From positions 361,628 to 425,627 of the forward strand of contig CAJQLE010000001.1 in the NCBI GenBank assembly GCA_905479105.1: a stretch of DNA of 64,000 bases. Direction: 5' to 3'. The notes below the pieces were generated by a model, which searched no databases, was not told the DNA's origin, and worked only from the letters and a program-made list of their open reading frames with translations. The translations under genes were made by a program, and so were the position numbers. This document shows, piece by piece, positions 1 to 64,000 of the stretch. Position 1 is the stretch's first letter. Each line of letters starts with the position of its first letter. This stretch comes from an uncultured Flavobacteriales bacterium (GTDB lineage: Bacteria > Bacteroidota > Bacteroidia > Flavobacteriales_G > Salibacteraceae).

Positions 1-1
1 T

Positions 2-2272
2 CAAAGCTTTTTCGTTCAGTTAGACTTATCAGGATTCGTTTATGTGGTTGGTCAAACTTTAGGCAATTATCCCATTACTCCAGCCTCAGTCTACTCAGTA
101 AACAATAGTGGTCAATTCTTGCATAAACTCACCAATAATTTACAATCGACAATATTCTCTACCCAATGGGGGTCAGGGAATGGAAATATCAATCTCTCCT
201 TAACCGCATTTCTTGTCAATGAGTGCAACAATATTTTCGTTTCTGGATGGGGTGGATCTTTGTTTGGAATTGCTGCTTCAACTTCACCAGGCGGAACAAC
301 CACAACTGGATTACCAACTACCACTAATGCATATAAACCAACAACAGATGGTCACGATTTCTACTTTATAGTTTTTGAAGACAGCGCAGCCAGCTTGCTT
401 TTCGGCAGTTTCTTTGGAGGCAATACCGGAAATGCCGGGGGTGAGCATACTGACGGTGGAACGAGTCGTTTTGACAAGAAAGGAATCATTTATCAATCGG
501 CATGTGCAAGTTGTGGTCAAGCAAGTTCATTCCCTACCACTACAGGTGCTTATGCAACCGCGAAACCCGCATCTGCATCTTGTAATCTTGCCGCCCTTAA
601 ATACGACTTGGTGACCTTAATAGCCGAAGTTGATATTAATGGGCCAGCAGAAGTTTGTGTTGATGATTCTTTGCAATTTATTAATGACAGTTTTGGTGGA
701 TCACTGTACATGTGGGATTTTGGAGACGGCACTGTCAGTGACGAATTTGAACCAAAACATGCATATTCAAACGTTGGCACCTACGATGTGGTGCTCGTCA
801 TAATGGATTCCGTGAGTTGTGTGTTTTCAGATACTGACTCGATTCAAGTTACTGTGAATCCCGGGCCAATTGCCGTAGTCCCAAATTACCCCAAAGTTTG
901 CGCTGGAGATCTAGTTCAACTCAATGCATCGGGAGGTGATACATACTCTTGGTCACCTTCAACTGGATTAAGTGATCCAAATATTGCGAATCCCGTTGCA
1001 ACGGTCACTGAACTAAAAACTTATGTGGTATCGGTAGAGGATAGTTGTGGAGTCGATACGGCTTGGGTTACGCTGCGCATATTTCCGGATAATACTGATG
1101 CCATTGGAGACACCTCTATATGCCAAGGACTATCGGGTGAATTATGGTCCAGTGGTGGTGTGAGCTACAGCTGGTCGCCAGGATTTTACCTCAGTTCAAC
1201 CAATGTTTCTAATCCGATTGTTAGTCCAGACAGCACTATTGATTATACCCTTTCTATAATAGACTCTTTTGGATGCGAAAAAGAATACCCGATCACGGTG
1301 TTTGTTGATGGCTTTGTGCCTCAAGTTCAAGCCTGGGGAGACACATCAGTTTGCTCTGGTGATAGGATTTTATTGACGGCTAAGGGAGCAGCAGGATATG
1401 AATGGTTTCCAAAAGAGACTATTCTAAATCCATTCTATAATTCGACACCTGCATATCCCGAGGAAACCACAACCTACGTTGTTATCGTTCAAAACTCCTG
1501 TGGTAAAGCATCAGACTCAGTACAGGTAATTATCAACCCCATAAACCTCAATATCTCCGTAGATACAGCTGTTTGCTTTGGGGATACAGTAAATTTATCA
1601 GCCAGCGGAAGTTATACTTACAAATGGTCAGGTCCCGCATTTGAAGTGCCGAGCTATTCGGCCAGACCAAGCATTACTCCTGCAGAAAGTGGATGGTATA
1701 AAGTAGAAGGAAGTAATCTAGAGAATTGCTCCAAATCAGATAGCCTTTACGTTGAGGTATTTCCGATGCCTGAATTGAAAATAGCATCGAATGAAGACAC
1801 CATAACTGGACTTGAAAACGTGTTGCTTGTAGCGGAGTCCAATGCAGAAAACTATTGGACTTCAAAAGGCTATTTGCCTTGCATTAATTGTGATTCAATA
1901 TTGGTTTACCCTAGGGTCAAAACAGTTTACAAGGTGCAAGCCATTGACAGCAACGGATGCAGCCTTAGTGACTCCATTTCTGTTTCACCGATCAGTTTGA
2001 TTTTTGCTCCGAACGCGTTCAGTCCTGATGGAGATGGTGTAAACGATCTTTTTAGGGTTAAAGGACACCATATTGATCACTATCAAATACAGATTCTCAA
2101 CCGATGGGGAGAAGAAGTCTACCGCAGTAATGATATTTCTGCTGGATGGAATGGCAAGAAATACAACCTTAGCTCAGATTCACCTATTGGATCATATACT
2201 TTCAAAATAGAGTATTCCGTTTACCCTATTCAAGAACTTTTCGAAGTGGGAACTATAAACCTTATCAGGTAA
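2..2272 (+). CDS. Secreted PKD/Ig-repeat protein with T9SS type B C-terminal domain (5' partial)
   Basis: The frame is open from base 2, so the gene starts outside the window; the GTG at 44 is only an internal codon. A PKD-like domain (key part GDGTVSDEFEPKHAYSNVGTYD) is followed by about four tandem Ig-like repeats of roughly 85 residues. Each repeat opens with (V/I)C-x-G and contains YSWSP or a variant. The C-terminus carries the gliding motility-associated (type B) sorting domain: PNAFSPDGDGVND, then NRWGEEVY and GWNGK. Such domains send proteins through the type IX secretion system to the cell surface. The family includes SprB-like adhesins, but no specific ligand can be named. The stop overlaps the convergent dioxygenase gene by eight bases. 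Confidence 0.9.
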   Translation, partial: QSFFVQLDLSGFVYVVGQTLGNYPITPASVYSVNNSGQFLHKLTNNLQSTIFSTQWGSGNGNINLSLTAFLVNECNNIFVSGWGGSLFGIAASTSPGGTTTTGLPTTTNAYKPTTDGHDFYFIVFEDSAASLLFGSFFGGNTGNAGGEHTDGGTSRFDKKGIIYQSACASCGQASSFPTTTGAYATAKPASASCNLAALKYDLVTLIAEVDINGPAEVCVDDSLQFINDSFGGSLYMWDFGDGTVSDEFEPKHAYSNVGTYDVVLVIMDSVSCVFSDTDSIQVTVNPGPIAVVPNYPKVCAGDLVQLNASGGDTYSWSPSTGLSDPNIANPVATVTELKTYVVSVEDSCGVDTAWVTLRIFPDNTDAIGDTSICQGLSGELWSSGGVSYSWSPGFYLSSTNVSNPIVSPDSTIDYTLSIIDSFGCEKEYPITVFVDGFVPQVQAWGDTSVCSGDRILLTAKGAAGYEWFPKETILNPFYNSTPAYPEETTTYVVIVQNSCGKASDSVQVIINPINLNISVDTAVCFGDTVNLSASGSYTYKWSGPAFEVPSYSARPSITPAESGWYKVEGSNLENCSKSDSLYVEVFPMPELKIASNEDTITGLENVLLVAESNAENYWTSKGYLPCINCDSILVYPRVKTVYKVQAIDSNGCSLSDSISVSPISLIFAPNAFSPDGDGVNDLFRVKGHHIDHYQIQILNRWGEEVYRSNDISAGWNGKKYNLSSDSPIGSYTFKIEYSVYPIQELFEVGTINLIR

Positions 2273-2792
2273 ACTTTGGATCGGTCTCCATAACATGTCC
2301 ACATTTATTGCATGTCCGCATATCCTCACTAGCATAGAACTCCTTAAAGCGAGGTAAAAAGTCTTGTTCAATATCCTTCAAGTGAAAGTATGTCTCGTGC
2401 AATTTATTGTTGCATTGGTCACAAAACCACATTAGCCCATCGCGATGCATTGACTCTCTAACTCTTTCGATTACCAGACCCACTGAACCTTCAGAACGAC
2501 CTGGGCTGTGCGGAACTTTTGGAGGTAATAAGAACATATCACCAGGTCCCAGTGGAACATCAACCGGCTTGCCGTCTTCTTGAATTCGAACATTGATATT
2601 TCCTTCCAATTGATAGAAGAGCTCTTCTGTTTCGTTGTAGTGATAATCTTTTCGAGCATTTGGACCACCCACAATCATGACGATATAATCTGAACCTTCA
2701 GGATAGAGATTTTTATTTCCGACCGGTGGCTTTAAAAGATCACGGTTTTCTTCTATCCACTTCTGCAAGTTGAATGGTTTCTTAATGCTCAT
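2265..2792 (-). CDS. nbaC: 3-hydroxyanthranilate 3,4-dioxygenase
   Basis: This 175-residue cupin opens the ring of 3-hydroxyanthranilate to 2-amino-3-carboxymuconate semialdehyde in the kynurenine pathway, which leads to quinolinate/NAD or to further breakdown. The iron ligands of the bacterial family are in place: His51, Glu57 and His95. A rubredoxin-like second metal site is formed by two CxxC pairs near residues 124-127 and 161-164, as in other bacterial enzymes. Length is typical. A second possible kynurenine-pathway enzyme, an ALDH8A1-like dehydrogenase, lies at 5838-7277. The gene is separated from the two-component operon upstream by a terminator. Confidence 0.95.
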   Translation of the reverse strand: MSIKKPFNLQKWIEENRDLLKPPVGNKNLYPEGSDYIVMIVGGPNARKDYHYNETEELFYQLEGNINVRIQEDGKPVDVPLGPGDMFLLPPKVPHSPGRSEGSVGLVIERVRESMHRDGLMWFCDQCNNKLHETYFHLKDIEQDFLPRFKEFYASEDMRTCNKCGHVMETDPKFT

Positions 2793-2819
2793 GATTTCAA
2801 TATTAGATGATAAAAATAG

Positions 2820-2847
2820 AAAAGGCAGCCGTGTGGCCGCCCTTTTT
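2820..2847 (-). terminator. Terminator of the two-component operon
   Basis: A G+C-rich hairpin (AGGCaGCC GTGT GGCcGCC) is flanked by A and T runs, so it could act in both directions. It lies just after the response regulator stop at 2871 and before the dioxygenase start at 2792, both on the minus strand. Confidence 0.75.
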
Positions 2848-2870
2848 CATCAAATAGATTTTTCAACCAT

Positions 2871-3581
2871 CTAAGGTAATATCAATCTAAACCCTTTGCC
2901 ATGCTCATTGATGATTTTCACTCCTTCATCTTCCTTTAAATATTTGCGAAGCTTTGCGATGTAAACATCCATACTTCTAGAGTTGAAGTAGCTATCATCA
3001 CCCCAAATGGCTAGCAGAGCTTGAGAACGATCTAGCAACTGATTAGAGTGCTGTCCAAGCATTTTCAATAGGGCATTTTCTTTTGATGTCAGGTGTTGTT
3101 CCTTTCCATCTATTACCAAGACTTGGTTTTTAAAATCGAACTTAAATTTCCCCAATTCAAAAACCGTCTTTTCCTCAATTTTCTCTTCACCCTTTGTCCT
3201 TCTTAGAATTGCCTTCAACCTCATGAGCAGTTCCTCCATAGAGAAAGGCTTTGTGATATAATCGTCTCCCCCACTCTTAAAGCCTTCCAGTGTGTCTTCT
3301 TTCATCGATTTCGCTGTCAAATAGATGATAGGGATGCTCTCGTTTGCATTTCTAATTTCTTTTCCAAGCGTAAAACCATCCTTTTCTGGCATCATGACAT
3401 CGAGCACACAGCAGTCGAAATCACCATTCGCGAATTTCTTCCACCCTTCTATACCATTCTTGGCTAAAGTAGCCTCGTAACCTTTTGCTTCGAGGTATTC
3501 CGTTAGAATTAATCCCAAGTTAGGATCATCTTCTGCTACTAAGATTTTAGTCTTTTCCGCTTTTGTTACTTCATTTTCCAT
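2871..3581 (-). CDS. OmpR-family response regulator (RprY-like)
   Basis: The 236-residue protein has a receiver domain (about 11-125) with the acidic pocket EDD at 17-19, phospho-acceptor Asp61, the LTAK threonine and the TKPF lysine. A winged-helix DNA-binding domain follows (about 140-236; SRSMDVYIAKLRKYL recognition helix). It is the partner of the histidine kinase whose stop it overlaps by 11 bases. Bacteroidota relatives include RprY of the RprX/RprY pair. A likely target is the tandem TTAAC array at 5251-5286, since OmpR-type regulators bind direct repeats one helical turn apart. Confidence 0.92.
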   Translation of the reverse strand: MENEVTKAEKTKILVAEDDPNLGLILTEYLEAKGYEATLAKNGIEGWKKFANGDFDCCVLDVMMPEKDGFTLGKEIRNANESIPIIYLTAKSMKEDTLEGFKSGGDDYITKPFSMEELLMRLKAILRRTKGEEKIEEKTVFELGKFKFDFKNQVLVIDGKEQHLTSKENALLKMLGQHSNQLLDRSQALLAIWGDDSYFNSRSMDVYIAKLRKYLKEDEGVKIINEHGKGFRLILP

Positions 3582-5205
3582 AATTGGCTGATATTAGTGG
3601 TAATTCGATGTAGAAAGTACTTCCTTTTTCCAACTGACTTTCCACAGAAACTGTTCCTCCATGTCGTTCAGTGATGATTTTTACATAACTCAATCCGAGA
3701 CCAAAGCCTTTAACGTTGTGAACGTTTCCTGTAGGCACTCGATAAAGTCGATCAAATATTTTCTTCAGGTTATCTGATGAGATTCCAATTCCCTCATCCT
3801 GCACTGAAAGTAATATAGTTTCTCCAGTTTGTTTTGTGGAAATAGTAATACGAGGAGCATTCTTAGAATATTTCACCGCATTGTCCAACAAATTGTAAAT
3901 CACATTGGTGAGGTGATTTCTATCAAACTCAAATATGTGGTCGGTTGCATTCAAATGCAATTCCACTTTACCTCCACGCTCTTTCAATTGTATCTGATAC
4001 TTCTCAATGACTTCTTTTAGCAGCGCGTGTAAATCACCTTCTTCCCTTTTCAGCTTGAAGTCACCCTTATCCAACACCGCGCTCTGCAGCACTTCTTCTA
4101 CGAGTAAACCAAGGCGCTTATTTTCGGTATTGATAATATTCAAATAGCGATTTTTTATAGTCTCAACCTTCGCTAGCTCTGGATCGCTAAGTGCTTCACA
4201 TGCCAGGCTTATAGTAGATATTGGCGTTTTCAGCTCATGCGTCATATTGTTTATGAAATCATTCTTGATGACGCTATTTTGCTTTTGAAGAAGGATCGTT
4301 CTAATCGAGTTATAAGATGTCCAAATAAGAGCCATGACCAAAATAAGCGAAACCGCCAGCAAAGCCCAAAGGCTGTTCAATATATATCCGCTTTCATTCG
4401 GAAAGTAGATCTTTAAAAAATAAGGAACCTGAATGACGTCATTAGGAAATAAGCGGGCCGATGATGTCGACTCTCTTAATTTATTTTCATGCTCATCATG
4501 ACCAAAAACCATTTCACCAGATTGATCAAACACTCCCATTTCATAATGCAGAGACAGCCCGTGTCTCTTTAATGCCATTTTTAAAAGTGAGTCCACGATA
4601 AGTGGATCAACTCTTTCATCAATGGGTTGATTTACATCTACCTCAATCAAACTTTGCACGATGTCTCCAAGGAATGCCTTTTTGGTATTGACTCTTTCTC
4701 GCAGACTTTGGACATCTGTATTAAGAGGATCCATTTTATGCTCAAGTTCTAGGTCAATCGAGTCAGCCGTAATCATTCTGAGACTCAATTCATCATCAAA
4801 GTTTTTTGCAAACGGCAAGTCATTGACAGAGTATGTAATCGTCTTTTGAGCCTTCTGATCTCCATTCTCTTCTTCGACTCTTACTGTCACCTTATCACCA
4901 ACACGATCAATGTTTCGGCTCATGACATATTGAACCAACGAGTCATCTGGAGGAAAAGATGTTTCATCGCTATTCTCATCTTCTATGAAAAGATATTTGG
5001 CCTCTTGATGAGATTTAATCTTGGTAAGCATCTCATGCCTTTCAACCAAATCAACCACATCATTCAACGCTTCTGAAGCACCCCTTGAAATTCTATCCCG
5101 CTCTAAATCAATGGCATTTGTGATCCAATAAATCTGAATACCAATAAGCCCGGCTAAGGCTAAGGCAATTACTATTACAATATTTCTGAGCTGCTGATGA
5201 TTCAT
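3571..5205 (-). CDS. Membrane sensor histidine kinase (RprX-like)
   Basis: The 544 residues comprise a first membrane segment (about 8-29), a roughly 245-residue extracytoplasmic sensor region with no recognised domain, and a second membrane segment (about 277-297). Then come a HisKA domain with phospho-acceptor His323 in MTHELKTPIS and a C-terminal HATPase with N box and DEGIGI and GFGLGL motifs. It should phosphorylate the response regulator encoded next in the same transcript. A TAnnTTTG-type promoter element lies at 5216-5223 (minus strand), only about ten bases before the start codon. The signal sensed cannot be told from sequence. Confidence 0.93.
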   Translation of the reverse strand: MNHQQLRNIVIVIALALAGLIGIQIYWITNAIDLERDRISRGASEALNDVVDLVERHEMLTKIKSHQEAKYLFIEDENSDETSFPPDDSLVQYVMSRNIDRVGDKVTVRVEEENGDQKAQKTITYSVNDLPFAKNFDDELSLRMITADSIDLELEHKMDPLNTDVQSLRERVNTKKAFLGDIVQSLIEVDVNQPIDERVDPLIVDSLLKMALKRHGLSLHYEMGVFDQSGEMVFGHDEHENKLRESTSSARLFPNDVIQVPYFLKIYFPNESGYILNSLWALLAVSLILVMALIWTSYNSIRTILLQKQNSVIKNDFINNMTHELKTPISTISLACEALSDPELAKVETIKNRYLNIINTENKRLGLLVEEVLQSAVLDKGDFKLKREEGDLHALLKEVIEKYQIQLKERGGKVELHLNATDHIFEFDRNHLTNVIYNLLDNAVKYSKNAPRITISTKQTGETILLSVQDEGIGISSDNLKKIFDRLYRVPTGNVHNVKGFGLGLSYVKIITERHGGTVSVESQLEKGSTFYIELPLISANYGK

Positions 5206-5215
5206 TGATCGCAGA

Positions 5216-5223
5216 CAAATGTA
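5216..5223 (-). promoter_or_regulatory. Bacteroidota -7 promoter element of the kinase operon
   Basis: Read on the minus strand, TACATTTG matches the Bacteroidota consensus TAnnTTTG. The start codon is at 5205, so the 5' leader would be very short. The TTAAC array lies upstream. Confidence 0.5.
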
Positions 5224-5250
5224 AAATCGCAGTCACGTACAAGCGCTTGT

Positions 5251-5286
5251 TTAACAGTACTTAACATTGGTTAACCGCCCATTAAC
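5251..5286. promoter_or_regulatory. Four tandem TTAAC boxes, probable response-regulator binding array
   Basis: TTAAC occurs at 5251, 5261, 5271 and 5282, so the boxes are 10, 10 and 11 bases apart. This one-turn spacing of direct repeats is what OmpR/PhoB-type regulators use. The array lies midway between the divergent kinase gene and the secreted acidic protein gene, upstream of both predicted -7 elements. That binding is by the adjacent response regulator is inference. Confidence 0.6.
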
Positions 5287-5308
5287 AAAGGAGTTCAGAA
5301 GGTGAGTT

Positions 5309-5316
5309 TATGTTTG
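5309..5316 (+). promoter_or_regulatory. Bacteroidota -7 promoter element of the acidic secreted protein gene
   Basis: TATGTTTG matches TAnnTTTG, 18 bases before the ATG at 5335 and 23 bases after the last TTAAC box. This is a position suited to activation by the array. Confidence 0.5.
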
Positions 5317-5334
5317 AATTTCTAAAACCAACCT

Positions 5335-5718
5335 ATGAAAAAGCCACTTTTTATCGCTGCCATGTTGCTTGGATTAACTTCCATTTCATTCGCGCAATCT
5401 TCCTCACAGCACGAAGAAAAAAACATTAAAATAATCATCGAAGAAGACGTAAACGGCAAGACGACAACAACAGTGCTCGAAGGCGAAGAAGCCGAAGAGT
5501 ATCTTGAAAAAATGGATAAAGAATTGGAGGAAGAAATTTCAATTCACCTAGAGCATTCTCTTAATGACCTTGAAAAGAACATTGAAATAAGTCTTGAGGT
5601 CTTAGAGAAAGAACTCGATGCCATTGATTGGGATGAGTACAGTGAGAAAATTGAAATCAAGATTGAAAAGATCACGGACGAAATACATACCAAAATCCTT
5701 GAATCTCAACCCCACTAA
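5335..5718 (+). CDS. Small secreted acidic coiled-coil protein
   Basis: The 127-residue protein begins with a signal peptide (about 1-21, ending ISFAQ). The mature part is strongly acidic, Glu/Asp/Lys-rich and predicted helical, with heptad-like spacing (for example LEKMDKELEEEISIHLEHSL). No family is recognised. It is divergent from the histidine kinase and shares the TTAAC control region with it. This arrangement resembles periplasmic accessory proteins controlled by an envelope-stress pair (a CpxP/Spy-like role is only an analogy). It ends before a clear terminator at 5772-5805. Confidence 0.75.
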   Translation: MKKPLFIAAMLLGLTSISFAQSSSQHEEKNIKIIIEEDVNGKTTTTVLEGEEAEEYLEKMDKELEEEISIHLEHSLNDLEKNIEISLEVLEKELDAIDWDEYSEKIEIKIEKITDEIHTKILESQPH

Positions 5719-5771
5719 TACGGTAAAGCACTACCAGTCATAATTCTCTATTTTCTCTGTTTAGTTAGGTT

Positions 5772-5805
5772 AAAAGCCCTGTCATCAATGATCGGGGCTT
5801 TTTTT
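5772..5805 (+). terminator. Rho-independent terminator after the acidic secreted protein
   Basis: The arms AAAAGCCC and GGGGCTTTT enclose a loop that is itself partly palindromic (TCATCAATGA), followed by a run of seven T. Confidence 0.85.
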
Positions 5806-5837
5806 ATTAAACTACATTTGAGGCAAGACTTTGAACT

Positions 5838-7277
5838 ATGGAAAAGCTGCTGAATTACATCAACGGAGAACTCGTTGAACCAAAAAAAGGTGAGTACTTC
5901 GATAATATAGAACCAGCCACTGGTAAAGTATATAGCCTTATTCCAGACAGCGATATTGATGATGTAAATGCAGCCACCGCTGCCGCAAAAGCTGCTTTCC
6001 CGATCTGGAGTAGGATGAGTATTCAAGAGCGCTCGGATATATTATTACGTGTTGCTAAACTTATTGGAGAACGACAAGAAGAATTGGCACAAGCGGAAAG
6101 CAGAGACAATGGAAAGCCATTGAAATTGGCTCGCACAGCAGATATTCCTAGAGCTCAAGCTAATTTTCATTTTTACGCTACGGGTATTTTGCATTATGCT
6201 TCAGAATCGCATTCAATGGGCGACTTGGCGATCAACTATACACTTCGTCAACCGATAGGAATTGCCGGATGCATTTCTCCATGGAACCTCCCGCTCTATC
6301 TTTTCAGCTGGAAGATCGCTCCGGCCTTGGCAGCAGGAAATACGGTTGTCGCTAAACCATCTGAAGTAACTCCTTATACGGCCTACTTGCTTTCTAAAAT
6401 TTGCATCGATGCTGGAATGCCCAAAGGCGTGTTGAATATTGTGCACGGATTAGGACCAAAAGCCGGAGCTGCGATAATCGAGCATAATGACATTCCAATG
6501 ATCAGCTTTACTGGCGGTACAGCAACGGGTGAATGGATTGCGAGAACAGCTGCGCCAAAGTTCAAAAAGCTAAGCCTTGAATTGGGAGGTAAAAACCCCA
6601 ATATCATTTTCGCAGACTGCGATTTTGAGGACATGATGAAAACAACCGTTCACTCATCATTCGCCAATCAAGGTCAAATTTGCTTATGCGGTTCCAGAAT
6701 TTTGGTTGAGCGGCCTATCTATGAGAAATTCAAAGATGAATTTGTGAAACGAGTGAAGGCTTTGAAGGTGGGAAACCCTAAGGACAATGTCAACTTAGGA
6801 GCAGTGGTAAGTAAACCACACATGGAAAAAGTATTAAGTTATGTAGAGCTTGCTAGAGACGAAGGTGGAACCGTTCTCACAGGTGGCAAGCGAGCAGAAG
6901 TTGGAGGAGAATTTTCAGAAGGATATTTCTTGGAACCAACCATCATTGAAGGATTATCACACACTTGCCGAACCAATCAAGAAGAAATTTTCGGACCAGT
7001 TGTTACCATCATGCCATTTGACACGGACGAAGAAGCATTGATGATGGCCAACAGCACAAAGTATGGTTTGGCCAGTACCGTTTGGACAAGCAACCTGAAA
7101 AGAGCGCATACCATTGCTCGAGAATTGCATACCGGAATAGTCTGGATCAACTGCTGGTTGTTGCGCGATTTACGCACACCTTTTGGTGGAGTAAAAAGCT
7201 CTGGCGTGGGCCGTGAAGGCGGTTTTGAAGCGCTTCAGTTTTTTACGGAACCGAAGAATGTGTGTGTGAAGTATTAA
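5838..7277 (+). CDS. Aldehyde dehydrogenase, ALDH8A1-like (probable 2-aminomuconate 6-semialdehyde dehydrogenase)
   Basis: This 479-residue NAD-dependent aldehyde dehydrogenase has Asn150 (SPWNLP), the LELGG glutamate near residue 248 and catalytic Cys282 in NQGQICLCGSR. The text around the cysteine and the late motif GIVWINCWLLRDLRTPFGG resemble ALDH8A1 and bacterial 2-aminomuconate or 2-hydroxymuconate semialdehyde dehydrogenases. Since 3-hydroxyanthranilate dioxygenase lies 3 kb away, oxidation of 2-aminomuconate semialdehyde in kynurenine breakdown is the best guess, but the exact substrate is inferred. Its end overlaps the convergent monooxygenase-like gene by four bases. Confidence 0.85.
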   Translation: MEKLLNYINGELVEPKKGEYFDNIEPATGKVYSLIPDSDIDDVNAATAAAKAAFPIWSRMSIQERSDILLRVAKLIGERQEELAQAESRDNGKPLKLARTADIPRAQANFHFYATGILHYASESHSMGDLAINYTLRQPIGIAGCISPWNLPLYLFSWKIAPALAAGNTVVAKPSEVTPYTAYLLSKICIDAGMPKGVLNIVHGLGPKAGAAIIEHNDIPMISFTGGTATGEWIARTAAPKFKKLSLELGGKNPNIIFADCDFEDMMKTTVHSSFANQGQICLCGSRILVERPIYEKFKDEFVKRVKALKVGNPKDNVNLGAVVSKPHMEKVLSYVELARDEGGTVLTGGKRAEVGGEFSEGYFLEPTIIEGLSHTCRTNQEEIFGPVVTIMPFDTDEEALMMANSTKYGLASTVWTSNLKRAHTIARELHTGIVWINCWLLRDLRTPFGGVKSSGVGREGGFEALQFFTEPKNVCVKY

Positions 7278-7606
7278 ATTGAATGAAAGTGGGCACTCTC
7301 CACTTTCACCAGCATGCTGTGGTAGCTTTTGTACCAGCGTTTCATGCCTTCGAATTTGGCTTTTTGATGGGTGAGGTCTTTGCGCCATTCGTCAATGGAT
7401 TCTTTGTCTCGCCAATAACTGATGAACGAGCCTCGTCCTTCAGATTTGTGGCTTTCGTAGCCTAAAAAGCCGTCAATTTTATAGACAAAATCCAATGTGA
7501 TTTCATCCATTTCTTGATAACCCTCCAAGTCATCACTCAAGAAATAATTGAAGATGTTGGCGTAGTAAGGTGCCTCAGGAATGTGATCGTTTTTCCAAAC
7601 AATCAT
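7274..7606 (-). CDS. ABM-fold (antibiotic biosynthesis monooxygenase-like) small protein
   Basis: The 110-residue protein resembles the dimeric ferredoxin-like ABM family. It has an aromatic-rich N-terminal strand region, then FLGYESHKSEGRGSFISYWRDKESIDEWRKDLTHQKAKF, which is the usual strand-helix pattern with the SYWRD signature. It starts two bases after paaZ on the same strand, so it is surely co-transcribed. Related small proteins act as cofactor-free monooxygenases or heme-degrading enzymes, but no substrate can be assigned here. Confidence 0.75.
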   Translation of the reverse strand: MIVWKNDHIPEAPYYANIFNYFLSDDLEGYQEMDEITLDFVYKIDGFLGYESHKSEGRGSFISYWRDKESIDEWRKDLTHQKAKFEGMKRWYKSYHSMLVKVESAHFHSI

Positions 7607-7608
7607 CG

Positions 7609-9663
7609 TTATGCGCTTTGATCTATTTTTTTGACCATTGTCAAAATCGTAGCAATGGCCACTGTCTCACCTTCATCGTCATACATGTCGACTAAGAACT
7701 TTACGATTCCTTTTGCGATATCATCTTCACTGCGCTTTTCTTGATCGATTTTTTCTTTAACCGTAAAGCGAACACCAACCGTTGTTCCGAAATAAACAGG
7801 CTTCGTAAAACGCGCTTGCTCCACTCCATAGTTGAGTAAAACTGGGCCTTTCTTAGGATCAACAAATAATCCTGCTGCTTTTGAAAGCAAGAAATAACCG
7901 TGTGCAACGCGCTGCTCGAAAATGGTTCCATCTAGAGAAGTCGCATCTACGTGAGCATAGAAATTATCTCCGCTAACATTGGCGAAATTGATAATGTCAG
8001 CCTCTGTAACCGTGTGTTTATGCGTAAACACAGTATCACCAACCCTCAATTCTTCAAAGTGCTGACGGAAAACATGTGGATTAGCTTCAGGCATATCAGC
8101 CCCCACTTGGAACTGCTCTGTAATTCGCGTGATCGTTTCTGGGTGACCCTGAATAGCTGTGCGTTGCATGTAATGCTTCACACCTCTCACTCCACCCATT
8201 TCTTCTCCACCACCAGCGCGCCCAGGACCTCCATGGCTCAACAACGGCATTGGCGATCCATGACCAGTACTTTCCTTGGCACATCGCTCATTTAAGACCA
8301 ATATTCTACCATGAAGGTGTGCTGTGTTCAATACAAATTCTTTTGCCGCATTGTCGTCAGCAGTTACGATAGAAGTAACCAACGAACCTTTTCCCATTTC
8401 AGCAATGCGAATCGCTTCGTCCATGTTTTTGTAGGGCATCAATGTGCTTACAGGACCAAAGGCTTCAATTTCGTGCACTGCAGTTTTCTCGAAAGGATTG
8501 TCGTTTCTGAAGAGAATTGGACTGAAGAAAGCTCCTTTGTTTTTATCAGCTCCAACGACTTCAAAATTGTCCATATCACCATATACAATGTCCTGCTCTT
8601 TCATGAGTAACTCGACATTATGGCGCACTCGATCTACCTGAATTTTCGAAGCCAACGATCCCATTCTCACACCTTCAACAGAAGGATCTCCGATGGTGGT
8701 TTTAGCCAACTGCTTTCCAAGAGCAATTTGCACATCTTCCATATATTTTTCCGGAACCAATATTCTGCGTATAGCAGTACATTTCTGACCAGCCTTCACT
8801 GTTATTTCTGCTCTGGTAGCCTTTATGAATAAATCAAATTCTGGAGTGCCTGGAGCAGCATCTTCTCCCAGCATGGAAGCATTCAATGAATCAGCCTCCA
8901 AATTAAATGGAACAGAATTTTCTACAATATGAGGCAGTGATTTCAGCTTCCTTCCAGTTGCCGCAGAACCGGTGAAAGTCACTACATCTTGATTGGTAAC
9001 GTGGTCAATTATTCCACGCCCAAGGCCCGTAACCAATTGCAATGAACCTTCGGGTAATATCTTAGAATCGATGATTTCTTTAACCATCAACTCGGTCAAA
9101 TAGCTGGTAAATTCAGATGGCTTAACTACGGCTGGAACTCCTGCCAATAAGTTCACCGCGATTTTCTCTAGCATTCCCCAAATAGGGAAATTGAAGGCGT
9201 TGATATGAACGGCAACACCACGCTTTGGAACTAAGATATGGTGTCCGATAAACGAACCACCTTTTGATAATGGAACCGTTTCTCCTTCAAAAGCGTATGG
9301 TAAGTCTGGAAATTGTTTGCGCAACGATGCATAAGCGAATAAGTTTCCAATTCCACCTTCGATGTCAATCCAGCTATCAACGCGCGTTGCTCCAGTAGCG
9401 GCACTAAGAACATAAAATTTTTCTTTATGCTCCATCAAGTGTAAAGCGAGTGCTTTTAACATTCTACCGCGCTCTTGAAATGTCATTTTTCGAAGTGCTG
9501 GACCTCCAGTATTCCTAGCATAATTCAAGATAGATTCATAATCCAATCCCGCGCTTGACAATGAAGCAAAAGCTTCACCTGTAATGGCATTTTCAGCCAT
9601 TAATTCTTCTCCGTCACCAGTAATCCACGATCCAGTAACGTAGTTCTGTATTTTCATCATCAT
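7609..9663 (-). CDS. paaZ: PaaZ, bifunctional oxepin-CoA hydrolase / semialdehyde dehydrogenase
   Basis: The 684 residues match the E. coli enzyme in length (681) and order. An N-terminal aldehyde dehydrogenase domain (about 1-520, cysteine motif AGQKCTAIRRILVP) is followed by a C-terminal MaoC-like hydratase domain (about 535-680, with FANVSGDNFYAHVD and VAHGYFLLSKAAG). It cleaves the oxepin-CoA ring and oxidises the resulting semialdehyde in phenylacetate degradation. Three ATG codons run together at the start (9663, 9660, 9657). paaY follows about 0.6 kb upstream on the same strand. The multisubunit epoxidase genes paaABCDE are not in this window. Confidence 0.95.
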   Translation of the reverse strand: MMMKIQNYVTGSWITGDGEELMAENAITGEAFASLSSAGLDYESILNYARNTGGPALRKMTFQERGRMLKALALHLMEHKEKFYVLSAATGATRVDSWIDIEGGIGNLFAYASLRKQFPDLPYAFEGETVPLSKGGSFIGHHILVPKRGVAVHINAFNFPIWGMLEKIAVNLLAGVPAVVKPSEFTSYLTELMVKEIIDSKILPEGSLQLVTGLGRGIIDHVTNQDVVTFTGSAATGRKLKSLPHIVENSVPFNLEADSLNASMLGEDAAPGTPEFDLFIKATRAEITVKAGQKCTAIRRILVPEKYMEDVQIALGKQLAKTTIGDPSVEGVRMGSLASKIQVDRVRHNVELLMKEQDIVYGDMDNFEVVGADKNKGAFFSPILFRNDNPFEKTAVHEIEAFGPVSTLMPYKNMDEAIRIAEMGKGSLVTSIVTADDNAAKEFVLNTAHLHGRILVLNERCAKESTGHGSPMPLLSHGGPGRAGGGEEMGGVRGVKHYMQRTAIQGHPETITRITEQFQVGADMPEANPHVFRQHFEELRVGDTVFTHKHTVTEADIINFANVSGDNFYAHVDATSLDGTIFEQRVAHGYFLLSKAAGLFVDPKKGPVLLNYGVEQARFTKPVYFGTTVGVRFTVKEKIDQEKRSEDDIAKGIVKFLVDMYDDEGETVAIATILTMVKKIDQSA

Positions 9664-9698
9664 TTATCGAATTCTCTAATTTTCATATCTTTCCTCTC

Positions 9699-10178
9699 TC
9701 ACACAAACGCCTTCAATCGTTCATTTTGAAGTTTGGTGAAATCAATGTTGCAGATGACCTGCGTGTCTGAAAAAATAATTTTTCCTATTGGTCTTTTAAT
9801 ATCAACAGGAGTAGGTGTTCTCTCAACAGGATATAAATCAACAAAAAACGGGAAGTTATAATCTGCTTTTTGCTTGCCAAGAGGAACGCGAGCATCCAAT
9901 AATATTGTTTTGGAAACATATCCTTCAGCCATTACAACATAGGCCAAGGAGTCTTGGAGTGGTATTGGGAACTCAAATCTTCCAATTCTGGAAGTTGGGA
10001 ATGTTTCAATTTTATATCCCTTCTTGCAGACTGAGATGGAGGCCTCCATTCCTTTCCTGCTTTCATTGACCATTTTGCCGGTCAAGTATATGTTTCCTAC
10101 ATCTGGCACTTGAGCATAACTTGACAATCCACTCGTAATTAGTGCAAGCAATAGAATGAAGAAAAATGTCTTACGCAT
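9699..10178 (-). CDS. Secreted protein of unknown function, carboxypeptidase-regulatory-like
   Basis: The 159-residue protein has a signal peptide (about 1-22, ending SSYAQ) and one beta-sandwich-like stretch (IYLTGKMVNESRKGMEASI, then GRFEFPIPLQDSLAYVVMAEGY). That stretch resembles the carboxypeptidase-regulatory/CNA-B fold common in Bacteroidota surface proteins. There is no sorting domain and no lipobox. It sits between paaZ and paaY on the same strand, 35 bases ahead of paaZ. No function can be given. Confidence 0.7.
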   Translation of the reverse strand: MRKTFFFILLLALITSGLSSYAQVPDVGNIYLTGKMVNESRKGMEASISVCKKGYKIETFPTSRIGRFEFPIPLQDSLAYVVMAEGYVSKTILLDARVPLGKQKADYNFPFFVDLYPVERTPTPVDIKRPIGKIIFSDTQVICNIDFTKLQNERLKAFV

Positions 10179-10305
10179 TGAAGTAAAAGTCTTACGCGAA
10201 TATAATGTCCTTAAAAAGAGCCACCAAGATTATCTATAAACTACTCCTCAGCAAGTCAAATCGGATGTCACTGAGCGACTTAGTTTACTCTTTGCTATAA
10301 TTAAG

Positions 10306-10893
10306 TTATTGATTGCTCCATATATCATATATGTTCTCCTGCTTTGGGCGATTAGCCTCAGGCTCCCTCAATGGTTCACACTCTTTCAAAGTACTATGGC
10401 AATCTTCTGGTAGCTCCTGATAAAGCTGGGTTCCTTTGGTTTTCCAAGCAATCATATCATCTGAGACTTCTTTGACCACTATGCAAGGATTCCCAACGAT
10501 CACCTTTCGCTTCTCAATCTTAGTTTTTGCTGGCACGAAGGTCAAGGCACCAACAATGCACTCGTCTCCAATTTCTGCTTCATCCATGAGCACGGCATTC
10601 ATACCTATCAAGCAATTCTTACCTAAAGTTGCTCCATGAATTATTGCTCCGTGACCTACATGACTTCCTTCTTTTAATCTTACTTCAACCCCTGGGAACA
10701 TATGTATTGTGCAGTTCTCTTGAACGTTGCAGCCATCTTCAATCACAATCATTCCCCAATCTCCTCTTATGGCAGCCCCAGGGCCTATGTATACATTCTT
10801 ACCAATGAACACATTTCCTGTTACGCTCGCCTGTGGGTGAATGAACGCTGAAGCATCAATCACTGGTTTAAACCCATTGAATTCGTATATCAC
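10306..10893 (-). CDS. paaY: PaaY, left-handed beta-helix (gamma carbonic anhydrase-like) thioesterase
   Basis: The open frame runs up to an ATG at 11019, but that extension crosses a terminator and tRNA remnant, so I chose the GTG at 10893. That gives the family start MIYEFNG and 195 residues (E. coli PaaY has 196). Hexapeptide repeats fill residues 10-145, with the metal-site histidines in NCTIHMFPG and GSHVGHGAIIHG. The C-terminal part GTQLYQ...CEPLREPEANR matches PaaY closely. PaaY is thought to hydrolyse dead-end ring-hydroxylated CoA esters during phenylacetate degradation, which fits the nearby paaZ. Confidence 0.9.
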   Translation of the reverse strand: MIYEFNGFKPVIDASAFIHPQASVTGNVFIGKNVYIGPGAAIRGDWGMIVIEDGCNVQENCTIHMFPGVEVRLKEGSHVGHGAIIHGATLGKNCLIGMNAVLMDEAEIGDECIVGALTFVPAKTKIEKRKVIVGNPCIVVKEVSDDMIAWKTKGTQLYQELPEDCHSTLKECEPLREPEANRPKQENIYDIWSNQ

Positions 10894-10930
10894 AACTATC
10901 GATTTGAAGCAAAGATGAAGAAAAACACCT

Positions 10931-10978
10931 TTAGATTTTGTCGTTCGACTTGAAGGGTGTTCTGTATGTTGTGTACAT
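10931..10978 (-). pseudogene. Remnant of a GIY-YIG nuclease gene (first 15 codons)
   Basis: Read on the minus strand, ATG to TAA gives MYTTYRTPFKSNDKI, aligning with the intact gene at 18985-19230 (MFTVYALYSESSDKI). The alignment stops just before the YIGY motif. It has the same position relative to a terminator and tRNA-fMet-like sequence, so it is a decayed copy of that gene unit. Confidence 0.65.
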
Positions 10979-10979
10979 A

Positions 10980-11003
10980 AAAAAAGCCCTACTCGGGGCT
11001 TTA
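10980..11003 (-). terminator. Terminator after the degenerate tRNA-fMet copy
   Basis: On the minus strand AAAGCCC-CGAGTA-GGGCTTT is followed by seven T. The intact tRNA-fMet at 19260 has an equivalent terminator in the same place. Confidence 0.75.
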
Positions 11004-11007
11004 CTTG

Positions 11008-11106
11008 TTGCAGGGACAAAAACCGCCAATAGTCGGTCTAGCTCGAACTTGTTTCCGCCTGCTGGCGGATATGAGCCCAACGAGCTACCTACTGCTCTAC
11101 CCCGCG
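11008..11106 (-). pseudogene. Degenerate tRNA-fMet copy
   Basis: On the minus strand the first 37 bases match the intact tRNA-fMet at 19260-19332 except for two changes. They cover the acceptor 5' side, D-arm and anticodon loop through CTCATA. The 3' side of the anticodon stem is then replaced by a palindrome (CCGCC-AGCA-GGCGG), and the T loop (GTTCGAG) is broken by about 20 extra bases. The 3' acceptor strand (CCCTGCA) is still recognisable. The length and broken stems argue against function. Confidence 0.75.
11070..11087. repeat. Left copy of the tRNA-fMet core repeat (candidate attL)
   Basis: TATGAGCCCAACGAGCTA, from the anticodon loop to the D-arm of tRNA-fMet, is identical at 18970-18987 and inside the intact tRNA at 19296-19313. 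The copies at 11070 and 18970 are direct repeats bracketing the A+T-rich island. Confidence 0.65.
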
Positions 11107-11406
11107 ATTTCGAATGCAAATTTTCGATAGTTTTTAACCTCTGCAAGGTTTATTTTAATATAATTTAAAAAAAGGAAGATGTTTTTAGTTAAAACACAAA
11201 ACCTGCATTTAATGGTAATTCATAGGATTTTGTAGCACAAAAATCTAACACAGACTCGATATCTATTTTTGTGAATTTCAATCAAATCTATTAAAATTGA
11301 AACTGGTTATGATTTATCCAAGCCTAAAAGAAAATATATTACACCTAAATTAGAAAAAATAAAGCAGATTAAGGATTTTTGTGAATTTGATTCTGATGAA
11401 GTATGG

Positions 11407-13026
11407 GTGTGCAAAGAAAATTACCTTCTAGTCATCCCTCAAGGCAGATTAGAAGGAGATCGAGGGCTCGAATTAGCCCCTAACTTTGATAACAGGTACT
11501 CAATGGTTAATTACGGAAAGTATCACTTAGAAGCAAGTGTAAAAGTTAAAAGCTTTGCCATTTCTGATTTATTTTTCCAAATGGATCCTTGCATGGATGA
11601 ACTTATAAGCGAACCAGAAGGTGGCCCATATTACAATTTCTCAAAAATATTTCACTACGAAGAAGGGGAATTAGAACTAGAAATTAAAAACGACAGTGTT
11701 AAGGATACAGAGTTTAAAAAAGTTGGCTCTATGATTTATAAAAATATGAAAAACATGAATTTTTTTGAATCTGTAGCTCACCATAACTTGGAGCGATTTC
11801 ATAGCGAGTGTATTAGTTGGGCATTTAATTCATCAGAAAAGATGCTACATGACTTCATAAAAAAAGTAGCAAAGCCAGATTACATTCTTGACATTACGGA
11901 CGCAGAAGTGCATTGTGAGAGGCACAATACGGACATTTTAGTATCTTATAAGATGGGTGATTCACATCACTTCATTCATATAGAGAATAAAATAAAAGCC
12001 AACGAACATTTTATAGCAGTAAATCCCGAAAAAGTAGAAAAGAAATATAGTGGTATAACTAAAAACACCAAGTTGTCGCAAACTCAGTTTTATTTAATCA
12101 GAAATAAAGCTGAAATAGAAAAAGAGTTTAATGCAGGAGAAAAGGTAAAATGGCAGTATCTTTTCTTGGTGCCTGCCGTCAGCGATGAAAGGCAAAAAAA
12201 TATTTGGGATGATACCAGAGAAGAAAAGAATCTCTGGAAGACCATATCCTATTGGCATATTGTCGACAATATGCCAGTGTCTACGGGTAATAAGATATTT
12301 GATGACTATCGAGACTATCTTAAAGGTCAATTTTTAGGTGAGAATCAAAGGACTCCCTACCAAGTAATAATTAGAGACGAGAGCATATCTACGGACCAGA
12401 TAAATAAAAGTTTAGGGCGTAATACGATTTTAAAAAAGTACGGACTACGCTTGCATTTTGAAGCTGTAGCAGATGAATTAAGAAATTTCGTTAGAAATGA
12501 ATATCCAAACGAACCATTTGAGATAAGATTTTTGACAGACACTGGGAATAATGGAGGCTTTTTATTAGAGGTGTTTACTATTGCTAGTTTACAAAATCCT
12601 AACCCTAACGTTTTTACTAGTAAAAAACCAATTGATTTTAGAATTGGATTTCAATTTGAGCAGAACAAAATCGATAAGGGTAAGTTCAAATTCTATTTCG
12701 CTGACGTGGTTTACAAGACAGGTTTAATTAAAAAAACTGGTAAAGAAGAGTATCATAATGCGGTGGGAGGAACAAACGACTCCAAAGGAATACTTAGAAC
12801 TATTTTCGAAGAAGAGAAAATAGGTAAATGTAGAGATAAAAATAATAAGCTAAAATTTAATAAAAGTACCTCTAAGTCATTTTGCAGCTATTCGTATAAT
12901 TTTTCATTTAGAAACAAGACAGAACTAGAGAGCATATTCAAAACAGAAATAAAAATATTAGTGAATTCTTTAAAACTACATAATTTTAAAGATTTGCTTA
13001 AGGATAAACTAAAAAACAATAATTAA
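11407..13026 (+). CDS. PD-(D/E)XK-type nuclease-like protein with an N-terminal module shared with the 175-residue island protein
   Basis: Residues about 35-90 (NYGKYHLEASVKVKSFAISD) align with residues 105-155 of the gene at 13888. Residues about 125-200 look like a PD-(D/E)XK nuclease core: Glu134, Asp176 in HNTDILVSY, and Glu193-x-Lys195 in HIENKIKA, like the PDDEXK_4 group. The last 200 residues are unfamiliar. The start is uncertain: GTG at 11407 is used here, but the frame stays open back to 11275 without an ATG, so the 5' end may be truncated. It is the first gene of the island row, nine bases before the next. DNA cleavage is inferred. Confidence 0.7.
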   Translation: MCKENYLLVIPQGRLEGDRGLELAPNFDNRYSMVNYGKYHLEASVKVKSFAISDLFFQMDPCMDELISEPEGGPYYNFSKIFHYEEGELELEIKNDSVKDTEFKKVGSMIYKNMKNMNFFESVAHHNLERFHSECISWAFNSSEKMLHDFIKKVAKPDYILDITDAEVHCERHNTDILVSYKMGDSHHFIHIENKIKANEHFIAVNPEKVEKKYSGITKNTKLSQTQFYLIRNKAEIEKEFNAGEKVKWQYLFLVPAVSDERQKNIWDDTREEKNLWKTISYWHIVDNMPVSTGNKIFDDYRDYLKGQFLGENQRTPYQVIIRDESISTDQINKSLGRNTILKKYGLRLHFEAVADELRNFVRNEYPNEPFEIRFLTDTGNNGGFLLEVFTIASLQNPNPNVFTSKKPIDFRIGFQFEQNKIDKGKFKFYFADVVYKTGLIKKTGKEEYHNAVGGTNDSKGILRTIFEEEKIGKCRDKNNKLKFNKSTSKSFCSYSYNFSFRNKTELESIFKTEIKILVNSLKLHNFKDLLKDKLKNNN

Positions 13027-13035
13027 TAAAATAAT

Positions 13036-13887
13036 ATGGCAAAAGATTTTACAAAATACAAGTTTGAAGACTGGAAAAAAGGTATCGCAAAATCAAGAAT
13101 GGTTTTAAAAGTTGTGGAGCACTATGCAAGTTCAATGGATATGAATTATGAGGAATTAAAAGAGCAATGGTGGGATGATATTCAAGGAGGTAAAGGCATT
13201 ATAAGAATGGTTTCAGAAATTGACTCAAAAAATGAACGAAATTATTACATAAACGCTCCGATTACATTAAAAGATGGGACCAAAATAGCCGTTTGTAATC
13301 AATGGGGAAAAGAAAATTTTTCAAATTTTATTTTACATGCAGGGTTGTTGAATTATAAAATTATTGCAGATGTTGCAGAAGAAAATGAAGTGAGTGACGA
13401 GGAACTGACCCAAGAAAAAGTTTCGACAGTTGAAGAAAAGTCAGCAATTCAAGAAACAGTAGAGGGTTCGATAAATTGGAAGTTGCCACATGCCCTCGCA
13501 TTTGTTATAAGACATACCATGTTAGCAGATGGAGAGGTAATTGAAGGTGAAATGAATTGGATGCATATCGCTTTTGATGAGTATGACGAACAAGGAATTG
13601 CAGTTCGTGATGTATGGGATGACGTAGATAGCCAATCTCAAATTTTCTGGAAAATGGGAAAACATAACGCCCTTTTGGTGAACTCTATTAATTTTTTAGC
13701 GGATCATCTTGACAACTCTCAAAAATCAAGACTTATTCAAATTCTAATACAAATCTGTGCTCAAGATAATTTAATCGCTAAGAATGAGTATGTAACGCTA
13801 TTGTTGGTTGCTAATAATATTTATGACGGTGCAGCTTATCCTATAAGACAGGTATTAGATAATGCAGGTTTAACAATAGAAGAATAA
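13036..13887 (+). CDS. Winged-helix-like plus TerB-like domain protein
   Basis: Residues about 1-110 form a module shared with the gene at 14446: MA(K/R)D(F/Y)TKY, then DD/DE-(I/V)QG, and a closing NQWG...NFI...Y.I. Its size and pattern suggest a small winged-helix-like domain. An acidic linker follows. Residues about 148-270 resemble the all-helical TerB family, with the typical LADGEVIEGEMNWM acidic metal-site segment. TerB-like domains occur in tellurite/stress and phage-response gene sets. The next gene starts at the base after the stop, so translation is probably coupled. The function is unknown. Confidence 0.65.
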   Translation: MAKDFTKYKFEDWKKGIAKSRMVLKVVEHYASSMDMNYEELKEQWWDDIQGGKGIIRMVSEIDSKNERNYYINAPITLKDGTKIAVCNQWGKENFSNFILHAGLLNYKIIADVAEENEVSDEELTQEKVSTVEEKSAIQETVEGSINWKLPHALAFVIRHTMLADGEVIEGEMNWMHIAFDEYDEQGIAVRDVWDDVDSQSQIFWKMGKHNALLVNSINFLADHLDNSQKSRLIQILIQICAQDNLIAKNEYVTLLLVANNIYDGAAYPIRQVLDNAGLTIEE

Positions 13888-14415
13888 ATGAAGAAATTAG
13901 AAATAGAAGTATTAGGCTCAATGTATCAAGATTGGGATAATGAAGAATTTAGTTGGGATGTGGATAATATCATTAAAGTAACGTTGGATAACGAACTAGT
14001 TATCAATAAACGCTTTGGAGAATTTAATGTGTACGAAGACGAAACCGATTTGGATAATGGCATCTATAAACCAGCTATTTTGCCAAACTATTATTTAATA
14101 GATTATGTGGGTTCTTGTTCTGTTAAAACAGAGTCTGGAGATACTATAACCACACCTTATGCCTATTGTAATTTAAAAAGCGAAGGTGATGTAACTATAA
14201 AGTATGGTAAATGGCACCTCAAGGCAGCATTAGAAGTTGAAAATGAATTTAAATTGAGCGATTTAGTTTTTGTTCGTTTAGATAATTTGATTGAAGCTAT
14301 TAATTCTGGCGAACCTGGATTTTCTTCATTAATATTATTGCCAGGCAAAGGAGTTATTAATTTTTCTGAAGTTGCTTCCAACGTAAAAGACACTTATGAA
14401 TGTACAATTGAATAA
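13888..14415 (+). CDS. Island protein of unknown function (175 residues)
   Basis: No known family is recognised. The protein is acidic and probably beta-rich, with no signal peptide or membrane segment. Residues 105-155 (YGKWHLKAALEVENEFKLSD) align with the N-terminal module of the nuclease-like protein at 11407. The two may therefore share a binding partner, or one may be a free-standing form of the other's domain. It starts immediately after the TerB-like gene (stop and start adjacent). The DNA is strongly A+T-rich like the rest of the row. Confidence 0.65.
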   Translation: MKKLEIEVLGSMYQDWDNEEFSWDVDNIIKVTLDNELVINKRFGEFNVYEDETDLDNGIYKPAILPNYYLIDYVGSCSVKTESGDTITTPYAYCNLKSEGDVTIKYGKWHLKAALEVENEFKLSDLVFVRLDNLIEAINSGEPGFSSLILLPGKGVINFSEVASNVKDTYECTIE

Positions 14416-14445
14416 ATTTTAAAACAAAAAAATAGACAAAATATT

Positions 14446-15447
14446 ATGGCAAGAGATTATACAAAATACACCGTAGAAGGTTTAGGAGATAACCTTAACA
14501 AAAGGCAATTAGTCTTTGAAATTGTTAAAGATTGGGCAAGTAAAAACAATCCATCAGTTGATGAGATTAAAAAAGCTTTTCCTGATGAAGTGCAAGGCAG
14601 TAAAAGTGGCCTCATCGTAAAAGAAAATGAGGTTAAAAGTCAAAAAAACTTTAACATGAAAGAGCCTCTTACCATTAAAGGAAAGGTTAGCGTGGTAGTA
14701 AGTAACCAATGGGGAAACAATTTACCCAACTTCATTAAATGTGCAGAAGAATTAGGATACAGCATATCAAAAACTAACGCTAATAAACCAGCAAGCAGTA
14801 ATAAAGACCTTATTGATTTAAAAGATTTTGAAGTTTGGAAACTAGCAGAGTTCTTTGGCACAAAAGAGGGGAATCAAGAAGATTTAGACTCTATTGATGA
14901 AGAAATAGAGGCCTTATTAGATAAAAGTCCTAAATATTATGTTGTCGGTAAGCTGTTTGAAAAATATGACTTTGAATATCATAGAGATGATGTTGATGAA
15001 TATTTCTCACTAGGTGAGGATGAGAGTTTTGATGAAGATGATTTACTTGATATGTTAAGAGATGAGACATTGCTCTCAAGAATAATAAAAAAGGAAAATC
15101 TTACTGATGTAAAACTGAGTCCTGATAATACAGATTTTGTATTATTATTCTCTGGCTATTTCATAAAAGCTTTAGAGTTACTTGTATATCGTGATGATAA
15201 TGAAATGATTGCTGAATTTATTGTCAATCAATCTGTTCAAACAATTGAAGATGAATACAATGTTGATACTCTAATGGGCGATTGGTTGGGTGATATCACA
15301 GCAGAATTAATTGAAAATATTTATGGTTATGATATTAAAGATTATGATGGAGAATGTGAAATAGAGGCCTATTATTTTGGGCAAAACCATTCAATGGGTT
15401 ACGATTTTTATAGCTACGCACAAGATATTATTGATTCTTTACTATAA
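14446..15447 (+). CDS. Winged-helix-like N-domain plus long acidic C-terminal region
   Basis: The first 107 or so of 333 residues are a paralogue of the N-terminal module at 13036 (MARDYTKY start, NQWGNNLPNFI end). The rest is unlike the TerB-like part of its paralogue. It is highly acidic (DEYFSLGEDESFDEDDLLDMLRDE) and probably helical, with no family recognised. Such acidic regions can act as DNA mimics or protein-docking tails, but nothing here proves either. The gene lies 30 bases after the 175-residue gene. Confidence 0.65.
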   Translation: MARDYTKYTVEGLGDNLNKRQLVFEIVKDWASKNNPSVDEIKKAFPDEVQGSKSGLIVKENEVKSQKNFNMKEPLTIKGKVSVVVSNQWGNNLPNFIKCAEELGYSISKTNANKPASSNKDLIDLKDFEVWKLAEFFGTKEGNQEDLDSIDEEIEALLDKSPKYYVVGKLFEKYDFEYHRDDVDEYFSLGEDESFDEDDLLDMLRDETLLSRIIKKENLTDVKLSPDNTDFVLLFSGYFIKALELLVYRDDNEMIAEFIVNQSVQTIEDEYNVDTLMGDWLGDITAELIENIYGYDIKDYDGECEIEAYYFGQNHSMGYDFYSYAQDIIDSLL

Positions 15448-15512
15448 AGAACTTTCAATAGTTTCTTATTCAATATAGGAAGCAATTAAACTGATATTTG
15501 TCCTTAGAATTA

Positions 15513-15956
15513 ATGAAACTAGTATACATAGATCTAGATGGTGTTGTGGCAGATTTTGTCTCTGCCATGAACGCTCACCCCTTAAGAAACGAACTGCCTT
15601 TTAATAAAGATCCGGATACAATTCCGGGTCTTTTTAGGAGTTTGAAGCCCATAGAATCTGCGATTAGTTCTGTAGAAAAATTACTTCATTCAGAGAAATA
15701 TGAAGTTTACTTCCTTAGCACAGCTCCTTGGAATAATCCATCTGCTTGGACAGATAAGCGGTTGTGGTTGGCAGAGCAGTTTGGCGATATAATAAATAGA
15801 AGGCTTATCTTAACCCATCGTAAAGATTTGGTGAAAGGTGATATTTTAATTGACGATAGACCAAACAATGGGACAAAAGATTTTGAAGGAGAATTGATAA
15901 AATTCGGTTCTGATGAATATCCCAACTGGGATTCGGTTATAAATTATTTACTATGA
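15513..15956 (+). CDS. HAD-family 5'(3')-deoxyribonucleotidase-like phosphatase
   Basis: I chose the ATG at 15513 over a TTG at 15498 because it puts the HAD motif in the usual place. The 147-residue protein begins MKLVYIDLDGVVADF (DxDGV nucleophile motif) and ends with ILIDDRPNNG, the acidic DD motif. This matches the small NT5C-type deoxyribonucleotidases found in bacteria and phages, which remove phosphate from nucleoside monophosphates. The gene overlaps the next by four bases (ATGA), indicating translational coupling. In an island, a role in nucleotide balance or as passenger cargo is possible. Confidence 0.8.
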   Translation: MKLVYIDLDGVVADFVSAMNAHPLRNELPFNKDPDTIPGLFRSLKPIESAISSVEKLLHSEKYEVYFLSTAPWNNPSAWTDKRLWLAEQFGDIINRRLILTHRKDLVKGDILIDDRPNNGTKDFEGELIKFGSDEYPNWDSVINYLL

Positions 15957-17920
15957 AGGCACTCTCAAAATCGCGATTTAAACAAGGGTTGGAATGTCCT
16001 AACAAAATCTATTTTTCAAATAATCCCGATGTTTATCACAACATAAAAAATGAAGACCCATTTTTAGAAGCACTTGCAAGTGGTGGTTTTCAGATAGAAG
16101 AATATGCTCGCCTGCACTATCCGCACGGAATTTTAGTAGACGCACCGTATGAAGATAATGACTATCAAGATTTAGCTGATCAAACTAATGAACTCCTCAA
16201 GCAAGAAAACGTAGTGATATATGAAGCTGCATTTTATGTGAATGATCTATTTATTAGAACCGATGTTCTCATAAAAAAAGGTAATAAGATTGAACTTATA
16301 GAAGTTAAGGCAAAATCAATTGACCCAAATAAGGATCATAATTTTGTTGGGAAAAAAGGCGGATTGGTTGGTGATTGGAAACCTTATTTATTTGATCTGG
16401 CTTTTCAAAGTTATGTAACTCAACTTTGTTTGCCTAACTATAAAATTACTCCTTATTTATGTTTGGTGAATAAAACGAAAGTAGCCACTGTAGAGGGCTT
16501 AAATCAACAATTCAGAGTTAAACAAGATTCTGATAAACGAACTGGCGTAGATGTTTTAGTAGATGATGTTAGGCAGCTAGGAGATAATCTGCTGCATGTA
16601 GAAGATTTGACGGAGGTGGTGGATAAAATACATGACAATGAATTTAAATATTATGATAATCTAAATTTTAATGAAGCCTTAAAATTATTATCAGAGGTAA
16701 GAATTAAGGATTATTATCCCAATTGGCCAGCGCAGTTTGGAGCTTGTAAAAAATGTGAATTTAAGAAGGATGAAAGTGAACAAGGTCAATTAAAGCAATC
16801 TGGTTTTGAGCATTGTTTTAAAACCCAATACCAATGGACGGATGCAGATTTTGCTGCACCTAATATTTTTAATGTTTGGGATTTAAAAGACCCTAAACTA
16901 ATGGCAGAAGGCTTATTATTCAAATCTCAACTAAGTCCTGAGCATATAAAATATAAAGAGGAAGATGAAAGACTCCATCGCACCCAACGCCAGTGGCTTC
17001 AGATAGAAAAAGAACGAGACAATGATTTTACAGAGTTCATCAATAAAGATGGCCTAAGGGCTGAGATGGACACCTGGATATATCCACTTCATTTTATAGA
17101 TTTCGAAACATCAACAGTGCCACTTCCCTTTCATACTGGGCGTACGCCATATGAGCAAATAGCCTTTCAGTTTTCACATCATATCTATCATGAAGATGGA
17201 CGCATTGATCACGCCAATGAATACATAAATACCAAACCTGGTGAATTTCCTAATTTCAAATTCATTTCACAATTAAAAGAAGCTTTGTCACAGGATGAAG
17301 GTACTATTTTCAAGTATTCTACCCATGAAAACACAATACTTAATGTGATTAGGGATCAATTAAAAGCGAGTAATTATCCCAACAAGGAGTCGCTTGTTTC
17401 ATTCATAGAGTCAATTAGTCATCCAAAAAATAATCATACAGATTCTTGGCCAATACCCAAAAGAGATATGGTTGACCTCTGTGATATAGTTAAAAAGTAT
17501 TACTACAACCCACATACCTTTGGATCTAATTCTATTAAAGCAGTACTTCCTGCAATATTAAAGTCAAGCAAGATGGTTAAAGAAAAGTATGGTCAAGCTA
17601 TTGGTGAAATAGTAGTTTCAAGTCAAAATTTTGATTCAAATCATATTTGGTTAAAGCAAGAAGGTAGCAATATCATCAGTCCTTATAAAATGTTGCCTAA
17701 TGTTTTTGAAAACTTTAGCTATGATGAAATTGAATCTAAAGTCTCTGATATAAAAAACATTGATAATGGCGGTGCTGCATTAACTGCTTATGGAAAGATT
17801 CAATACAGCGATATGCCTGCTGATGAGCGCAAAGAAATTGCGGAAGCACTCAAACGCTATTGTGAATTAGATACGTTGGCTATGGTAATGATTTATGAGC
17901 ACTTGAAATCCATTATTTAA
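15953..17920 (+). CDS. DUF2779-type dual nuclease (Cas4-like PD-(D/E)XK plus DEDD exonuclease-like)
   Basis: In this 655-residue protein the N-terminal half is RecB/Cas4-like: LSKSRFKQGLECP with Cys15, Asp104, and Glu117-x-Lys119 in LIEVKAKS. Cys265, Cys268 and Cys288 could join Cys15 in an Fe-S cluster. The C-terminal half (about 375-650) has RNase H/DnaQ-like exonuclease motifs: HFIDFET at about 380, FKYSTHENTIL, and RYCELDTLAMV near the end. This arrangement is that of the DUF2779 family of predicted nucleases, whose role is not established. It is translationally coupled to both neighbours (ATGA and TAATG overlaps). Confidence 0.8.
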   Translation: MKALSKSRFKQGLECPNKIYFSNNPDVYHNIKNEDPFLEALASGGFQIEEYARLHYPHGILVDAPYEDNDYQDLADQTNELLKQENVVIYEAAFYVNDLFIRTDVLIKKGNKIELIEVKAKSIDPNKDHNFVGKKGGLVGDWKPYLFDLAFQSYVTQLCLPNYKITPYLCLVNKTKVATVEGLNQQFRVKQDSDKRTGVDVLVDDVRQLGDNLLHVEDLTEVVDKIHDNEFKYYDNLNFNEALKLLSEVRIKDYYPNWPAQFGACKKCEFKKDESEQGQLKQSGFEHCFKTQYQWTDADFAAPNIFNVWDLKDPKLMAEGLLFKSQLSPEHIKYKEEDERLHRTQRQWLQIEKERDNDFTEFINKDGLRAEMDTWIYPLHFIDFETSTVPLPFHTGRTPYEQIAFQFSHHIYHEDGRIDHANEYINTKPGEFPNFKFISQLKEALSQDEGTIFKYSTHENTILNVIRDQLKASNYPNKESLVSFIESISHPKNNHTDSWPIPKRDMVDLCDIVKKYYYNPHTFGSNSIKAVLPAILKSSKMVKEKYGQAIGEIVVSSQNFDSNHIWLKQEGSNIISPYKMLPNVFENFSYDEIESKVSDIKNIDNGGAALTAYGKIQYSDMPADERKEIAEALKRYCELDTLAMVMIYEHLKSII

Positions 17921-18276
17921 TGGACTTTTCTAAAAACACTCCAGATTTTATAACAGCACTAATGCAAACCTGGCTTTTACAATATAAGCAAGATCAACAA
18001 AACCCTCTTACTACTATCGGTTTGTTTCGTTGGGAATTTAGACCCAACAAACGCAAGCCCGAAAAACCGAGAAGAATTCCAAAAATAGACAAGTGTATAG
18101 ATTTACAAGATTTAAGTTTTAAACATAAGGTGTATTTTTTAGAAATTGATACCAAAACACTACATGTCTATGAATCCTCAGGCATTGCCTTAGGAGGATT
18201 AAATATTGCTCATGAATATACCTTACACGAAGACGAATTTGCTCAAACAAAAGTTCTGTTTAAAATGATTAGATAA
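17920..18276 (+). CDS. Small island protein of unknown function
   Basis: This 118-residue soluble protein has a basic middle (RPNKRKPEKPRRIPKIDK) and no recognised family. Its ATG overlaps the stop of the DUF2779 gene by one base, so it is the last member of the coupled trio. Its stop codon directly abuts the left end of the IS6-family remnant at 18277, so the IS may have trimmed the original C-terminus. A role as partner of the nuclease is only a guess from position. Confidence 0.6.
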   Translation: MDFSKNTPDFITALMQTWLLQYKQDQQNPLTTIGLFRWEFRPNKRKPEKPRRIPKIDKCIDLQDLSFKHKVYFLEIDTKTLHVYESSGIALGGLNIAHEYTLHEDEFAQTKVLFKMIR

Positions 18277-18796
18277 GGTTCTGTCGCATCTAAATTATCA
18301 AAACTTAAATCTTATTCCCCAAATCAATTATATTACAAGCTGTTTACTTCAAATTAAGATTCAGTTTAAGCTACCGAGATGTAGAAGAACTTCTATCTAT
18401 AAGAGGCGTAAAAGTGGATCATGCTACTATTCAGCGCTGGGTATTCAAATTCACACCCCTTGTTGAACAACAATTCAGAAAAAGGAAGAAAATAGTTGGA
18501 AAAAGATGGTGACTAGATGAAACTTATGTTAAAGTAAAAGGGCAATGCAAGTACTTGAATAATATGGTAGAGCAAGATCATCGTTTTATCAAGTGGCGTA
18601 TAATGCTAGGTTTAGGATTTAAAGAATTTGAATCTGCAAAGAGAACCATATCAGGCATAGAAGTAGTTAGAATGATAAAGAAAAATCAACTGTTGAATCC
18701 TGAAAATTCAACCTATAAATCATTTATATCATTAGCTTCGTAAATCAAGATTCAAATCAAACTTTTATAATTATATTTGGTAGATGCGCCAAAACC
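18277..18796 (+). mobile_element. Decayed IS6-family insertion sequence
   Basis: The left end begins GGTTCTGTCGCATCTA and the right end, read inward, GGTTTTGGCGCATCTA. These are imperfect inverted repeats typical of IS6-family ends. The enclosed transposase is broken and internally deleted, leaving 520 bp. It inserted immediately after the stop codon at 18276. Confidence 0.8.
18336..18743 (+). pseudogene. IS6-family transposase remnant (stop codon and internal deletion)
   Basis: One frame reads YFKLRFSLSYRDVEELL, then VDHATIQRWV, a TGA stop after GKRW, LDETYVKVKG with the first catalytic Asp, and directly NNMVEQDHRFIKWR with the catalytic Glu. In family members roughly 80-90 residues, including the second catalytic Asp, lie between KYL and NNMVEQDHR, so that part is deleted. 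The fragment cannot transpose. Confidence 0.85.
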
Positions 18797-18967
18797 TCCA
18801 CTTCTACTAACCGTAGATGAAGAGAAACTAATGAAGATTAAAATATTTGGGTAGTTCGTATTTTATCTAACACAAGAGTGTAGCACGTATAACACAAAAA
18901 TGATTATACTTTTGTAACTACTTGAAAATGAAATGATAAAAGTATATAAAATTAGGTAGTAAGGATA

Positions 18968-18987
18968 GTTATGAGCCCAACGAGCTA
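18968..18987. repeat. Right copy of the tRNA-fMet core repeat (candidate attR)
   Basis: GTTATGAGCCCAACGAGCTA is identical to bases 19294-19313 of the intact tRNA-fMet and shares 18 bases with 11070-11087. It lies outside any tRNA, against the 3' end of the GIY-YIG gene, whose stop codon falls partly inside it. From 18797 to 18967 I see nothing coding. Confidence 0.7.
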
Positions 18988-19230
18988 ACCTCGAATGATT
19001 GACCAAATAAACGCCCTGCCTTTGGCTGATTTCAATGACTTTTCTCGTTTCATGGCCTCACGCTTTTCTGAGTGTTCCTCAGTGTAAACAACTTTCCAAG
19101 GGCGATACTTTACGGTGTATCCTTTGGTTGCCAGCTCATTATGAGATAGCATTCTTGCTTCAAGATCACTCGTGTATCCGATGTAAATCTTGTCGCTTGA
19201 CTCTGAGTATAATGCGTAAACTGTAAACAT
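18985..19230 (-). CDS. GIY-YIG nuclease-family protein
   Basis: The open frame extends to 19365, but that part is translated tRNA, so the real start is the ATG at 19230 (81 residues). The motif is VYALYSESSDKIYIGYTSDLEARMLSH (the Tyr pair of GIY-YIG, then the helix with Arg), with the usual YTEEHSEKREAMKREKSLKSAKGRAFIW end. These tiny UvrC/Slx1-like proteins are common in Bacteroidota and often lie just downstream of tRNA genes. A truncated sister copy is at 10931. Nuclease activity is inferred from the motif. Confidence 0.9.
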   Translation of the reverse strand: MFTVYALYSESSDKIYIGYTSDLEARMLSHNELATKGYTVKYRPWKVVYTEEHSEKREAMKREKSLKSAKGRAFIWSIIRG

Positions 19231-19254
19231 AAAAAAAGCCCCATTGTGGGGCTT
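19231..19254 (-). terminator. Terminator of tRNA-fMet
   Basis: On the minus strand AAGCCCCA-CAA-TGGGGCTT is followed by seven T, six bases after the tRNA 3' end. Confidence 0.85.
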
Positions 19255-19259
19255 AAGTG

Positions 19260-19332
<73 letters not shown>

Positions 19333-19424
19333 ATTTATGCTGCAAAGATAATATGATATTTCCATTAATCAAGCTGTAATAGCTTTAAACTTTTTGATGT
19401 AAAGAATCTAATGCAAAAGCCAAT

Positions 19425-21857
19425 CTATCTGAGCTCTGCTCCAACCTCGCGATTGAATCGTTCGAATAAACGCTTCATTGTTTTGTCCACTTCTTGATCG
19501 GTTAAGGTCTTGTTATCATCACGCAAATTGAAAGCTAAACCATAGCTTTTCTTCCCCTCTGGCATGCCTTTTCCTTGATACACATCAAACAGAGAAACTG
19601 ACTTCAAAAGCTTTCGTTCTGTTTGAAAAGCAAGTTCTTCAAGTTTAGAATACTCAATCCCATTATCTACCAAAAGCGCCAAATCTCTTCGCACTTCTGG
19701 ATATTTTGGTAATTGACCAATATTGATATCGCGTTGGCGCATTTTCACCAAATCTCTCCATCTAATTTCAATGAAATAGACTTCTTTTTTGATTTCAAAC
19801 TTCCTTTTCAGATCATCAGATATGGCTCCTCCAGAAGCAATAACCTTATCGCCTTTCTTCCAATCCAAACCAAATTTGAACCAATCCATCGCTGTTTCTG
19901 AACTTCTGAACTTAGAACTATCAACTCCTAAACGCGCAAGTATTTGCTCAAAAGCAGCTTTCAGTTCATACCAATCTGCATCCAAATCAGCCACTCTCCA
20001 TTTATCGCTAATGGCTTGTCCAGCGAGAGTCATACTTAAGTGTTCTGCCTCTTTAAAAGAATCTCCTTTAACTCGATAAACGTTCCCAAACTCAAACAAC
20101 TTCAAATTCGATTGTTGACGATTAAGGTTGTACGCTGCATTCTCTAATCCTGAGAAAACCAAAGCCGGTCGCATTATGCCAAGATCCGAGCTCAATGGAT
20201 TATTAAGCAATACAATCTCCGACTCATCCCATTCTTCAGAAAATGGCGCGTATTTACCGTCTGTCATTGAATTGCTCATGCATTCGAGAAATCCATTACC
20301 TACTAATTGTTTGGTAATAACCTCCCTTGCCATTGCACTTTCAGAAGGCTTCAAATCTTTGATTGTAGAGAGCACTTTTGATGAAACCGGAACCTCATCA
20401 TAGCCAAAAATCCTCAAAACCTCCTCGATCACATCAGCTTCTCTTGTAACATCCACTTTAAATGGTGGAACACTCAAATGCCATGCATCTCCCGTTTTGT
20501 CTTGAACGTTTACCTCTAGGTTTTGAAGAATATCTGCCATCGCAGCCTTGGGAATTTCGTGTCCAATTAGTGCATTGGCTTTACCTGGTCTGAATGTGAA
20601 ATTGAAATCTGGGAAAGTCTCTGAATGATTGTCTTTGAGTTCACTGCTTATTGTTCCTTCACCCAATTCAGCTATCAATATTGCTGCATATTTCGCTGCA
20701 TAAGCCGTGATGTTCGGATCAATTCCTCTTTCAAATCTGAAAGATGCATCTGTATTCAATGCATGACGCTTGGCTGCTTTTCTAATCCAAACAGGGTTAA
20801 AATAGGCGCTTTCCAAGAAGACGTTCTTCGTATTCTCAGTAACTCCTGATTTGGAACCACCAAACACCCCTGCTAAACACATGGCCTCATTGGCATTGCA
20901 GATCATTAAGTCATCCTGATGCAATTCACGCTCAACACCATCTAAGGTTGTAAACTTAGACTTGGCAGGCATTGTCTTTACAACCACTTTATTGCCTTCT
21001 ATTTTGTCTGCATCAAATGCATGAAGGGGTTGACCGAAAGCATGGTTGATGTAATTGGTGACGTCTACCACATTGTTTATTGGGCGCACGCCAACAGCTA
21101 TCAATCTATTTTGAAGCCAAGAGGGAGATGCTTGAACGGTAACATTTGAAATCGACAAACTCACATATCGTGGACACGCTTCTTTATTCTCAACTTCAAC
21201 AGGAATAAACAACTCATTATTAGTGGGTTTAAACGCTTCTATTGAAGGTTTGGTAAGCGGTAGGTGCTTTCCCTTTCGATGCGCCAATGCGGCTTTTAAA
21301 TCACGAGCCACACCAAAGTGACATGCGGCATCCGCACGATTAGGCGTAAGCCCAATTTCAAAAACATGATCTACTTCTACCTCAAAAAGTCTAGATGCTT
21401 TAGTTCCAATTTTCGTTTCAGAGGGTAAAACCATGATACCATCATGACTTTCTCCTACGCCTATTTCATCTTCAGCACAGATCATTCCTTCGCTAATCTC
21501 TCCTCTAATCTTTGCTTTCTTGATCTCAAAATCTTTCCCATCCGCAGTGTAAAGCTTCGTTCCAACAGTGGCTATAATTACCTTTTGACCTTTGCCAACG
21601 TTTGGCGCACCGCAGACTATGGGAAGCAACTCTCCTATTCCAATATCAACCTTAGTGCAATTGAGCTTATCAGCATTTGGATGAGGCCATTTTTCCACTA
21701 CCTCACCAACTATCAAACCTTCAAGTCCACCTTTGATGGACTCAAATCGCTCAAGTCCTTCTACCTCTAAACCAATACTGGTTAACAAAGCGCTAGTTTC
21801 TTCAGGGGATTCTTCTAGAGACAAATATTGGGACAGCCAATTGTATGAGATTTTCAT
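19425..21857 (-). CDS. pheT: Phenylalanine-tRNA ligase beta subunit
   Basis: The 810 residues match the long bacterial PheT. They include an N-terminal tRNA-binding OB domain (about 40-150; KVDIGIGELLPIVCGAPNV), B3/B4 editing region (about 215-385), B5 domain (about 405-475), a synthetase-like core (RPALVFSGLENAAYNLNRQ), and a C-terminal FDX-ACB anticodon-binding domain (about 715-810; PKYPEVRRDLALLVD). With PheS, encoded elsewhere, it charges tRNA-Phe. It stands alone here, next to tRNA-fMet. Confidence 0.97.
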   Translation of the reverse strand: MKISYNWLSQYLSLEESPEETSALLTSIGLEVEGLERFESIKGGLEGLIVGEVVEKWPHPNADKLNCTKVDIGIGELLPIVCGAPNVGKGQKVIIATVGTKLYTADGKDFEIKKAKIRGEISEGMICAEDEIGVGESHDGIMVLPSETKIGTKASRLFEVEVDHVFEIGLTPNRADAACHFGVARDLKAALAHRKGKHLPLTKPSIEAFKPTNNELFIPVEVENKEACPRYVSLSISNVTVQASPSWLQNRLIAVGVRPINNVVDVTNYINHAFGQPLHAFDADKIEGNKVVVKTMPAKSKFTTLDGVERELHQDDLMICNANEAMCLAGVFGGSKSGVTENTKNVFLESAYFNPVWIRKAAKRHALNTDASFRFERGIDPNITAYAAKYAAILIAELGEGTISSELKDNHSETFPDFNFTFRPGKANALIGHEIPKAAMADILQNLEVNVQDKTGDAWHLSVPPFKVDVTREADVIEEVLRIFGYDEVPVSSKVLSTIKDLKPSESAMAREVITKQLVGNGFLECMSNSMTDGKYAPFSEEWDESEIVLLNNPLSSDLGIMRPALVFSGLENAAYNLNRQQSNLKLFEFGNVYRVKGDSFKEAEHLSMTLAGQAISDKWRVADLDADWYELKAAFEQILARLGVDSSKFRSSETAMDWFKFGLDWKKGDKVIASGGAISDDLKRKFEIKKEVYFIEIRWRDLVKMRQRDINIGQLPKYPEVRRDLALLVDNGIEYSKLEELAFQTERKLLKSVSLFDVYQGKGMPEGKKSYGLAFNLRDDNKTLTDQEVDKTMKRLFERFNREVGAELR

Positions 21858-21991
21858 GTCTAAACTTCAAGTTTGAAGGGCAAAAGTAGCAAGTCAGGTT
21901 AGAGTACGGACATCATATTACAGAAATGAAGCAAAGTGATTTATGATGCACCACTGACGCATCGGATTTGATATCGGATTGATCAATAATC

Positions 21992-22022
21992 AAAAAAGTC
22001 AGGCCCAATAAATATTGAGCCT
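21992..22022 (-). terminator. Terminator after the 100-residue gene
   Basis: On the minus strand a hairpin (AGGCTCAATA-TT-TATTGGGCCT, one mismatch) is followed shortly by TTTTTT. The rest of the 21858-22118 gap shows nothing else. Confidence 0.6.
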
Positions 22023-22118
22023 AACCCCAGTTAACTAACTTAACTAAACCTAATCTTTATAGATGAACTAAAGAATAATAAAGATGAGTTTGACAAATTG
22101 TCAAACTCAAGTTTATAT

Positions 22119-22421
22119 TCATGCCTCTTCTTCAACAACAGAATCCACCATCTGCAGCTGCACCAAGCTATTCACATAAACATTCTTAGAATGATCCATG
22201 GTATTATAAAAAGTAACAAGACGTTTCTTTTCTTCTTTCAAGGCCGTAATTCGATCAGAGTATTCTTCTCCTTCGATATGTTTCAAATCATTACTTAACT
22301 TCTTACACTTATGAAAATTGATCTTATGATCTAATAGATCTATCAAAATTTCAAACGCATCTTTTGCGTTGAAAGTTGTATTGATCAAATGAAGTTCTAG
22401 GTCGGGGTTCTGGTTTTTCAT
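22119..22421 (-). CDS. Small hypothetical protein
   Basis: This 100-residue soluble, mostly helical protein (LLDHKINFHKCKKLSNDLKHIEG, then LKEEKKRLVTFYNTMDHSKNVYVNS) has no recognised family. It is divergent from the LysR gene with 84 bases between starts, so the regulator may control it. A terminator follows at 21992-22022. Confidence 0.7.
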   Translation of the reverse strand: MKNQNPDLELHLINTTFNAKDAFEILIDLLDHKINFHKCKKLSNDLKHIEGEEYSDRITALKEEKKRLVTFYNTMDHSKNVYVNSLVQLQMVDSVVEEEA

Positions 22422-22505
22422 AGCCTTTTGAATTGATTACAAATGTGAGTTGATTTTTTCATAACTCTTTATATATATATTTAATGCAATACATAGTTTT
22501 GTGTT

Positions 22506-23438
22506 ATGAACTATACACTAAGACAGCTAGAGGTATTCACTAAGATTTGCGAACAAAAAAGTATCACGAGAGCTTCCGAAGAGTTACATATGACGCAACC
22601 CGCGGCTTCTATTCAATTGAAAAACTTTCAGGATCAATTTGACATCCCACTTACTGAAGTAATTGGAAGGCAGTTATATGTCACCGCATTTGGGGAAGAA
22701 ATCTATGCTGCATGTCTCAACATTCTCAATGAAACTAAAAAGATTGAGCAAACGACTATGGCCTATAAGGGTCATCTCACAGGGAAAATGACCTTATCCA
22801 TTGTGTCCACAGCAAAGTATATCATGCCTTTTTTCTTGAGTGATTTCTTAAAAGAAAATCCAGGTGTAGAATTGGCAATGGACGTTACGAATAAGTCTTC
22901 TGTGATTCAATCCCTAAATATGAATCAAGTCGACTTTTCTCTTGTTTCTATCCTACCTGACGCGCTGGCTATTGATAATATTGAACTGATGAGGAACACG
23001 CTTTACTTGGTTGGAGGCAAGCAAGCAAAAAAGCCCAACAAAGCTCAACAGCCAAGTTATATAGCGGACCTGCCCCTTATTTATAGAGAAAATGGCTCGG
23101 GAACGCGCCAGACCATGGAGCGATTTTTAGAAAGCAATAATATAAAACCCCGAAAAATGCTTGAATTGACATCCAATGAGGCTGTAAAACAGGCAGTAAT
23201 TGCAGGCTTTGGTTATTCAATTATGCCTCTTATTGGAATAAAAAACGAATTAACACAAGGCGATGTCACCATCATCCCAGTGAAAGGAATGCCTATCGAG
23301 TCAAGTTGGAATTTGATATGGCTTAAAAGCAAAAAGTTCTCTCCTCCAGCTAAAGCTTTTCTAGAGTATATCCTAACCAATAAAGACGATATTATTCAGC
23401 GCCATTTCTCTTGGTTTGAACAAAAACCGAAAATGTAG
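22506..23438 (+). CDS. LysR-family transcriptional regulator
   Basis: The 310-residue protein has an N-terminal winged helix (about 3-62; LRQLEVFTKICEQKSITRASEELHMTQPAAS) and a periplasmic-binding-like effector domain (about 90-300). A TAGTTTTG element at 22494-22501 fits the Bacteroidota -7 consensus and would give an almost leaderless message. It is divergent from the 100-residue gene and convergent with the glucan phosphorylase gene, 11 bases apart. The effector is unknown; CbbR/CysB-type relatives respond to small metabolites. Confidence 0.9.
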   Translation: MNYTLRQLEVFTKICEQKSITRASEELHMTQPAASIQLKNFQDQFDIPLTEVIGRQLYVTAFGEEIYAACLNILNETKKIEQTTMAYKGHLTGKMTLSIVSTAKYIMPFFLSDFLKENPGVELAMDVTNKSSVIQSLNMNQVDFSLVSILPDALAIDNIELMRNTLYLVGGKQAKKPNKAQQPSYIADLPLIYRENGSGTRQTMERFLESNNIKPRKMLELTSNEAVKQAVIAGFGYSIMPLIGIKNELTQGDVTIIPVKGMPIESSWNLIWLKSKKFSPPAKAFLEYILTNKDDIIQRHFSWFEQKPKM

Positions 23439-23449
23439 CTCAAACATCT

Positions 23450-26400
23450 CTATTTCAATTCAACTTCCAAACGCGAGATCTTACCCGATCGTGAAAAGAC
23501 ATGATTAGACAGCTCTAAACCCAATTGAGCTCCCTCTATCTGCTCAATATTACCATCGTTGTAATACACAGAAATAGAAGCCTTATCTGCCTTTTTATAA
23601 ACCACAGGCAATTGGCAATATGTAAAGGCCAGACTTCCTGATTTGAGGGACAACCTTTGTTCATTCCCCTGAAGGTCATAATACCTCATTTGGTCATCAG
23701 CATCTAAAAACTCAATGTCGCGCAGGAAGAATGGAGCAAAAGAGAGTTTTCCATCTGAGACTATCACGCCCAATTCTGCCCATCTACTTATGATATCTTC
23801 TTTTACTTGCCCTGTCATTCCTGGTTGCTGTGCTCCAGCATTCCCTGGCGTATGAGAATAGGAATCTGTAGGGAAAGCACCGTATAGATCAGGCGCTTTA
23901 TTAACGCCAATTCCCGCTCTAATCTCATAGTAATGCTCTGTAAGCCTTCCCATTACCTCATCAGACGCTTGAGTTCTCTGTCCACGAAAGAGATTTTCTT
24001 GAGCCGCGAGTAATAGTTTAGAAACCATATGCCAATAGATACTTCCAAGGCCTTCATAACCAAAGAAAGTTCCCGAACGACCCGTAAAAGCCTTGTGATT
24101 AAACATCTTTTCGAACATCTCTAGATAAGCGTCATGCTCCCTCGCAACCAAGGTTGAATAACCTTTCTGAGATAATCTTGAAAGTTGTGTTTTTACGTCC
24201 GCGGCATTATGAAAATTACCATTAAAGTGGTAATTCCCTTCAATATCCTTGGTGAATAGACTAGAATCATTATTCTCCATCATCTGCAGAGCCAAAGGAG
24301 ATTTTTTGATGAACGAAGCTGGAATGTTATTCTTTTCAAAAAATGAGGGCAATTCACGATCTGGATAAAGCATATAACTGTATTGATCAGACCTGAACAT
24401 CTTACTCATTTTCAAAGCGTCAATGACTCGAAGCGATTCATCAGCAGAAAGAAAACCAGAGCTTAATACAGCTACTTGACCTTCCAGCATTTCATAAAGC
24501 CGATCAATCTTTGCTTCCCCATCCGTAACATGAATGAGGTTATAAGAATGATACAACCCGTCCTCTCGCTTATTGGTTCCGATAGTCTGCTCGACAAACT
24601 GAAGTGTCAACTCAAAGAATGAGACTATTTCAGAAGCTTTGAGAATACGCTTCTCATTGAATAAGCCAGAATACGCTGTTGTTCTATAATGCTCGCCTGC
24701 TATACCAAAACGATCCATGATTCTTCTACGCTCATGGTCAGAAATCTCTTCTCCAATCAAATGCTTACGAACGTGCATTGCCCGCTGTAAAGCGTCCAAC
24801 AAATCTTTCACCGGTTTATTGATTTCGATTTCAGTCTCACCCATCGACTCAAATTCCTTCACACCAAACTTCAAGAATCTTCTGAGATAATAAAGGGTGA
24901 CCATTGAGGTACCGTTGCCAACTAAGGCATTATTGGCGTCATTCCATTCAGGTCTTTGAGTATTCAACCAAATACCTGCATCAGGAATGAAATTGTACAG
25001 TTTGGTAAGAACTGTCACTAAGATTTTCTCCGTTAAATTGGCTCGAATAAGCCCTCCATCTTGGTTCCAGACCATCTTACCATCAGCTCCAAGCCCTTCA
25101 ACTCTGCCGCCAATTATCTCAGCTTGTCTATGATCATAGTCCACCGTATCACGAGGATTACTTAGAATAGCATCGTATCCTTTTATCCGATAAGGAACAT
25201 TGGCATAAACATTAACCTCCTTTTGGAGCAATTCTTTCAACTTTTCAGGATGGAATTTTGCAGACGCCTCCATCATCTTGAGTAAGTAAATAATCTGGTG
25301 ATCACCCCAATATCCAATGTAGGACCATGGGTCGTCTGGTTCTATAATTTCCCAGTCAATTCCCGATCGAGTTATTCGATAAGGGTTGTATCCGTCAATC
25401 GTTGATGCATTGACAAACTTGGTAATCATTCCTTCGATGAAGTCCGGATACGAATAAGCTAATGCTTCCCAGTTCTGAAAGATATCTCGCCAATTTCCTT
25501 CGTAGTTTCTGATCTTTCTACCTTTTTCATCTTCTGTATCGATAGAAAAATAGTTCCATGGCCTACTTGGATCGCCATGTCTTCGACTAAATGATAAAGG
25601 CAAATACTCGAGACAAATTCGTTCTAAATCATGATCATTCTCCTGCGATGAGCGACTAGTAAGTTCGCTATAAGTCAACAACTTCGGAAGTGCATCAAGA
25701 AAACTCTTGTTCTTTTCGTGCGCCTTCCTGTTCATATTCTTCACATACTTTTTCAAATCAAGTATGTCTATAAAATATTGATCATCGAAGGTGCCACCAC
25801 GCATAATGTTGAACAAGACATTCGAAAAGTGTCTACCCGCTGAAAGTTTATCGTTAGAGACCTGAATTCCATCCGCAGAGCCTACTTTTTTTCTTAAAGC
25901 ATTTGTTCCATCGGTAATGCTTGATATGATCTTCTGAATAAGGCTGTCTTGAAATTTCAAATCTTGCTTTAATTGAGCAAGGTTGGTCATAGACTGATTT
26001 ATATCTGCCACTACGTACCATTCCAAACCAGTATTTCCTGACAATTGAAACTCTGAATGAACAAAATAAGACCCTCTCTCAGCTTTAACTAGAGCCTCTT
26101 CGGTGATGTCGTGCCCTCTTCTGAATTTATCCAATTGAAGAGAAGACAATAGAACCTTAAAGTTGTCTAGACCTGCAGACCATGCTACGGTAGATTTAAG
26201 CGCTTCACTAGGTTCGGCTTTATCAATAATCATTGCACTCAGTGTGAAAAGACCAAGTTTTGACTCAGGATCTAGTTCATTCTTCTTGTATGCATCAACC
26301 AATGTACTGCGCGCATTCTGAAGTCCACTGTCAACCCCGTAAGGCAATATATTTTGGAAACCGTCAACCAATTCAATGCTTCGTGCATCTTTTGAGTGAT

Positions 26401-26899
26401 TGATCAACTTTGATCTTTTTACGAATCCATAGGCATCAGAGAATGTCCAGCGATATTGATGGGTTAAATTTAAATCGGTATTTATCTCTTCAAACAACAC
26501 CTTATTTCCAATGGCATTTTTATAAATGTTGCGTTGAATCGAATACGCGCCAGCAAATCGATCAGAATGCGGTTCCCACAGGAATGTCTTATCACCTTCA
26601 ACAACACGAATTATGGTTTTATTACCGGTTATTTCTGCGGAGTCAGTAATCTTATCATCCGTGTAATAAGGAAATAGTGCACAGTCTGGGTTTTTGCGTC
26701 CCGCTGATAAAGATCCATTACTTGAAATGAAAAGCCAATGATCTGAACTACTCACGACCGTCATAAAAAACGGACGCATGGTATTGTGATTTTCAATGCG
26801 GTAAAACACCTCTCCTTCAACTTCTACATACGCTCCTGAAACATTCTTTTTTTGTTCCAATATTGGCGTTTTTCCTACAAAAAACTCTCTTCCACTCAT
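23450..26899 (-). CDS. Probable GH149 beta-1,3-oligoglucan phosphorylase (GH94-like clan)
   Basis: The 1149-residue protein lacks a signal peptide, so it acts in the cytoplasm. It has the architecture of large inverting phosphorylases: an N-terminal beta-sandwich (with NPDCALFPYYTDDKITDS), then an (alpha/alpha)6 barrel. RPEWNDANNALVGNG supplies the probable catalytic Asp, and GSIYWHMVSK lies later. Size and motifs fit GH149, whose members split beta-1,3-glucan oligosaccharides with phosphate to glucose-1-phosphate. GH161 or another GH94-clan family is the alternative. It is last in an operon with MFS, GH16 and GH30 genes, consistent with imported laminari-oligosaccharides as substrate. Confidence 0.7.
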   Translation of the reverse strand: MSGREFFVGKTPILEQKKNVSGAYVEVEGEVFYRIENHNTMRPFFMTVVSSSDHWLFISSNGSLSAGRKNPDCALFPYYTDDKITDSAEITGNKTIIRVVEGDKTFLWEPHSDRFAGAYSIQRNIYKNAIGNKVLFEEINTDLNLTHQYRWTFSDAYGFVKRSKLINHSKDARSIELVDGFQNILPYGVDSGLQNARSTLVDAYKKNELDPESKLGLFTLSAMIIDKAEPSEALKSTVAWSAGLDNFKVLLSSLQLDKFRRGHDITEEALVKAERGSYFVHSEFQLSGNTGLEWYVVADINQSMTNLAQLKQDLKFQDSLIQKIISSITDGTNALRKKVGSADGIQVSNDKLSAGRHFSNVLFNIMRGGTFDDQYFIDILDLKKYVKNMNRKAHEKNKSFLDALPKLLTYSELTSRSSQENDHDLERICLEYLPLSFSRRHGDPSRPWNYFSIDTEDEKGRKIRNYEGNWRDIFQNWEALAYSYPDFIEGMITKFVNASTIDGYNPYRITRSGIDWEIIEPDDPWSYIGYWGDHQIIYLLKMMEASAKFHPEKLKELLQKEVNVYANVPYRIKGYDAILSNPRDTVDYDHRQAEIIGGRVEGLGADGKMVWNQDGGLIRANLTEKILVTVLTKLYNFIPDAGIWLNTQRPEWNDANNALVGNGTSMVTLYYLRRFLKFGVKEFESMGETEIEINKPVKDLLDALQRAMHVRKHLIGEEISDHERRRIMDRFGIAGEHYRTTAYSGLFNEKRILKASEIVSFFELTLQFVEQTIGTNKREDGLYHSYNLIHVTDGEAKIDRLYEMLEGQVAVLSSGFLSADESLRVIDALKMSKMFRSDQYSYMLYPDRELPSFFEKNNIPASFIKKSPLALQMMENNDSSLFTKDIEGNYHFNGNFHNAADVKTQLSRLSQKGYSTLVAREHDAYLEMFEKMFNHKAFTGRSGTFFGYEGLGSIYWHMVSKLLLAAQENLFRGQRTQASDEVMGRLTEHYYEIRAGIGVNKAPDLYGAFPTDSYSHTPGNAGAQQPGMTGQVKEDIISRWAELGVIVSDGKLSFAPFFLRDIEFLDADDQMRYYDLQGNEQRLSLKSGSLAFTYCQLPVVYKKADKASISVYYNDGNIEQIEGAQLGLELSNHVFSRSGKISRLEVELK

Positions 26900-26920
26900 A
26901 CCTCAAAAACTAGGATTTCC

Positions 26921-28402
26921 TTAGATTATTATTGTTTGAAGGGCGCTGCCTTCAATTCTCACTTGTGTTGTTTTGCTGCCTTTCTTTACGACAAATTGCT
27001 TTGGCTCACTTTCCATATTCAAAACAAATAAAGCGATTGTACCATCGGGGTTTAATACGGCTGATGTCATCAATGACTCATCAGAACACTTAAAATCTAT
27101 TCGCTTGGCGCCAGGCCTTGCATACTTGCTAAATTGCGCCATTACATAGTATAAAGGTGTATAGTAAACTTCATCTTTTTCCACATCCACTATGACAGGA
27201 GCAACACACCAGTTTTGAGCCAAATTAGGTCCTCCTTGTCGATCGAGCACCATATTCCAATCAATCCAACCTTCAACCCAGTTATTCAAACAACCAATAA
27301 TGTCTCTCGCATAGCGAAATGCAGGAACATACTTTGGATGCATAGGCTTATCTTCTTCTGACGCCCAGTCCCATCCCCAATCAGTCGCTTCTTTTGACCA
27401 ATACCATTGATCATCATTCCAGTGTGGAATTTCAGAGTCTACACATCCTTCCGTTTGAATAATGTGTTTTTCAGGTGCCAAATTGTGGGTTTGTTGAAGG
27501 TTTTCAGGAAACCAATCAAACGTGCTTGCATACCAATGAACGGCAGTGCCATGAATGAGAGGAAGCAACTCCTGATCAGTTAATAGTGCTTGACTCCACT
27601 CTTCAAGATCCCTTCCTCGGTTTTGATCAAACACCAAAATCTTAGCCTCGATATTATCCTTTGCTAATTGGGGCGCCAAATATCCTTTCACAAATTCTGC
27701 AGTTTCTTCAGGGGTGTAATGCATGCTTTCCCAGTTGGCATCATTTCCTAGCGGCTCATTTTCGACCGTGAATCCCCAAATATTAATTCCTTGTTCTTTG
27801 TAAGCACCGACATACTTCGAGAAGAATTTTGCCCATGTAGAATAATGCTCTTTCTTTAATTTACCCCCGTACCAATCATCATTGTCTTTCATCCACGGTG
27901 GTGCCGTCCATGGAGAAGCAAGAATTTTAAAGCCTTCTTCCGAATAAGACTGAGCTCCTTTGATCATTGGAATTAAGTCATTCAAATCATGTTCAATAGA
28001 AAAACTATCCAAGTTGGTGTCTCCCGCAATTGGAGCGTATGAATAGTTATCAAGAGAAAAATCACAACTATTCATGTGTGTTCTTGTAAAAGAATAATTG
28101 GCGCCTTCAGGGCTAAAATATGCGCTCAAGATTTCATTTCTCTTCTCTTGACTCATGCCACTTAGCAAGAATGCTGATGATTCAGTAAAAGCCGCCCCAA
28201 TCCCCTCGATTGATTGAAATTGTGTTGAAGGAAGCACTTCTATGGTATCTGAAGGCGATTCAACATCCTTCACAGAAGGCAGTTCGGCTAGTTTGTCACC
28301 TGAAGCTGAGGTTTGTATAACCTGAACTTTAAGTTCTTCGTGAATTTGCTTAGTACAAGCCATAAAGCCAAATAAAACAAGGAGAGTCAGAAGTAAGCGC
28401 AT
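26921..28402 (-). CDS. GH30-family lipoprotein, probable endo-beta-1,6-glucanase
   Basis: This 493-residue protein has a lipoprotein signal (lipobox GFMAC, Cys16), placing it on a membrane, probably the cell surface. GH30 motifs are clear: EGIGAAFTESSAFLLS near residue 65, the acid/base Glu in WGFTVENEPLG, and the nucleophile Glu in HIIQTEGC. The C-terminal beta domain is GALFVLNMES-like. In laminarin loci GH30 enzymes remove beta-1,6 branches; glucosylceramidase-like or xylanase activity is less likely here. It lies between GH16 and the phosphorylase in one operon. Confidence 0.88.
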   Translation of the reverse strand: MRLLLTLLVLFGFMACTKQIHEELKVQVIQTSASGDKLAELPSVKDVESPSDTIEVLPSTQFQSIEGIGAAFTESSAFLLSGMSQEKRNEILSAYFSPEGANYSFTRTHMNSCDFSLDNYSYAPIAGDTNLDSFSIEHDLNDLIPMIKGAQSYSEEGFKILASPWTAPPWMKDNDDWYGGKLKKEHYSTWAKFFSKYVGAYKEQGINIWGFTVENEPLGNDANWESMHYTPEETAEFVKGYLAPQLAKDNIEAKILVFDQNRGRDLEEWSQALLTDQELLPLIHGTAVHWYASTFDWFPENLQQTHNLAPEKHIIQTEGCVDSEIPHWNDDQWYWSKEATDWGWDWASEEDKPMHPKYVPAFRYARDIIGCLNNWVEGWIDWNMVLDRQGGPNLAQNWCVAPVIVDVEKDEVYYTPLYYVMAQFSKYARPGAKRIDFKCSDESLMTSAVLNPDGTIALFVLNMESEPKQFVVKKGSKTTQVRIEGSALQTIII

Positions 28403-28417
28403 TATAAAATCAAAGAA

Positions 28418-29683
28418 TTACTTCAACTGATAAACTCTGACGTAGTCTAGAATATACTTGTGGGAATCCCACGACTCATCAATTCCTTGCGCTCCACCCC
28501 ATCCACCTCCAACGGCCAAATTGAGAATGATATTTTGCGGTTTGAAAAAGGGCCATTCCAATTCATTTGCATTCTTGTCATAGGTGTAATAACGCTCTCC
28601 ATCAAGCAGCCCATAAATCACATCCGGATACCACTCAATGGTGTACGTATGAAATTCTCCATCCATATTGGCGACTTCAATTTCACTACCAATCTGGTTT
28701 CCTTGCTTAAAGTAATAAGCTCTGGTATGGCATGTTGCGTGATTAATTCCATTACCTGTTTCATCATCAATTTCATATCCAACACATTCTAACACATCAA
28801 TTTCACCGCAATAAGGCCAAGAAAGCTCGTCCTTATACTCATCTCCCAGCAACCAACCAGCAGCCCATGTTCCTCTTCCAACGGGCACTTTTGCTCGATA
28901 CTCTACTTTTCCGTATAGAAATGATTCTTTCCCTTGGGTTGTTAAACGCGCTGATGTCCATGGACTTCCCATATCATTTTTTCTAGCTTCAATGACAAGA
29001 TTACCTTCCTCTAAACGGGCATTTTCTGTCCTTGCATCAGTATAGTATTGTGGTTCATTATTTCCCCAACCCCAATCCCCAACATTATAACTCCATTTTG
29101 TTGAGTCCGGCAAACCAGATCCTTCAAACTCGTCTGACCAGACCAATTCCCACTCATCGCCTTCCATGCTTTGAGTAAAGCTTTTCGGTGTTGCAGTGTT
29201 CGCCTGAATCAATGAAAGATTAATTTGATCAACGAATACGCTGCCGGTTGCATGCAATTTAATCTTGTGAATTCCTGCATTTAGAGGCGACCCATCTCTT
29301 GAAGTGGATATTGCTCCATCTTCAAAGGCCATCATACCAGTTATATTATATGTGCGATCATCTGTATTTTCTATGTGATCTTCTATCCATACGCTTCCCC
29401 CTTCAGGAGCGGAGCCAATAACTTCTATTCTATATCGACCCGCTTCAGGAATATTTACTTCATAGCTCAACCACTCTTCAATGGACAACCTCATGACCTT
29501 CGCCTTAGGTATATCGTTTGAAGAGGCAGCAACAAAACTTTTAGCCTCCACAGAAATAAAATCATCGCTTTGAATTACTTCCGTTAAATCACTTGGAGCA
29601 TCTGACTTCTGTTCAGGCGGAGTAGCGCATGAACAGAGAATGGTAGTTAGAAAAAGCGTGATCGAAATAGTGTGTTTATTCAT
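28418..29683 (-). CDS. GH16 laminarinase-like lipoprotein with N-terminal CBM6/35-like domain
   Basis: The 421-residue protein starts with a lipoprotein signal ending in LCSCA. Residues about 45-165 resemble a CBM6/CBM35 beta-sandwich (LSYEVNIPEAGRYRIEV, then FVDQINLSL). Residues about 185-420 are GH16 with the catalytic EIDVLE motif, plus WSDEFEG and the GGGWGG-like end typical of beta-1,3-glucanases. It should cut laminarin at the cell surface. It lies 10 bases after the MFS gene and before GH30. Confidence 0.92.
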   Translation of the reverse strand: MNKHTISITLFLTTILCSCATPPEQKSDAPSDLTEVIQSDDFISVEAKSFVAASSNDIPKAKVMRLSIEEWLSYEVNIPEAGRYRIEVIGSAPEGGSVWIEDHIENTDDRTYNITGMMAFEDGAISTSRDGSPLNAGIHKIKLHATGSVFVDQINLSLIQANTATPKSFTQSMEGDEWELVWSDEFEGSGLPDSTKWSYNVGDWGWGNNEPQYYTDARTENARLEEGNLVIEARKNDMGSPWTSARLTTQGKESFLYGKVEYRAKVPVGRGTWAAGWLLGDEYKDELSWPYCGEIDVLECVGYEIDDETGNGINHATCHTRAYYFKQGNQIGSEIEVANMDGEFHTYTIEWYPDVIYGLLDGERYYTYDKNANELEWPFFKPQNIILNLAVGGGWGGAQGIDESWDSHKYILDYVRVYQLK

Positions 29684-29693
29684 AATCTTAATT

Positions 29694-31259
29694 CTAATCT
29701 TCTTTAACCAGTTGGGCTTCTATCTCTTCTAAAGATTTGCCTTTGGTTTCTGGAATTACTCTAATAATAAAAATTAATCCGAGAGCAGCAAATACTCCAT
29801 AAATCGTAAAGGTTAAAACATTACCAAGGGTATCCAATTCCCATGGAAAAACCCACTGAACTATAAAGCTTACTGCTGAATTAATCAAGCCCACGAAGGA
29901 AATAGCTATACCTCTAATCTTATTCGGAAAAAGCTCCGAAAATAGAACCCACATAACAGGGCCTATAGATATTGCAAAAGAGGCGACAAAGCCTAGAATG
30001 GCAAATAATATCAGCATTGGATTCATGGAAATAGCCGCTGTAACCAAGTCAGTTTTAAACTGAGAAAAAATATCCGGTCCAAGAGCTGTAACCATGGCAC
30101 CTTGAAATTCAATATCACTATTGTAAATTGTTCCAATCAAAGGTTCAAGGCTTGATTGATCAACTGTCTCTGGCAAAACTGCTATTGTTTCAGCAGTCAA
30201 GGAATACGTTGCTGAGCTGAATCCATAGGCCAATAAAAACATGCACAAAGCGATACCAGCTACACCAAATGCCAGTAAAGGTTTTCTTCCCAACTTATCG
30301 ATGGTAAGTAGAGCTATTACAGTGAATACAAGGTTTGTAAGTCCAACCAAAATGGCTTGAATAAATGAAGCGTCCGTTCCTATACCTGATTGCTCAAATA
30401 TCATTGGCGCATAGAAAAACACAGAATTAATTCCTGTGATCTGTTGCAATACTGCTACAACGATGCCAATGAGAAGAACCAATCGCAATCCTGGGCGAAG
30501 CAAATCTTTTACCTTACCTTCTTCTTTGTCGACCTGATTTTCAATGCTCTCTTTTATCGAATTTATCTCCCGTTCTGCTTCTTCTGCTGAGGAGAACCTT
30601 GTCATTACCCTTTTAGCATCATCAAAACGACCTTTCAAGATCAACCACCGCGGACTGTTCGGAACAAAAAACAATCCGAAATAATACAGGATTGCAGGAA
30701 TGGCTTCTAAACCGAGCATCCACCGCCATTGGTGTTCATCGAGCATCAGCGTATGCACCCAAGGGGCGTCAGACTGAGCAAATTTCAGAATCAAATAATT
30801 TGTGAAAAACGCCAGTGAAATACCGATTACAATATTCAACTGATTGAAAGAAACCATCCTGCCGCGAATAGCTGGAGGAGCCATTTCTGCAATGTACATT
30901 GGGGCTAGAATTAGAGAAGCTCCAACTCCAAAACCACCAATCATTCTTGCGATTACAAGCGTTAAAAATGTAGGCGCAAAAGCCGAAGCCAACGCTGATA
31001 TGGCATATAAGATTGCCGCATATCTCAACACTGTTCTACGGCCAACCTTATCGCTTAATGGGCCCGCAAACATCATTGCTACAGTTGCAGTAAGAGTAAG
31101 AGAGGCTACCGACCATCCCAGTTCGAGTTTCGAAAGTCCAAACTCTGGTTCAATAAATTTAACAACTCCGGAAATAACCGAGGCATCAAATCCCATTAAT
31201 AAGCCACCAAGCGCCACAATGATGGCGACCATCATGACGATATAATTCTTTGATTTCAT
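29694..31259 (-). CDS. MFS sugar porter
   Basis: The frame is open to 31346, but the ATG at 31259 puts the first membrane helix in the normal position (521 residues). It has twelve membrane segments, with sugar-porter signatures: DKVGRRTVLR after TM2, PNSPRWL before the central loop, and PETKGKSLEEIE at the end. A roughly 80-residue insertion lies in the second half (between GFSSATYS and LITAAIS-like helices), probably periplasmic. It likely brings glucose or short glucans across the inner membrane. It heads the GH16-GH30-phosphorylase operon, with an operator-like palindrome at 31373. Confidence 0.9.
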   Translation of the reverse strand: MKSKNYIVMMVAIIVALGGLLMGFDASVISGVVKFIEPEFGLSKLELGWSVASLTLTATVAMMFAGPLSDKVGRRTVLRYAAILYAISALASAFAPTFLTLVIARMIGGFGVGASLILAPMYIAEMAPPAIRGRMVSFNQLNIVIGISLAFFTNYLILKFAQSDAPWVHTLMLDEHQWRWMLGLEAIPAILYYFGLFFVPNSPRWLILKGRFDDAKRVMTRFSSAEEAEREINSIKESIENQVDKEEGKVKDLLRPGLRLVLLIGIVVAVLQQITGINSVFFYAPMIFEQSGIGTDASFIQAILVGLTNLVFTVIALLTIDKLGRKPLLAFGVAGIALCMFLLAYGFSSATYSLTAETIAVLPETVDQSSLEPLIGTIYNSDIEFQGAMVTALGPDIFSQFKTDLVTAAISMNPMLILFAILGFVASFAISIGPVMWVLFSELFPNKIRGIAISFVGLINSAVSFIVQWVFPWELDTLGNVLTFTIYGVFAALGLIFIIRVIPETKGKSLEEIEAQLVKED

Positions 31260-31372
31260 CTTTAGTAGGTTAGGTAAAGAACAAAACAATAGGTTTAATT
31301 TCGAACATAGCCATTCCCAATCCAGAAGATTAAAAATGGCGTCCAATTCTCGAATGTACTAATAAGTATCTT

Positions 31373-31389
31373 ATGGTACTTTATACCAT
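31373..31389. promoter_or_regulatory. Palindromic operator ATGGTA-N5-TACCAT upstream of the MFS-glucanase operon
   Basis: This is a perfect 6-5-6 inverted repeat (spacer CTTTA), 114 bases before the MFS start. Close matches with the same geometry occur at 55157 (before susC) and 62507 (before the last gene). The second Nudix-type regulator (54277) is the best candidate binder. The rest of 31260-31522 shows nothing else firm. Confidence 0.6.
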
Positions 31390-31522
31390 TACAATTTTCT
31401 CTTGAATACATATCAAGAATTCAAATAACCAATTGTAAAATAAAAGTAACATGTTCAAAGAAAGAAGCTGCAGGCAGAGAATTCAAACCATTTTGATATA
31501 TTCGATACAAATCCGCACACAT

Positions 31523-31969
31523 ATGCTACGCTTATTATTAATTATAACTATCGTTTGCACTGGGATGCAGCAAAGTTTTGCTCAAGATTCCGGCCAAGCA
31601 TTCGAGTATAATGCAGCTGAGACAGACGTCAATTATATTCAAGAAGCCGAATTGATCAAACACCTAAAATCAGACCCAGAGGCGTTTGAACCGAATTACA
31701 ATCTTGCTGCCTACTATTACAATAAGGGCGTTGAAGCTCTTGAGCGTTTAAGTGCAGAACCTCAGTCGTCAACACCTGAAGTGTGGGATCGTTTGGAGTC
31801 TGAGAATCGTGAGATTGTTGCCATGTTTAATAAAGCTCTAGAGCCCGCATTAATTGCATTTAGAAGAAATCAAAAACACAATGAACTGCTCGGAATGCTA
31901 AGTGGCATTTACTTTGCTTTGAATGACATGAAAATGAGCGACTACTACTCAAGTCTGCAGAATCAATAA
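31523..31969 (+). CDS. Secreted TPR-like protein
   Basis: I chose the ATG at 31523 because a signal peptide follows at once (LLLIITIVCTGMQQSFAQ); the longer frame from 31451 adds a basic, unlikely leader. The mature part (about 130 residues) has a helical, TPR-like pattern (DPEAFEPNYNLAAYYYNKGVEAL, then ALIAFRRNQKHNELLGMLSGIYFALND). It is probably periplasmic, with no specific role assigned. It is divergent from the MFS operon, so it might share the operator at 31373. Confidence 0.7.
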   Translation: MLRLLLIITIVCTGMQQSFAQDSGQAFEYNAAETDVNYIQEAELIKHLKSDPEAFEPNYNLAAYYYNKGVEALERLSAEPQSSTPEVWDRLESENREIVAMFNKALEPALIAFRRNQKHNELLGMLSGIYFALNDMKMSDYYSSLQNQ

Positions 31970-32022
31970 TCGTTTCCTAAACAATTATTGATTCGTGTTA
32001 TTTCGATTTTAACTTTGGCAAC

Positions 32023-32484
32023 ATGAATAGACAGCTGTCTTCGTTCCTTATCGTATCACTGCTTCTACTTAGTGCCTGTGAACCAACACAGGAAAGAGAA
32101 GTTACTGAAAGCTGGTCTCCAAGCCAAGCAAAAGTAGTAGGTTACTTCGTTGAAAGTGATGAGGGAAGATGGAAAACCAAAGAAGAGAAATACTACGTAG
32201 ACGGTACTCAAGAATATTTTGGGTCTTTTGATAAAGCGGGGAATCGCGATGGCGACTGGAAGTACTTTTATCCTACTGGGCAATTATGGAGCTTAGGTTC
32301 ATATAAAAACGGTCTGAAACATGGAAAGAAAGAAGTCTATTGGCCAGATGGAATGAAGCGATATGAAGGACAATATGCCGATGACGAAAAAAGTGGGAGT
32401 TGGATTTTCTACAATAAAGATGGCAGTATTCTTCAGAAGAAAGACTTCAGCACAAAGGAAAATCCATCGACCTCTAACCCCTAA
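32023..32484 (+). CDS. MORN-repeat lipoprotein
   Basis: The 153-residue protein begins with a lipoprotein signal (lipobox LLSAC). It contains tandem MORN-like repeats such as GNRDGDWKYFYPTGQLWSLGSYKNG, GLKHGKKEVYWPDG and KSGSWIFYNKDGS. Repeats of this YwqK-like kind are common in Bacteroidota lipoproteins, and no activity is known for them. It stands alone on the plus strand before dnaG. Confidence 0.85.
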   Translation: MNRQLSSFLIVSLLLLSACEPTQEREVTESWSPSQAKVVGYFVESDEGRWKTKEEKYYVDGTQEYFGSFDKAGNRDGDWKYFYPTGQLWSLGSYKNGLKHGKKEVYWPDGMKRYEGQYADDEKSGSWIFYNKDGSILQKKDFSTKENPSTSNP

Positions 32485-32544
32485 CCCAAGTTTATATCCT
32501 TGCTAATAAAGCAACATCAGTGCGGAATTGTACTTTCGTGAGTC

Positions 32545-34497
32545 ATGATTCCTCCTCATAAAGTTGATGAAATATTAAGTGCCGCGCGCATCGATGAAGT
32601 TATCGGTGAGTTCGTTAATTTAAAGCGTTCAGGCTCTAGTTTGAAAGGTCTCAGCCCTTGGTCAGATGAAAAAACTCCATCATTCATGGTGTCACCTGCG
32701 AAGGGAATATTCAAAGATTTTAGTTCCGGCAAAGGAGGCAACGTGGTGACCTTCATTATGGAGCATGAGCACTTCACTTATCCCGAGGCATTGCGATGGC
32801 TCGCGAAGCGCTACAATGTTGAGGTAGAAGAAGAAAAGCCTTCTCCTGAGCAGGAGGAAGCGCGAAACGAACGCGAAAGTCTTTATGTAATCAATGAATT
32901 TGCTCGCAACTGGTTTGCCGAGAAAATGTGGGAAAGCGATGAAGGAAAGAACATCGGATTAAGCTATTTCAAAGAGCGTGGTTTCAAAGAAAGCGCCATC
33001 CAAAAATTTCAACTTGGCTACAATCCAGATTATTTTCAAGCTTTCACGGACACCTCAAAAGAGGCAGGATATAAAGATAAATACCTTTTAGCCACAGGGC
33101 TTGTAAAGGAAAAAAATGGTCGATTTTATGACGGCTATAAAGGCCGAGTCATCTTCCCTATTCATAATCTAAGTGGACGAGTAATTGGATTTGGTGGTCG
33201 GACTTTAAAGGCTGACAAGAACATTCCGAAATACATCAACTCACCAGAGAATGCCATTTACGATAAAAGCAATTCTCTATATGGTCTGTATTTCGCAAAG
33301 CAGTCAATAGCAAAAGAAGATAACTGCTATTTGGTGGAAGGTTACACGGATGTTATTTCATTTCACCAAAAAGGAATTGAAAACACAGTCGCTTCTTCAG
33401 GAACTGCTCTTACCAAAGACCAAATCAAGCTTATTGCGAGATACAGCCAAAACATCACGTTGGTTTATGACGGTGATCCAGCGGGTATAAAAGCAAGTTT
33501 GCGTGGCATAGATTTGATTCTTGAACAAGGCATGAATGTGAAGGTGATTCTATTACCTGACAATCACGATCCCGATTCGTTTAGTAAGGAAAACGACCGT
33601 ATTGAAATCAAAGAATATTTAGGTAAAAACGCACAAGATTTCATCGCATTCAAAGCTGCCTTGCTCATGGAGGATGCTGCAGGCGATCCCATAAAAACAA
33701 ACGATGTGGTGCATGCAATGGTCAATTCCATTGCATTGATTCCTGATTCAATCCTGCGTTCTATTTATGTGAATGAGTGCAGCAGATTGATGAATATTTC
33801 TGAAAGTGCGCTGATTTCAGAGCTCAATAAATCTCTTCGGAAAAACCACAAACAACAGTACAAAGGGTCCAGCAGACGAAATGAAGATTTCATTGAAGCA
33901 CCGGTAATCAAAACCGATTTCAACGAAGAGAAAAAATTCGCTGATGACACCATTGAACATCAAGAGCGCGACATTTTGCGGATCATGATCAATTACCACG
34001 ACCAAAAATTCAGAATGTCTCAGCCTTTAGATGAAGTGCAAACGGAAGAGCTCAATGTTTTAGACTTTTTGTTGGACGAAATAGAGGGTGATGATCTTAT
34101 TTTTGAAACGCCTTCTTACCGCGAACTATTTTCAGAAGTCTCGAAAGAGTATGATGAAAAATTGAAATTCGATCAGAACTTTTTCATTCATCACGAGAAA
34201 GAAACCATACGAAGTCTTTTTGTTGATTTGATGACTTTCCCGTACAACCTGGACAATTGGGCTCGCATGGAAATTTTTGTAACCTCAGAAGATCAAAAAC
34301 TAAGAAGGGCTGTTATCGAATCTCTGTTTGCTTATAAATCGAAGCGCGTAGAGAGAATGATAAGAGATAATCAAGCGGCAATGAAAGATTCCACTACCTT
34401 AGGGTCTGATCCGACTCCATTTTTAGAAAAACAAATGAAATTAGAGTCAATCAAACGCGAAATCAACAAAACCTTAGGCCGAACAGTTTTACATTGA
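32545..34497 (+). CDS. dnaG: DNA primase
   Basis: The 650-residue protein has the primase order: N-terminal zinc-ribbon fold (about 1-100), catalytic core with the TOPRIM domain (VEGYTDV about 265 and YDGDPAG about 310), and a C-terminal helicase-binding region. It makes RNA primers for replication. Notably, none of the four usual zinc ligands is kept. The CPFH site reads SPWS (37-40), and the second CxxC reads DFSS (58-61), although the surrounding EKTPSFMVSPAKGI and GKGG motifs remain. Its stop overlaps the next start by one base. Confidence 0.96.
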   Translation: MIPPHKVDEILSAARIDEVIGEFVNLKRSGSSLKGLSPWSDEKTPSFMVSPAKGIFKDFSSGKGGNVVTFIMEHEHFTYPEALRWLAKRYNVEVEEEKPSPEQEEARNERESLYVINEFARNWFAEKMWESDEGKNIGLSYFKERGFKESAIQKFQLGYNPDYFQAFTDTSKEAGYKDKYLLATGLVKEKNGRFYDGYKGRVIFPIHNLSGRVIGFGGRTLKADKNIPKYINSPENAIYDKSNSLYGLYFAKQSIAKEDNCYLVEGYTDVISFHQKGIENTVASSGTALTKDQIKLIARYSQNITLVYDGDPAGIKASLRGIDLILEQGMNVKVILLPDNHDPDSFSKENDRIEIKEYLGKNAQDFIAFKAALLMEDAAGDPIKTNDVVHAMVNSIALIPDSILRSIYVNECSRLMNISESALISELNKSLRKNHKQQYKGSSRRNEDFIEAPVIKTDFNEEKKFADDTIEHQERDILRIMINYHDQKFRMSQPLDEVQTEELNVLDFLLDEIEGDDLIFETPSYRELFSEVSKEYDEKLKFDQNFFIHHEKETIRSLFVDLMTFPYNLDNWARMEIFVTSEDQKLRRAVIESLFAYKSKRVERMIRDNQAAMKDSTTLGSDPTPFLEKQMKLESIKREINKTLGRTVLH

Positions 34498-35333
34498 TGG
34501 AAGAATTAACCGCAGTTCTTGAATTTGAGATCTTTAGTTATAAGGATTTTTCTTTAACGGTTTTCAATATTGGAGTGGTTGTGGCGACCTATGTTTTTAC
34601 GTGGTTGTTTCTAAAGCTTTTCCATCTCTTCATCAATAGGAGTATTAAGCGCAGAGATTGGATGGAGCGAAGTACGCTCTATGCACTGGAGAAGTTGGCG
34701 GCCTATTTTGCGTATACTTTGGCCACTGCCATTGCTTTAGAAACAATTGGTATTGACCTTACAATTGTTTTGGCTGGCTCGGCAGCATTATTGGTTGGCG
34801 TTGGACTCGGTATTCAACAAATATTCAATGACTTTACAAGTGGTCTTATTCTATTGTTTGGAGGAACAGTCAAAGTAAATGACATCGTTGAGTTCAACAA
34901 TACTGTAGGTCGGATTATCGAAATTGATTTTAGAACGAGTAAAATTAAAACAAGAGATGGCATTACAATCATTGTTCCTAACAGCAAGTTGGTTTCAGAC
35001 AATGTTATCAATTGGACAACCATGGATGACCTCACTCGATTCCATATCAAAGTGGGGGTTGCTTATGGATCTGATACCGCATTAGTGCGGAGCATCCTGA
35101 CTGAAGTTTCTAAAAAACATCCTGCTGTTGATCGAACGTTACCCGTTAAGGTTCAATTCAAAAATTTTGGCGATTCCAGCCTTGATTTTGAAGTTTATTT
35201 CTGGGCAAGAAATTCTTGGGAAATTGAATTTGTAAAAAGCGAAATGCGCTTTGAAATTGATGAAGAATTCAGAAAGAATAACGTTCGAATTCCATTCCCG
35301 CAAAGAGATGTGCACCTTTTTAACAAACCTTAA
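34497..35333 (+). CDS. MscS-family mechanosensitive channel
   Basis: I chose the ATG at 34497, which overlaps the dnaG stop (TGATG); the codon before it is TTG. The 278 residues hold three or so N-terminal membrane helices, the glycine/alanine-rich pore helix (AALLVGVGLGIQQIFNDFTSGLIL) and the cytoplasmic beta domain (VNDIVEFNNTVGRIIEID and IIVPNSKLVSDNVINWT). It should relieve osmotic pressure at the inner membrane. Translational coupling to dnaG suggests a shared message. Confidence 0.93.
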   Translation: MEELTAVLEFEIFSYKDFSLTVFNIGVVVATYVFTWLFLKLFHLFINRSIKRRDWMERSTLYALEKLAAYFAYTLATAIALETIGIDLTIVLAGSAALLVGVGLGIQQIFNDFTSGLILLFGGTVKVNDIVEFNNTVGRIIEIDFRTSKIKTRDGITIIVPNSKLVSDNVINWTTMDDLTRFHIKVGVAYGSDTALVRSILTEVSKKHPAVDRTLPVKVQFKNFGDSSLDFEVYFWARNSWEIEFVKSEMRFEIDEEFRKNNVRIPFPQRDVHLFNKP

Positions 35334-35413
35334 ACCTGCCCTAAAGTAAAATTGATTTTTACACCTATAGCCACATTGAGGTCCTTACCTTTGCAGCAAA
35401 CTACAAAGATCAC

Positions 35414-36940
35414 ATGAAAGACTTTTTAAAAGAACTCGGCTTAGCTGAAACAAACGAAGGCACTTTTACCGGTGAAAAGTGGATCAATTCGAACGGAAAA
35501 GTATTCGAATCTTACTCTCCTGTTGATGGAAAACTAATTGGAACTGTTAAAGGAAGCTCCATCGAAAACTATGAAACTGTAGTTGCCCAAGCACAAACAG
35601 CATTCGCAGAATGGAGAATGTGGCCAGCACCAAAACGCGGTGAAATCGTAAGACAAATCGGTGAAGCCTTGCGTAAGAATAAAGAGCCACTTGGGAAATT
35701 GGTGAGCTACGAAATGGGCAAAAGCTACCAGGAAGGATTAGGCGAAGTACAAGAAATGATTGATATCTGCGACTTCGCAGTAGGTCTTTCGCGTCAACTC
35801 CATGGTCTTACCATGCACAGCGAGCGTGAATTGCATAGAATGTATGAGCAATACCACCCACTCGGTGTGGTAGGTGTTATTTCTGCTTTCAACTTCCCTG
35901 TAGCGGTTTGGGCTTGGAACAGCATGTTGGCTTGGATCTGCGGGGACGTATGCATCTGGAAACCATCAGAGAAAGTTCCATTATGCGCTGTAGCTTGCAT
36001 GAATATAGTTACAGACGTTTTCAAGAAAAACAATGTTCCAGAAGGGGTTAACTGTTTGGTTGTTGGCGACTACGAAATCGGTCAAGCCATGAGCAACGAT
36101 ACCCGCGTTCCATTGGTTTCCGCTACCGGATCCATCAGAATGGGTAAAAAAGTTGGCGAAGCAGTTGGAAAAAGATTGGGTAAAACCATCCTTGAATTGG
36201 GAGGAAACAATGCCATCATCTTAACGCCAAATGCTGATCTTAAAATTGCTGTTCCCGGTATCGTTTTCGGTGCTGTAGGGACTTGTGGTCAGCGATGCAC
36301 ATCAACCAGAAGGTTAATCATTCACGACAGCATTTATGACGAAGTGAAAGAGACCCTGGCAAAAGCTTACAAGCAAATCAGAATTGGTGATCCATTGGAT
36401 GCAAACAACCATGTTGGTCCACTTATCGATAAAGATGCCGTGCAACTTTACCTTAATGCTCTTGAAGAAGTAAAAAAAGCAGGCGGTAGTTTTGTGGTTG
36501 AAGGCGGTGTAGTTGAAGGTTCGATGAACGAAAGTGCTTGCTATGTAAAGCCTGCTATTGCAGAAGCTAAAAACGAATGGCAAATCGTTCAAGACGAAAC
36601 GTTCGCGCCAATTTTATACTTACTTAAATACAGTGATTTTGATGAAGCTCTTGCCATTCAAAATGGAGTTAAGCAAGGATTAAGTTCTGCTATCATGACC
36701 ACAAACATGCGCGAAAGCGAAATTTTCTTGAGTCACATGGGAAGCGATTGCGGCATTGCCAATGTGAACATCGGAACAAGCGGTGCTGAAATTGGTGGAG
36801 CTTTCGGTGGAGAAAAAGAAACTGGTGGCGGACGTGAAAGCGGTTCCGATGCTTGGAAAGCTTACATGAGACGTCAAACAAACACATTGAACTGGGGAAC
36901 TACTCTTCCTTTAGCGCAAGGAATAAAGTTTGATCTATAA
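35414..36940 (+). CDS. ALDH7-family (antiquitin-like) alpha-aminoadipic semialdehyde dehydrogenase
   Basis: The 508-residue protein is typical of the ALDH7A1/AmaB group: ISAFNFPVAVWAWN (Asn of the oxyanion hole), LELGGNNAI (general base Glu), catalytic Cys in GTCGQRCTSTRR, and the family end GGEKETGGGRESGSDAWKAYMRRQT. It oxidises 2-aminoadipate 6-semialdehyde in lysine breakdown and may act on other aldehydes. It is monocistronic, ending at a terminator shared with the convergent lipoprotein gene. Confidence 0.93.
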   Translation: MKDFLKELGLAETNEGTFTGEKWINSNGKVFESYSPVDGKLIGTVKGSSIENYETVVAQAQTAFAEWRMWPAPKRGEIVRQIGEALRKNKEPLGKLVSYEMGKSYQEGLGEVQEMIDICDFAVGLSRQLHGLTMHSERELHRMYEQYHPLGVVGVISAFNFPVAVWAWNSMLAWICGDVCIWKPSEKVPLCAVACMNIVTDVFKKNNVPEGVNCLVVGDYEIGQAMSNDTRVPLVSATGSIRMGKKVGEAVGKRLGKTILELGGNNAIILTPNADLKIAVPGIVFGAVGTCGQRCTSTRRLIIHDSIYDEVKETLAKAYKQIRIGDPLDANNHVGPLIDKDAVQLYLNALEEVKKAGGSFVVEGGVVEGSMNESACYVKPAIAEAKNEWQIVQDETFAPILYLLKYSDFDEALAIQNGVKQGLSSAIMTTNMRESEIFLSHMGSDCGIANVNIGTSGAEIGGAFGGEKETGGGRESGSDAWKAYMRRQTNTLNWGTTLPLAQGIKFDL

Positions 36941-36962
36941 ACGGTTCAACATCATAAATATA

Positions 36963-36987
36963 AAGGCGTCCATTGTGGCGCCTTTTT
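36963..36987. terminator. Bidirectional terminator between ALDH7 and Omp28-like genes
   Basis: AAAGGCG and CGCCTTT arms enclose a 10-base loop, with a T run on the plus side and an A run before it, suiting both convergent genes. Confidence 0.75.
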
Positions 36988-37823
36988 TATTGGACATCAA
37001 ATTCTACAGCGTTAATTATTGGCATCACGATATCTGAAGATTCAGAAACGAAAGCCAATACGCGATATGCAGATGGGCTCTCTGCTAGATCTGTCAAGGA
37101 GATACTTCCATTCCAAGTTGTACTCATGTCAGAAATATCAATAGCATCACCCTCATAAGCTGTTAATAGGTGACGAATTACATTGGTGTGCTCAAATCCT
37201 TGGATATAGTTCCCTCGACCAAAATAAGGATGGTCTGGATCTGAATTTCCATAGTTGCGTTGATCATATCCTGGGCCAATTCCTGTTACAACCTTTTCCA
37301 CCAAAACAACTGTGAGCATTAAATCAGATGAGGACAATTCTTCCTCTGAAAAAATGTCAATGCTTACTTCTAAGTCTGATTCAGTTTGATTTGATGAGAC
37401 GTTCAAGCCAATATTTGTCGACTCGTTGATTTCATTACCCACCAAACCCCTGAAAGAATTGACCGGGTAATACACGATACTCCCATCTTCATGCCTTCTG
37501 TTCACATGACCTATCGGTGTGTAAATAGTTTTATTAATCTTCTCCATTAAATAAGAAGAGTAATCGTGGTATAAAGGGCCATACAGGTAATGGCTCATGT
37601 GAGTTACATTTTCGAGCGAATCTTCAATCTGATCAATTTCGTGATGACCCAAAGGACACGCACCGCAGCTTACACTTACAGTAGGTTCAATCAATACTGT
37701 ATGTTCAATTCTAGAAGATTGATCCGCCTCGTTATGGATTTCAGGAAGACCGACAGGAGTTTCGTTCTTGGAACAAGCAACGAAAAGAAGAAGCGACAGT
37801 GCAACGAAAGAGAATCTTTTCAT
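36987..37823 (-). CDS. Omp28-like lipoprotein
   Basis: I chose the ATG at 37823, directly before the signal sequence (MKRFSFVALSLLLFVACSKNE, lipobox FVAC); the longer frame to 37865 adds 14 unlikely residues. The 278 residues resemble the Omp28 family of Bacteroidota outer-membrane lipoproteins. They include a thioredoxin-like CGAC motif in SVSCGACPLGHHEID and the family segment YFGRGNYIQGFEHTNVIRHLL. The role is unknown, perhaps adhesion or redox. It is last in a row of three lipoprotein genes. Confidence 0.8.
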   Translation of the reverse strand: MKRFSFVALSLLLFVACSKNETPVGLPEIHNEADQSSRIEHTVLIEPTVSVSCGACPLGHHEIDQIEDSLENVTHMSHYLYGPLYHDYSSYLMEKINKTIYTPIGHVNRRHEDGSIVYYPVNSFRGLVGNEINESTNIGLNVSSNQTESDLEVSIDIFSEEELSSSDLMLTVVLVEKVVTGIGPGYDQRNYGNSDPDHPYFGRGNYIQGFEHTNVIRHLLTAYEGDAIDISDMSTTWNGSISLTDLAESPSAYRVLAFVSESSDIVMPIINAVEFDVQ

Positions 37824-37877
37824 AATTAAGTAGACGGATGGTTCATCTAACGCGTTGACGAACAATTCCGTATTCTC

Positions 37878-38369
37878 TTACAAAACCCTTCTTAAAAAAA
37901 GAGTGTAAGTGGTTTGTTGATATGCATTTGGGTTCTGAACTATAGTAGCAGTGATGCGGTCATTCGTATCAAAAACATAGTTCATTACAAACGGTGCAGA
38001 AGAAGTATCTTGAAGACTATCCAACTGATTATACACATAAAACCGACCATTGGATTCCTCAAAATTGGTTGATCGAACATCTTCTGTTTCAACCCCGGCA
38101 AACGTAATGTAGCTCAATCGAAAAGTCTTTTCTTGAGCACACTTCACGTCAAGATAATATGTCAGGGTTGGTTCTTTATTCTCAGTAATTGAATCAACGG
38201 TATCTATTATGGAAACTACATGCACAGAATCCGAAACCCAAGAACCTTCCACATCAGCCTCCAAATTGCAATATTCAACTTCACTGGGAGTGATTTCTTT
38301 TATATCCACAACCTTTTCACATCCGATTAGGATGGCATATAGAAATACGACCGTTGCTATTTGTTTCAT
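37878..38369 (-). CDS. Lipoprotein of unknown function
   Basis: The ATG at 38369 gives a lipoprotein signal (MKQIATVVFLYAILIGCEK, lipobox LIGC); the frame upstream is spurious. The 163 residues are probably beta-rich (LTYYLDVKCAQEKTFRLSYITF, then RITATIVQNPNAYQQTTYTLFLR), like a lipocalin-type small barrel, but no family is certain. It overlaps the preceding gene's stop by four bases, so the two are coupled. Confidence 0.75.
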   Translation of the reverse strand: MKQIATVVFLYAILIGCEKVVDIKEITPSEVEYCNLEADVEGSWVSDSVHVVSIIDTVDSITENKEPTLTYYLDVKCAQEKTFRLSYITFAGVETEDVRSTNFEESNGRFYVYNQLDSLQDTSSAPFVMNYVFDTNDRITATIVQNPNAYQQTTYTLFLRRVL

Positions 38370-38533
38370 TTTGTAGAAGTATAAATTTCTCCACAATCTA
38401 AAGAATCAAAAGGTGATTCTGAAGGGTCACAAAACGTATAAACATTGCCTTGAGTATCTGAGCAGTCAATACAATTCACTTCCTTGCATGAAACAGCAAT
38501 AAATAGAACCAAAAGCAACACCAATCTTAACAT
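38366..38533 (-). CDS. Very small cysteine-rich lipoprotein
   Basis: Starting at the ATG at 38533, the 55-residue product has a lipoprotein signal (MLRLVLLLVLFIAVSCKE). After it comes a short mature part with four further cysteines (NCIDCSDTQGNVYTFCDPSES...DCG). The upstream frame to 38623 crosses a terminator and is not coding. It overlaps the next lipoprotein gene by four bases (ATGA). No family is known. Confidence 0.6.
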   Translation of the reverse strand: MLRLVLLLVLFIAVSCKEVNCIDCSDTQGNVYTFCDPSESPFDSLDCGEIYTSTK

Positions 38534-38568
38534 GCCCCGAAAATAGGAAAAGAGGACTTTTATATCAG

Positions 38569-38604
38569 AAAAAAAGGCCTCGTCATTACAACGAAGCCTT
38601 TTTT
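38569..38604 (-). terminator. Terminator after the BadF-type kinase gene
   Basis: The arms AAAAAAGGCcTCG and CGAaGCCTTTTTT form a strong hairpin with A/T tails. It closes the gap-kinase operon on the minus strand and lies just before the small lipoprotein gene. Confidence 0.8.
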
Positions 38605-38626
38605 GGGTGTTCACAAACCACAAAGA

Positions 38627-39517
38627 TTATTGATTCAATGCTGCTGAATCGAGCTCCGAAAAGACTTCCGTTTTATAGTCAATATGGTACTGAACTAAAT
38701 TATCTGCAGGATTCTTAATGATTCGTCCTGGTTTACAATCGCGCTTAATGAGTTCTTCTTCGAGAATGTCTCCAAATAAAAAGGCCAATGTTCCTACAAA
38801 CCCAACTTTGTGTTGGTGATAGTTTGAAAAGTTCGCAACATGAACATCTATAAAACGAGCCATTCCATCTTTCACCATCTCAATCACATATGGGTTCTCT
38901 TTGTGAGCTATGATGAATGGCATAAATGAGGCTAAATAAACGTTTGCGTGAGGGTTTTTGTACACCTTTTCAACGGTCTGGCTCCAGGTGATCTTATATT
39001 TCTCTTCAAAGTCACGTTGCATTTCAGCAGGAAGTCTTTTGTAGAAATAGTCTGCCAATATTTTCTTGCCGAAATAACTTCCGCTGGCTTCGTCCCCTAG
39101 TATAAATCCGAGCGCTGGCACTAGTTCATGGACTTTCTCTCCATCAAAAAAGCAAGAGTTTGAGCCGGTTCCAACGATACAGCAAATAACCGGATCTCCT
39201 TCATAAAGAGAGTATGCCGCTGCTACCAAATCATGATCAACGCGAATATTGGCATTCACAAAATACTTCTCCAAAGCCTCCTGAATAATGAGGTTTAAAG
39301 ACTCTGAAGAACAACCAGCACCATAAAAGAATATGGTGCTAATTTGATCCTTTACTTCGTTTAATTCTTCACAGTTCTGAAGTGAGCTCACCACAAAATC
39401 CTCACCATGGAAATATGGATTAAAGCCTGGAGTATTAGCTTTTAGGCAAACCTCAGCCTTTCTATTTAAGACTATCCAATCACACTTAGTCGAACCACTT
39501 TCCGCAATAGCTATCAT
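38627..39517 (-). CDS. BadF/N-acetylglucosamine kinase-type sugar kinase
   Basis: The 296-residue actin-fold kinase of the BadF/BcrA/NAGK type has an ATP-binding phosphate 1 motif AESGSTKCDW, then RVDHDLVAAAYSLYEG, and phosphate 2 CCIVGTGSNSCF with LGDEASGSYFG. The family includes N-acetylglucosamine kinases and glucokinase-like enzymes. It follows gap by 19 bases and lies near the Entner-Doudoroff operon, which lacks a glucokinase. Phosphorylation of glucose is therefore a reasonable guess, though GlcNAc remains possible. Confidence 0.85.
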   Translation of the reverse strand: MIAIAESGSTKCDWIVLNRKAEVCLKANTPGFNPYFHGEDFVVSSLQNCEELNEVKDQISTIFFYGAGCSSESLNLIIQEALEKYFVNANIRVDHDLVAAAYSLYEGDPVICCIVGTGSNSCFFDGEKVHELVPALGFILGDEASGSYFGKKILADYFYKRLPAEMQRDFEEKYKITWSQTVEKVYKNPHANVYLASFMPFIIAHKENPYVIEMVKDGMARFIDVHVANFSNYHQHKVGFVGTLAFLFGDILEEELIKRDCKPGRIIKNPADNLVQYHIDYKTEVFSELDSAALNQ

Positions 39518-39536
39518 AGATCTTCTACTTTGTAAT

Positions 39537-40529
39537 TCAAGAATTTAACTTATGAATCAAGTCAACCATTCGAGATGAATAGCCCACTTCATTGTCATAC
39601 CAACCAAAAATTCTGATTAAGTTTTGATTGACTTTCGTCAATTCACTATCAAAAATACATGAGTGATGATTTCCTAAAATATCCGAAGAAACAAGCGGTT
39701 TAATTGAATATTCTAAGATTCCTGCTAAATCTTCAGCAGCATGCTTTTGCATTAAGCGGTTCACTTCCTCTGCTGTTGTTTTCTCTTCAATAAGAATAGT
39801 AGCTTCTGTGATAGATCCAGATGGAACTGGAACGCGCAATGCATTGCCGTCCAATTTACCCTTCAGTGATGGAATTACTTTTCCAATAGCCTTAGCCGCT
39901 CCAGTTGAAGTAGGTATCACATTCAGTGCCGCTGCTCTTGAACGTCTAAAATCGCTGTGAGGTGAATCTATTAATCTTTGGTCACCAGTGTAAGCATGTG
40001 TAGTGGCAATGAATCCACTACTAATAGTGAAATGAATATTCAAAACATGCATCATGGGAGCAAGGCAATTTGTGGTGCATGAAGCGCCTGAAAGAATGAT
40101 ATCATCATCTTGGATGACATTATCATTAACGCCTACTACTATATTTTTAATCTCACCTGAAGCGGGCGCAGAGATCAAAACCTTCTTAGCACCAGCTTGG
40201 ATGTGATATCCAGCTTTTTCCTCATCCTTAAATATACCTGTACATTCTAGAACCAAATCAACATTCAAGTCTTTCCAAGGCAAATTTCTCGGATCTCTTT
40301 CTGAAAAAACCTTTACAACTTTTCCATTGATCAAAATCCCTTCAGAATCAACTGAAATCTCAGCATTTGGAACACGTCCATAAACGGTGTCAAACTCAAA
40401 TAAGTGTGCCAACATTTCGGCATCCACTAGGTCATTAATAGCAACAACTTCTACTTGTGGATCAACGATCAATTGACGCATAACATGTCGTCCAATTCTT
40501 CCGAAACCGTTAATTGCAATTCTTTTCAT
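39537..40529 (-). CDS. gap: Glyceraldehyde-3-phosphate dehydrogenase
   Basis: The 330-residue enzyme has the NAD-binding start INGFGRIGRHV with Asp33 favouring NAD. It also has the catalytic Cys151 in SGASCTTNCLAP, THAYTGDQRLID and the family end WYDNEVGYSSRMVDL. It oxidises glyceraldehyde 3-phosphate in lower glycolysis, the step after KDPG aldolase cleavage. It is co-transcribed with the kinase. The operator at 40579 lies 50 bases upstream, between it and the divergent Nudix-type regulator. Confidence 0.97.
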   Translation of the reverse strand: MKRIAINGFGRIGRHVMRQLIVDPQVEVVAINDLVDAEMLAHLFEFDTVYGRVPNAEISVDSEGILINGKVVKVFSERDPRNLPWKDLNVDLVLECTGIFKDEEKAGYHIQAGAKKVLISAPASGEIKNIVVGVNDNVIQDDDIILSGASCTTNCLAPMMHVLNIHFTISSGFIATTHAYTGDQRLIDSPHSDFRRSRAAALNVIPTSTGAAKAIGKVIPSLKGKLDGNALRVPVPSGSITEATILIEEKTTAEEVNRLMQKHAAEDLAGILEYSIKPLVSSDILGNHHSCIFDSELTKVNQNLIRIFGWYDNEVGYSSRMVDLIHKLNS

Positions 40530-40578
40530 AATTCCTATTATCTAATGATTAAAAGGTTCAAATGCAATATTAAACAAT

Positions 40579-40601
40579 CTAAGTGTATTTTTTACACTTA
40601 G
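40579..40601. promoter_or_regulatory. NrtR1 operator: CTAAGTGTA-N5-TACACTTAG
   Basis: A perfect inverted repeat with nine-base arms and a TTTTT spacer lies in the gap/nrtR divergent region. A second copy (CTTAGTGTA-N5-TACACTATC) lies before zwf at 45977. Nudix-type regulators usually bind such sites beside their own gene, so autoregulation plus control of gap and zwf is inferred. Confidence 0.7.
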
Positions 40602-40635
40602 TGTGCATATTTGTACTTTTACAAAATCGATCGGC

Positions 40636-40643
40636 TATATTTG
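40636..40643 (+). promoter_or_regulatory. Bacteroidota -7 promoter element of the Nudix-type regulator gene
   Basis: TATATTTG matches TAnnTTTG, 26 bases before the ATG at 40670. A TTTG at 40610-40613 could be the -33 element. The operator lies just upstream. Confidence 0.5.
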
Positions 40644-40669
40644 AAAGCGATGATCCTGAATAATAGTTA

Positions 40670-41380
40670 ATGGCCAACTCAGCTCATATCGAGGGAACAC
40701 CAAATCCCAATGTATCAATAGATTGCGTTGTGTTTGGATTTGACAACGAAAAGCTCAAGGTTCTACTCATAGAGCAAAAAAACAAGGGTAGCATTAACGC
40801 CCAATTTGCTTTGCCCGGAGATTTGGTATTGGAGGATGAAGACCTACATCAATCCGCGACAAGAATTCTAAAAGAGCTCACTGATCTCGAGGGAATCTAC
40901 CTTAAACAGTTCAAAACATTTGGTGATCCAAACCGTGTCAGAGATGTAAAAGATCAAGAATGGCTTCGAACATTTAGAGAAGATCCAGAAGCAAGAGTCA
41001 TTACGGTTGCTTACTATTCTTTAGTGAAGATGGAAGATTACATTCCTCAAGCCGCATCATTAGCAGGCAAGGTAATTTGGCAAAATGTTGATGAAGTTCC
41101 TCAGCTCGCTTTCGATCACAATCAAATTGTAAATGAAGCATTAGAGCGTTTGAGAGAAGAGTTTGAATATAAAAATGTCGGCTATGAATTGCTTCCTAAA
41201 AAATTCACCTTATCCATGCTTCAGAAGCTCCACGAAATTATATTGGGAATTGAACTGGATAAAAGAAACTTTCGAAAGAAAATTAAAAAATCTGAGGTTC
41301 TAATTCCATTAGAAGAAAAACAATCTGGTGTTGATCATAAGCCCGCCCAACTCTTCAGATACAAATCAAGCTCAAGGTAG
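40670..41380 (+). CDS. Nudix-type transcriptional regulator (NrtR family), NrtR1
   Basis: The 236 residues comprise an N-terminal Nudix domain (about 12-150) and a C-terminal winged helix (about 160-225; YELLPKKFTLSMLQKLHEIILG, then RNFRKKIKKSEVLIP). The Nudix box is degenerate: after GDLVLEDEDL the acidic REVxEE part reads RILKELTDLEG. The domain therefore probably senses a ligand rather than hydrolyses one, as in NrtR-family regulators. Family members control NAD, pentose or other sugar genes. Position and shared operators point to gap-kinase and zwf-pgl-edd-eda as targets. Confidence 0.88.
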   Translation: MANSAHIEGTPNPNVSIDCVVFGFDNEKLKVLLIEQKNKGSINAQFALPGDLVLEDEDLHQSATRILKELTDLEGIYLKQFKTFGDPNRVRDVKDQEWLRTFREDPEARVITVAYYSLVKMEDYIPQAASLAGKVIWQNVDEVPQLAFDHNQIVNEALERLREEFEYKNVGYELLPKKFTLSMLQKLHEIILGIELDKRNFRKKIKKSEVLIPLEEKQSGVDHKPAQLFRYKSSSR

Positions 41381-41384
41381 TGAG

Positions 41385-41966
41385 CTACTTTTTAAAGTCT
41401 TTTTGAAACCAAGAGCCACCAACGGCAAAAACATTTGAAAGGGATAAGTAGTCGTTGCTTGTCTCTTTCATGATTCCTCCCGTTGGGCAAAATTGTACAT
41501 CAGGGAACAACTGTCCATAAGCCTTCAATGCATCTAGTCCTCCGAAAAGGTTTGCTGGAAAAAATTTAAGTGTGTCTAACCCTTGCTCTCTAGCCCACAT
41601 TATTTCACTTGGAGTGGATGTTCCGGGTAAATAAGGAAGTTTAGACGCCTCCATTTCAAATTGAAGGTCACTTGTCAAGCCTGGGCTAACAATAAAATCA
41701 GCGTTCAACTTCACCAATTGATCGATCTGTGCATTATTCGTGACGGTGCCAGCTCCAATCAAGAACCTGCCATCGTATTCCTTTTTTAGGAGCTCAATCG
41801 CTTTGATTCCTGCTGGTGTGCGCAATGTGATTTCTATGCACCCAACGTTTTGACTTATCAAATACTCGATAAAGGCAGGTGCTTCATCTGCCGAGCTAAA
41901 GGTGACTACAGGCACCAATGTGTGCCCTTCCATTACTTGTCTAATTCCGTTTTGCATGTCTGACAT
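41385..41966 (-). CDS. eda: KDPG/KHG aldolase
   Basis: This 193-residue class I aldolase has Glu45 (CIEITLRT) and the Schiff-base Lys134 in DTLKFFPA, plus FCPTGG phosphate-binding motif. It splits 2-keto-3-deoxy-6-phosphogluconate to pyruvate and glyceraldehyde 3-phosphate, the last step of the Entner-Doudoroff path. It starts at the base after the edd stop and is the last gene of the operon, ending four bases from the convergent regulator gene. Confidence 0.96.
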   Translation of the reverse strand: MSDMQNGIRQVMEGHTLVPVVTFSSADEAPAFIEYLISQNVGCIEITLRTPAGIKAIELLKKEYDGRFLIGAGTVTNNAQIDQLVKLNADFIVSPGLTSDLQFEMEASKLPYLPGTSTPSEIMWAREQGLDTLKFFPANLFGGLDALKAYGQLFPDVQFCPTGGIMKETSNDYLSLSNVFAVGGSWFQKDFKK

Positions 41967-43769
41967 TTAGATAATGAATGAAGCCCCTTCTTCACTTTCG
42001 GTAACTAATGGCTTCAATCTATTGAATAGCTCGCGGCCCACACCGAATGAATCGAAGTTGTCCGCAGTAGTTATAGCCCTTTTCTCGACCTCGTCAAAAT
42101 TCAAGCAAGAGAGTGTTCCCTTATGAGCGTCAAGCTCTACAATATCTCCAGTTTGAAGTTTAGCAATTGGCCCTCCCTTGGCGGCATCAGGACTTAAATG
42201 AATAGCGGCAGGAACCTTTCCTGACGCGCCAGACATTCTCCCATCTGTCACCAACGCCACCTTGTAACCTTGACTCATTAGAAGACCCAATGTTGGTGTA
42301 AGCTTATGTAATTCAGGCATTCCATTAGAATGGGCACCTTGGTTTCTGACAACCACCACAACATCTTTATTCAATTCACCACGCTTGAATGCAGTGATCA
42401 CATCATCTTGATCTTCAAAGACTACAGCTGGTGCTTTCACCACGTAGTTTTCTTCTTTTACTGCAGAAACTTTGATGACCGATCGTCCCAAATTTCCTCT
42501 TAAAATTTTCAATCCTCCTGTAGGTGCAAATGGATCATTCACTCCTCTCATTACATTTTCATCCAATGACTTCTCTGGAGAATTTCTCCAAGCGAGCTTG
42601 CCGTTTTCCAAATAAGGTTCTTTAGTATAAGCCTCCAACCCTGTTCCAGCAGCAGTTTTTACATTTTCATTTAACAATCCGCCTTCTCTCAAAGTTTTCA
42701 TCAAGTACCCCATTCCACCGCATGCTTGGAAGTGATTGATATCTGCTGATCCGTTTGGATAAACACGCGTCAATTGAGGAACGGCTTCAGCAACATCGGA
42801 AAAGTCTTCCCAATTGATGATAATTCCTGCTGCTCTTGCAATTGCGATTAAATGTATAGTATGATTCGTTGATCCACCCGTAGAAACCAAGCCGACCAAA
42901 GCGTTTACGATACTCTCTGGTGTGATTACTTCATAAAGAGGAGTGTATTCATCACCTTGCGCTGTAATCTGCGTTAAGCGTTTGACTGTATAATCATTGA
43001 GTGCTTCACGCAACTCTGTTCCTGGCGTAATAAAAGACGCTCCTGGAAGATGAACTCCCATAATTTCCATGAGCATCTGATTGCTGTTGGCCGTGCCATA
43101 AAACGTACACGTACCTGCAGAATGATAAGATGCTGACTCTGCTTTTAAAAGCTCATCTCTGCCTATTCTTCCTGCTGCATATTCCTTTCTGAAGTGCGCT
43201 TTTTCGTCATTGGTGATTCCTGACTCCATGGGTCCACCTGGGACAAAAATGAACGGCAGATGACCAAAACGGAGAGCCCCGATCATCATTCCTGGTACAA
43301 TCTTATCGCAAATTCCTAAGCACATTCCTCCATCAAACATTTGATGTGACATACCAATGGCGGTTGATAAAGCAATAATGTCTCTACTAAACAATGAAAG
43401 CTCCATTCCTAGTTGACCTTGAGTAACTCCATCGCACATCGCTGGCACACCAGATGCTACTTGAGCAACTGCGCCATACTTTCTGGCTGACTGCCTTAAT
43501 GCTTCAGGATAATATTCATACGTCTTGTGAGCACTAAGCATATCATTATATGCAGTTATGATAGCAAGGTTAGCCTTGGTTGTGCCACTGAGCGACATTT
43601 TTTCATCATCAGCACAGGCAGCAAAAGCGTGAGCCAAATTTCCACACGCCAAATCTCCACGCGTTACTGAAGCGTTTTTCGATGAAGTCATCAAAGCGAT
43701 ATACTCTGATCTTGATTTGCTTGAGCGTTCTTTTATGCGCTCTGTTATTTCTTTGATTCTTTTATTCAT
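41967..43769 (-). CDS. edd: 6-phosphogluconate dehydratase
   Basis: The 600-residue member of the IlvD/Edd family has Fe-S cysteines in GVPAMCDGVTQG, GGMCLGICDKI and SAGTCTFYGTANSN. The IlvD/Edd signatures VALVTDGRMSGASGKVPAAIHLSPDA and NQGAHSNGMPELHKLTP are present. The substrate group is Edd rather than IlvD by length and operon context. It makes KDPG from 6-phosphogluconate. It lies seven bases after pgl. Confidence 0.97.
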   Translation of the reverse strand: MNKRIKEITERIKERSSKSRSEYIALMTSSKNASVTRGDLACGNLAHAFAACADDEKMSLSGTTKANLAIITAYNDMLSAHKTYEYYPEALRQSARKYGAVAQVASGVPAMCDGVTQGQLGMELSLFSRDIIALSTAIGMSHQMFDGGMCLGICDKIVPGMMIGALRFGHLPFIFVPGGPMESGITNDEKAHFRKEYAAGRIGRDELLKAESASYHSAGTCTFYGTANSNQMLMEIMGVHLPGASFITPGTELREALNDYTVKRLTQITAQGDEYTPLYEVITPESIVNALVGLVSTGGSTNHTIHLIAIARAAGIIINWEDFSDVAEAVPQLTRVYPNGSADINHFQACGGMGYLMKTLREGGLLNENVKTAAGTGLEAYTKEPYLENGKLAWRNSPEKSLDENVMRGVNDPFAPTGGLKILRGNLGRSVIKVSAVKEENYVVKAPAVVFEDQDDVITAFKRGELNKDVVVVVRNQGAHSNGMPELHKLTPTLGLLMSQGYKVALVTDGRMSGASGKVPAAIHLSPDAAKGGPIAKLQTGDIVELDAHKGTLSCLNFDEVEKRAITTADNFDSFGVGRELFNRLKPLVTESEEGASFII

Positions 43770-43776
43770 AAACTTT

Positions 43777-44457
43777 TTATTCTGCCCAATACACTTCCAA
43801 GTCTTTGAAATCTTGGTTCATAAATGCGGCAATAGGATAAATGTGATAATCTCTTTTTTGATCTGCTTCTTTCAATATTAAGGCCTTTTCAGCTCCATAA
43901 CAATGAAGAATTAATCTATTTGTATTCAACAAAGCCCTTCTAGTAAACGTAATTCGTTGATGAGGCGCTGTCGGTGGATTTGTAATAATCAAATCTTCCT
44001 CCGAATTCAAATCAATGCCATAATCCAATTCAGGAGCGTCAGGAAAAAGTGAAGCTGTGTGACCATCAGTGCCCATTCCTAAAATCACAACACTCAATGG
44101 AAAGTGATCGGATGAAAAGGCGTCCCTTACTTGCCGCAAATTATCTTCAGCATTTTCTGCATTTTGCACAAGAGGGATAAACTGGGCTTTTGCAGCCTTG
44201 TTTTGCAGCAAATTGGCTTTGACTAAGCCTCCATTTTGATCCTTATGACCATCTGGAACATAACGCTCATCTACCAGGGATATCGTGACTTTTGACCAAT
44301 CTAAATCAATGTTTGAAAGCAATTTAAACAGATTGACTGGTGTTGAACCTCCCGAAACTAATAGCGTTGCTTGACCTTTATGCTCAATATCGTATGCAAG
44401 AGTCTGCGCAATTTCAGAAGCTAGATTTGACTCTAACTCAAGTCTATTCATCGTCAT
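43777..44457 (-). CDS. pgl: 6-phosphogluconolactonase (DevB type)
   Basis: The 226-residue protein has the lactonase signatures LLVSGGSTPVNLFKLL near residue 40, SLVDERYVP near 85, and GMGTDGHTASLFPD near 145. It hydrolyses 6-phosphogluconolactone after glucose-6-phosphate oxidation. Its start overlaps the zwf end by 14 bases, so it is translationally coupled. Confidence 0.95.
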   Translation of the reverse strand: MTMNRLELESNLASEIAQTLAYDIEHKGQATLLVSGGSTPVNLFKLLSNIDLDWSKVTISLVDERYVPDGHKDQNGGLVKANLLQNKAAKAQFIPLVQNAENAEDNLRQVRDAFSSDHFPLSVVILGMGTDGHTASLFPDAPELDYGIDLNSEEDLIITNPPTAPHQRITFTRRALLNTNRLILHCYGAEKALILKEADQKRDYHIYPIAAFMNQDFKDLEVYWAE

Positions 44458-45946
44458 CCTCCAACTTCTTTTGAGCCTTGATCACATGTCTTGATTTAAC
44501 CCACTCGTGATCACCATCCATTACTTTGTCTCCAGGCCCCCATGTTCCAGCTTCGTACAAGACATTTGGCATTTTTGATTTTTCCCAGTTGGTTAAAAGC
44601 GATTCTGCCCATGTCCATGCGGCCTTCACTTCATCCCTGCGCATAAACAAGGTTTGATTTCCTCTAACCACATCCATTAATAGACGCTCGTAAGCTTCAG
44701 GAAATCGCTGATCAAAATGCTCAGCATAATCTAACTCAAGCGAGAATGGCTTGTAACGATATCCACCCGGACCAGGAATTTTAACCATTTGTTGCAGTTC
44801 AATTCTTTCTTCTGGTTGCAATCTAATGGTCAATTTATTATTGGCCATTTTTTTACGATCAGGGAATAAGTTGTGAGGCACATCTTTGAAATTGATCACA
44901 ATTTCTGAATATCGATGCGGCATTCTCTTTCCAGTTCTTAAGAAGAACGGAACACCACCCCAGCGCCAATTATCTACGTGAGCTTTTAAGGCCACAAATG
45001 TTTCCGTATTCGACTCAAATTTGTCGATATCTTCTAGGTAAGAAGGAAGCCTCCCTTCGCCAGTATTTCCTCTTGTATACTGACCTCTTACAGTCTCCGT
45101 TAAAATCGAATTCTTGTCATACAAACGAAGCGCCCTTAAAACCTTGAGTTTTTCATCACGTACTAAATCTGCTTCAAGCATTACCGGAGGCTCCATTGCA
45201 ATTAAACACAGAAGCTGCAAAAGGTGGTTTTGAACCATGTCTCTCAGCGCTCCATACTTATCATAAAACCCGCCACGAGTTCCTACGCCAATCGATTCGG
45301 CTACGGTAATCTGAATATTATCAATGTCTTGTGCGTTCCATGAGCTCTCAAATATATTGTTGGCAAATCGAAGCACCATAAGGTTCTGAACCGTTTCCTT
45401 TCCAAGATAATGGTCGATACGGTAAATCTGCTCTTCCGGAAAATGCAGTGCTACTTGATTATTAACTGCTTCCGAACTTTTTAGATCAGTTCCAAGAGGC
45501 TTTTCTAAAACTACACGCGCATCGGGAATGATATAACCTTGATTGTCAAGGTACTCACATATAGGACCAAAAGCCGCAGCTGGCGTAGCCAAATAGAAAA
45601 CCCTGATTGAATGGAAATCCTTTGTAAACCATTTTGCAGCATGTGCATCTTCCAACTTTTTATCCGTATCAATTTGCGCGAAAGTGACCATGGATAGAAG
45701 CTTTAAAATCACTGCACCATCGGCATCCTTGATGTATTCCTTCAAGCTTTTCTCAAGCTGTTCGATAAAATCTTTTTGAGTACGCTTTGACCTTGAAACA
45801 GCCATCACTCGGCTTGATTCATCGATCTGGTGTTCATTCAAGCGATGGTAAAGCGCTGGAAATATTTTTCTGAATGACAAGTCTCCATCTCCTCCGAAGA
45901 TTATGAGATCGAAATTGTCCATTATTTGTTTTTGATTAGTTGTCAT
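44444..45946 (-). CDS. zwf: Glucose-6-phosphate 1-dehydrogenase
   Basis: The 500-residue enzyme has the coenzyme motif IIFGGDGDLSFRK, the active-site signature RIDHYLGKETVQNL and KRMPHRYSEIVINFK. A start at residue 9 (MDNFDLI, 45922) is possible. It makes 6-phosphogluconolactone and NAD(P)H and opens the zwf-pgl-edd-eda operon. A TATCTTTG promoter element (45964-45971, minus strand) and a palindromic operator (45977-45999) lie directly upstream. Confidence 0.97.
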   Translation of the reverse strand: MTTNQKQIMDNFDLIIFGGDGDLSFRKIFPALYHRLNEHQIDESSRVMAVSRSKRTQKDFIEQLEKSLKEYIKDADGAVILKLLSMVTFAQIDTDKKLEDAHAAKWFTKDFHSIRVFYLATPAAAFGPICEYLDNQGYIIPDARVVLEKPLGTDLKSSEAVNNQVALHFPEEQIYRIDHYLGKETVQNLMVLRFANNIFESSWNAQDIDNIQITVAESIGVGTRGGFYDKYGALRDMVQNHLLQLLCLIAMEPPVMLEADLVRDEKLKVLRALRLYDKNSILTETVRGQYTRGNTGEGRLPSYLEDIDKFESNTETFVALKAHVDNWRWGGVPFFLRTGKRMPHRYSEIVINFKDVPHNLFPDRKKMANNKLTIRLQPEERIELQQMVKIPGPGGYRYKPFSLELDYAEHFDQRFPEAYERLLMDVVRGNQTLFMRRDEVKAAWTWAESLLTNWEKSKMPNVLYEAGTWGPGDKVMDGDHEWVKSRHVIKAQKKLEDDDE

Positions 45947-45963
45947 ATTTTCAATAAGAATCT

Positions 45964-45971
45964 CAAAGATA
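45964..45971 (-). promoter_or_regulatory. Bacteroidota -7 promoter element of the zwf operon
   Basis: TATCTTTG on the minus strand matches TAnnTTTG, 18 bases before the zwf ATG. The palindromic operator covers the region immediately upstream, where RNA polymerase would contact the -33 box. Confidence 0.55.
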
Positions 45972-45976
45972 ATTCA

Positions 45977-45999
45977 CTTAGTGTAGTTTTTACACTATC
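45977..45999. promoter_or_regulatory. NrtR1-type operator before zwf: CTTAGTGTA-N5-TACACTATC
   Basis: This inverted repeat has the core TAGTGTA-GTTTT-TACACTA. It shares geometry and most bases with the operator at 40579. It sits against the zwf -7 element, so a bound regulator would affect initiation. Confidence 0.65.
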
Positions 46000-46076
46000 T
46001 AATTCATATTTAACCTGCACTTAACAAAGCATAACTAACACTTACTATTGTGATATCAAAGCTAATCACTGAAAAA

Positions 46077-46517
46077 ATGGAATGGATTGAACTTGGTTTA
46101 TTAGGCCTATTTCTTGCGACATTTTTAGCGGCCACGGTTGTTCCATTCAGCTCAGAGGCTGTTTTGGCAGGGTTGATTTTAGCTGACTTCGACCCTGTTT
46201 CCTGCCTAATTGTAGCAACACTAGGCAATACTTTGGGTGGATTAACCAGCTTTGGACTGGGCTATTTGGGAAATTGGCATTGGATCAATCGATACTTAAA
46301 AGTAGAAGAGAGTAGCGTAAATAAATGGAAACAAACCGTTGATAAATTCGGCTCTTACACTGCGTTGCTCTGCTGGCTGCCTTTTGTAGGCGACCTCATT
46401 GCCATAGCGCTTGGGTTGTTTAAAGCATCAGTTTGGAAAGTAACAATATGGATGACATTGGGCAAAGCAGCCAGATACGCATTCGTAATTTGGGCTTTGT
46501 TGTATTCAGCCCGTTAG
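46077..46517 (+). CDS. YqaA/DedA-like small membrane protein
   Basis: The ATG at 46077 (146 residues) is preferred to the GTG at 46050. The protein has about four membrane segments and the VTT/SNARE-associated (DedA-like) pattern: FLAATVVPFSSEAVLAGLIL, then GNTLGGLTSFGLGYLG, and FGSYTALLCWLPFVGDLIAIALG. Relatives include YqaA. DedA proteins help move lipid carriers across the membrane, but the YqaA branch is not well defined. It overlaps the convergent mfd by four bases. Confidence 0.85.
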   Translation: MEWIELGLLGLFLATFLAATVVPFSSEAVLAGLILADFDPVSCLIVATLGNTLGGLTSFGLGYLGNWHWINRYLKVEESSVNKWKQTVDKFGSYTALLCWLPFVGDLIAIALGLFKASVWKVTIWMTLGKAARYAFVIWALLYSAR

Positions 46518-49500
46518 GCCTCTAACCGCATTACTTCCTCTAGTATTTCAGTTGCTTTTTCTAGCGTAGAAATATTCGTGAACACCAAACTCAATCGATC
46601 GTTACGCTCCCTTAATTGAACACGATTTGGATTGGTCTGAACAAACATCAGAACCTTTTCAAATTTGGGTGATTGGAAGTAGGTAGAATCCTTGTCGGAA
46701 ATGAAATAGCCGATGATCTTTTTGTTTTTGAAAACTACTTTCTCAAACCCGATATCCTTTCCGGCCCAAATCAAGCGTTTGGATCTTAAAAGCCTCTCAA
46801 ATGAAGGTGGAATAGGTCCAAATCGATCTTCGATGCCTTGTACGAAATGATTCAACGCTTCCATGTCATTTACATCTGCTAAGCTTCGATAGATATTCAT
46901 CCGCTCGGTAATGTTATTGATGTAGTCATCAGGAATCATCACTTCTAGATCAGTTTCCAATTGACAATCACTAACATAAACTCTTTCCTTGTCTTCTTCG
47001 AATAGTCCTTTGAATTCAGTTTCCTTCAGCTCCTCCATGGCTTCTTCAAGAATCTTCTGATACGTTTCGTATCCAATATCTGTAATGAAACCACTTTGTT
47101 CTCCTCCAAGTAAATTTCCTGCGCCACGAATGTCCAAATCGCGCATTGCAATGCTGAAGCCACTTCCCAGCTCGCTGAATTGCTCAATTGCCGTGAGTCG
47201 TTTTCGCGCTTCACTTGTCAGCGTACTCATTGGTGGACACAACAGATAACAAAATGCCTTCCTGTTAGATCTTCCAACCCTGCCCCGCATTTGATGCAAA
47301 TCACTTAAACCAAAGTTCTGCGCTTGATTGATAATGATCGTATTTGCATTGGGAATATCCAAGCCACTCTCGATAATGGTCGTAGAAACCAAAACATCAA
47401 ATTCTCCCTCGATAAAACGAAGCATCACTTCTTCCAATTGATGACCTTCCATCTGCCCGTGAGCAAAATCAACCTCAGCCTCGGGGACAATTTTCTTGAT
47501 CATTGCACATACTTCAGCGATATTCTGAACGCGATTATGAATGAAAAAGATTTGCCCATTTCGAGTCAGTTCAGCATAGATAGCATCTTTAATGACCGCT
47601 TCATTAAAGGTGTGAAGCTCTGTTTGAACGGGATATCTATTGGGCGGAGGAGTGTTGATCACACTTAAATCTCGAGCACCCATTAAAGAGAACTGCAGAG
47701 TGCGCGGAATCGGGGTTGCCGTTAATGTTAGTGAGTCAACATTGACGCGCATTGTTTTCAATTTATCCTTCACACCCACTCCAAATTTCTGTTCCTCATC
47801 AATGATCATCAAGCCAAGGTCTTTGAACTTAACGTCCTTCCCAACGATCCGATGTGTTCCAATAAGGATATCAATTTTGCCCTCCGCTAGTTTCTTCAGG
47901 GTCTCCTTTTGTTGTTTAGCTGATCTGAAACGGTTGATATAATCCACCGTGACTGGAAAGTCTTTCAATCGATCACTGAATGTCTTGAAGTGTTGCGCAG
48001 TAAGAATAGTGGTTGGTGCCAAAATGGCAACTTGCTTGCCATCGGTAGCTGCTTTGAATGCTGCGCGAATAGCAACTTCCGTTTTTCCAAAGCCAACATC
48101 ACCACATACCAAACGGTCCATCGGATATGGCTTTTCCAAATCAGCTTTTATAGCATTGGTTGCTTTCTCTTGATCAGGAGTGTCTTCATAAATGAATGAA
48201 GATTCAAGCTCGGTTTGCAGATATGTATCAGGGCTAAAAGCAAATCCGTTTTTCAGTTTTCGCTCTGCGTAAAGCTTGATCAAATCGTAGGCAATCTCTT
48301 TGACCTTTTTCTTGGTCTTATTCTTAAGGCTTTGCCATGCATTAGAACCCAATTTATTGATTTTGGGCGGGGTGCCTTCTTTCCCAACAAACTTGGAAAT
48401 TCGATGCAAGGAGTGAATACTCACATAAAGCACATCACCACCAGAATAAATGAGGCGGATGGCTTCCTGCGTTTGGCCATTCACATCAATTTTCTGAATA
48501 CCTGAATACTGACCAATTCCGTGATCTATATGCACCACATAATCTCCTGGCTGTAAATCGCTAAGTTCTTTAAGGGTGATTTGTCGCTCAGAGTCTGCGA
48601 AGCCTTCTTTCAGCCTATAACGATGATAACGCTCAAACAATTGGTGATCAGTATAGCAAACCAATTTTGCATCATGATCAATAAATCCTTCGTGAATAGA
48701 AGTATTTATTCCTTCAAAATCAAACGTCTTTTCTGTCGTTTCTCGATTCAACAGAATGTCTTCAAAAATTTGATGAAGACGAGTAATTTGCTTTGGATTT
48801 GTTGTGAAAATGTAGTTGTGAAACCCATTTCGAGTGTGATTCGTCAAATCAGTAATGAGCAAATCAAAATTCTTGTTGAATGATACTTGTGGTGTTTGAT
48901 TAAATCTGATTTCAACATCCGGCTTCATCAAACTTGGCCGATCGAATTCCACTTGTGTAAAAGCGCCCAATTGATCTAAATACAACTCCTCACTGACATA
49001 TAATTCTGACGGTTGAACCTGTTTTATCGCGCCTGTTAAGCGAGCAAATTTCTCTTCCGATTTTTTGAATAAATCAGCCACATGCTCCTGAATCAGTTCA
49101 AAATTCTTCAACCAAACTACTGAGCTTTCAGGTATATATTGAAGAAATGTTTGTCTCACTTCCTTGAGTGCTTGTTTCTGCACGTCAGGAATGATACTGA
49201 TGTGCCCATGATCCTTAACACTCAATTGAGACACTGGATCAAACGTGCGTAAACTATCAACTTTATCCCCAAATAACTCAACGCGGAATGGACGATCATT
49301 TGAAAAACTCCAGATATCTATAATCCCTCCACGGATGGCATATTGCCCCGGCTGATAAACAAAATCAACGCGCTCAAATTCGAGCTCTTGTAGCACCTCA
49401 TTGACGAACTCCTGAGATAGGTTATCACCTACGTTAACAGTAAGTGTGTTCTTAACCAGACTCTGTTTCGTGACCACTTTTTCTGAAAGTGCATCAGCAT

Positions 49501-49903
49501 AAGAAACAATAACGAAATGACGCTTTCGGGTATTGATAGCACTCAACACTTCTGCGCGCATCAGGCCATTTTCACCTTCCTTTTTCTTTCCTGAGAACTC
49601 CTCCATTCCTTCTTCAATTGCCTCATATGCTTTTTTATCACTATGAGGGAAAAAGAAAATTCGATTGGGCGAAATGAGGTTTTGAATATCGTTATAGAAA
49701 TAGGCCGCCTCTTCTCGATCGTTAAACACAAGAAGATGATGAACTTCCTTCTTTTTGAAGGCTGCGGCAACTATAAAGCTTAAGGCAGAACCAGCTATAC
49801 CTTTTATTCGGTGGCGAATGGGCACAGGAAGATCGGGTCCAAACTCAAATTGATCAATTTGCGGACTCTTTTCAAAATGCTTTTTAAGATCGTCTATTCC
49901 CAC
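46514..49903 (-). CDS. mfd: Transcription-repair coupling factor
   Basis: The 1129 residues match Mfd. They include an N-terminal UvrB-homology region, a CarD-like RNA polymerase-interacting domain (LQPGDYVVHIDHGIGQYSGI, about 450), and a RecG-like helicase with Walker A VCGDVGFGKTEVAIRAAF and box II DEEQKFGV. They also include TATPIPRT and QMRGRVGRSNRKAF motifs and the C-terminal TRCF domain. It removes stalled RNA polymerase and recruits excision repair. It appears monocistronic. Confidence 0.97.
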   Translation of the reverse strand: MGIDDLKKHFEKSPQIDQFEFGPDLPVPIRHRIKGIAGSALSFIVAAAFKKKEVHHLLVFNDREEAAYFYNDIQNLISPNRIFFFPHSDKKAYEAIEEGMEEFSGKKKEGENGLMRAEVLSAINTRKRHFVIVSYADALSEKVVTKQSLVKNTLTVNVGDNLSQEFVNEVLQELEFERVDFVYQPGQYAIRGGIIDIWSFSNDRPFRVELFGDKVDSLRTFDPVSQLSVKDHGHISIIPDVQKQALKEVRQTFLQYIPESSVVWLKNFELIQEHVADLFKKSEEKFARLTGAIKQVQPSELYVSEELYLDQLGAFTQVEFDRPSLMKPDVEIRFNQTPQVSFNKNFDLLITDLTNHTRNGFHNYIFTTNPKQITRLHQIFEDILLNRETTEKTFDFEGINTSIHEGFIDHDAKLVCYTDHQLFERYHRYRLKEGFADSERQITLKELSDLQPGDYVVHIDHGIGQYSGIQKIDVNGQTQEAIRLIYSGGDVLYVSIHSLHRISKFVGKEGTPPKINKLGSNAWQSLKNKTKKKVKEIAYDLIKLYAERKLKNGFAFSPDTYLQTELESSFIYEDTPDQEKATNAIKADLEKPYPMDRLVCGDVGFGKTEVAIRAAFKAATDGKQVAILAPTTILTAQHFKTFSDRLKDFPVTVDYINRFRSAKQQKETLKKLAEGKIDILIGTHRIVGKDVKFKDLGLMIIDEEQKFGVGVKDKLKTMRVNVDSLTLTATPIPRTLQFSLMGARDLSVINTPPPNRYPVQTELHTFNEAVIKDAIYAELTRNGQIFFIHNRVQNIAEVCAMIKKIVPEAEVDFAHGQMEGHQLEEVMLRFIEGEFDVLVSTTIIESGLDIPNANTIIINQAQNFGLSDLHQMRGRVGRSNRKAFCYLLCPPMSTLTSEARKRLTAIEQFSELGSGFSIAMRDLDIRGAGNLLGGEQSGFITDIGYETYQKILEEAMEELKETEFKGLFEEDKERVYVSDCQLETDLEVMIPDDYINNITERMNIYRSLADVNDMEALNHFVQGIEDRFGPIPPSFERLLRSKRLIWAGKDIGFEKVVFKNKKIIGYFISDKDSTYFQSPKFEKVLMFVQTNPNRVQLRERNDRLSLVFTNISTLEKATEILEEVMRLEA

Positions 49904-49983
49904 AGTTCTAACGAACCACGAAAGTCGCTAAAAGTTGATAGCATTTGCTTGAAAATCTTGAGTTCAAAAATTGCGTTGAATTC

Positions 49984-50241
49984 TTATTCCAATCGCTTAT
50001 CGCACTCACATTCATAACAAGCCTCCAACGTTTCGAATGGAACCACACCCTCGCATCCGCCATAAATGAATTCCTCACACTGACCAGAAACAGCGTTGTA
50101 ATAGTATTTAGAAAGCATGGCGTAGCATGGCCCTGCTTCTGGTGTCAATTCGCAACGCTGCGACTTTTCACAGTCATCTTCATTCTTATCGCATGAAAGA
50201 CTAAAAAAGATAACAACAAGTATTAATAGAGGGTGTCTCAT
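49984..50241 (-). CDS. Kunitz/BPTI-domain lipoprotein
   Basis: The ATG at 50241 gives 85 residues with a lipoprotein signal (LVVIFFSLSCDKNE). After it, six cysteines are spaced C-x8-C-x15-C-x7-C-x11-C-x2-C, with the hallmark GPC, then YYYN and FIYGGCEG. This is the Kunitz/BPTI pattern, with the last two gaps each one shorter than usual. Kunitz domains are serine-protease inhibitors best known from animals and are uncommon in bacteria. The predicted role is surface-bound protease inhibition. It stands alone between mfd and GH3. Confidence 0.8.
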   Translation of the reverse strand: MRHPLLILVVIFFSLSCDKNEDDCEKSQRCELTPEAGPCYAMLSKYYYNAVSGQCEEFIYGGCEGVVPFETLEACYECECDKRLE

Positions 50242-50316
50242 ACATTCAAAGTTAACGAAACGCTCTTTCAAAAAGCAATATACCTTCCTGATTTAGAACA
50301 CGGTAGGAGATATATC

Positions 50317-52587
50317 TTATGGTCGATAATAAACCCGCTTTTTCAAACCTTCAATTTCAAGGGTAAACCAACCTTCTTCTGTCACCCAGTTCATTTGGGC
50401 ATTTACAAACGCCAGCTCTTTTTCACCTATTTCAAAAGAAACCACCTTGGATTCGTTAGCCTTCAGATCTATTTTTTCAAAACTTCTTAGCCTTTTCACG
50501 GGTGGAGTAATTGAAGCCACTTCATCAGAAGCATATAACTGCACTACATCCTTTCCATGTCTTGATCCAGAATTTCTCACCTTTATTTCAATCACTATTT
50601 TTCGCCCCTGTCTCAGCGTATCTGTATTCACTTTAAAGTCAGAATACTCAAAGGATGTATAACTCAATCCCTCTCCAAACGACCATTGTGGATCGTATCC
50701 ATTTCCGCCATAATAATTATCTACTTCTTCGGATTTTTTGTGGTCATAGGTCAATAAATCGTTCACATATCGAGGATAGGTAAATGGCAAATGACCACTA
50801 GGATTGATCTTCCCAAAAAGCACATCTGCAACAGCCTGACCACCGCTGCTTCCCGGTTGATATGCCATGATAACGCCATCACAATCATCTACAAAAGATG
50901 AAACTATTCGAGGCCTTCCTTCCACCAAAACAAGGACTATTGGCTTTCCTGCATTAATCAATGCTTTGGCCAATGTTTGCTGGGAAGAAGAAATAGTTAG
51001 ATCATGAATATCTCCTGGTTTTTCGGCCGAAGGTTCTTCACCCAGACATAAAATGATTATATCACTTTTTGCGGCAGCTTCTAAAACAGCAGGAAGATTT
51101 ATCAATGAATCTTCAGAACACCCTAATATGTAGTTTGTGTTGTTAGATTTTGATCCTATTGCCGAAGAAATAGTTTCAAATGACTCCCCACTAATAATAC
51201 TGTCGGTTCCCTGCCAAGTGCGAGACCATGGTCCATTGAGATACTGCAAACTATTGGCTGCTGGTCCAATGACAAGGATTTCCTTATCTGCACTCAATGG
51301 TAAAATATTGCCCTCATTTTTAAGCAATGTGATCGATTCGGCAGCAGCTTGATAGGCAAGTTCAAGGTGCGCTTTACCACCAAAGCGCTCATCTGCGTTT
51401 TCAGGAATGGTAATTGGATTATCGAATAACCCTAAATCAAATTTCAACCGAAGAATCCTTCTGACTGATTCATCAATACTACTCTCGCTTATTTTGCCTT
51501 CGTTGACCAAAGCAATTAGGTTTTCACAAAACACAAAGTCATTCGGAACCATACATATATCCACCCCAGACTTAATGGCTATTTCAGCGGCTTCCTTTCT
51601 ATTGGCTGAGACACGATGAACGGTAAAAAGTCTTTCAATATCTCCCCAATCTGATAGAACAACACCTTCAAAGTTCAGCTCATCTCGAAGCACTGTTTTT
51701 AGCAGATATTCATTCGCATGACTCGGAATACCATTCAATTCTCCAGAATTTACGATCATTGAACGAACACCTTGTTCAATGGCTCTTTCAAATGGAGGTA
51801 AATAGGTTTCTCTTAGATGTCGCTCATCCATATAAACTGGCGTGCGATCCTTACCCGATAAGGGCGCGCTGTATCCAACATAATGTTTCACACAAGCAGC
51901 AACAGAAGAGCCGTCTGATAAATTCTCGCCCTGATAGCCGCGAACAGCAGCGTTTCCCATGGTTGAAGTAAGAAATACATCTTCTCCATAGGTCTCAAAA
52001 AACTGTGACCACAGTGGCTGCCGGCCAACATCTATAATGGGTGAAAAGACCCATGGAATAGCGCAGCTACGTGTTTCAAAAGCTGTTGCCTGAGCAATTT
52101 GTTTGACAAGGGGTGGATTCCAACTCGCTGCTTGACCCAATTGATGGGGAAACAATGCGGAGCCGCTTGAATAATTCGCTCCATGTATGGCATCAATCCC
52201 ATAAATAATCGGTATTCGAGATGGACTTGATAACGCCATTGTCTGAATGGCAGTTATCACTTCAAGCCATTCATTTCTGCTGTGCGCTCTGCGACCATTA
52301 TTCAAAAATGATCCAACTTTATATTCAAGTATCGCTTCTCTTAATTTGGCCGTATCGATTTCTATTGGATTAACGATGACGCCATTCTCTTTCTTCAGAA
52401 TCACCTCCAAGTTGATTTGCGTCATCTGCCCAACTTTCTCTTCTAAGGTCATAGAAGCCACCAACGCATCAATCTTCACTTGACTATTTCCTGATTGAGA
52501 AAAAGTCAAAAACGGTATAATCAGACCACAAAAAAGATGGAGAAAAATGAATCTACATCTATTGACATATGTGGTTTTTAGCCCCAT
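50317..52587 (-). CDS. GH3 beta-glucosidase
   Basis: I use the ATG at 52587, four bases after the symporter stop; an upstream ATG at 52605 overlaps it. The 756-residue protein has a signal peptide ending LTFSQ, so it is probably periplasmic. It has an N-terminal TIM barrel with the nucleophile Asp in GVVLSDWGDI, an alpha/beta sandwich (GEEPSAEKPGDIHDL region) and a C-terminal fibronectin III-like domain. It resembles BglX-type enzymes and should release glucose from beta-glucan oligosaccharides. It is the last gene of the nrtR2-symporter-GH3 row. Confidence 0.93.
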   Translation of the reverse strand: MGLKTTYVNRCRFIFLHLFCGLIIPFLTFSQSGNSQVKIDALVASMTLEEKVGQMTQINLEVILKKENGVIVNPIEIDTAKLREAILEYKVGSFLNNGRRAHSRNEWLEVITAIQTMALSSPSRIPIIYGIDAIHGANYSSGSALFPHQLGQAASWNPPLVKQIAQATAFETRSCAIPWVFSPIIDVGRQPLWSQFFETYGEDVFLTSTMGNAAVRGYQGENLSDGSSVAACVKHYVGYSAPLSGKDRTPVYMDERHLRETYLPPFERAIEQGVRSMIVNSGELNGIPSHANEYLLKTVLRDELNFEGVVLSDWGDIERLFTVHRVSANRKEAAEIAIKSGVDICMVPNDFVFCENLIALVNEGKISESSIDESVRRILRLKFDLGLFDNPITIPENADERFGGKAHLELAYQAAAESITLLKNEGNILPLSADKEILVIGPAANSLQYLNGPWSRTWQGTDSIISGESFETISSAIGSKSNNTNYILGCSEDSLINLPAVLEAAAKSDIIILCLGEEPSAEKPGDIHDLTISSSQQTLAKALINAGKPIVLVLVEGRPRIVSSFVDDCDGVIMAYQPGSSGGQAVADVLFGKINPSGHLPFTYPRYVNDLLTYDHKKSEEVDNYYGGNGYDPQWSFGEGLSYTSFEYSDFKVNTDTLRQGRKIVIEIKVRNSGSRHGKDVVQLYASDEVASITPPVKRLRSFEKIDLKANESKVVSFEIGEKELAFVNAQMNWVTEEGWFTLEIEGLKKRVYYRP

Positions 52588-52591
52588 TAAC

Positions 52592-54241
52592 CTAGCTAAA
52601 AACAATCCAGATTACCCCCACTATCAATAAAAGTCCTGCCGTAAGCAAGGCGTTAATCCTTTTGTAACCCAGCGAAGATGCAGAGTAAGTAACCAGATGT
52701 AAATTGGGATTTTCGTCAGACTTCGTCAATAGGCTAACACCAACAAGAATGATGGAGCATAGAAGAAACATGATCAATGCAAAGTGCAGAAAATTGATAT
52801 CTGCCACATAGTAGAAGAATCCATTCACATCCAACGCTGATTTATTGAGTTCTAAGACCAGACGCACAACTCCGATAAAAGCACCTGTCAAAAGCGCTGA
52901 CATTGCACCGTTAGAGTTAATCCGTTTCATAAAGAGCCCCAACAGAAAAACCGCTGCGATAGGAGGAGCGATATAAGCCTGAATACTTTGCAATTTTTGA
53001 AAAAGTCCTCCTTCTATTATGTTCAGCATCGGAATCCATGCCAAACCAAGGATAACCAATACAACTGTGGCTATTTGCCCAACAACAACTAGTTTCTTTT
53101 CACTGCATTGGGGGTAATACTTCTTGTAAATATCAATTGTAAAAAGGGCGGAACATGAATTGAAAACAGAGCTTAATGAACTCATCAAAGCAGCTAACAA
53201 TCCGGCCACGACCAAGCCCTTTAATCCGCTTGGTAATAATTGCATCACTAATACTGGCAAAGCAGCATCATACTGTTCCTTACCATCAACCATAGGGAAT
53301 GAAATAACTGCATCAGGCCCTGTGGATAAAGCATAAGCAATTACTCCAGGCAAGACAAAAATGAATAAAGGAAGCATTTTCAAATACCCAGCGAATATTG
53401 TCCCTTTTCTAGCATTTTCAAGGTCTTTAGCCGCTAATACACGTTGAACGATGAACTGATCCGTACACCAATACCACACCCCTAAGATTGGCGCTCCGAA
53501 TAATATACCAGTCCACGGAAATTCAGGGTCACTCAAAGGTCTCCAAAGAGACAAATATGACGCTTCAGTTTTCTCAGCCAACCCTTCCATGCCACCCACT
53601 TGATCAAGGCCAAAAAATGTCAGCGCCACAGAGCCGCCAACCAGAATAAACATTTGAATTAAGTCAGTATACACGACCGCCTTTAAACCACCAAGCACCG
53701 TGTACGCTCCTGTAATAACCACAATTAATATAGCTCCTGTCCAAAAGTCAATTCCCAATAAGGCCGTGAAAACTATCCCTCCTGCCGCTATGGTAACCGA
53801 AATCTTAGTCAATACGTAAGCGATTATTGACACCCAGCTCAAATATCCTCGCGCTGCCGGACTGTAGCGCATTTCCAAAAACTCAGGCATAGTAAAAACA
53901 CCACTTTTTAAATAAAAAGGGACAAAGAGCCAACCAAGAAGCAATAAAATGAGTGCGGCAAGAATTTCAAATTGAGCAGCAACAAAATCTCCTGAGGCAC
54001 CTTGGCCTGCTAGTCCAACTAGGTGCTCTGAACCAATATTAGAAGCAAAAAGAGACGCGCCTATAACGAACCAACTTAAATCTCTTCCGCCAAGAAAATA
54101 ATCTTCTGAATTTTCAAACGATGAATCTTGAGCTTTTTTGTCTTTGCGAATTACTCGATAAGCGATGTATAGAATCAATAAAAAATACCCAATAATGATG
54201 GATATATCCAAAGCATCAAGCTTGAAATTCGCTTCTCCCAT
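52592..54241 (-). CDS. Sodium/sugar symporter (SSS/SGLT family)
   Basis: The 549 residues have about 14 membrane helices with SSS-family marks: FLGGRDLSWFVIGASLFASNIGSEHLVGLAG near the start, GGLKAVVYTDLIQ, and PSGLKGLVVAGLLAALMSSLSSVFNSCSALFTIDIYKK. The early GSEHLVG segment is typical of the glucose/galactose branch. It would import glucose made by the neighbouring GH3. It lies 35 bases after nrtR2 on the same strand. Confidence 0.93.
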   Translation of the reverse strand: MGEANFKLDALDISIIIGYFLLILYIAYRVIRKDKKAQDSSFENSEDYFLGGRDLSWFVIGASLFASNIGSEHLVGLAGQGASGDFVAAQFEILAALILLLLGWLFVPFYLKSGVFTMPEFLEMRYSPAARGYLSWVSIIAYVLTKISVTIAAGGIVFTALLGIDFWTGAILIVVITGAYTVLGGLKAVVYTDLIQMFILVGGSVALTFFGLDQVGGMEGLAEKTEASYLSLWRPLSDPEFPWTGILFGAPILGVWYWCTDQFIVQRVLAAKDLENARKGTIFAGYLKMLPLFIFVLPGVIAYALSTGPDAVISFPMVDGKEQYDAALPVLVMQLLPSGLKGLVVAGLLAALMSSLSSVFNSCSALFTIDIYKKYYPQCSEKKLVVVGQIATVVLVILGLAWIPMLNIIEGGLFQKLQSIQAYIAPPIAAVFLLGLFMKRINSNGAMSALLTGAFIGVVRLVLELNKSALDVNGFFYYVADINFLHFALIMFLLCSIILVGVSLLTKSDENPNLHLVTYSASSLGYKRINALLTAGLLLIVGVIWIVFS

Positions 54242-54276
54242 AGGTCAGTTTTTTAGTAAAGCCCTGAATTCAATTC

Positions 54277-55029
54277 TTACAATCCAAAAGAAAACCCCTT
54301 CGCAAGCAACCTTTTATAAGCTTCTTCATCAAATGAAAATAGTCTTCCAGGCCGATGCGGCACATCAGATTGAAGCTCATTTAAATCCTTCAATAAGCCC
54401 ATACTGAGTATTCTCTTTCTGAAATTGGCTTTATCAAATTTTTCATCAAGAACAGCCTCATATAGAGCTTGCATTTCACCGAGGGTGAATTTCATTGGCA
54501 ACAAGTGAAATCCTAAAGGCTGATGGCGGACTCTTTCGCGCAATGTCTCTAAAGCGTCATCTACAATACTTCTGTGATCAAAAGCTAGTTCTGGCAAATC
54601 CTTAACATCAACCCAATACACGTTGTCAGCCCAAGAATTCGCCAAAGGTCTGTACTTATCCACATTTATCAATGCATAGAATCCGATTGTGGCTACCCTT
54701 CCAATGGGATGACGATCCACTTTACCATAACACTTAGTTTGTATCATATCCACATTTCGAATGCCCGTTAAATCCTTTAAAACTCTGACGGCTGAAGAAT
54801 TAACATCTTCATTCGGGTAGACTAAATCACCTGGAAGTGCCATCTTTCCTAAATGGGGCTCAGCGCCCCGTTCAATTACAAGAAGCTTAATTCCGTTTTC
54901 ATGGTAACCTAGAATTACACAGTCTACAGACATTGCGAATTGAAAAAACTTCTCAATGGCGATCTTATAGTATGCACTAAATTGATGACCTATTACGTCT
55001 TCTATTGTGTCAGTTTTTTTTCCCTTCAT
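54277..55029 (-). CDS. Nudix-type transcriptional regulator (NrtR family), NrtR2
   Basis: The 250-residue paralogue of the protein at 40670 has a Nudix domain (about 30-165) and a winged helix (about 175-240; HLLPMKFTLGEMQALYEAVLD, then FRKRILSMGLLKDL). The Nudix box is again degenerate (GDLVYPNEDVNSSAVRVLKDLTGI), implying ligand sensing. It is divergent from susC and upstream of the symporter and GH3 genes. The palindrome at 55157, repeated at 31373 and 62507, is its likely operator. No SusR, HTCS or sigma/anti-sigma pair lies near susCD, so this is the obvious local regulator. Confidence 0.88.
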   Translation of the reverse strand: MKGKKTDTIEDVIGHQFSAYYKIAIEKFFQFAMSVDCVILGYHENGIKLLVIERGAEPHLGKMALPGDLVYPNEDVNSSAVRVLKDLTGIRNVDMIQTKCYGKVDRHPIGRVATIGFYALINVDKYRPLANSWADNVYWVDVKDLPELAFDHRSIVDDALETLRERVRHQPLGFHLLPMKFTLGEMQALYEAVLDEKFDKANFRKRILSMGLLKDLNELQSDVPHRPGRLFSFDEEAYKRLLAKGFSFGL

Positions 55030-55156
55030 TGAAATTGTGATTGACCGCGAAATTAACCCTATTGATAAATGAACCTAATAATTATGCTGTTATGAAGAAC
55101 GAAGTTTTAAGTTATATCCGCATTAATTAAAGTGCAATTTAGAAAATTTTTCAGTA

Positions 55157-55173
55157 ATAGTACTTTGTACCAA
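55157..55173. promoter_or_regulatory. NrtR2-type operator before susC: ATAGTA-N5-TACCAA
   Basis: An imperfect 6-5-6 inverted repeat with spacer CTTTG differs from the perfect site at 31373 by one base in the left arm and one in the right. It lies 39 bases before the susC ATG, in the divergent region shared with nrtR2. Confidence 0.55.
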
Positions 55174-55211
55174 AAGTTTTGTATAATTGTGGGACTAATC
55201 CTCTAACAGAC

Positions 55212-58200
55212 ATGTTGAAAAAACTCATACTCACCCTGATTATAGGGGCTTTAAGCTCAATAATTATTGCCCAAGAGACGACCATTACTGGTCAAATTAA
55301 AGACGAAACCGGGTTCACTATTCCTGGAGCAACTGTTGTTGAAAAAGGAACGACCAACGGAACTTCGACTGACATGGATGGGAATTATACCTTAAAAGTT
55401 ACTCAATCCCCAACGCTAACCTTACGATACAGTTTCATTGGATATGCACCTAAGGAAGTTTTAGTTGCTGGCCGAACCAAAGTGGATGTAGAAATGGAGC
55501 CTAGTGTGGCTGCTTTGGATGAAGTCGTTGTCGTAGGATACGGAACTTCAACTAAAAAAGAACTTACTGGTGCTACATCAAAGGTTAGCGGAGAAAGCGT
55601 TGAACGTCTGAATATTCCAAGAATGGACCAAGCCCTTCAGGGTCAAGTTTCTGGAGTTGCCATCAACACTAATTCAGGTTCACCTGGAGGATCTTCGAGT
55701 ATAAGAATTAGAGGTCTTTCAACTTTTGGAGATAATGACCCCCTCATTTTAGTTGATGGAGTTGTATATGATTCGGAAGGATTGAACGCATTAAACCCTA
55801 GTGACATCGCATCAATCAATGTTTTAAAGGATGCTACTGCCGGAATTTATGGTGTAAGAGCAGCGAATGGCGTAATTATCATTGAAACGAAACAAGGAAA
55901 GGTCAATTCAAAACCTCAATTTGAAGTTAGTTCCTACTACGGCATTCAACAGGCCTCGAAAAGACTTGATCTCTTAAACGCTGAGGAATATGCCGTCATT
56001 AAAAATGAAATGTTTGCCAATGGCGGAGAAACTGTTCCTTTTGCTAATACAGACCTTGGAGAAGGCACAGATTGGCAAGATGAAGTTTTTACCACTGCTG
56101 CGATTAGCAATTACAATGTTTCCATGTCTGGTGGAACTAAAAGCACAACTTACTCACTTGGAGGTTCATACTTCACACAAGACGGTATAGTAGGTGGAGA
56201 CAAATCAAACTTCTCTCGCTATAACGCCAGAGTTAATATCAGCACAAAGCTTTCCGAAAAACTTAAACTAAATAGTGTTTTACTCTATACGCATGAAGAC
56301 AGAAGTACACTTCCAGAAAACGGCATAGGCTCAGTTCTTTATAATACAGTAAATGCTTTTCCAACGGACCCTGTAAAAACTCCTGACGGAAATTACAGCT
56401 ATCTTGAAGAAGTTAGTGACATCATCAATCCTATTGCCCAAATGGAGAATACATTCAACGAGGCTAGAGTTGATAAGATTGTAGGTAAAGAGGAGATCGT
56501 CTTTACTATTAATAAAGACTTTGACTTTACAAATCGTATCAACTATAACTATGCAATTGTTGATTCGAAAGTGTTTTCTCCTCTTGTTTGGTTTGGACCG
56601 GGTAAAGCTCAAAACAGTGCCATTAATGAAGATTTAGATCCTTCACTAGTTGATATTGGAGATAGCACTTTTATTGAGCGAGGAGCAAGTGTCTTTGAGC
56701 AAAGAGCAACTTACCTTGATTTAACTTACGAGAGTTTCGTGAACTATAAGCACGTCTTTAACACTGATCACACAGTGAAAGCTACTCTCGGTGCATCCGT
56801 ATTCACTCGAAGAGGAGAAGGGCTTAACGGCACGGCATTCAACATTCCTAACAATTCAGAGGATTATGCTGATATTTCAGCCAACCAGGCTCCTGGTGGA
56901 TACTTGAACAATGTTGGATCTTTCCAATATGAAGAGCGGCTTCTTTCTTCGTTCATGCGAGCAGAATACGGTTACAAATACAAGTACCTCATTTCTGGAC
57001 TTATTAGAAGAGATGGTTCAACGAAGTTCGGACCAAACAACAGATATGGTATATTCCCTACGATATCCGGTGCATGGGTTTTCTCAGAAGAAGATTTCTT
57101 TACGGTTCCAGTAATCACTTTCGCCAAGCTGCGTGCCAGTTATGGTGTTTCAGGTAATGATCAAATCCAAAATTTTGCATACCGCGCTCAACTTAATGGT
57201 GAAGGCGTTTATGTGTTAGATGATGTTATTCGACAAGGCGTGGCATTAGGCCGAGCTTCTAACCCTGACTTGAGATGGGAAACTACTAGACAATTAAATA
57301 TTGGTGTTGACTTAACCTTCTTTGAAGCCTTCAATTTCACCACTAATTTCTTTGTCAAGAACACGTTTGACCTTTTATTCCAACCAGATGTTTCTGGCGT
57401 GATTGGATCTTACGGACCTGGTGGACAACCACCAATTATAAATGCCGGAGATGTTTCTAATACAGGCCTTGAGATAGAGCTTGGCTATTCAACTGACCCA
57501 AGAAAAGCATTGGTTTTCTCTACCAATTTCAACATGACGGCTATTAACAATAAGGTAACGGCAGTTCCTGAAGGTGTTGACTTCTTGCCAGGTGCTTCAT
57601 TTGGTGTAGGAGGAAATATAGCTACCCGATTCGAGGAAGGTTACGCGATTGGATATTTCAATGGGTTAGAAACAGATGGAATTTTCCAAACTCAAGAAGA
57701 AATAGATAACTCACCAACTCAAGAAGGAGCTCAAGTAGGTGATTTGAAGTTTGTAGATCAAAATGGAGATGGAATAATAAACTTCAATGATGAATCAGAC
57801 AATGTTGAAATCGGGTCTCCGATTCCAGATTTTACTTTTGGATTGAATCTTAACACGCAGTATATGGGATTTGATGTTTCCGCAAATCTTTATTCTGCTA
57901 TAGGTCAAGAAATCATCAGGAATTATGAAAGACAGCAACCATATGCCAATCAATTAAATTATGTGATTGATCGTTGGACGGGTGGTAATCCTTCCGAAGA
58001 AAACCCAAGGCTTACAACCGGAGCCACCCAAAACACAGCATTCTCTGATTACTATGTCGAAGATGGTTCATTCCTAAGACTAAGAAACGTTCAATTAGGT
58101 TATACGCTTCCTGAGTCATTAATGGATAAAATTAAAGTGGCGTCAATAAGAGTGTATGTTTCAGCCAACAACCTGCTCACTCTGACCAACTATCGAGGAT

Positions 58201-58307
58201 TTGATCCAGATATTGGTTCCTCTGGAGGAACTCTTTCTGCGGGAGTAGATTATGGCTTCTATCCACAAGCCAGAACATTCATGGGTGGTATCAACGTTAA
58301 ATTTTAA
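55212..58307 (+). CDS. susC: SusC-like TonB-dependent outer-membrane transporter
   Basis: I use the ATG at 55212 (1031 residues), directly before the signal peptide (LILTLIIGALSSIIIAQ). The order is a carboxypeptidase-like N-domain (TITGQIKDETGFTIPGATV), TonB box region (DEVVVVGYGTSTKKELTGA), plug (IRIRGLSTFGDNDPLILVDG, then ANGVIIIETKQG) and a beta-barrel ending in an aromatic residue (INVKF). It imports oligosaccharides bound by the SusD-like lipoprotein encoded next. The surrounding GH16, GH30 and GH3 genes point to laminarin. Confidence 0.96.
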   Translation: MLKKLILTLIIGALSSIIIAQETTITGQIKDETGFTIPGATVVEKGTTNGTSTDMDGNYTLKVTQSPTLTLRYSFIGYAPKEVLVAGRTKVDVEMEPSVAALDEVVVVGYGTSTKKELTGATSKVSGESVERLNIPRMDQALQGQVSGVAINTNSGSPGGSSSIRIRGLSTFGDNDPLILVDGVVYDSEGLNALNPSDIASINVLKDATAGIYGVRAANGVIIIETKQGKVNSKPQFEVSSYYGIQQASKRLDLLNAEEYAVIKNEMFANGGETVPFANTDLGEGTDWQDEVFTTAAISNYNVSMSGGTKSTTYSLGGSYFTQDGIVGGDKSNFSRYNARVNISTKLSEKLKLNSVLLYTHEDRSTLPENGIGSVLYNTVNAFPTDPVKTPDGNYSYLEEVSDIINPIAQMENTFNEARVDKIVGKEEIVFTINKDFDFTNRINYNYAIVDSKVFSPLVWFGPGKAQNSAINEDLDPSLVDIGDSTFIERGASVFEQRATYLDLTYESFVNYKHVFNTDHTVKATLGASVFTRRGEGLNGTAFNIPNNSEDYADISANQAPGGYLNNVGSFQYEERLLSSFMRAEYGYKYKYLISGLIRRDGSTKFGPNNRYGIFPTISGAWVFSEEDFFTVPVITFAKLRASYGVSGNDQIQNFAYRAQLNGEGVYVLDDVIRQGVALGRASNPDLRWETTRQLNIGVDLTFFEAFNFTTNFFVKNTFDLLFQPDVSGVIGSYGPGGQPPIINAGDVSNTGLEIELGYSTDPRKALVFSTNFNMTAINNKVTAVPEGVDFLPGASFGVGGNIATRFEEGYAIGYFNGLETDGIFQTQEEIDNSPTQEGAQVGDLKFVDQNGDGIINFNDESDNVEIGSPIPDFTFGLNLNTQYMGFDVSANLYSAIGQEIIRNYERQQPYANQLNYVIDRWTGGNPSEENPRLTTGATQNTAFSDYYVEDGSFLRLRNVQLGYTLPESLMDKIKVASIRVYVSANNLLTLTNYRGFDPDIGSSGGTLSAGVDYGFYPQARTFMGGINVKF

Positions 58308-58310
58308 GTA

Positions 58311-59789
58311 ATGAAGACAATTAGAATTAAAATACTATCAGCTTCAATCATTGCAATTCTTGCAACTACAATTGGCTGCAACGAATTCCTAGACACTGAC
58401 CCGTTATTTACGCAGGATGCTGAGAATTACTTTCAGAATGAGAGTGACTATGAGCAGGCATTGATAGGTGCTTATGACTTACTTCAAGGCTCGTTTATCA
58501 ATGTTTGGATCGGAGAAATTGCTTCTGACAATTCTATTGCGGGAGGTGAAAGTGTCAATGACACCAAAGGACTTCATGAAATTGACTTAATGACTCATGG
58601 TGGCGTTAACATCGAACTTCGAAATATTTTTCGTTGGAACTATGCCGGTGTAACTCGAGCGAATTACATCATGGAAAACAAAGACAATATTGACTTTGAT
58701 GGTAAAGATCTAATCATTGCTGAAGCTCGTTTTTTAAGAGCTTACTATTATTTCCAGCTTGTGAAGTATTTTGGTGATGTGCCTTTGATAATCGATAAAA
58801 GACTAGGGAATAATGAAGTTCAAGATCTCGAACGGTCTCCTGCTTCAGAAGTATATGCACAAATAGAAGAAGATTTAAATTCAGCAAGCTCTGTTATTGA
58901 TTGGACTGCACCGATTAAAGGTCGCGTGAATAAAGGCGCTGTTTTAGCCCTCTTAGGTAAAGTTTACCTCTATCAAGATAAGTTCACAGAAAGTGCTTCA
59001 ACTCTTGACCAAGTGATCACCGGAGGTGGTTATAGCCTTTCGGATGACTACGCTGAACTCTTCACAGTGGCTAGCGAAGGAAACTCAGAAAGTGTTTTTG
59101 AGATCGAATACAGTGGACTTGAAGGTGGCGGCTACGATTGCTTAATATGCCTTGAAGGAAATGCAGCTCCTGGATTTCATGGCATTCGCCAATATACCGG
59201 ACCAGTTTATGGCGATGGTAATAGCTATAATCTTCCAACACAAGACTTATATGACGCATTCCCGAGTGGCGACATACGCAGAGATGCAAGTGTTTTAGAC
59301 ATAGACGCATTTATTGCAGCCCAGCCCAATTCAGGTGATATTACTTACGCCATCGGTGGTGGAGGTCATACCGGATTCTACAATAACAAGTACATCAAAA
59401 GACAAGGTGAAATTGGTCTTCCGGACAATGATTTAACCAGTCCGGTGAATTATCGCGTCATTCGCTATGCTGATGTTTTACTTATGGCTGCTGAAGCGCA
59501 TAATAGAAGTGGTAATGACGGTCAAGCTTTAATTTACGCGAACTTGGTAAGATTAAGAGCGAATGTGCCAGAACTATCTACTGGCGGAAATCAACTCACG
59601 GAAGATATTTGGAATGAGCGCAGATTAGAACTTTCTGGCGAAGGACATCGGTTCTTTGATTTAGTTAGAACTGGACAAGCTGCTGCGGCCATTGACGGAT
59701 TCACAGCTAATAAAAACGAATTATTTCCTCTTCCTCAAGTTGAGATAGACCTTGCGGGTGGGAATTGGAATCAAAATACTGGATATTAA
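58311..59789 (+). CDS. susD: SusD-like glycan-binding lipoprotein
   Basis: The 492-residue lipoprotein (lipobox TIGC, Cys23) has the SusD/RagB pattern: FLDTDPLFTQDAENYFQNESDYEQALIGAYD, then IIAEARFLRAYYYFQLVKYFGDVPLI with TPR helices, and the C-terminal NERRLELSGEGHRFFDLVRTGQA. It forms the lid of the SusC transporter at the cell surface. It starts three bases after susC. Confidence 0.96.
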   Translation: MKTIRIKILSASIIAILATTIGCNEFLDTDPLFTQDAENYFQNESDYEQALIGAYDLLQGSFINVWIGEIASDNSIAGGESVNDTKGLHEIDLMTHGGVNIELRNIFRWNYAGVTRANYIMENKDNIDFDGKDLIIAEARFLRAYYYFQLVKYFGDVPLIIDKRLGNNEVQDLERSPASEVYAQIEEDLNSASSVIDWTAPIKGRVNKGAVLALLGKVYLYQDKFTESASTLDQVITGGGYSLSDDYAELFTVASEGNSESVFEIEYSGLEGGGYDCLICLEGNAAPGFHGIRQYTGPVYGDGNSYNLPTQDLYDAFPSGDIRRDASVLDIDAFIAAQPNSGDITYAIGGGGHTGFYNNKYIKRQGEIGLPDNDLTSPVNYRVIRYADVLLMAAEAHNRSGNDGQALIYANLVRLRANVPELSTGGNQLTEDIWNERRLELSGEGHRFFDLVRTGQAAAAIDGFTANKNELFPLPQVEIDLAGGNWNQNTGY

Positions 59790-59809
59790 GATTTTTAAAA
59801 CTTTACATT

Positions 59810-61174
59810 ATGAAAAAGTTAGCACTACTATTTCTTTCCGTTTCGTTATTTACTCTTCAGTCTTGTAAAAAAGATTTAGAAGAATTAGGTGCACCGCCAA
59901 CTGCAGCTGATGCGGCTTTCACATATAGCGCATCGCCTGAAAGTGATAACATCATCATTTTCAAGGCCAGCAATCCTGACGTAATAGCTAAATGGAATTT
60001 TGGAAATAATACGCTCGGAGCAGGCATAGAAGCAAGAGGAATCTACCCAACCGCGGATACATTCACTGTAACTCTTACAGTATTCAACAAGGGCGGAAGT
60101 GCTAGCTCTTCGCAAGAAATAGTGATTGCTGAAGATGATCTTAGTCTACTAGACGATCCTATTTTTACCTTCCTTACTGGAGGAGTAGAAATTGGATCAA
60201 AAACTTGGGTAATAGATTCAAATTATGACGGGCACTTCGGTGTTGGGCCAAACCCTACTGACCCTGCCTTTGGTGAGGTACCTCATTATTATAGTGCGGA
60301 ACCCAACCAACAAACTGGAAACGGAATGTATGACGATAAATACATTTTTTCATTAGACGGATTCAAATTTGATATGATCACGCATGGTGACGTTTTTGTT
60401 GATGCATTACAAGAATCTAAATTTCCTGGAGCTACTCTTACTGATCCTGATTACGTTGCCCCTTATGAAAATCAGTTTGATAAAACTTGGAGTTTAACAC
60501 AAGATGGTGAGATCATTCTCACCCTTTCATCAGGAGCTTTTATGGGCTTCTACACCGGGACGAACGAATATAAAATAGTGAGCATTGACGAAAATGAAAT
60601 GGTTATTCGCAATGTTGATGCAGGTGATCCAGCACTAGCATGGTATCATAGGTTGGTGGTAGAAGGATATGATTCTGGAGATGGCAATATTGACACCACT
60701 GGCAACGGTGGTGGTGGGACAAATGATTCTACTGCATATGTTTTACCAATAGATTTTGAATTAGAAGATCCTGTGTTCAGCCCCTTTGGAAATAGCACCT
60801 ATGCTGTTATCGATAATCCTGATACAAGTGGAATTAATACAAGTACACGAGTTCTGGAGACTGTTCACGGAAATGAAACTTGGGCTGGTTTATTCGTAGA
60901 CCTTCAAGACAAGCTAGATTTTTCAACAGAAACTACTATAACATTCAAAATATGGGCTCCTGTAACTGGAACGGTTCGTGTAAAATTAGAAGATCAAGCT
61001 AGTTCGACCACATTTGTCGAAAAGGATGTGGACGTAACCACAGCCAATGAATGGGTTGAGTTATCGGTTGACTTTGATGGCGAGCCCGTTTCATATAACA
61101 GATTGGTTGTCTTCCCGGGCTGGGACGTTGGCGATGCCGAAACATTTTATTTGGACGATCTAGATCAACAATAA
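59810..61174 (+). CDS. Surface glycan-binding lipoprotein with PKD and CBM-like domains
   Basis: The ATG at 59810 gives 454 residues with a lipoprotein signal (lipobox LQSC). A PKD-like domain (about 28-105) is followed by a region of unknown fold. A Gly/Asn-rich linker (GNGGGGTND) leads to a C-terminal beta-sandwich (about 310-454; ETWAGLFVDL, ITFKIWAPVTGTVRVKLEDQ, FYLDDL). That last domain resembles the two tandem domains of the protein at 62562. Its place after susD is that of a SusE/F-like binding protein. Confidence 0.82.
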   Translation: MKKLALLFLSVSLFTLQSCKKDLEELGAPPTAADAAFTYSASPESDNIIIFKASNPDVIAKWNFGNNTLGAGIEARGIYPTADTFTVTLTVFNKGGSASSSQEIVIAEDDLSLLDDPIFTFLTGGVEIGSKTWVIDSNYDGHFGVGPNPTDPAFGEVPHYYSAEPNQQTGNGMYDDKYIFSLDGFKFDMITHGDVFVDALQESKFPGATLTDPDYVAPYENQFDKTWSLTQDGEIILTLSSGAFMGFYTGTNEYKIVSIDENEMVIRNVDAGDPALAWYHRLVVEGYDSGDGNIDTTGNGGGGTNDSTAYVLPIDFELEDPVFSPFGNSTYAVIDNPDTSGINTSTRVLETVHGNETWAGLFVDLQDKLDFSTETTITFKIWAPVTGTVRVKLEDQASSTTFVEKDVDVTTANEWVELSVDFDGEPVSYNRLVVFPGWDVGDAETFYLDDLDQQ

Positions 61175-61226
61175 ACGAACAATCTTTTACTGAAAAGCGT
61201 TCGTCTAATTGTCAATAGTTCTGATT

Positions 61227-62357
61227 ATGAAAATCAAGATTTTTCTTCTGATTGCTTTATGTTCTTATGGTTTGACACTTTCTAGTTGCAAGGAAGAGCC
61301 TGTGGAAGATGATGTGTCACTTCCAACGAATCTTACAATGGATATTTTAGTTTCTACTGAAGTAGAAGGCCTTGTTGAGGTAAGTGCTTCAGCAGATAAG
61401 GCAAACTTTTACACCTTCATTTTCAATGAAAACGGACAAGAGAGCATAGAAGAAAACGAAGATGGCCAAGCATCCTATCAATATTCTGAGACAGGCACGT
61501 ATACCATTGTAGTACAAGCAAACACATCGCATTCTGCGTACATTGATAAATCAGAAACGGTAGAAATCACAATCACAGACAATACACCCATTCCTGGGTT
61601 TATTCCAACTTCTGGATATTCAACGCCTCTTTCTTATCCGAATTACACCTTAGTATGGAACGATGAATTTGAAGGGAATTCCTTTTCAACAAGTGATTGG
61701 AATTATGAAATAGGAACAGGCAGTAACGGTTGGGGAAATAATGAACTTCAATATTATACAGACCAAAACGCGACTCTAACTGATGGTTATTTGGTCATTA
61801 AAGCGAAGCAACAATTGACCAGTGGGAGCAATTATTCTTCTTCACGGATCACTACTCAAAACAAGCAGTCATTTCAATATGGAAGAATTGATATCCGAGC
61901 AGCATTGCCTTATGGAAATGGATTATGGCCTGCACTTTGGATGTTAGGAGATAATATCTCTTCTGTAGGTTGGCCTAATTGCGGTGAGATAGATATAATG
62001 GAACTGGTAGGTGGAAACGTTAGTGGTGGTGGTGACAATGTTGTTCATGGCACAGTTCATTGGGATAACGATGGCACATATGCCAATTTTGGTGAAAAAA
62101 ATTCATTGTCAAATGGAATTTTTGCCAATGAATTCCATGTCTTTTCAATTATTTGGAATGAGCAATCAATCAGTTGGTATCGAGATGATATTAAATACAA
62201 TGAAATCGATATTACGCCATCAGCTTTAAGTGAATTTCACCAAGAATTCTTCTTTATTTTCAATGCAGCGGTTGGCGGAAATTGGCCTGGATCTCCAAAT
62301 TCAGAAACCGTCTTTCCTCAAACTATGATCGTGGATTATGTGCGTGTTTTCCAATAA
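61227..62357 (+). CDS. GH16 laminarinase-like lipoprotein
   Basis: The ATG at 61227 gives 376 residues with a lipoprotein signal (LTLSSCKEE). An N-terminal PKD/Ig-like domain (about 30-118) precedes GH16 (about 140-376), with LVWNDEFEG, WGNNELQYYTD, the catalytic EIDIMELVG and FNAAVGGNWPG. It is a second surface beta-1,3-glucanase, different from the one at 28418, and the last gene of the susCD operon before a terminator. Confidence 0.92.
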   Translation: MKIKIFLLIALCSYGLTLSSCKEEPVEDDVSLPTNLTMDILVSTEVEGLVEVSASADKANFYTFIFNENGQESIEENEDGQASYQYSETGTYTIVVQANTSHSAYIDKSETVEITITDNTPIPGFIPTSGYSTPLSYPNYTLVWNDEFEGNSFSTSDWNYEIGTGSNGWGNNELQYYTDQNATLTDGYLVIKAKQQLTSGSNYSSSRITTQNKQSFQYGRIDIRAALPYGNGLWPALWMLGDNISSVGWPNCGEIDIMELVGGNVSGGGDNVVHGTVHWDNDGTYANFGEKNSLSNGIFANEFHVFSIIWNEQSISWYRDDIKYNEIDITPSALSEFHQEFFFIFNAAVGGNWPGSPNSETVFPQTMIVDYVRVFQ

Positions 62358-62454
62358 AATAGATTTAAACAGTTAGTTTACAGAACGATAAACTGAATAT
62401 CTCTGAGGTTTTAGTCAATTATACTATAATTTAACAATTTTTTTTAGCTCCGTA

Positions 62455-62478
62455 AGCCCTTTAAAATGAGGCTTTTTT
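62455..62478 (+). terminator. Terminator after the susCD-GH16 operon
   Basis: Short arms AAGCC and GGCTT enclose a 10-base loop, followed by TTTT. The stem is weak but well placed before the next promoter region. Confidence 0.55.
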
Positions 62479-62506
62479 GTTTTTACAGCTTTTTGAAACA
62501 GTACTT

Positions 62507-62523
62507 ATGGTATTTATAACCAT
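62507..62523. promoter_or_regulatory. NrtR2-type operator before the last gene: ATGGTA-N5-AACCAT
   Basis: This 17-base inverted repeat (spacer TTTAT) differs from the perfect site at 31373 by one base in the arms. It lies 39 bases before the ATG at 62562, the same distance as the susC site from its ATG. Confidence 0.6.
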
Positions 62524-62561
62524 ATCTTTCGTAATATTGTATTAATCAAAAAAAATTACAT

Positions 62562-64000
62562 ATGAAAAATTTTACTTTAACATGTTTGTCGTTCGTCCTT
62601 GCATTAGGATTGAATGCTCAAACTCAAATTGATCTTCCTATTTCATGGGATAACGCCACGGTAAACTATACCACAACACCTTTTGAAGGTGGTCAATCTG
62701 CAGCTGATGTTGATCCTTTAAATGCTACTAACAATGTTCTAAGATTCACTAAGCCAGTTGGCGCTCAACCATGGGCAGGGGTTACATTAAGCACACCTAC
62801 TGGTTTGGCTTCTCTCATCCCATTTGACGCTAATAACAACATTATTTCCGTGATGGTTTATTCTCCAGCTGCGGGTCTTCCAATGAGACTGAAAGCCGAA
62901 GTTGCGGGCACTCCAACACAAAGTGTTGAGACGGACGCGACAACCACTGTGGCCAATGCATGGGAGACATTAACATTTGATTTTTCAAATGAGGCTCCGG
63001 GAACAGCAGCTATTAATTATGCTTTTCAATTCAACATGCTTTCATTTTTCGGTGACTTTTTGACCGCTGCAAGTGGTCAAGTATTTTTCGTAGATGACGT
63101 TGTTTTCGGAGGTATTACACCACCACCTTCTGGCCTTGACACAATCGATCTTCCTATTTCTTGGGATGACACAGCAAACGTTGATTATACAACTACCGCA
63201 TTTGAAGGTGGTATTTCTGCTGCTGATATCGATCCAACTGATGCCTCTAACAATGTGTTAAAATTCACAAAGCCAGTAGGCGCTCAGCCTTGGGCAGGAG
63301 TTACTTTAGGAAACCAAACACTTAACAACCCTATCCCTTTTACAGCTGCAGAAAACATTGTATCAGTAAAAGTATATTCTCCAGCAGCAGGGCTTCCAAT
63401 AATGATGAAAGCAGAAGAAGCTGGTGGCGGGTTCGCTGAAGCAACAGTCAATACTACGGTAGCTAACGCTTGGGAAACTATCTTCTTTGATTTCTCTGCT
63501 CCAACTGCAGGTTCTCTTGATTACAATTTAAATTACGATGTGCTTTCGTTCTTTGGGGACTTTCTGACTGCTGCAAGTGGTCAAGAGTTCTATATCGATA
63601 GCGTGTTTTTTGGATTGCCAGTTCCTCCTAATCCAACAATCGACACAAACTCAGTTACATTTCAAGTTGACATGAGAGGTTACACAGGCAATTACACGAC
63701 TCCTGAGGTTAATGGTGTTTTTAATGGCTGGTGTGGAAACTGTAACCCAATGACTGACGTGAATAACGATAGTATTTGGGAAGCGACAATTGATATTCCA
63801 CTTGACACCATCGAATTCAAGTTTTCTCATGACGCTTGGACTGGTCAAGAAGAATTAGATTCAGCTTCTGCCTGCGTTTTAACCACAATTGATGGTAACA
63901 ATGTTTTTGTAAATAGACTCATCATTGTATCCTCAGATACTGTATTGCCAGTTGTATGTTGGAATTCTTGCGAGGCTTGTGTTGAAGTACCAGTTGACAC
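62562..64000 (+). CDS. Large secreted protein with tandem CBM-like domains (3' partial)
   Basis: An open frame of 479 codons runs from the ATG at 62562 off the window end without a stop. It has a signal peptide (about 1-20, ending GLNAQ). Two tandem beta-sandwich repeats (about 22-190 and 197-350) each read IDLPISWD, KPVGAQPWAGVTL, YSPAAGLP, NAWET and FFGDFLTAASGQ. They resemble the C-terminal domain of the lipoprotein at 59810. A third domain (about 360-475; VNGVFNGWCGNCNPMTD) looks like an E-set/CBM48-type module often seen in type IX-secreted proteins. It probably binds beta-glucan, with a sorting signal beyond the window. Confidence 0.85.
   Translation, partial: MKNFTLTCLSFVLALGLNAQTQIDLPISWDNATVNYTTTPFEGGQSAADVDPLNATNNVLRFTKPVGAQPWAGVTLSTPTGLASLIPFDANNNIISVMVYSPAAGLPMRLKAEVAGTPTQSVETDATTTVANAWETLTFDFSNEAPGTAAINYAFQFNMLSFFGDFLTAASGQVFFVDDVVFGGITPPPSGLDTIDLPISWDDTANVDYTTTAFEGGISAADIDPTDASNNVLKFTKPVGAQPWAGVTLGNQTLNNPIPFTAAENIVSVKVYSPAAGLPIMMKAEEAGGGFAEATVNTTVANAWETIFFDFSAPTAGSLDYNLNYDVLSFFGDFLTAASGQEFYIDSVFFGLPVPPNPTIDTNSVTFQVDMRGYTGNYTTPEVNGVFNGWCGNCNPMTDVNNDSIWEATIDIPLDTIEFKFSHDAWTGQEELDSASACVLTTIDGNNVFVNRLIIVSSDTVLPVVCWNSCEACVEVPVD

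Follow-up and report, generated by a model that had tools for sequence, protein, structure and literature searches.

What might four short direct repeats do between a two-component operon and a divergently transcribed gene? In the 64,000-nucleotide stretch of DNA analysed here (the window), TTAAC boxes lie on the + strand at 5251-5255, 5261-5265, 5271-5275 and 5282-5286 (span 5251-5286). The preliminary description of this DNA had reported the four boxes, starting 10, 10 and 11 bases apart, and had placed them between a two-component operon and the divergent gene of a small acidic, apparently secreted protein; both statements were confirmed, the operon being RprX/RprY-like. It had further proposed that the regulator binds the array, controls its own operon and activates the acidic protein. 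We consider it probable, judging from sequence, that the array is an RprY-like operator, that the divergent transcript yields a protein and an RNA tag (M), and that M pairs in trans with a complementary RNA (A).

The two-component operon and its predicted operator

The two-gene operon is read from the - strand and starts with the gene of a 544-aa RprX-like sensor histidine kinase (3571-5205; HisKA and HATPase_c over cut-off). This gene overlaps that of the regulator (2871-3581, - strand), as befits a cognate RprX kinase. The regulator, a 236-aa protein, carries the receiver and winged-helix domains of the OmpR/PhoB family (Response_reg, PF00072; Trans_reg_C, PF00486; both over cut-off). RprY was its best match among 94 families, the next one scoring 184.3. 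Calling it RprY-like, as had been done, is therefore right, while RprY itself is not established, because the 323.4 bits obtained against the NCBIfam RprY equivalog (NF051850) fall under the curated cut-off of 370. The kinase-regulator operon and the best family match liken this system to RprX/RprY of Bacteroides and Porphyromonas, as presented in the accessible parts of two papers (PMC3646045, PMC6032018); the score of the window regulator below the equivalog cut-off sets it apart. According to the accessible part of the former, recombinant RprY of P. gingivalis shifted its own promoter by EMSA, a precedent for autoregulation, and RprY is treated as a likely repressor (PMC3646045). With regard to an RprY binding motif, the terms 'motif', 'consensus' and 'binding site' do not occur in the accessible parts of either paper, and the only TTAAC in that of PMC6032018 lies within a primer. 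Neither the divergent acidic protein nor the RNA tag, both features of the window, was seen in those parts. A 3-hydroxyanthranilate dioxygenase gene (window 2265-2792; Pfam 3-HAO) adjoins the operon.

Both transcripts have a match to the -7 consensus TAnnTTTG, namely TACATTTG at 5223-5216 on the - strand for the kinase operon and TATGTTTG at 5309-5316 on the + strand for the divergent transcript. The array had been said to lie symmetrically upstream of the two elements; both were matched, but the symmetry is approximate, because 22 and 27 bases separate them from the nearest box. Among 55 loci with a box pair, 38 have a -7 match on the kinase side at 35-37 nt from box 1, and 17 have one on the divergent side at 57-59 nt.

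Conservation of the array was assessed with the best 80 of 575 confirmed relatives of the regulator. A kinase start was identifiable in 76 of them, making 77 with the window (L038 and L073 are without a start codon in the available DNA; L080 and L082 have no entry), and 73 of the 77 regions, the window's own included, offered 200 nt upstream of it. TTAAC-N5-TTAAC in the orientation of the window was found upstream of the RprX-like kinase in 53/73 regions and in the opposite orientation in 2/73, while dinucleotide shuffles of the same regions (200 rounds) gave a mean of 0.1 and a maximum of 2. The exact pair was missing from 20/73 regions. In a motif-free scan of all 5-mer direct repeats with gaps of 4-7, TTAAC with a gap of 5 ranked first. 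Moreover, in 37 of the 53 loci the distance between the start of box 1 and the kinase start codon is 42-50 nt. The exact four-box array (10, 10, 11) occurs at 12 places in 12 of 395 genomes of the phylum (control, 0); 11 of the 12, that of the window included, adjoin an RprX homologue, L159 being the exception.

With half-sites one helical turn apart that are conserved at the cognate promoter, the array conforms to the tandem operators of OmpR/PhoB-type regulators, of which the TTAACA-like PhoP boxes of B. subtilis are an example. It shares with them head-to-tail half-sites at 10-11 bp just upstream of promoter elements, and differs in that here four predicted sites would serve two divergent promoters. 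We propose that the boxes form two pairs of head-to-tail half-sites of the TTAACA type, to which the adjacent RprY-like regulator would bind as two head-to-tail dimers. An envelope signal would pass through the kinase to yield active regulator, which would then regulate its own operon. The circuit proposed earlier is well supported by the fixed positions of boxes and -7 elements at rprXY-like operons across the phylum, and the array looks like the operator of a stress-sensing two-component switch conserved phylum-wide. Such a concrete predicted operator, in a two-component family found across Bacteroidota, makes targets searchable and the sign of regulation testable.

Sites of OmpR-family regulators are often similar direct repeats, so the operator could in principle belong to another member of the family; we regard this as very unlikely, given that 11 of the 12 exact arrays stand beside this kinase. 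That the boxes are chance repeats in AT-rich intergenic DNA, which would suit single pairs elsewhere in the genome being no commoner than the control, is of negligible probability and is refuted by the 53/73 regions against a shuffle maximum of 2, by the company of the RprX homologue at 11/12 four-box arrays, and by position, spacing and orientation conserved phylum-wide.

Within the window, TTAAC-N5-TTAAC occurs twice, compared with a shuffle mean of 0.23, and two occurrences were reached in 2 of 100 shuffles. The genome-wide search recommended earlier did recover the array, which accounts for three of the 11 places with TTAAC-N5-6-TTAAC, but single pairs elsewhere gave no clear regulon. They are not enriched genome-wide, because the reversed control pattern has more matches (28 + 27 versus 10 + 1), and the eight single pairs outside the array adjoin varied genes. 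A genome-wide TTAAC-pair regulon is thus unsupported. A TTAAC-N6-TTAAC pair in this genome (L009, C3:529384-529399) faces another histidine-kinase-like gene in the relative orientation seen in the window, at a distance of 45 bases from the gene start, and perhaps belongs to a second, related circuit.

The divergent acidic protein and boxes 3-4

The divergent gene (5335-5718, + strand) codes for an acidic protein of 127 aa with a signal-peptide-like N-terminus and a GEEAEEYL motif. AlphaFold modelled a beta-hairpin followed by two long helices (mean pLDDT 76.1, pTM 0.37), the other four models reaching a pLDDT of 45.7-50.3; this quality is insufficient for a fold search. There was no Pfam match over cut-off, only a sub-cut-off match to SMBP. 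Homology to CpxP was considered and rejected, since the protein matched no CpxP/Spy (LTXXQ) family model in Pfam or NCBIfam.

At all 11 kinase-adjacent four-box loci, a divergent ORF starts 84-105 nt from box 1 and its product has, by eye, a signal-peptide-like N-terminus. A GEEAEEYL-type motif is common to 10 of them; the remaining product (L158) lacks it and ends in a T9SS sorting domain, the only Pfam family over cut-off in the ten proteins scanned. In the 80-locus set plus the window, either an acidic secreted product or the M motif is present at 13/14 four-box loci (exception, L027) and at 5/38 two- or three-box loci (Fisher p 1.7e-7, a value that ignores the relatedness of the loci and relies on a crude signal-peptide rule). 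Because of this difference, boxes 3-4 probably serve the divergent promoter, and boxes 1-2 would serve the kinase operon. Promoter geometry and co-occurrence suggest that the regulator activates the divergent transcript.

Several loci deserve separate mention. At L012, from a metagenome-assembled genome, the match to the acidic protein is split into two parts that lie in different reading frames, reflecting either an assembly error or a disrupted gene. Three-box arrays (73/83/94, 75/85/96 and 77/87/98) precede a divergent TonB-receptor-like gene with a long leader in L032, L049 and L077, and L032 and L049 contain a ATTTAGGTT-like stretch, possibly a variant of the M tag. L027 (four-box) and L052 (multi-box) have a predicted short ORF-less transcript with a terminator but without TTTAGTTAG, so other RNAs may lie behind the same TTAAC operator.

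The RNA tag M

The 3' UTR of the acidic-protein transcript contains the tag M, CUGUUUAGUUAGGUU (5757-5771, + strand), followed by a stem-loop and T-run at 5772-5805 (+ strand). This stem-loop with its T-run is an intrinsic terminator by inspection and by our RNA model R1, and was not listed by a simple terminator scan. The tag had escaped the preliminary description. The gene downstream encodes an aldehyde dehydrogenase. Within the stretch 5813-5838, a further TACATTTG (5813-5820) stands directly behind the terminator and ahead of the ATG of this gene, which suggests that the gene has its own promoter. M is for this reason unlikely to be its leader; in addition, M persists where another gene follows (L024, L033).

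CpxRA and CpxP of E. coli show a divergent layout of a two-component operon and a small periplasmic protein gene. The 3' UTR of the strongly regulated divergent transcript yields the regulatory RNA CpxQ, according to the accessible part of PMC4817254. In the window, tag and terminator (5757-5805) likewise stand downstream of an mRNA ORF (5335-5718), as far as sequence alone can tell, and the likeness extends to an envelope-type two-component operon with a divergent transcript that would be regulated, a small, predicted periplasmic protein and a 3' UTR that would yield an RNA. This likeness is one of design and comes with no demonstrated sequence relation: the acidic protein has no CpxP-type family match, the tag is multi-copy with a covarying partner RNA, and Hfq is not involved as far as known. 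The divergent transcript would have two products. One is a small, acidic, helical protein that would be secreted and, like CpxP, perhaps acts in the periplasm as a feedback or buffering factor; the other is a 3'-end RNA with the tag. Such an arrangement suggests that a distant phylum has its own version of the CpxP/CpxQ design, in which a single divergent transcript supplies both a periplasmic protein and an RNA.

TTTAGTTAG occurs 14 times across the loci of the relatives (788 kb). Twelve of these copies lie on the divergent strand at distances of 126 to 1022 nt upstream from the start of the kinase, and are followed, by inspection, by a stem-loop and a T-run. Eight of these loci show no acidic ORF of the kind described above (L013, L024, L033, L034, L039, L054, L058 and L069, of which L039 is a short locus). 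Six of the eight allowed a measurement. Their T-runs start about 80 to 144 nt downstream of the closest -7 match, and the predicted RNAs are therefore roughly 75 to 140 nt long; L058 and L069 carry the motif close to the predicted 5' end.

In the genome of the window, GTTTAGTTAG was found at nine sites, five of which are M tags, all in non-coding sequence and each before a terminator. R1 scored the same five copies at 50.9-71.5 bits, followed by a drop to 28.7; these copies helped to train R1, and matches on training rows were not counted as proof. With R1, M copies were detected in 13/13 genomes of the genus and 1/12 further genomes of the family (46 places in total). None was found in 16 more distant genomes under stricter filters, a result that concerns the GGUU form and does not imply absence of M. 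A single model for all variants had to be abandoned, and R1 covers only the GGUU form, because the spacer between M and terminator differs between lineages.

We read 32 of the 46 places, one of them (L156) a variant. M recurs behind genes for the acidic protein, a PspC/toast-rack protein, an OMP_b-brl_2 barrel, a GldL/GldM-like protein of 430 aa and a LytTR regulator (Pfam identity from two representatives each for PspC and barrel, one each for GldL/GldM-like and LytTR). TTAAC pairs lie upstream of M at 5/32 places, all acidic-protein loci (L101, L131, L133, L136, L142); the kinase is beside four of the five and not in the available DNA of L142. The other copies in the genome of the window have no TTAAC pairs in 1.5 kb upstream.

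M gave no Rfam match at gathering score (window 5100-5900 and 14 M loci), with a single sub-threshold snoRNA match in the same material. In this it differs from FopS, which is among the Rfam models according to the accessible part of PMC11697453. FopS/GibS and RbpB of B. thetaiotaomicron, as described there, otherwise offer a parallel, being a multi-copy Bacteroidota RNA with a single-stranded conserved stretch and then a terminator, together with an RRM protein; RRM proteins are encoded in the genome of the window too. M copies, in turn, mostly follow mRNAs, and their proposed partner is another 3' UTR and not a start-codon region. Pairing of M near start codons was in fact considered, and none of the four GTTTAGTTAG sites of this genome that are not M tags was convincingly start-proximal by eye. 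Among the matches listed for the tag 9-mer in the literature, the papers were unrelated.

The partner RNA A and the direction of control

One of those four sites is the complement of M, here called A, in the 3' UTR of trxA. A trxA match was obtained in 13 of the 16 genomes searched, 9 of the 13 in the genus. A is present in the trxA 3' UTR of 8 of these 9 genus genomes (G003 with one mismatch); G008 has M copies and yet no matching complement there, and all 4 order-level relatives with a trxA match lack it. A can fold as CAACC-UAACUAAAC-GGUUG, a hairpin that precedes the terminator and has the complement in its 9-nt loop. In two genomes the sequence reads CAACU-UAACUAAAC-AGUUG, a compensatory stem change that keeps the loop. 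The loop hairpin was seen in six trxA folds; in G003 and G005 a different fold was best.

M of a second lineage has the sequence CCUGUUUAGUUAGUGCAA, and a matching complement lies in the 3' UTR of dnaA in 5/5 genomes examined (DnaA and thioredoxin were each identified by Pfam in one host); no A was found with an 11-mer in G440 and G441. In the family of one dnaA genome, TGCACTAACTAAAC occurs at 78 places in 24 of 46 genomes (control, 1 place), the exact 14-mer being absent from the other 22. Classification by script assigned 16 places to the dnaA 3' UTR, one each in 16 of the 24 genomes; the remaining 8 have no dnaA complement with the exact 14-mer. Another 22 places, one each in 22/24 genomes, are M behind a TTAAC pair; all 22 stand beside a kinase homologue and 21 have the exact four boxes. 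Among the 40 places left, 14 come after PspC-type ORFs and 9 after barrel-type ones, as judged by C-terminal string; the others lie behind other or no ORFs. Five of the 40 fail the crude terminator rule. Two of these five (L299, L253) are once more the complement, located in the loop of a hairpin that precedes a terminator; the ORFs about 200 nt upstream resemble purE and lysA by eye.

Calculated with one M per genome, the M:A duplex has an energy of -20.8 to -28.3 kcal/mol in 8 genomes for trxA and -30.1 to -33.0 kcal/mol in 5 genomes for dnaA, values reached by 0 to 8 of 1000 shuffles. In G008, M and trxA gave -8.1 kcal/mol, and 456 of 1000 shuffles were as good. All five M copies in the genome of the window pair with its own A (-23.1 to -28.8 kcal/mol). 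Cross-lineage pairs have energies of -16.6 to -20.1; in every case the same M forms a stronger duplex with the A of its own genome (-20.8 to -33.0). Within the genus, pairing is only moderately lineage-specific, and M of G004 pairs better with A of G000 (-22.8) than with its own (-20.8). Between the trxA and dnaA lineages, the flank of A follows the flank of M, which we take as the strongest evidence for RNA pairing.

These data point to an envelope-stress circuit with RNA pairing in trans, CpxP/CpxQ-like in design. M would exist as an RNA and base-pair with A in the trxA 3' UTR. Because M also ends PspC, barrel, GldL/GldM-like and LytTR transcripts, we propose that one and the same M RNA is produced from several envelope operons; this RNA would pair with, and probably titrate, the single A RNA. 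Two RRM_1 proteins encoded over cut-off in the genome of the window are candidate helpers. Put more broadly, we give an even chance to a tag/anti-tag network in which envelope operons, the RprY-like one included, end in M and all meet one A, so that stress is coupled in trans to a growth-linked transcript. A would display its complement either within the loop of a hairpin or next to a terminator, and would have moved among trxA and dnaA 3' UTRs and stand-alone positions while staying complementary to M.

The direction of control could also be the reverse, a tentative alternative that we rate as possible though rather doubtful. A would then do the regulating, as a small RNA that is either processed from the trxA/dnaA transcript or shares its end and that targets the M tags in 3' UTRs of envelope mRNAs, and the ORF-less RNA behind RprY boxes would be a decoy of A. 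It fits that A is single in each genome where it was found and M multi-copy, that M hosts recur across lineages (the PspC- and barrel-type ORFs above) while A hosts change (trxA, dnaA, after purE or lysA), and that the complement sits in a hairpin loop in the six trxA folds and the two stand-alone cases. The changing hosts of A and the recurring hosts of M are nonetheless compatible with either a sponge or a regulator A, and the M-only RNAs, which have a regulated promoter to themselves, resemble dedicated small RNAs.

Less likely still is that only the operator is real, with the boxes as an RprY-like site, M as a cis-acting 3'-end signal, for instance an RRM-protein binding site or an aid to processing or termination, and the match to A unused for pairing. 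Several mRNAs have M in the same position ahead of a terminator, GUUUAGU is similar to UAG-type RRM sites, and the two RRM_1 proteins would be at hand. A protein site, however, does not explain that A is the reverse complement, that lineage-specific flanks change together in M and A, or that the five dnaA genomes tested contain a perfect complement of 17-21 nt. Returning to trans pairing of M and A, a tag whose exact complement follows a housekeeping gene at another place in the genome suggests an RNA circuit that had gone unrecognised. The pair makes strong sequence predictions that a few point changes would test, in a phylum in which few sRNA circuits are understood. In the accessible parts of a study of F. 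psychrophilum sRNAs (PMC9723704), dnaA, trxA and RprY are not mentioned, nor are RprX, RprY, dnaA and trxA in those of PMC10994844; within the open-licence literature, no paper joining dnaA, sponge, sRNA and Bacteroidota was found.

At L147, the tag-carrying barrel gene is apparently, by eye, beside an ECF-sigma-like sequence, a neighbour that would provide another stress input for the tag.

Follow-up and report, generated by a model that had tools for sequence, protein, structure and literature searches.

A tRNA-linked row of nuclease, nucleotidase and module-bearing genes in a Flavobacteriales genome: a candidate mobile conflict island

Results

Gene content of the locus

Seven open reading frames (o1–o7), all on the + strand, fill positions 11407–18276 of the window, that is, of the whole 64,000-nt stretch of DNA that was analysed, just as the initial annotation had laid them out. 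It had also described most of the genes as adjacent or overlapping, and we observed that o2 and o3 abut, that o5 and o6 overlap by 4 nt and o6 and o7 by 1 nt, and that the other intergenic gaps measure 9, 30 and 65 nt. The GC content of the row is 0.32–0.34 (33%) compared with ~0.40 in its surroundings and in the genome. Homologues of o2 (in the L127 comparison), o3, o5, o6 and o7 have dN/dS values of 0.07–0.28, and this purifying selection indicates that the row is more than a run of chance reading frames. The features are as follows (labels beginning with L denote loci used for comparison).

11067–11265, − strand: element end B, carrying a tRNA-Met 5′ half (88% identical to L129 15639–15441; 54-nt repeat)
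11304–11741, + strand: tail of a decayed module gene, forming the front of o1 (DNA identity to the end of an L130 gene; stop bypassed)
11407–13026, + strand: o1, composite ORF (ORF call)
11746–13026, + strand: PD-(D/E)XK nuclease gene, predicted, forming the rest of o1 (PDDEXK_4; L119 homologue)
13036–13887, + strand: o2, N-terminal module and TerB-like tail (module common to o2 and o4; L129 copy)
13888–14415, + strand: o3, probably a tail domain copied as a stand-alone protein (L129 homologue; weak profile match to an L130 tail)
14446–15447, + strand: o4, N-terminal module and helical tail (full-length homologues in L118 and L119; model pLDDT 86)
15513–15956, + strand: o5, NT5C, predicted 5′(3′)-deoxyribonucleotidase (Pfam NT5C; PDB deoxyribonucleotidases; homologues in module loci)
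15953–17920, + strand: o6, DUF2779, Cas4/RecB-like PD-(D/E)XK and RNase H-like exonuclease, predicted (Pfam; conserved motifs)
17920–18276, + strand: o7, small conserved protein, no fold assigned (homologues directly 3′ of DUF2779 in L120, L127 and L129)
18340–18742, + strand: decayed IS240/IS6-type transposase (DDE_Tnp_IS240, E = 3.9e-15; internal stop)
18797–18987, − strand: element end A with a 20-nt tRNA repeat at 18968–18987 (82% identical to L129 7068–6879)
19259–19332, − strand: tRNA-Met (CAT), integration target (ARAGORN)

The first reading frame had been annotated as a PD-(D/E)XK-like nuclease. The domain is there, with PDDEXK_4 scoring above the Pfam gathering cut-off (28.8 vs. 22.3 bits), but the frame is a composite and not one gene. 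From 11304 to 11742, the DNA matches the terminal part of an L130 gene for a 464-aa module protein at 91.8% identity, and the stop of that gene corresponds to 11739–11741; in o1, this stop is bypassed via a one-base length difference upstream. A single native protein was therefore rejected for o1, in which the tail of an L130-type module gene has been run by a one-base shift into the PD-(D/E)XK gene. The latter probably starts near 11746, and an L119 homologue, 29% identical to this part of o1, starts at the same point. The front of the first module gene, together with the divergent gene (F3) found ahead of it elsewhere, has been lost from the window copy.

A shared module with exchangeable tails

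The claim that several proteins of the row have modules in common was borne out. The first ~120 residues of o2 and o4 are similar (E = 2e-18 over 125 aa), as are the front of o1 and o3 (E = 8e-6 over 41 aa). The module that recurs across the island proteins comprises ~110 N-terminal residues and has no counterpart in Pfam or the PDB. Its predicted structure is a confident alpha + beta model (pLDDT 83, pTM 0.77). Neither the module nor o4 gave a Foldseek match at E ≤ 0.001 in the PDB (nor, for o4, in BFVD), the best VIA-align Z scores of o4 and the module (4.9 and 4.3) were at chance level, and no fold was assigned. At the family level, o4 and o7 matched no Pfam entry and o3 gave Pfam matches at noise level only. 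The TerB-like character proposed for o2 survives as a weak similarity in its tail that falls below the Pfam gathering cut-off (15.6 vs. 24.4 bits).

The tails attached to the module have been shuffled. Pairwise alignment against shuffles divided the tails of 21 module proteins into eight groups. The modules of o2 and of a protein from L130 are 96% identical, and those of a pair of L119 proteins 90% identical, yet in neither case is the tail shared; near-identical modules carrying unrelated tails are a sign of such shuffling. Furthermore, the row is 95.9% identical in DNA to L129, a locus in a Polaribacter metagenome-assembled genome (MAG), from 13021 onwards, and this identity ends at 14586, inside the module of o4, a pattern that tail swapping by crossover within the module would produce. 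Over L129 8592–9443, o2 has 100% amino acid and 95.9% DNA identity, and o3 has 94% amino acid identity to its L129 homologue. As o3 also gave a weak profile match to an L130 tail (E = 9e-5, probability 59%), it may represent one tail type in stand-alone form. A full-length homologue of o4 (47%) was found in a genome of the same genus (G582), in an island that adjoins tRNA-Gly and tRNA-Leu and that also carries NT5C and DUF2779 genes.

Elsewhere, the module forms the C-terminal part of predicted nucleases (L051, L052 and L070–L072). Its fusion to nucleases in one context and to a variety of tails in another leads us to read it as a putative recognition or adaptor part. Separately, L090:2670–3410 encodes a free-standing protein that, by eye, resembles the tail of the L122 and L124 module proteins; this locus has NT5C and DUF2779 genes, and no module was found there.

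Nucleotidase, DUF2779 nuclease and o7

The annotation of o5 as a deoxynucleotidase-like HAD phosphatase is upheld by its NT5C score (68.1 bits vs. a Pfam gathering cut-off of 24.8) and by its N-terminus, YIDLDGVVADF, which contains the DxDGVxAD motif I. The nearest PDB entries to o5 are 5′(3′)-deoxyribonucleotidases, and it is predicted to be one. NT5C enzymes act on monophosphates, not on dNTPs. Similarly, o6 had been called a dual-nuclease DUF2779 protein, and its score (83.4 bits vs. a Pfam cut-off of 23.3) and its catalytic motifs agree with this: both the PD-(D/E)XK and the DEDD motifs, along with four cysteines, are kept in eight homologues. DUF2779 has been placed among presumed 3′–5′ exonucleases (PMC3985635). 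Of the papers on DUF2779 that were consulted, one predicts this activity and another lists a transposon mutant, neither of which amounts to a defence role, and our literature search found no paper linking a deoxyribonucleotidase to defence islands.

Both families also occur outside the row. Genes of the o5 type and DUF2779 genes are found alone in unrelated settings, DUF2779 travels alone on plasmids, and DUF2779 proteins were common in searches at the phylum and class levels, in mixed surroundings with neighbours unlike those of the row. In L094, NT5C is directly followed by DUF2779, and in L090 and L091 the two lie close together, in all three cases without the module. An o7 relative after DUF2779 in L091 was not detected by BLASTP, and hhalign gave a weak match (74%, E = 2.7e-5).

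Related loci and conserved gene order

A profile search of 84,980 species genomes with the module proteins returned 13 other loci, 12 of which are labelled as Bacteroidota and one as Rhodobacteraceae. Since only module proteins served as the query, the neighbouring genes count as independent evidence. NT5C was present in 9 of the 13 loci (twice as a fragment), DUF2779 in 7, a divergent HTH-like gene in 6 and o7 in 3; some of the contigs end early. For comparison, NT5C is present in 11 of 42 genomes of the order. In single-protein searches at the phylum and class levels, all hits to the module lay in predicted nuclease genes, and o1 had a single distant relative.

Could the row instead be two unrelated operons, 11407–15447 and 15513–18276, as the initial annotation had allowed? 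The gene order disfavours this. In L127, the full series is present, from the divergent gene through the module gene(s), NT5C, a PD-(D/E)XK-like gene and DUF2779 to o7; L129 has the same order with DUF2779 broken, and the series in L120 lacks only the PD-(D/E)XK-like gene. The module protein, NT5C, DUF2779 and o7 come one after another in all three, which answers the question of conservation in other genomes, and in L127 and L129 a one-base overlap joins the module gene to NT5C. On the other hand, L123 has the module without NT5C and DUF2779, and nucleases are missing from both L123 and L124. The occurrence of o5–o6 without the module (L090, L091 and L094) and of the module without o5–o6 (L123) points to a loose core plus cargo. 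The family core appears to consist of the divergent HTH-like gene, which the window copy has lost, between one and four module proteins, NT5C and DUF2779, with o7 in the closest copies, while extra PD-(D/E)XK nucleases and further cargo seem to come and go between copies.

Several observations concern individual loci. The L127 contig (CALSPC010000003.1) is titled Rhodobacteraceae, yet its element is almost the same as the Polaribacter element of L129; this may reflect a recent transfer or a misbinned contig. A KAP-family NTPase similar to PifA/QatA is cargo of one module island (L122:12487–14295), and another has as immediate neighbours an AbiEii-type gene, which is paired with a DUF6577 partner, and an HNH nuclease (L125:4053–7008). 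A cargo family with an invariant GLNPSLT motif (F6; L118:11229–11912, L126:7–639, L128:9186–9989 and L090:3599–4369) is perhaps a uracil-DNA glycosylase-like enzyme; the motif prompted this idea, and Pfam and PDB profiles gave no confirmation of it.

Insertion site and mobility

The row is an insertion at the tRNA-Met gene, as the initial annotation had proposed in placing it in an island at a tRNA. Partial copies of tRNA-Met lie at both ends (54 nt, 87%, at 11067–11120; 20 nt, exact, at 18968–18987). The row is absent from this site in eight genus relatives, which marks it as inserted; a tRNA-Met is near pheT in all eight, and a carbonic-anhydrase-like gene is kept beyond it in seven. The Polaribacter element of L129 also lies at a tRNA-Met, with a 24-nt tRNA repeat, and the sequence matching end B (L129 15639–15441) is its tRNA-side end. 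In L118, L120 and L130, a tRNA gene (Leu, Arg and Leu, respectively) is found 71–332 nt from the divergent gene.

Besides the row, no ORF of integrase length is present within 11067–18987; an integrase fragment lies beside L129. Comparison with L129 shows that the gene block of this copy lies in inverted orientation between its element ends, and the IS240-type remnant may mark this rearrangement. Between the element and tRNA-Met is a GIY-YIG endonuclease gene (18985–19227, − strand); one is also near the same tRNA in a genus relative (L111) and was not found in the other site regions. A phage origin was rejected: PHROGs matched only o5 well among the genes of the row, IMG/VR scans, which reach close relatives only, turned up nothing related to o3, o6, o7 or the module, and o6 had no relatives in phage records.

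Discussion

We consider the row to belong to a family of conflict (defence-type) islands, mobile and linked to tRNA genes, in Flavobacteriales and other Bacteroidota; their modular proteins would sense or recruit, and their nucleases and nucleotidase would destroy invading DNA and its nucleotides. To this reading we would give an even chance. That the target is phages or plasmids we infer from the nucleases, the mobility, the diversity of tails, the similarity to PDC-S57, the L122 KAP NTPase and the AbiE/HNH neighbour of L125. In such an island, the module would be the recognition or adaptor part, and the exchangeable tails would be sensors or effectors. Upon sensing of invading DNA, the nucleases o1 and o6 would cut and degrade it, and o5 would take the phosphate off the released deoxynucleotides, so that the invader could not reuse them. 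We infer both this sequence of events and the coupling of nuclease to nucleotidase. A more specific version, put forward tentatively, is that marine Bacteroidota have here a multi-gene anti-phage system not described before. The module, of a fold not assigned, would be its shared plug, on which tails serving as sensors or effectors could be exchanged, and the nuclease–nucleotidase pair would destroy phage DNA and its building blocks. The solitary DUF2779 and NT5C genes, the nuclease-free L123 and L124 and the lack of a named PADLOC system count against defence, and a deoxynucleotidase with an exonuclease could equally serve in salvage or repair.

This last point belongs to the main rival explanation, one that we regard as unlikely, namely, that tRNA-linked islands are hot spots gathering functionally independent genes, so that o5–o6–o7 would serve nucleotide salvage or DNA repair, the module proteins would have another role, and the common order would reflect the descent of one mobile element and not one pathway. 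The variable cargo, the plasmid-borne DUF2779 genes and the separate occurrence of o5–o6 and of the module all speak for it. However, L120, L127 and L129 keep the order and tight spacing despite dS values near saturation for o5 and o6, they do so at different tRNA sites, and NT5C is at 9 of 13 module loci compared with 11 of 42 genomes of the order.

Another possibility, which seems to us quite improbable, is that the island serves the mobile element itself by protecting, maintaining or excluding elements (anti-plasmid activity, superinfection exclusion or control of tRNA-site occupancy) and is not directed at phages. It draws on the tRNA repeats and conserved element ends that bound the row and on the divergent HTH-like gene that adjoins the tRNA in several copies; against it, the window copy has no intact integrase, relaxase or replication gene, and the cargo is rich in nucleases and not transfer-related. 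Whatever the family does, the window copy could also be a decaying remnant without function, given the lost divergent gene, the truncated and frame-shifted first module gene, the IS remnant and the inversion of the gene block. We think this very improbable. Against it, each of the frames o2–o7 is open, their motifs are conserved and dN/dS is low, although the selection may have acted in other lineages. The window copy may nonetheless not be fully functional, considering the loss of the divergent gene and the frame-shifted first gene. The conflict-island reading, if it extends to defence, would add a family from a poorly sampled group of marine bacteria, give a pathway to the widespread nuclease family DUF2779 and make the exchange of tails on a fixed module traceable between near-identical elements. 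It also offers the idea that DNA degradation is coupled to dephosphorylation of the released nucleotides.

Comparison with known systems

The initial annotation recognised no named system with this gene set, and our searches of PADLOC, Pfam and NCBIfam likewise returned no named defence system. PADLOC gave partial matches only, to PDC-S26 (o1) and PDC-S57 (o2), both unnamed candidates. The module that o2 and other island proteins carry at the N-terminus matches the C-terminal ~105 positions of PDC-S57; however, PDC-S57 is a single nuclease protein, whereas the row is multi-gene and carries the module at the N-terminus of non-nuclease tails.

Effector-associated domains (EADs) are small, non-enzymatic domains that recur on neighbouring proteins (PMC7159879). 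The EAD conflict systems described there resemble the row in having a small domain on neighbouring proteins with varied partners, but their vWA-MoxR, GTPase and iSTAND core components were not recognised in the proteins scanned, which were part of the neighbours. The comparison bears on how the module might work and does not imply membership. The tRNA-integrated islands, such as tycheposons, share with the element the partial tRNA repeats at its ends, the turnover of cargo and marine hosts, although the window copy is without an intact integrase. Finally, nucleotide-depletion defences (dCTP deaminase and dGTPase) likewise place a nucleotide-degrading enzyme in defence, as this candidate row does, whereas the NT5C protein here pairs with a nuclease and is predicted to act on monophosphates.
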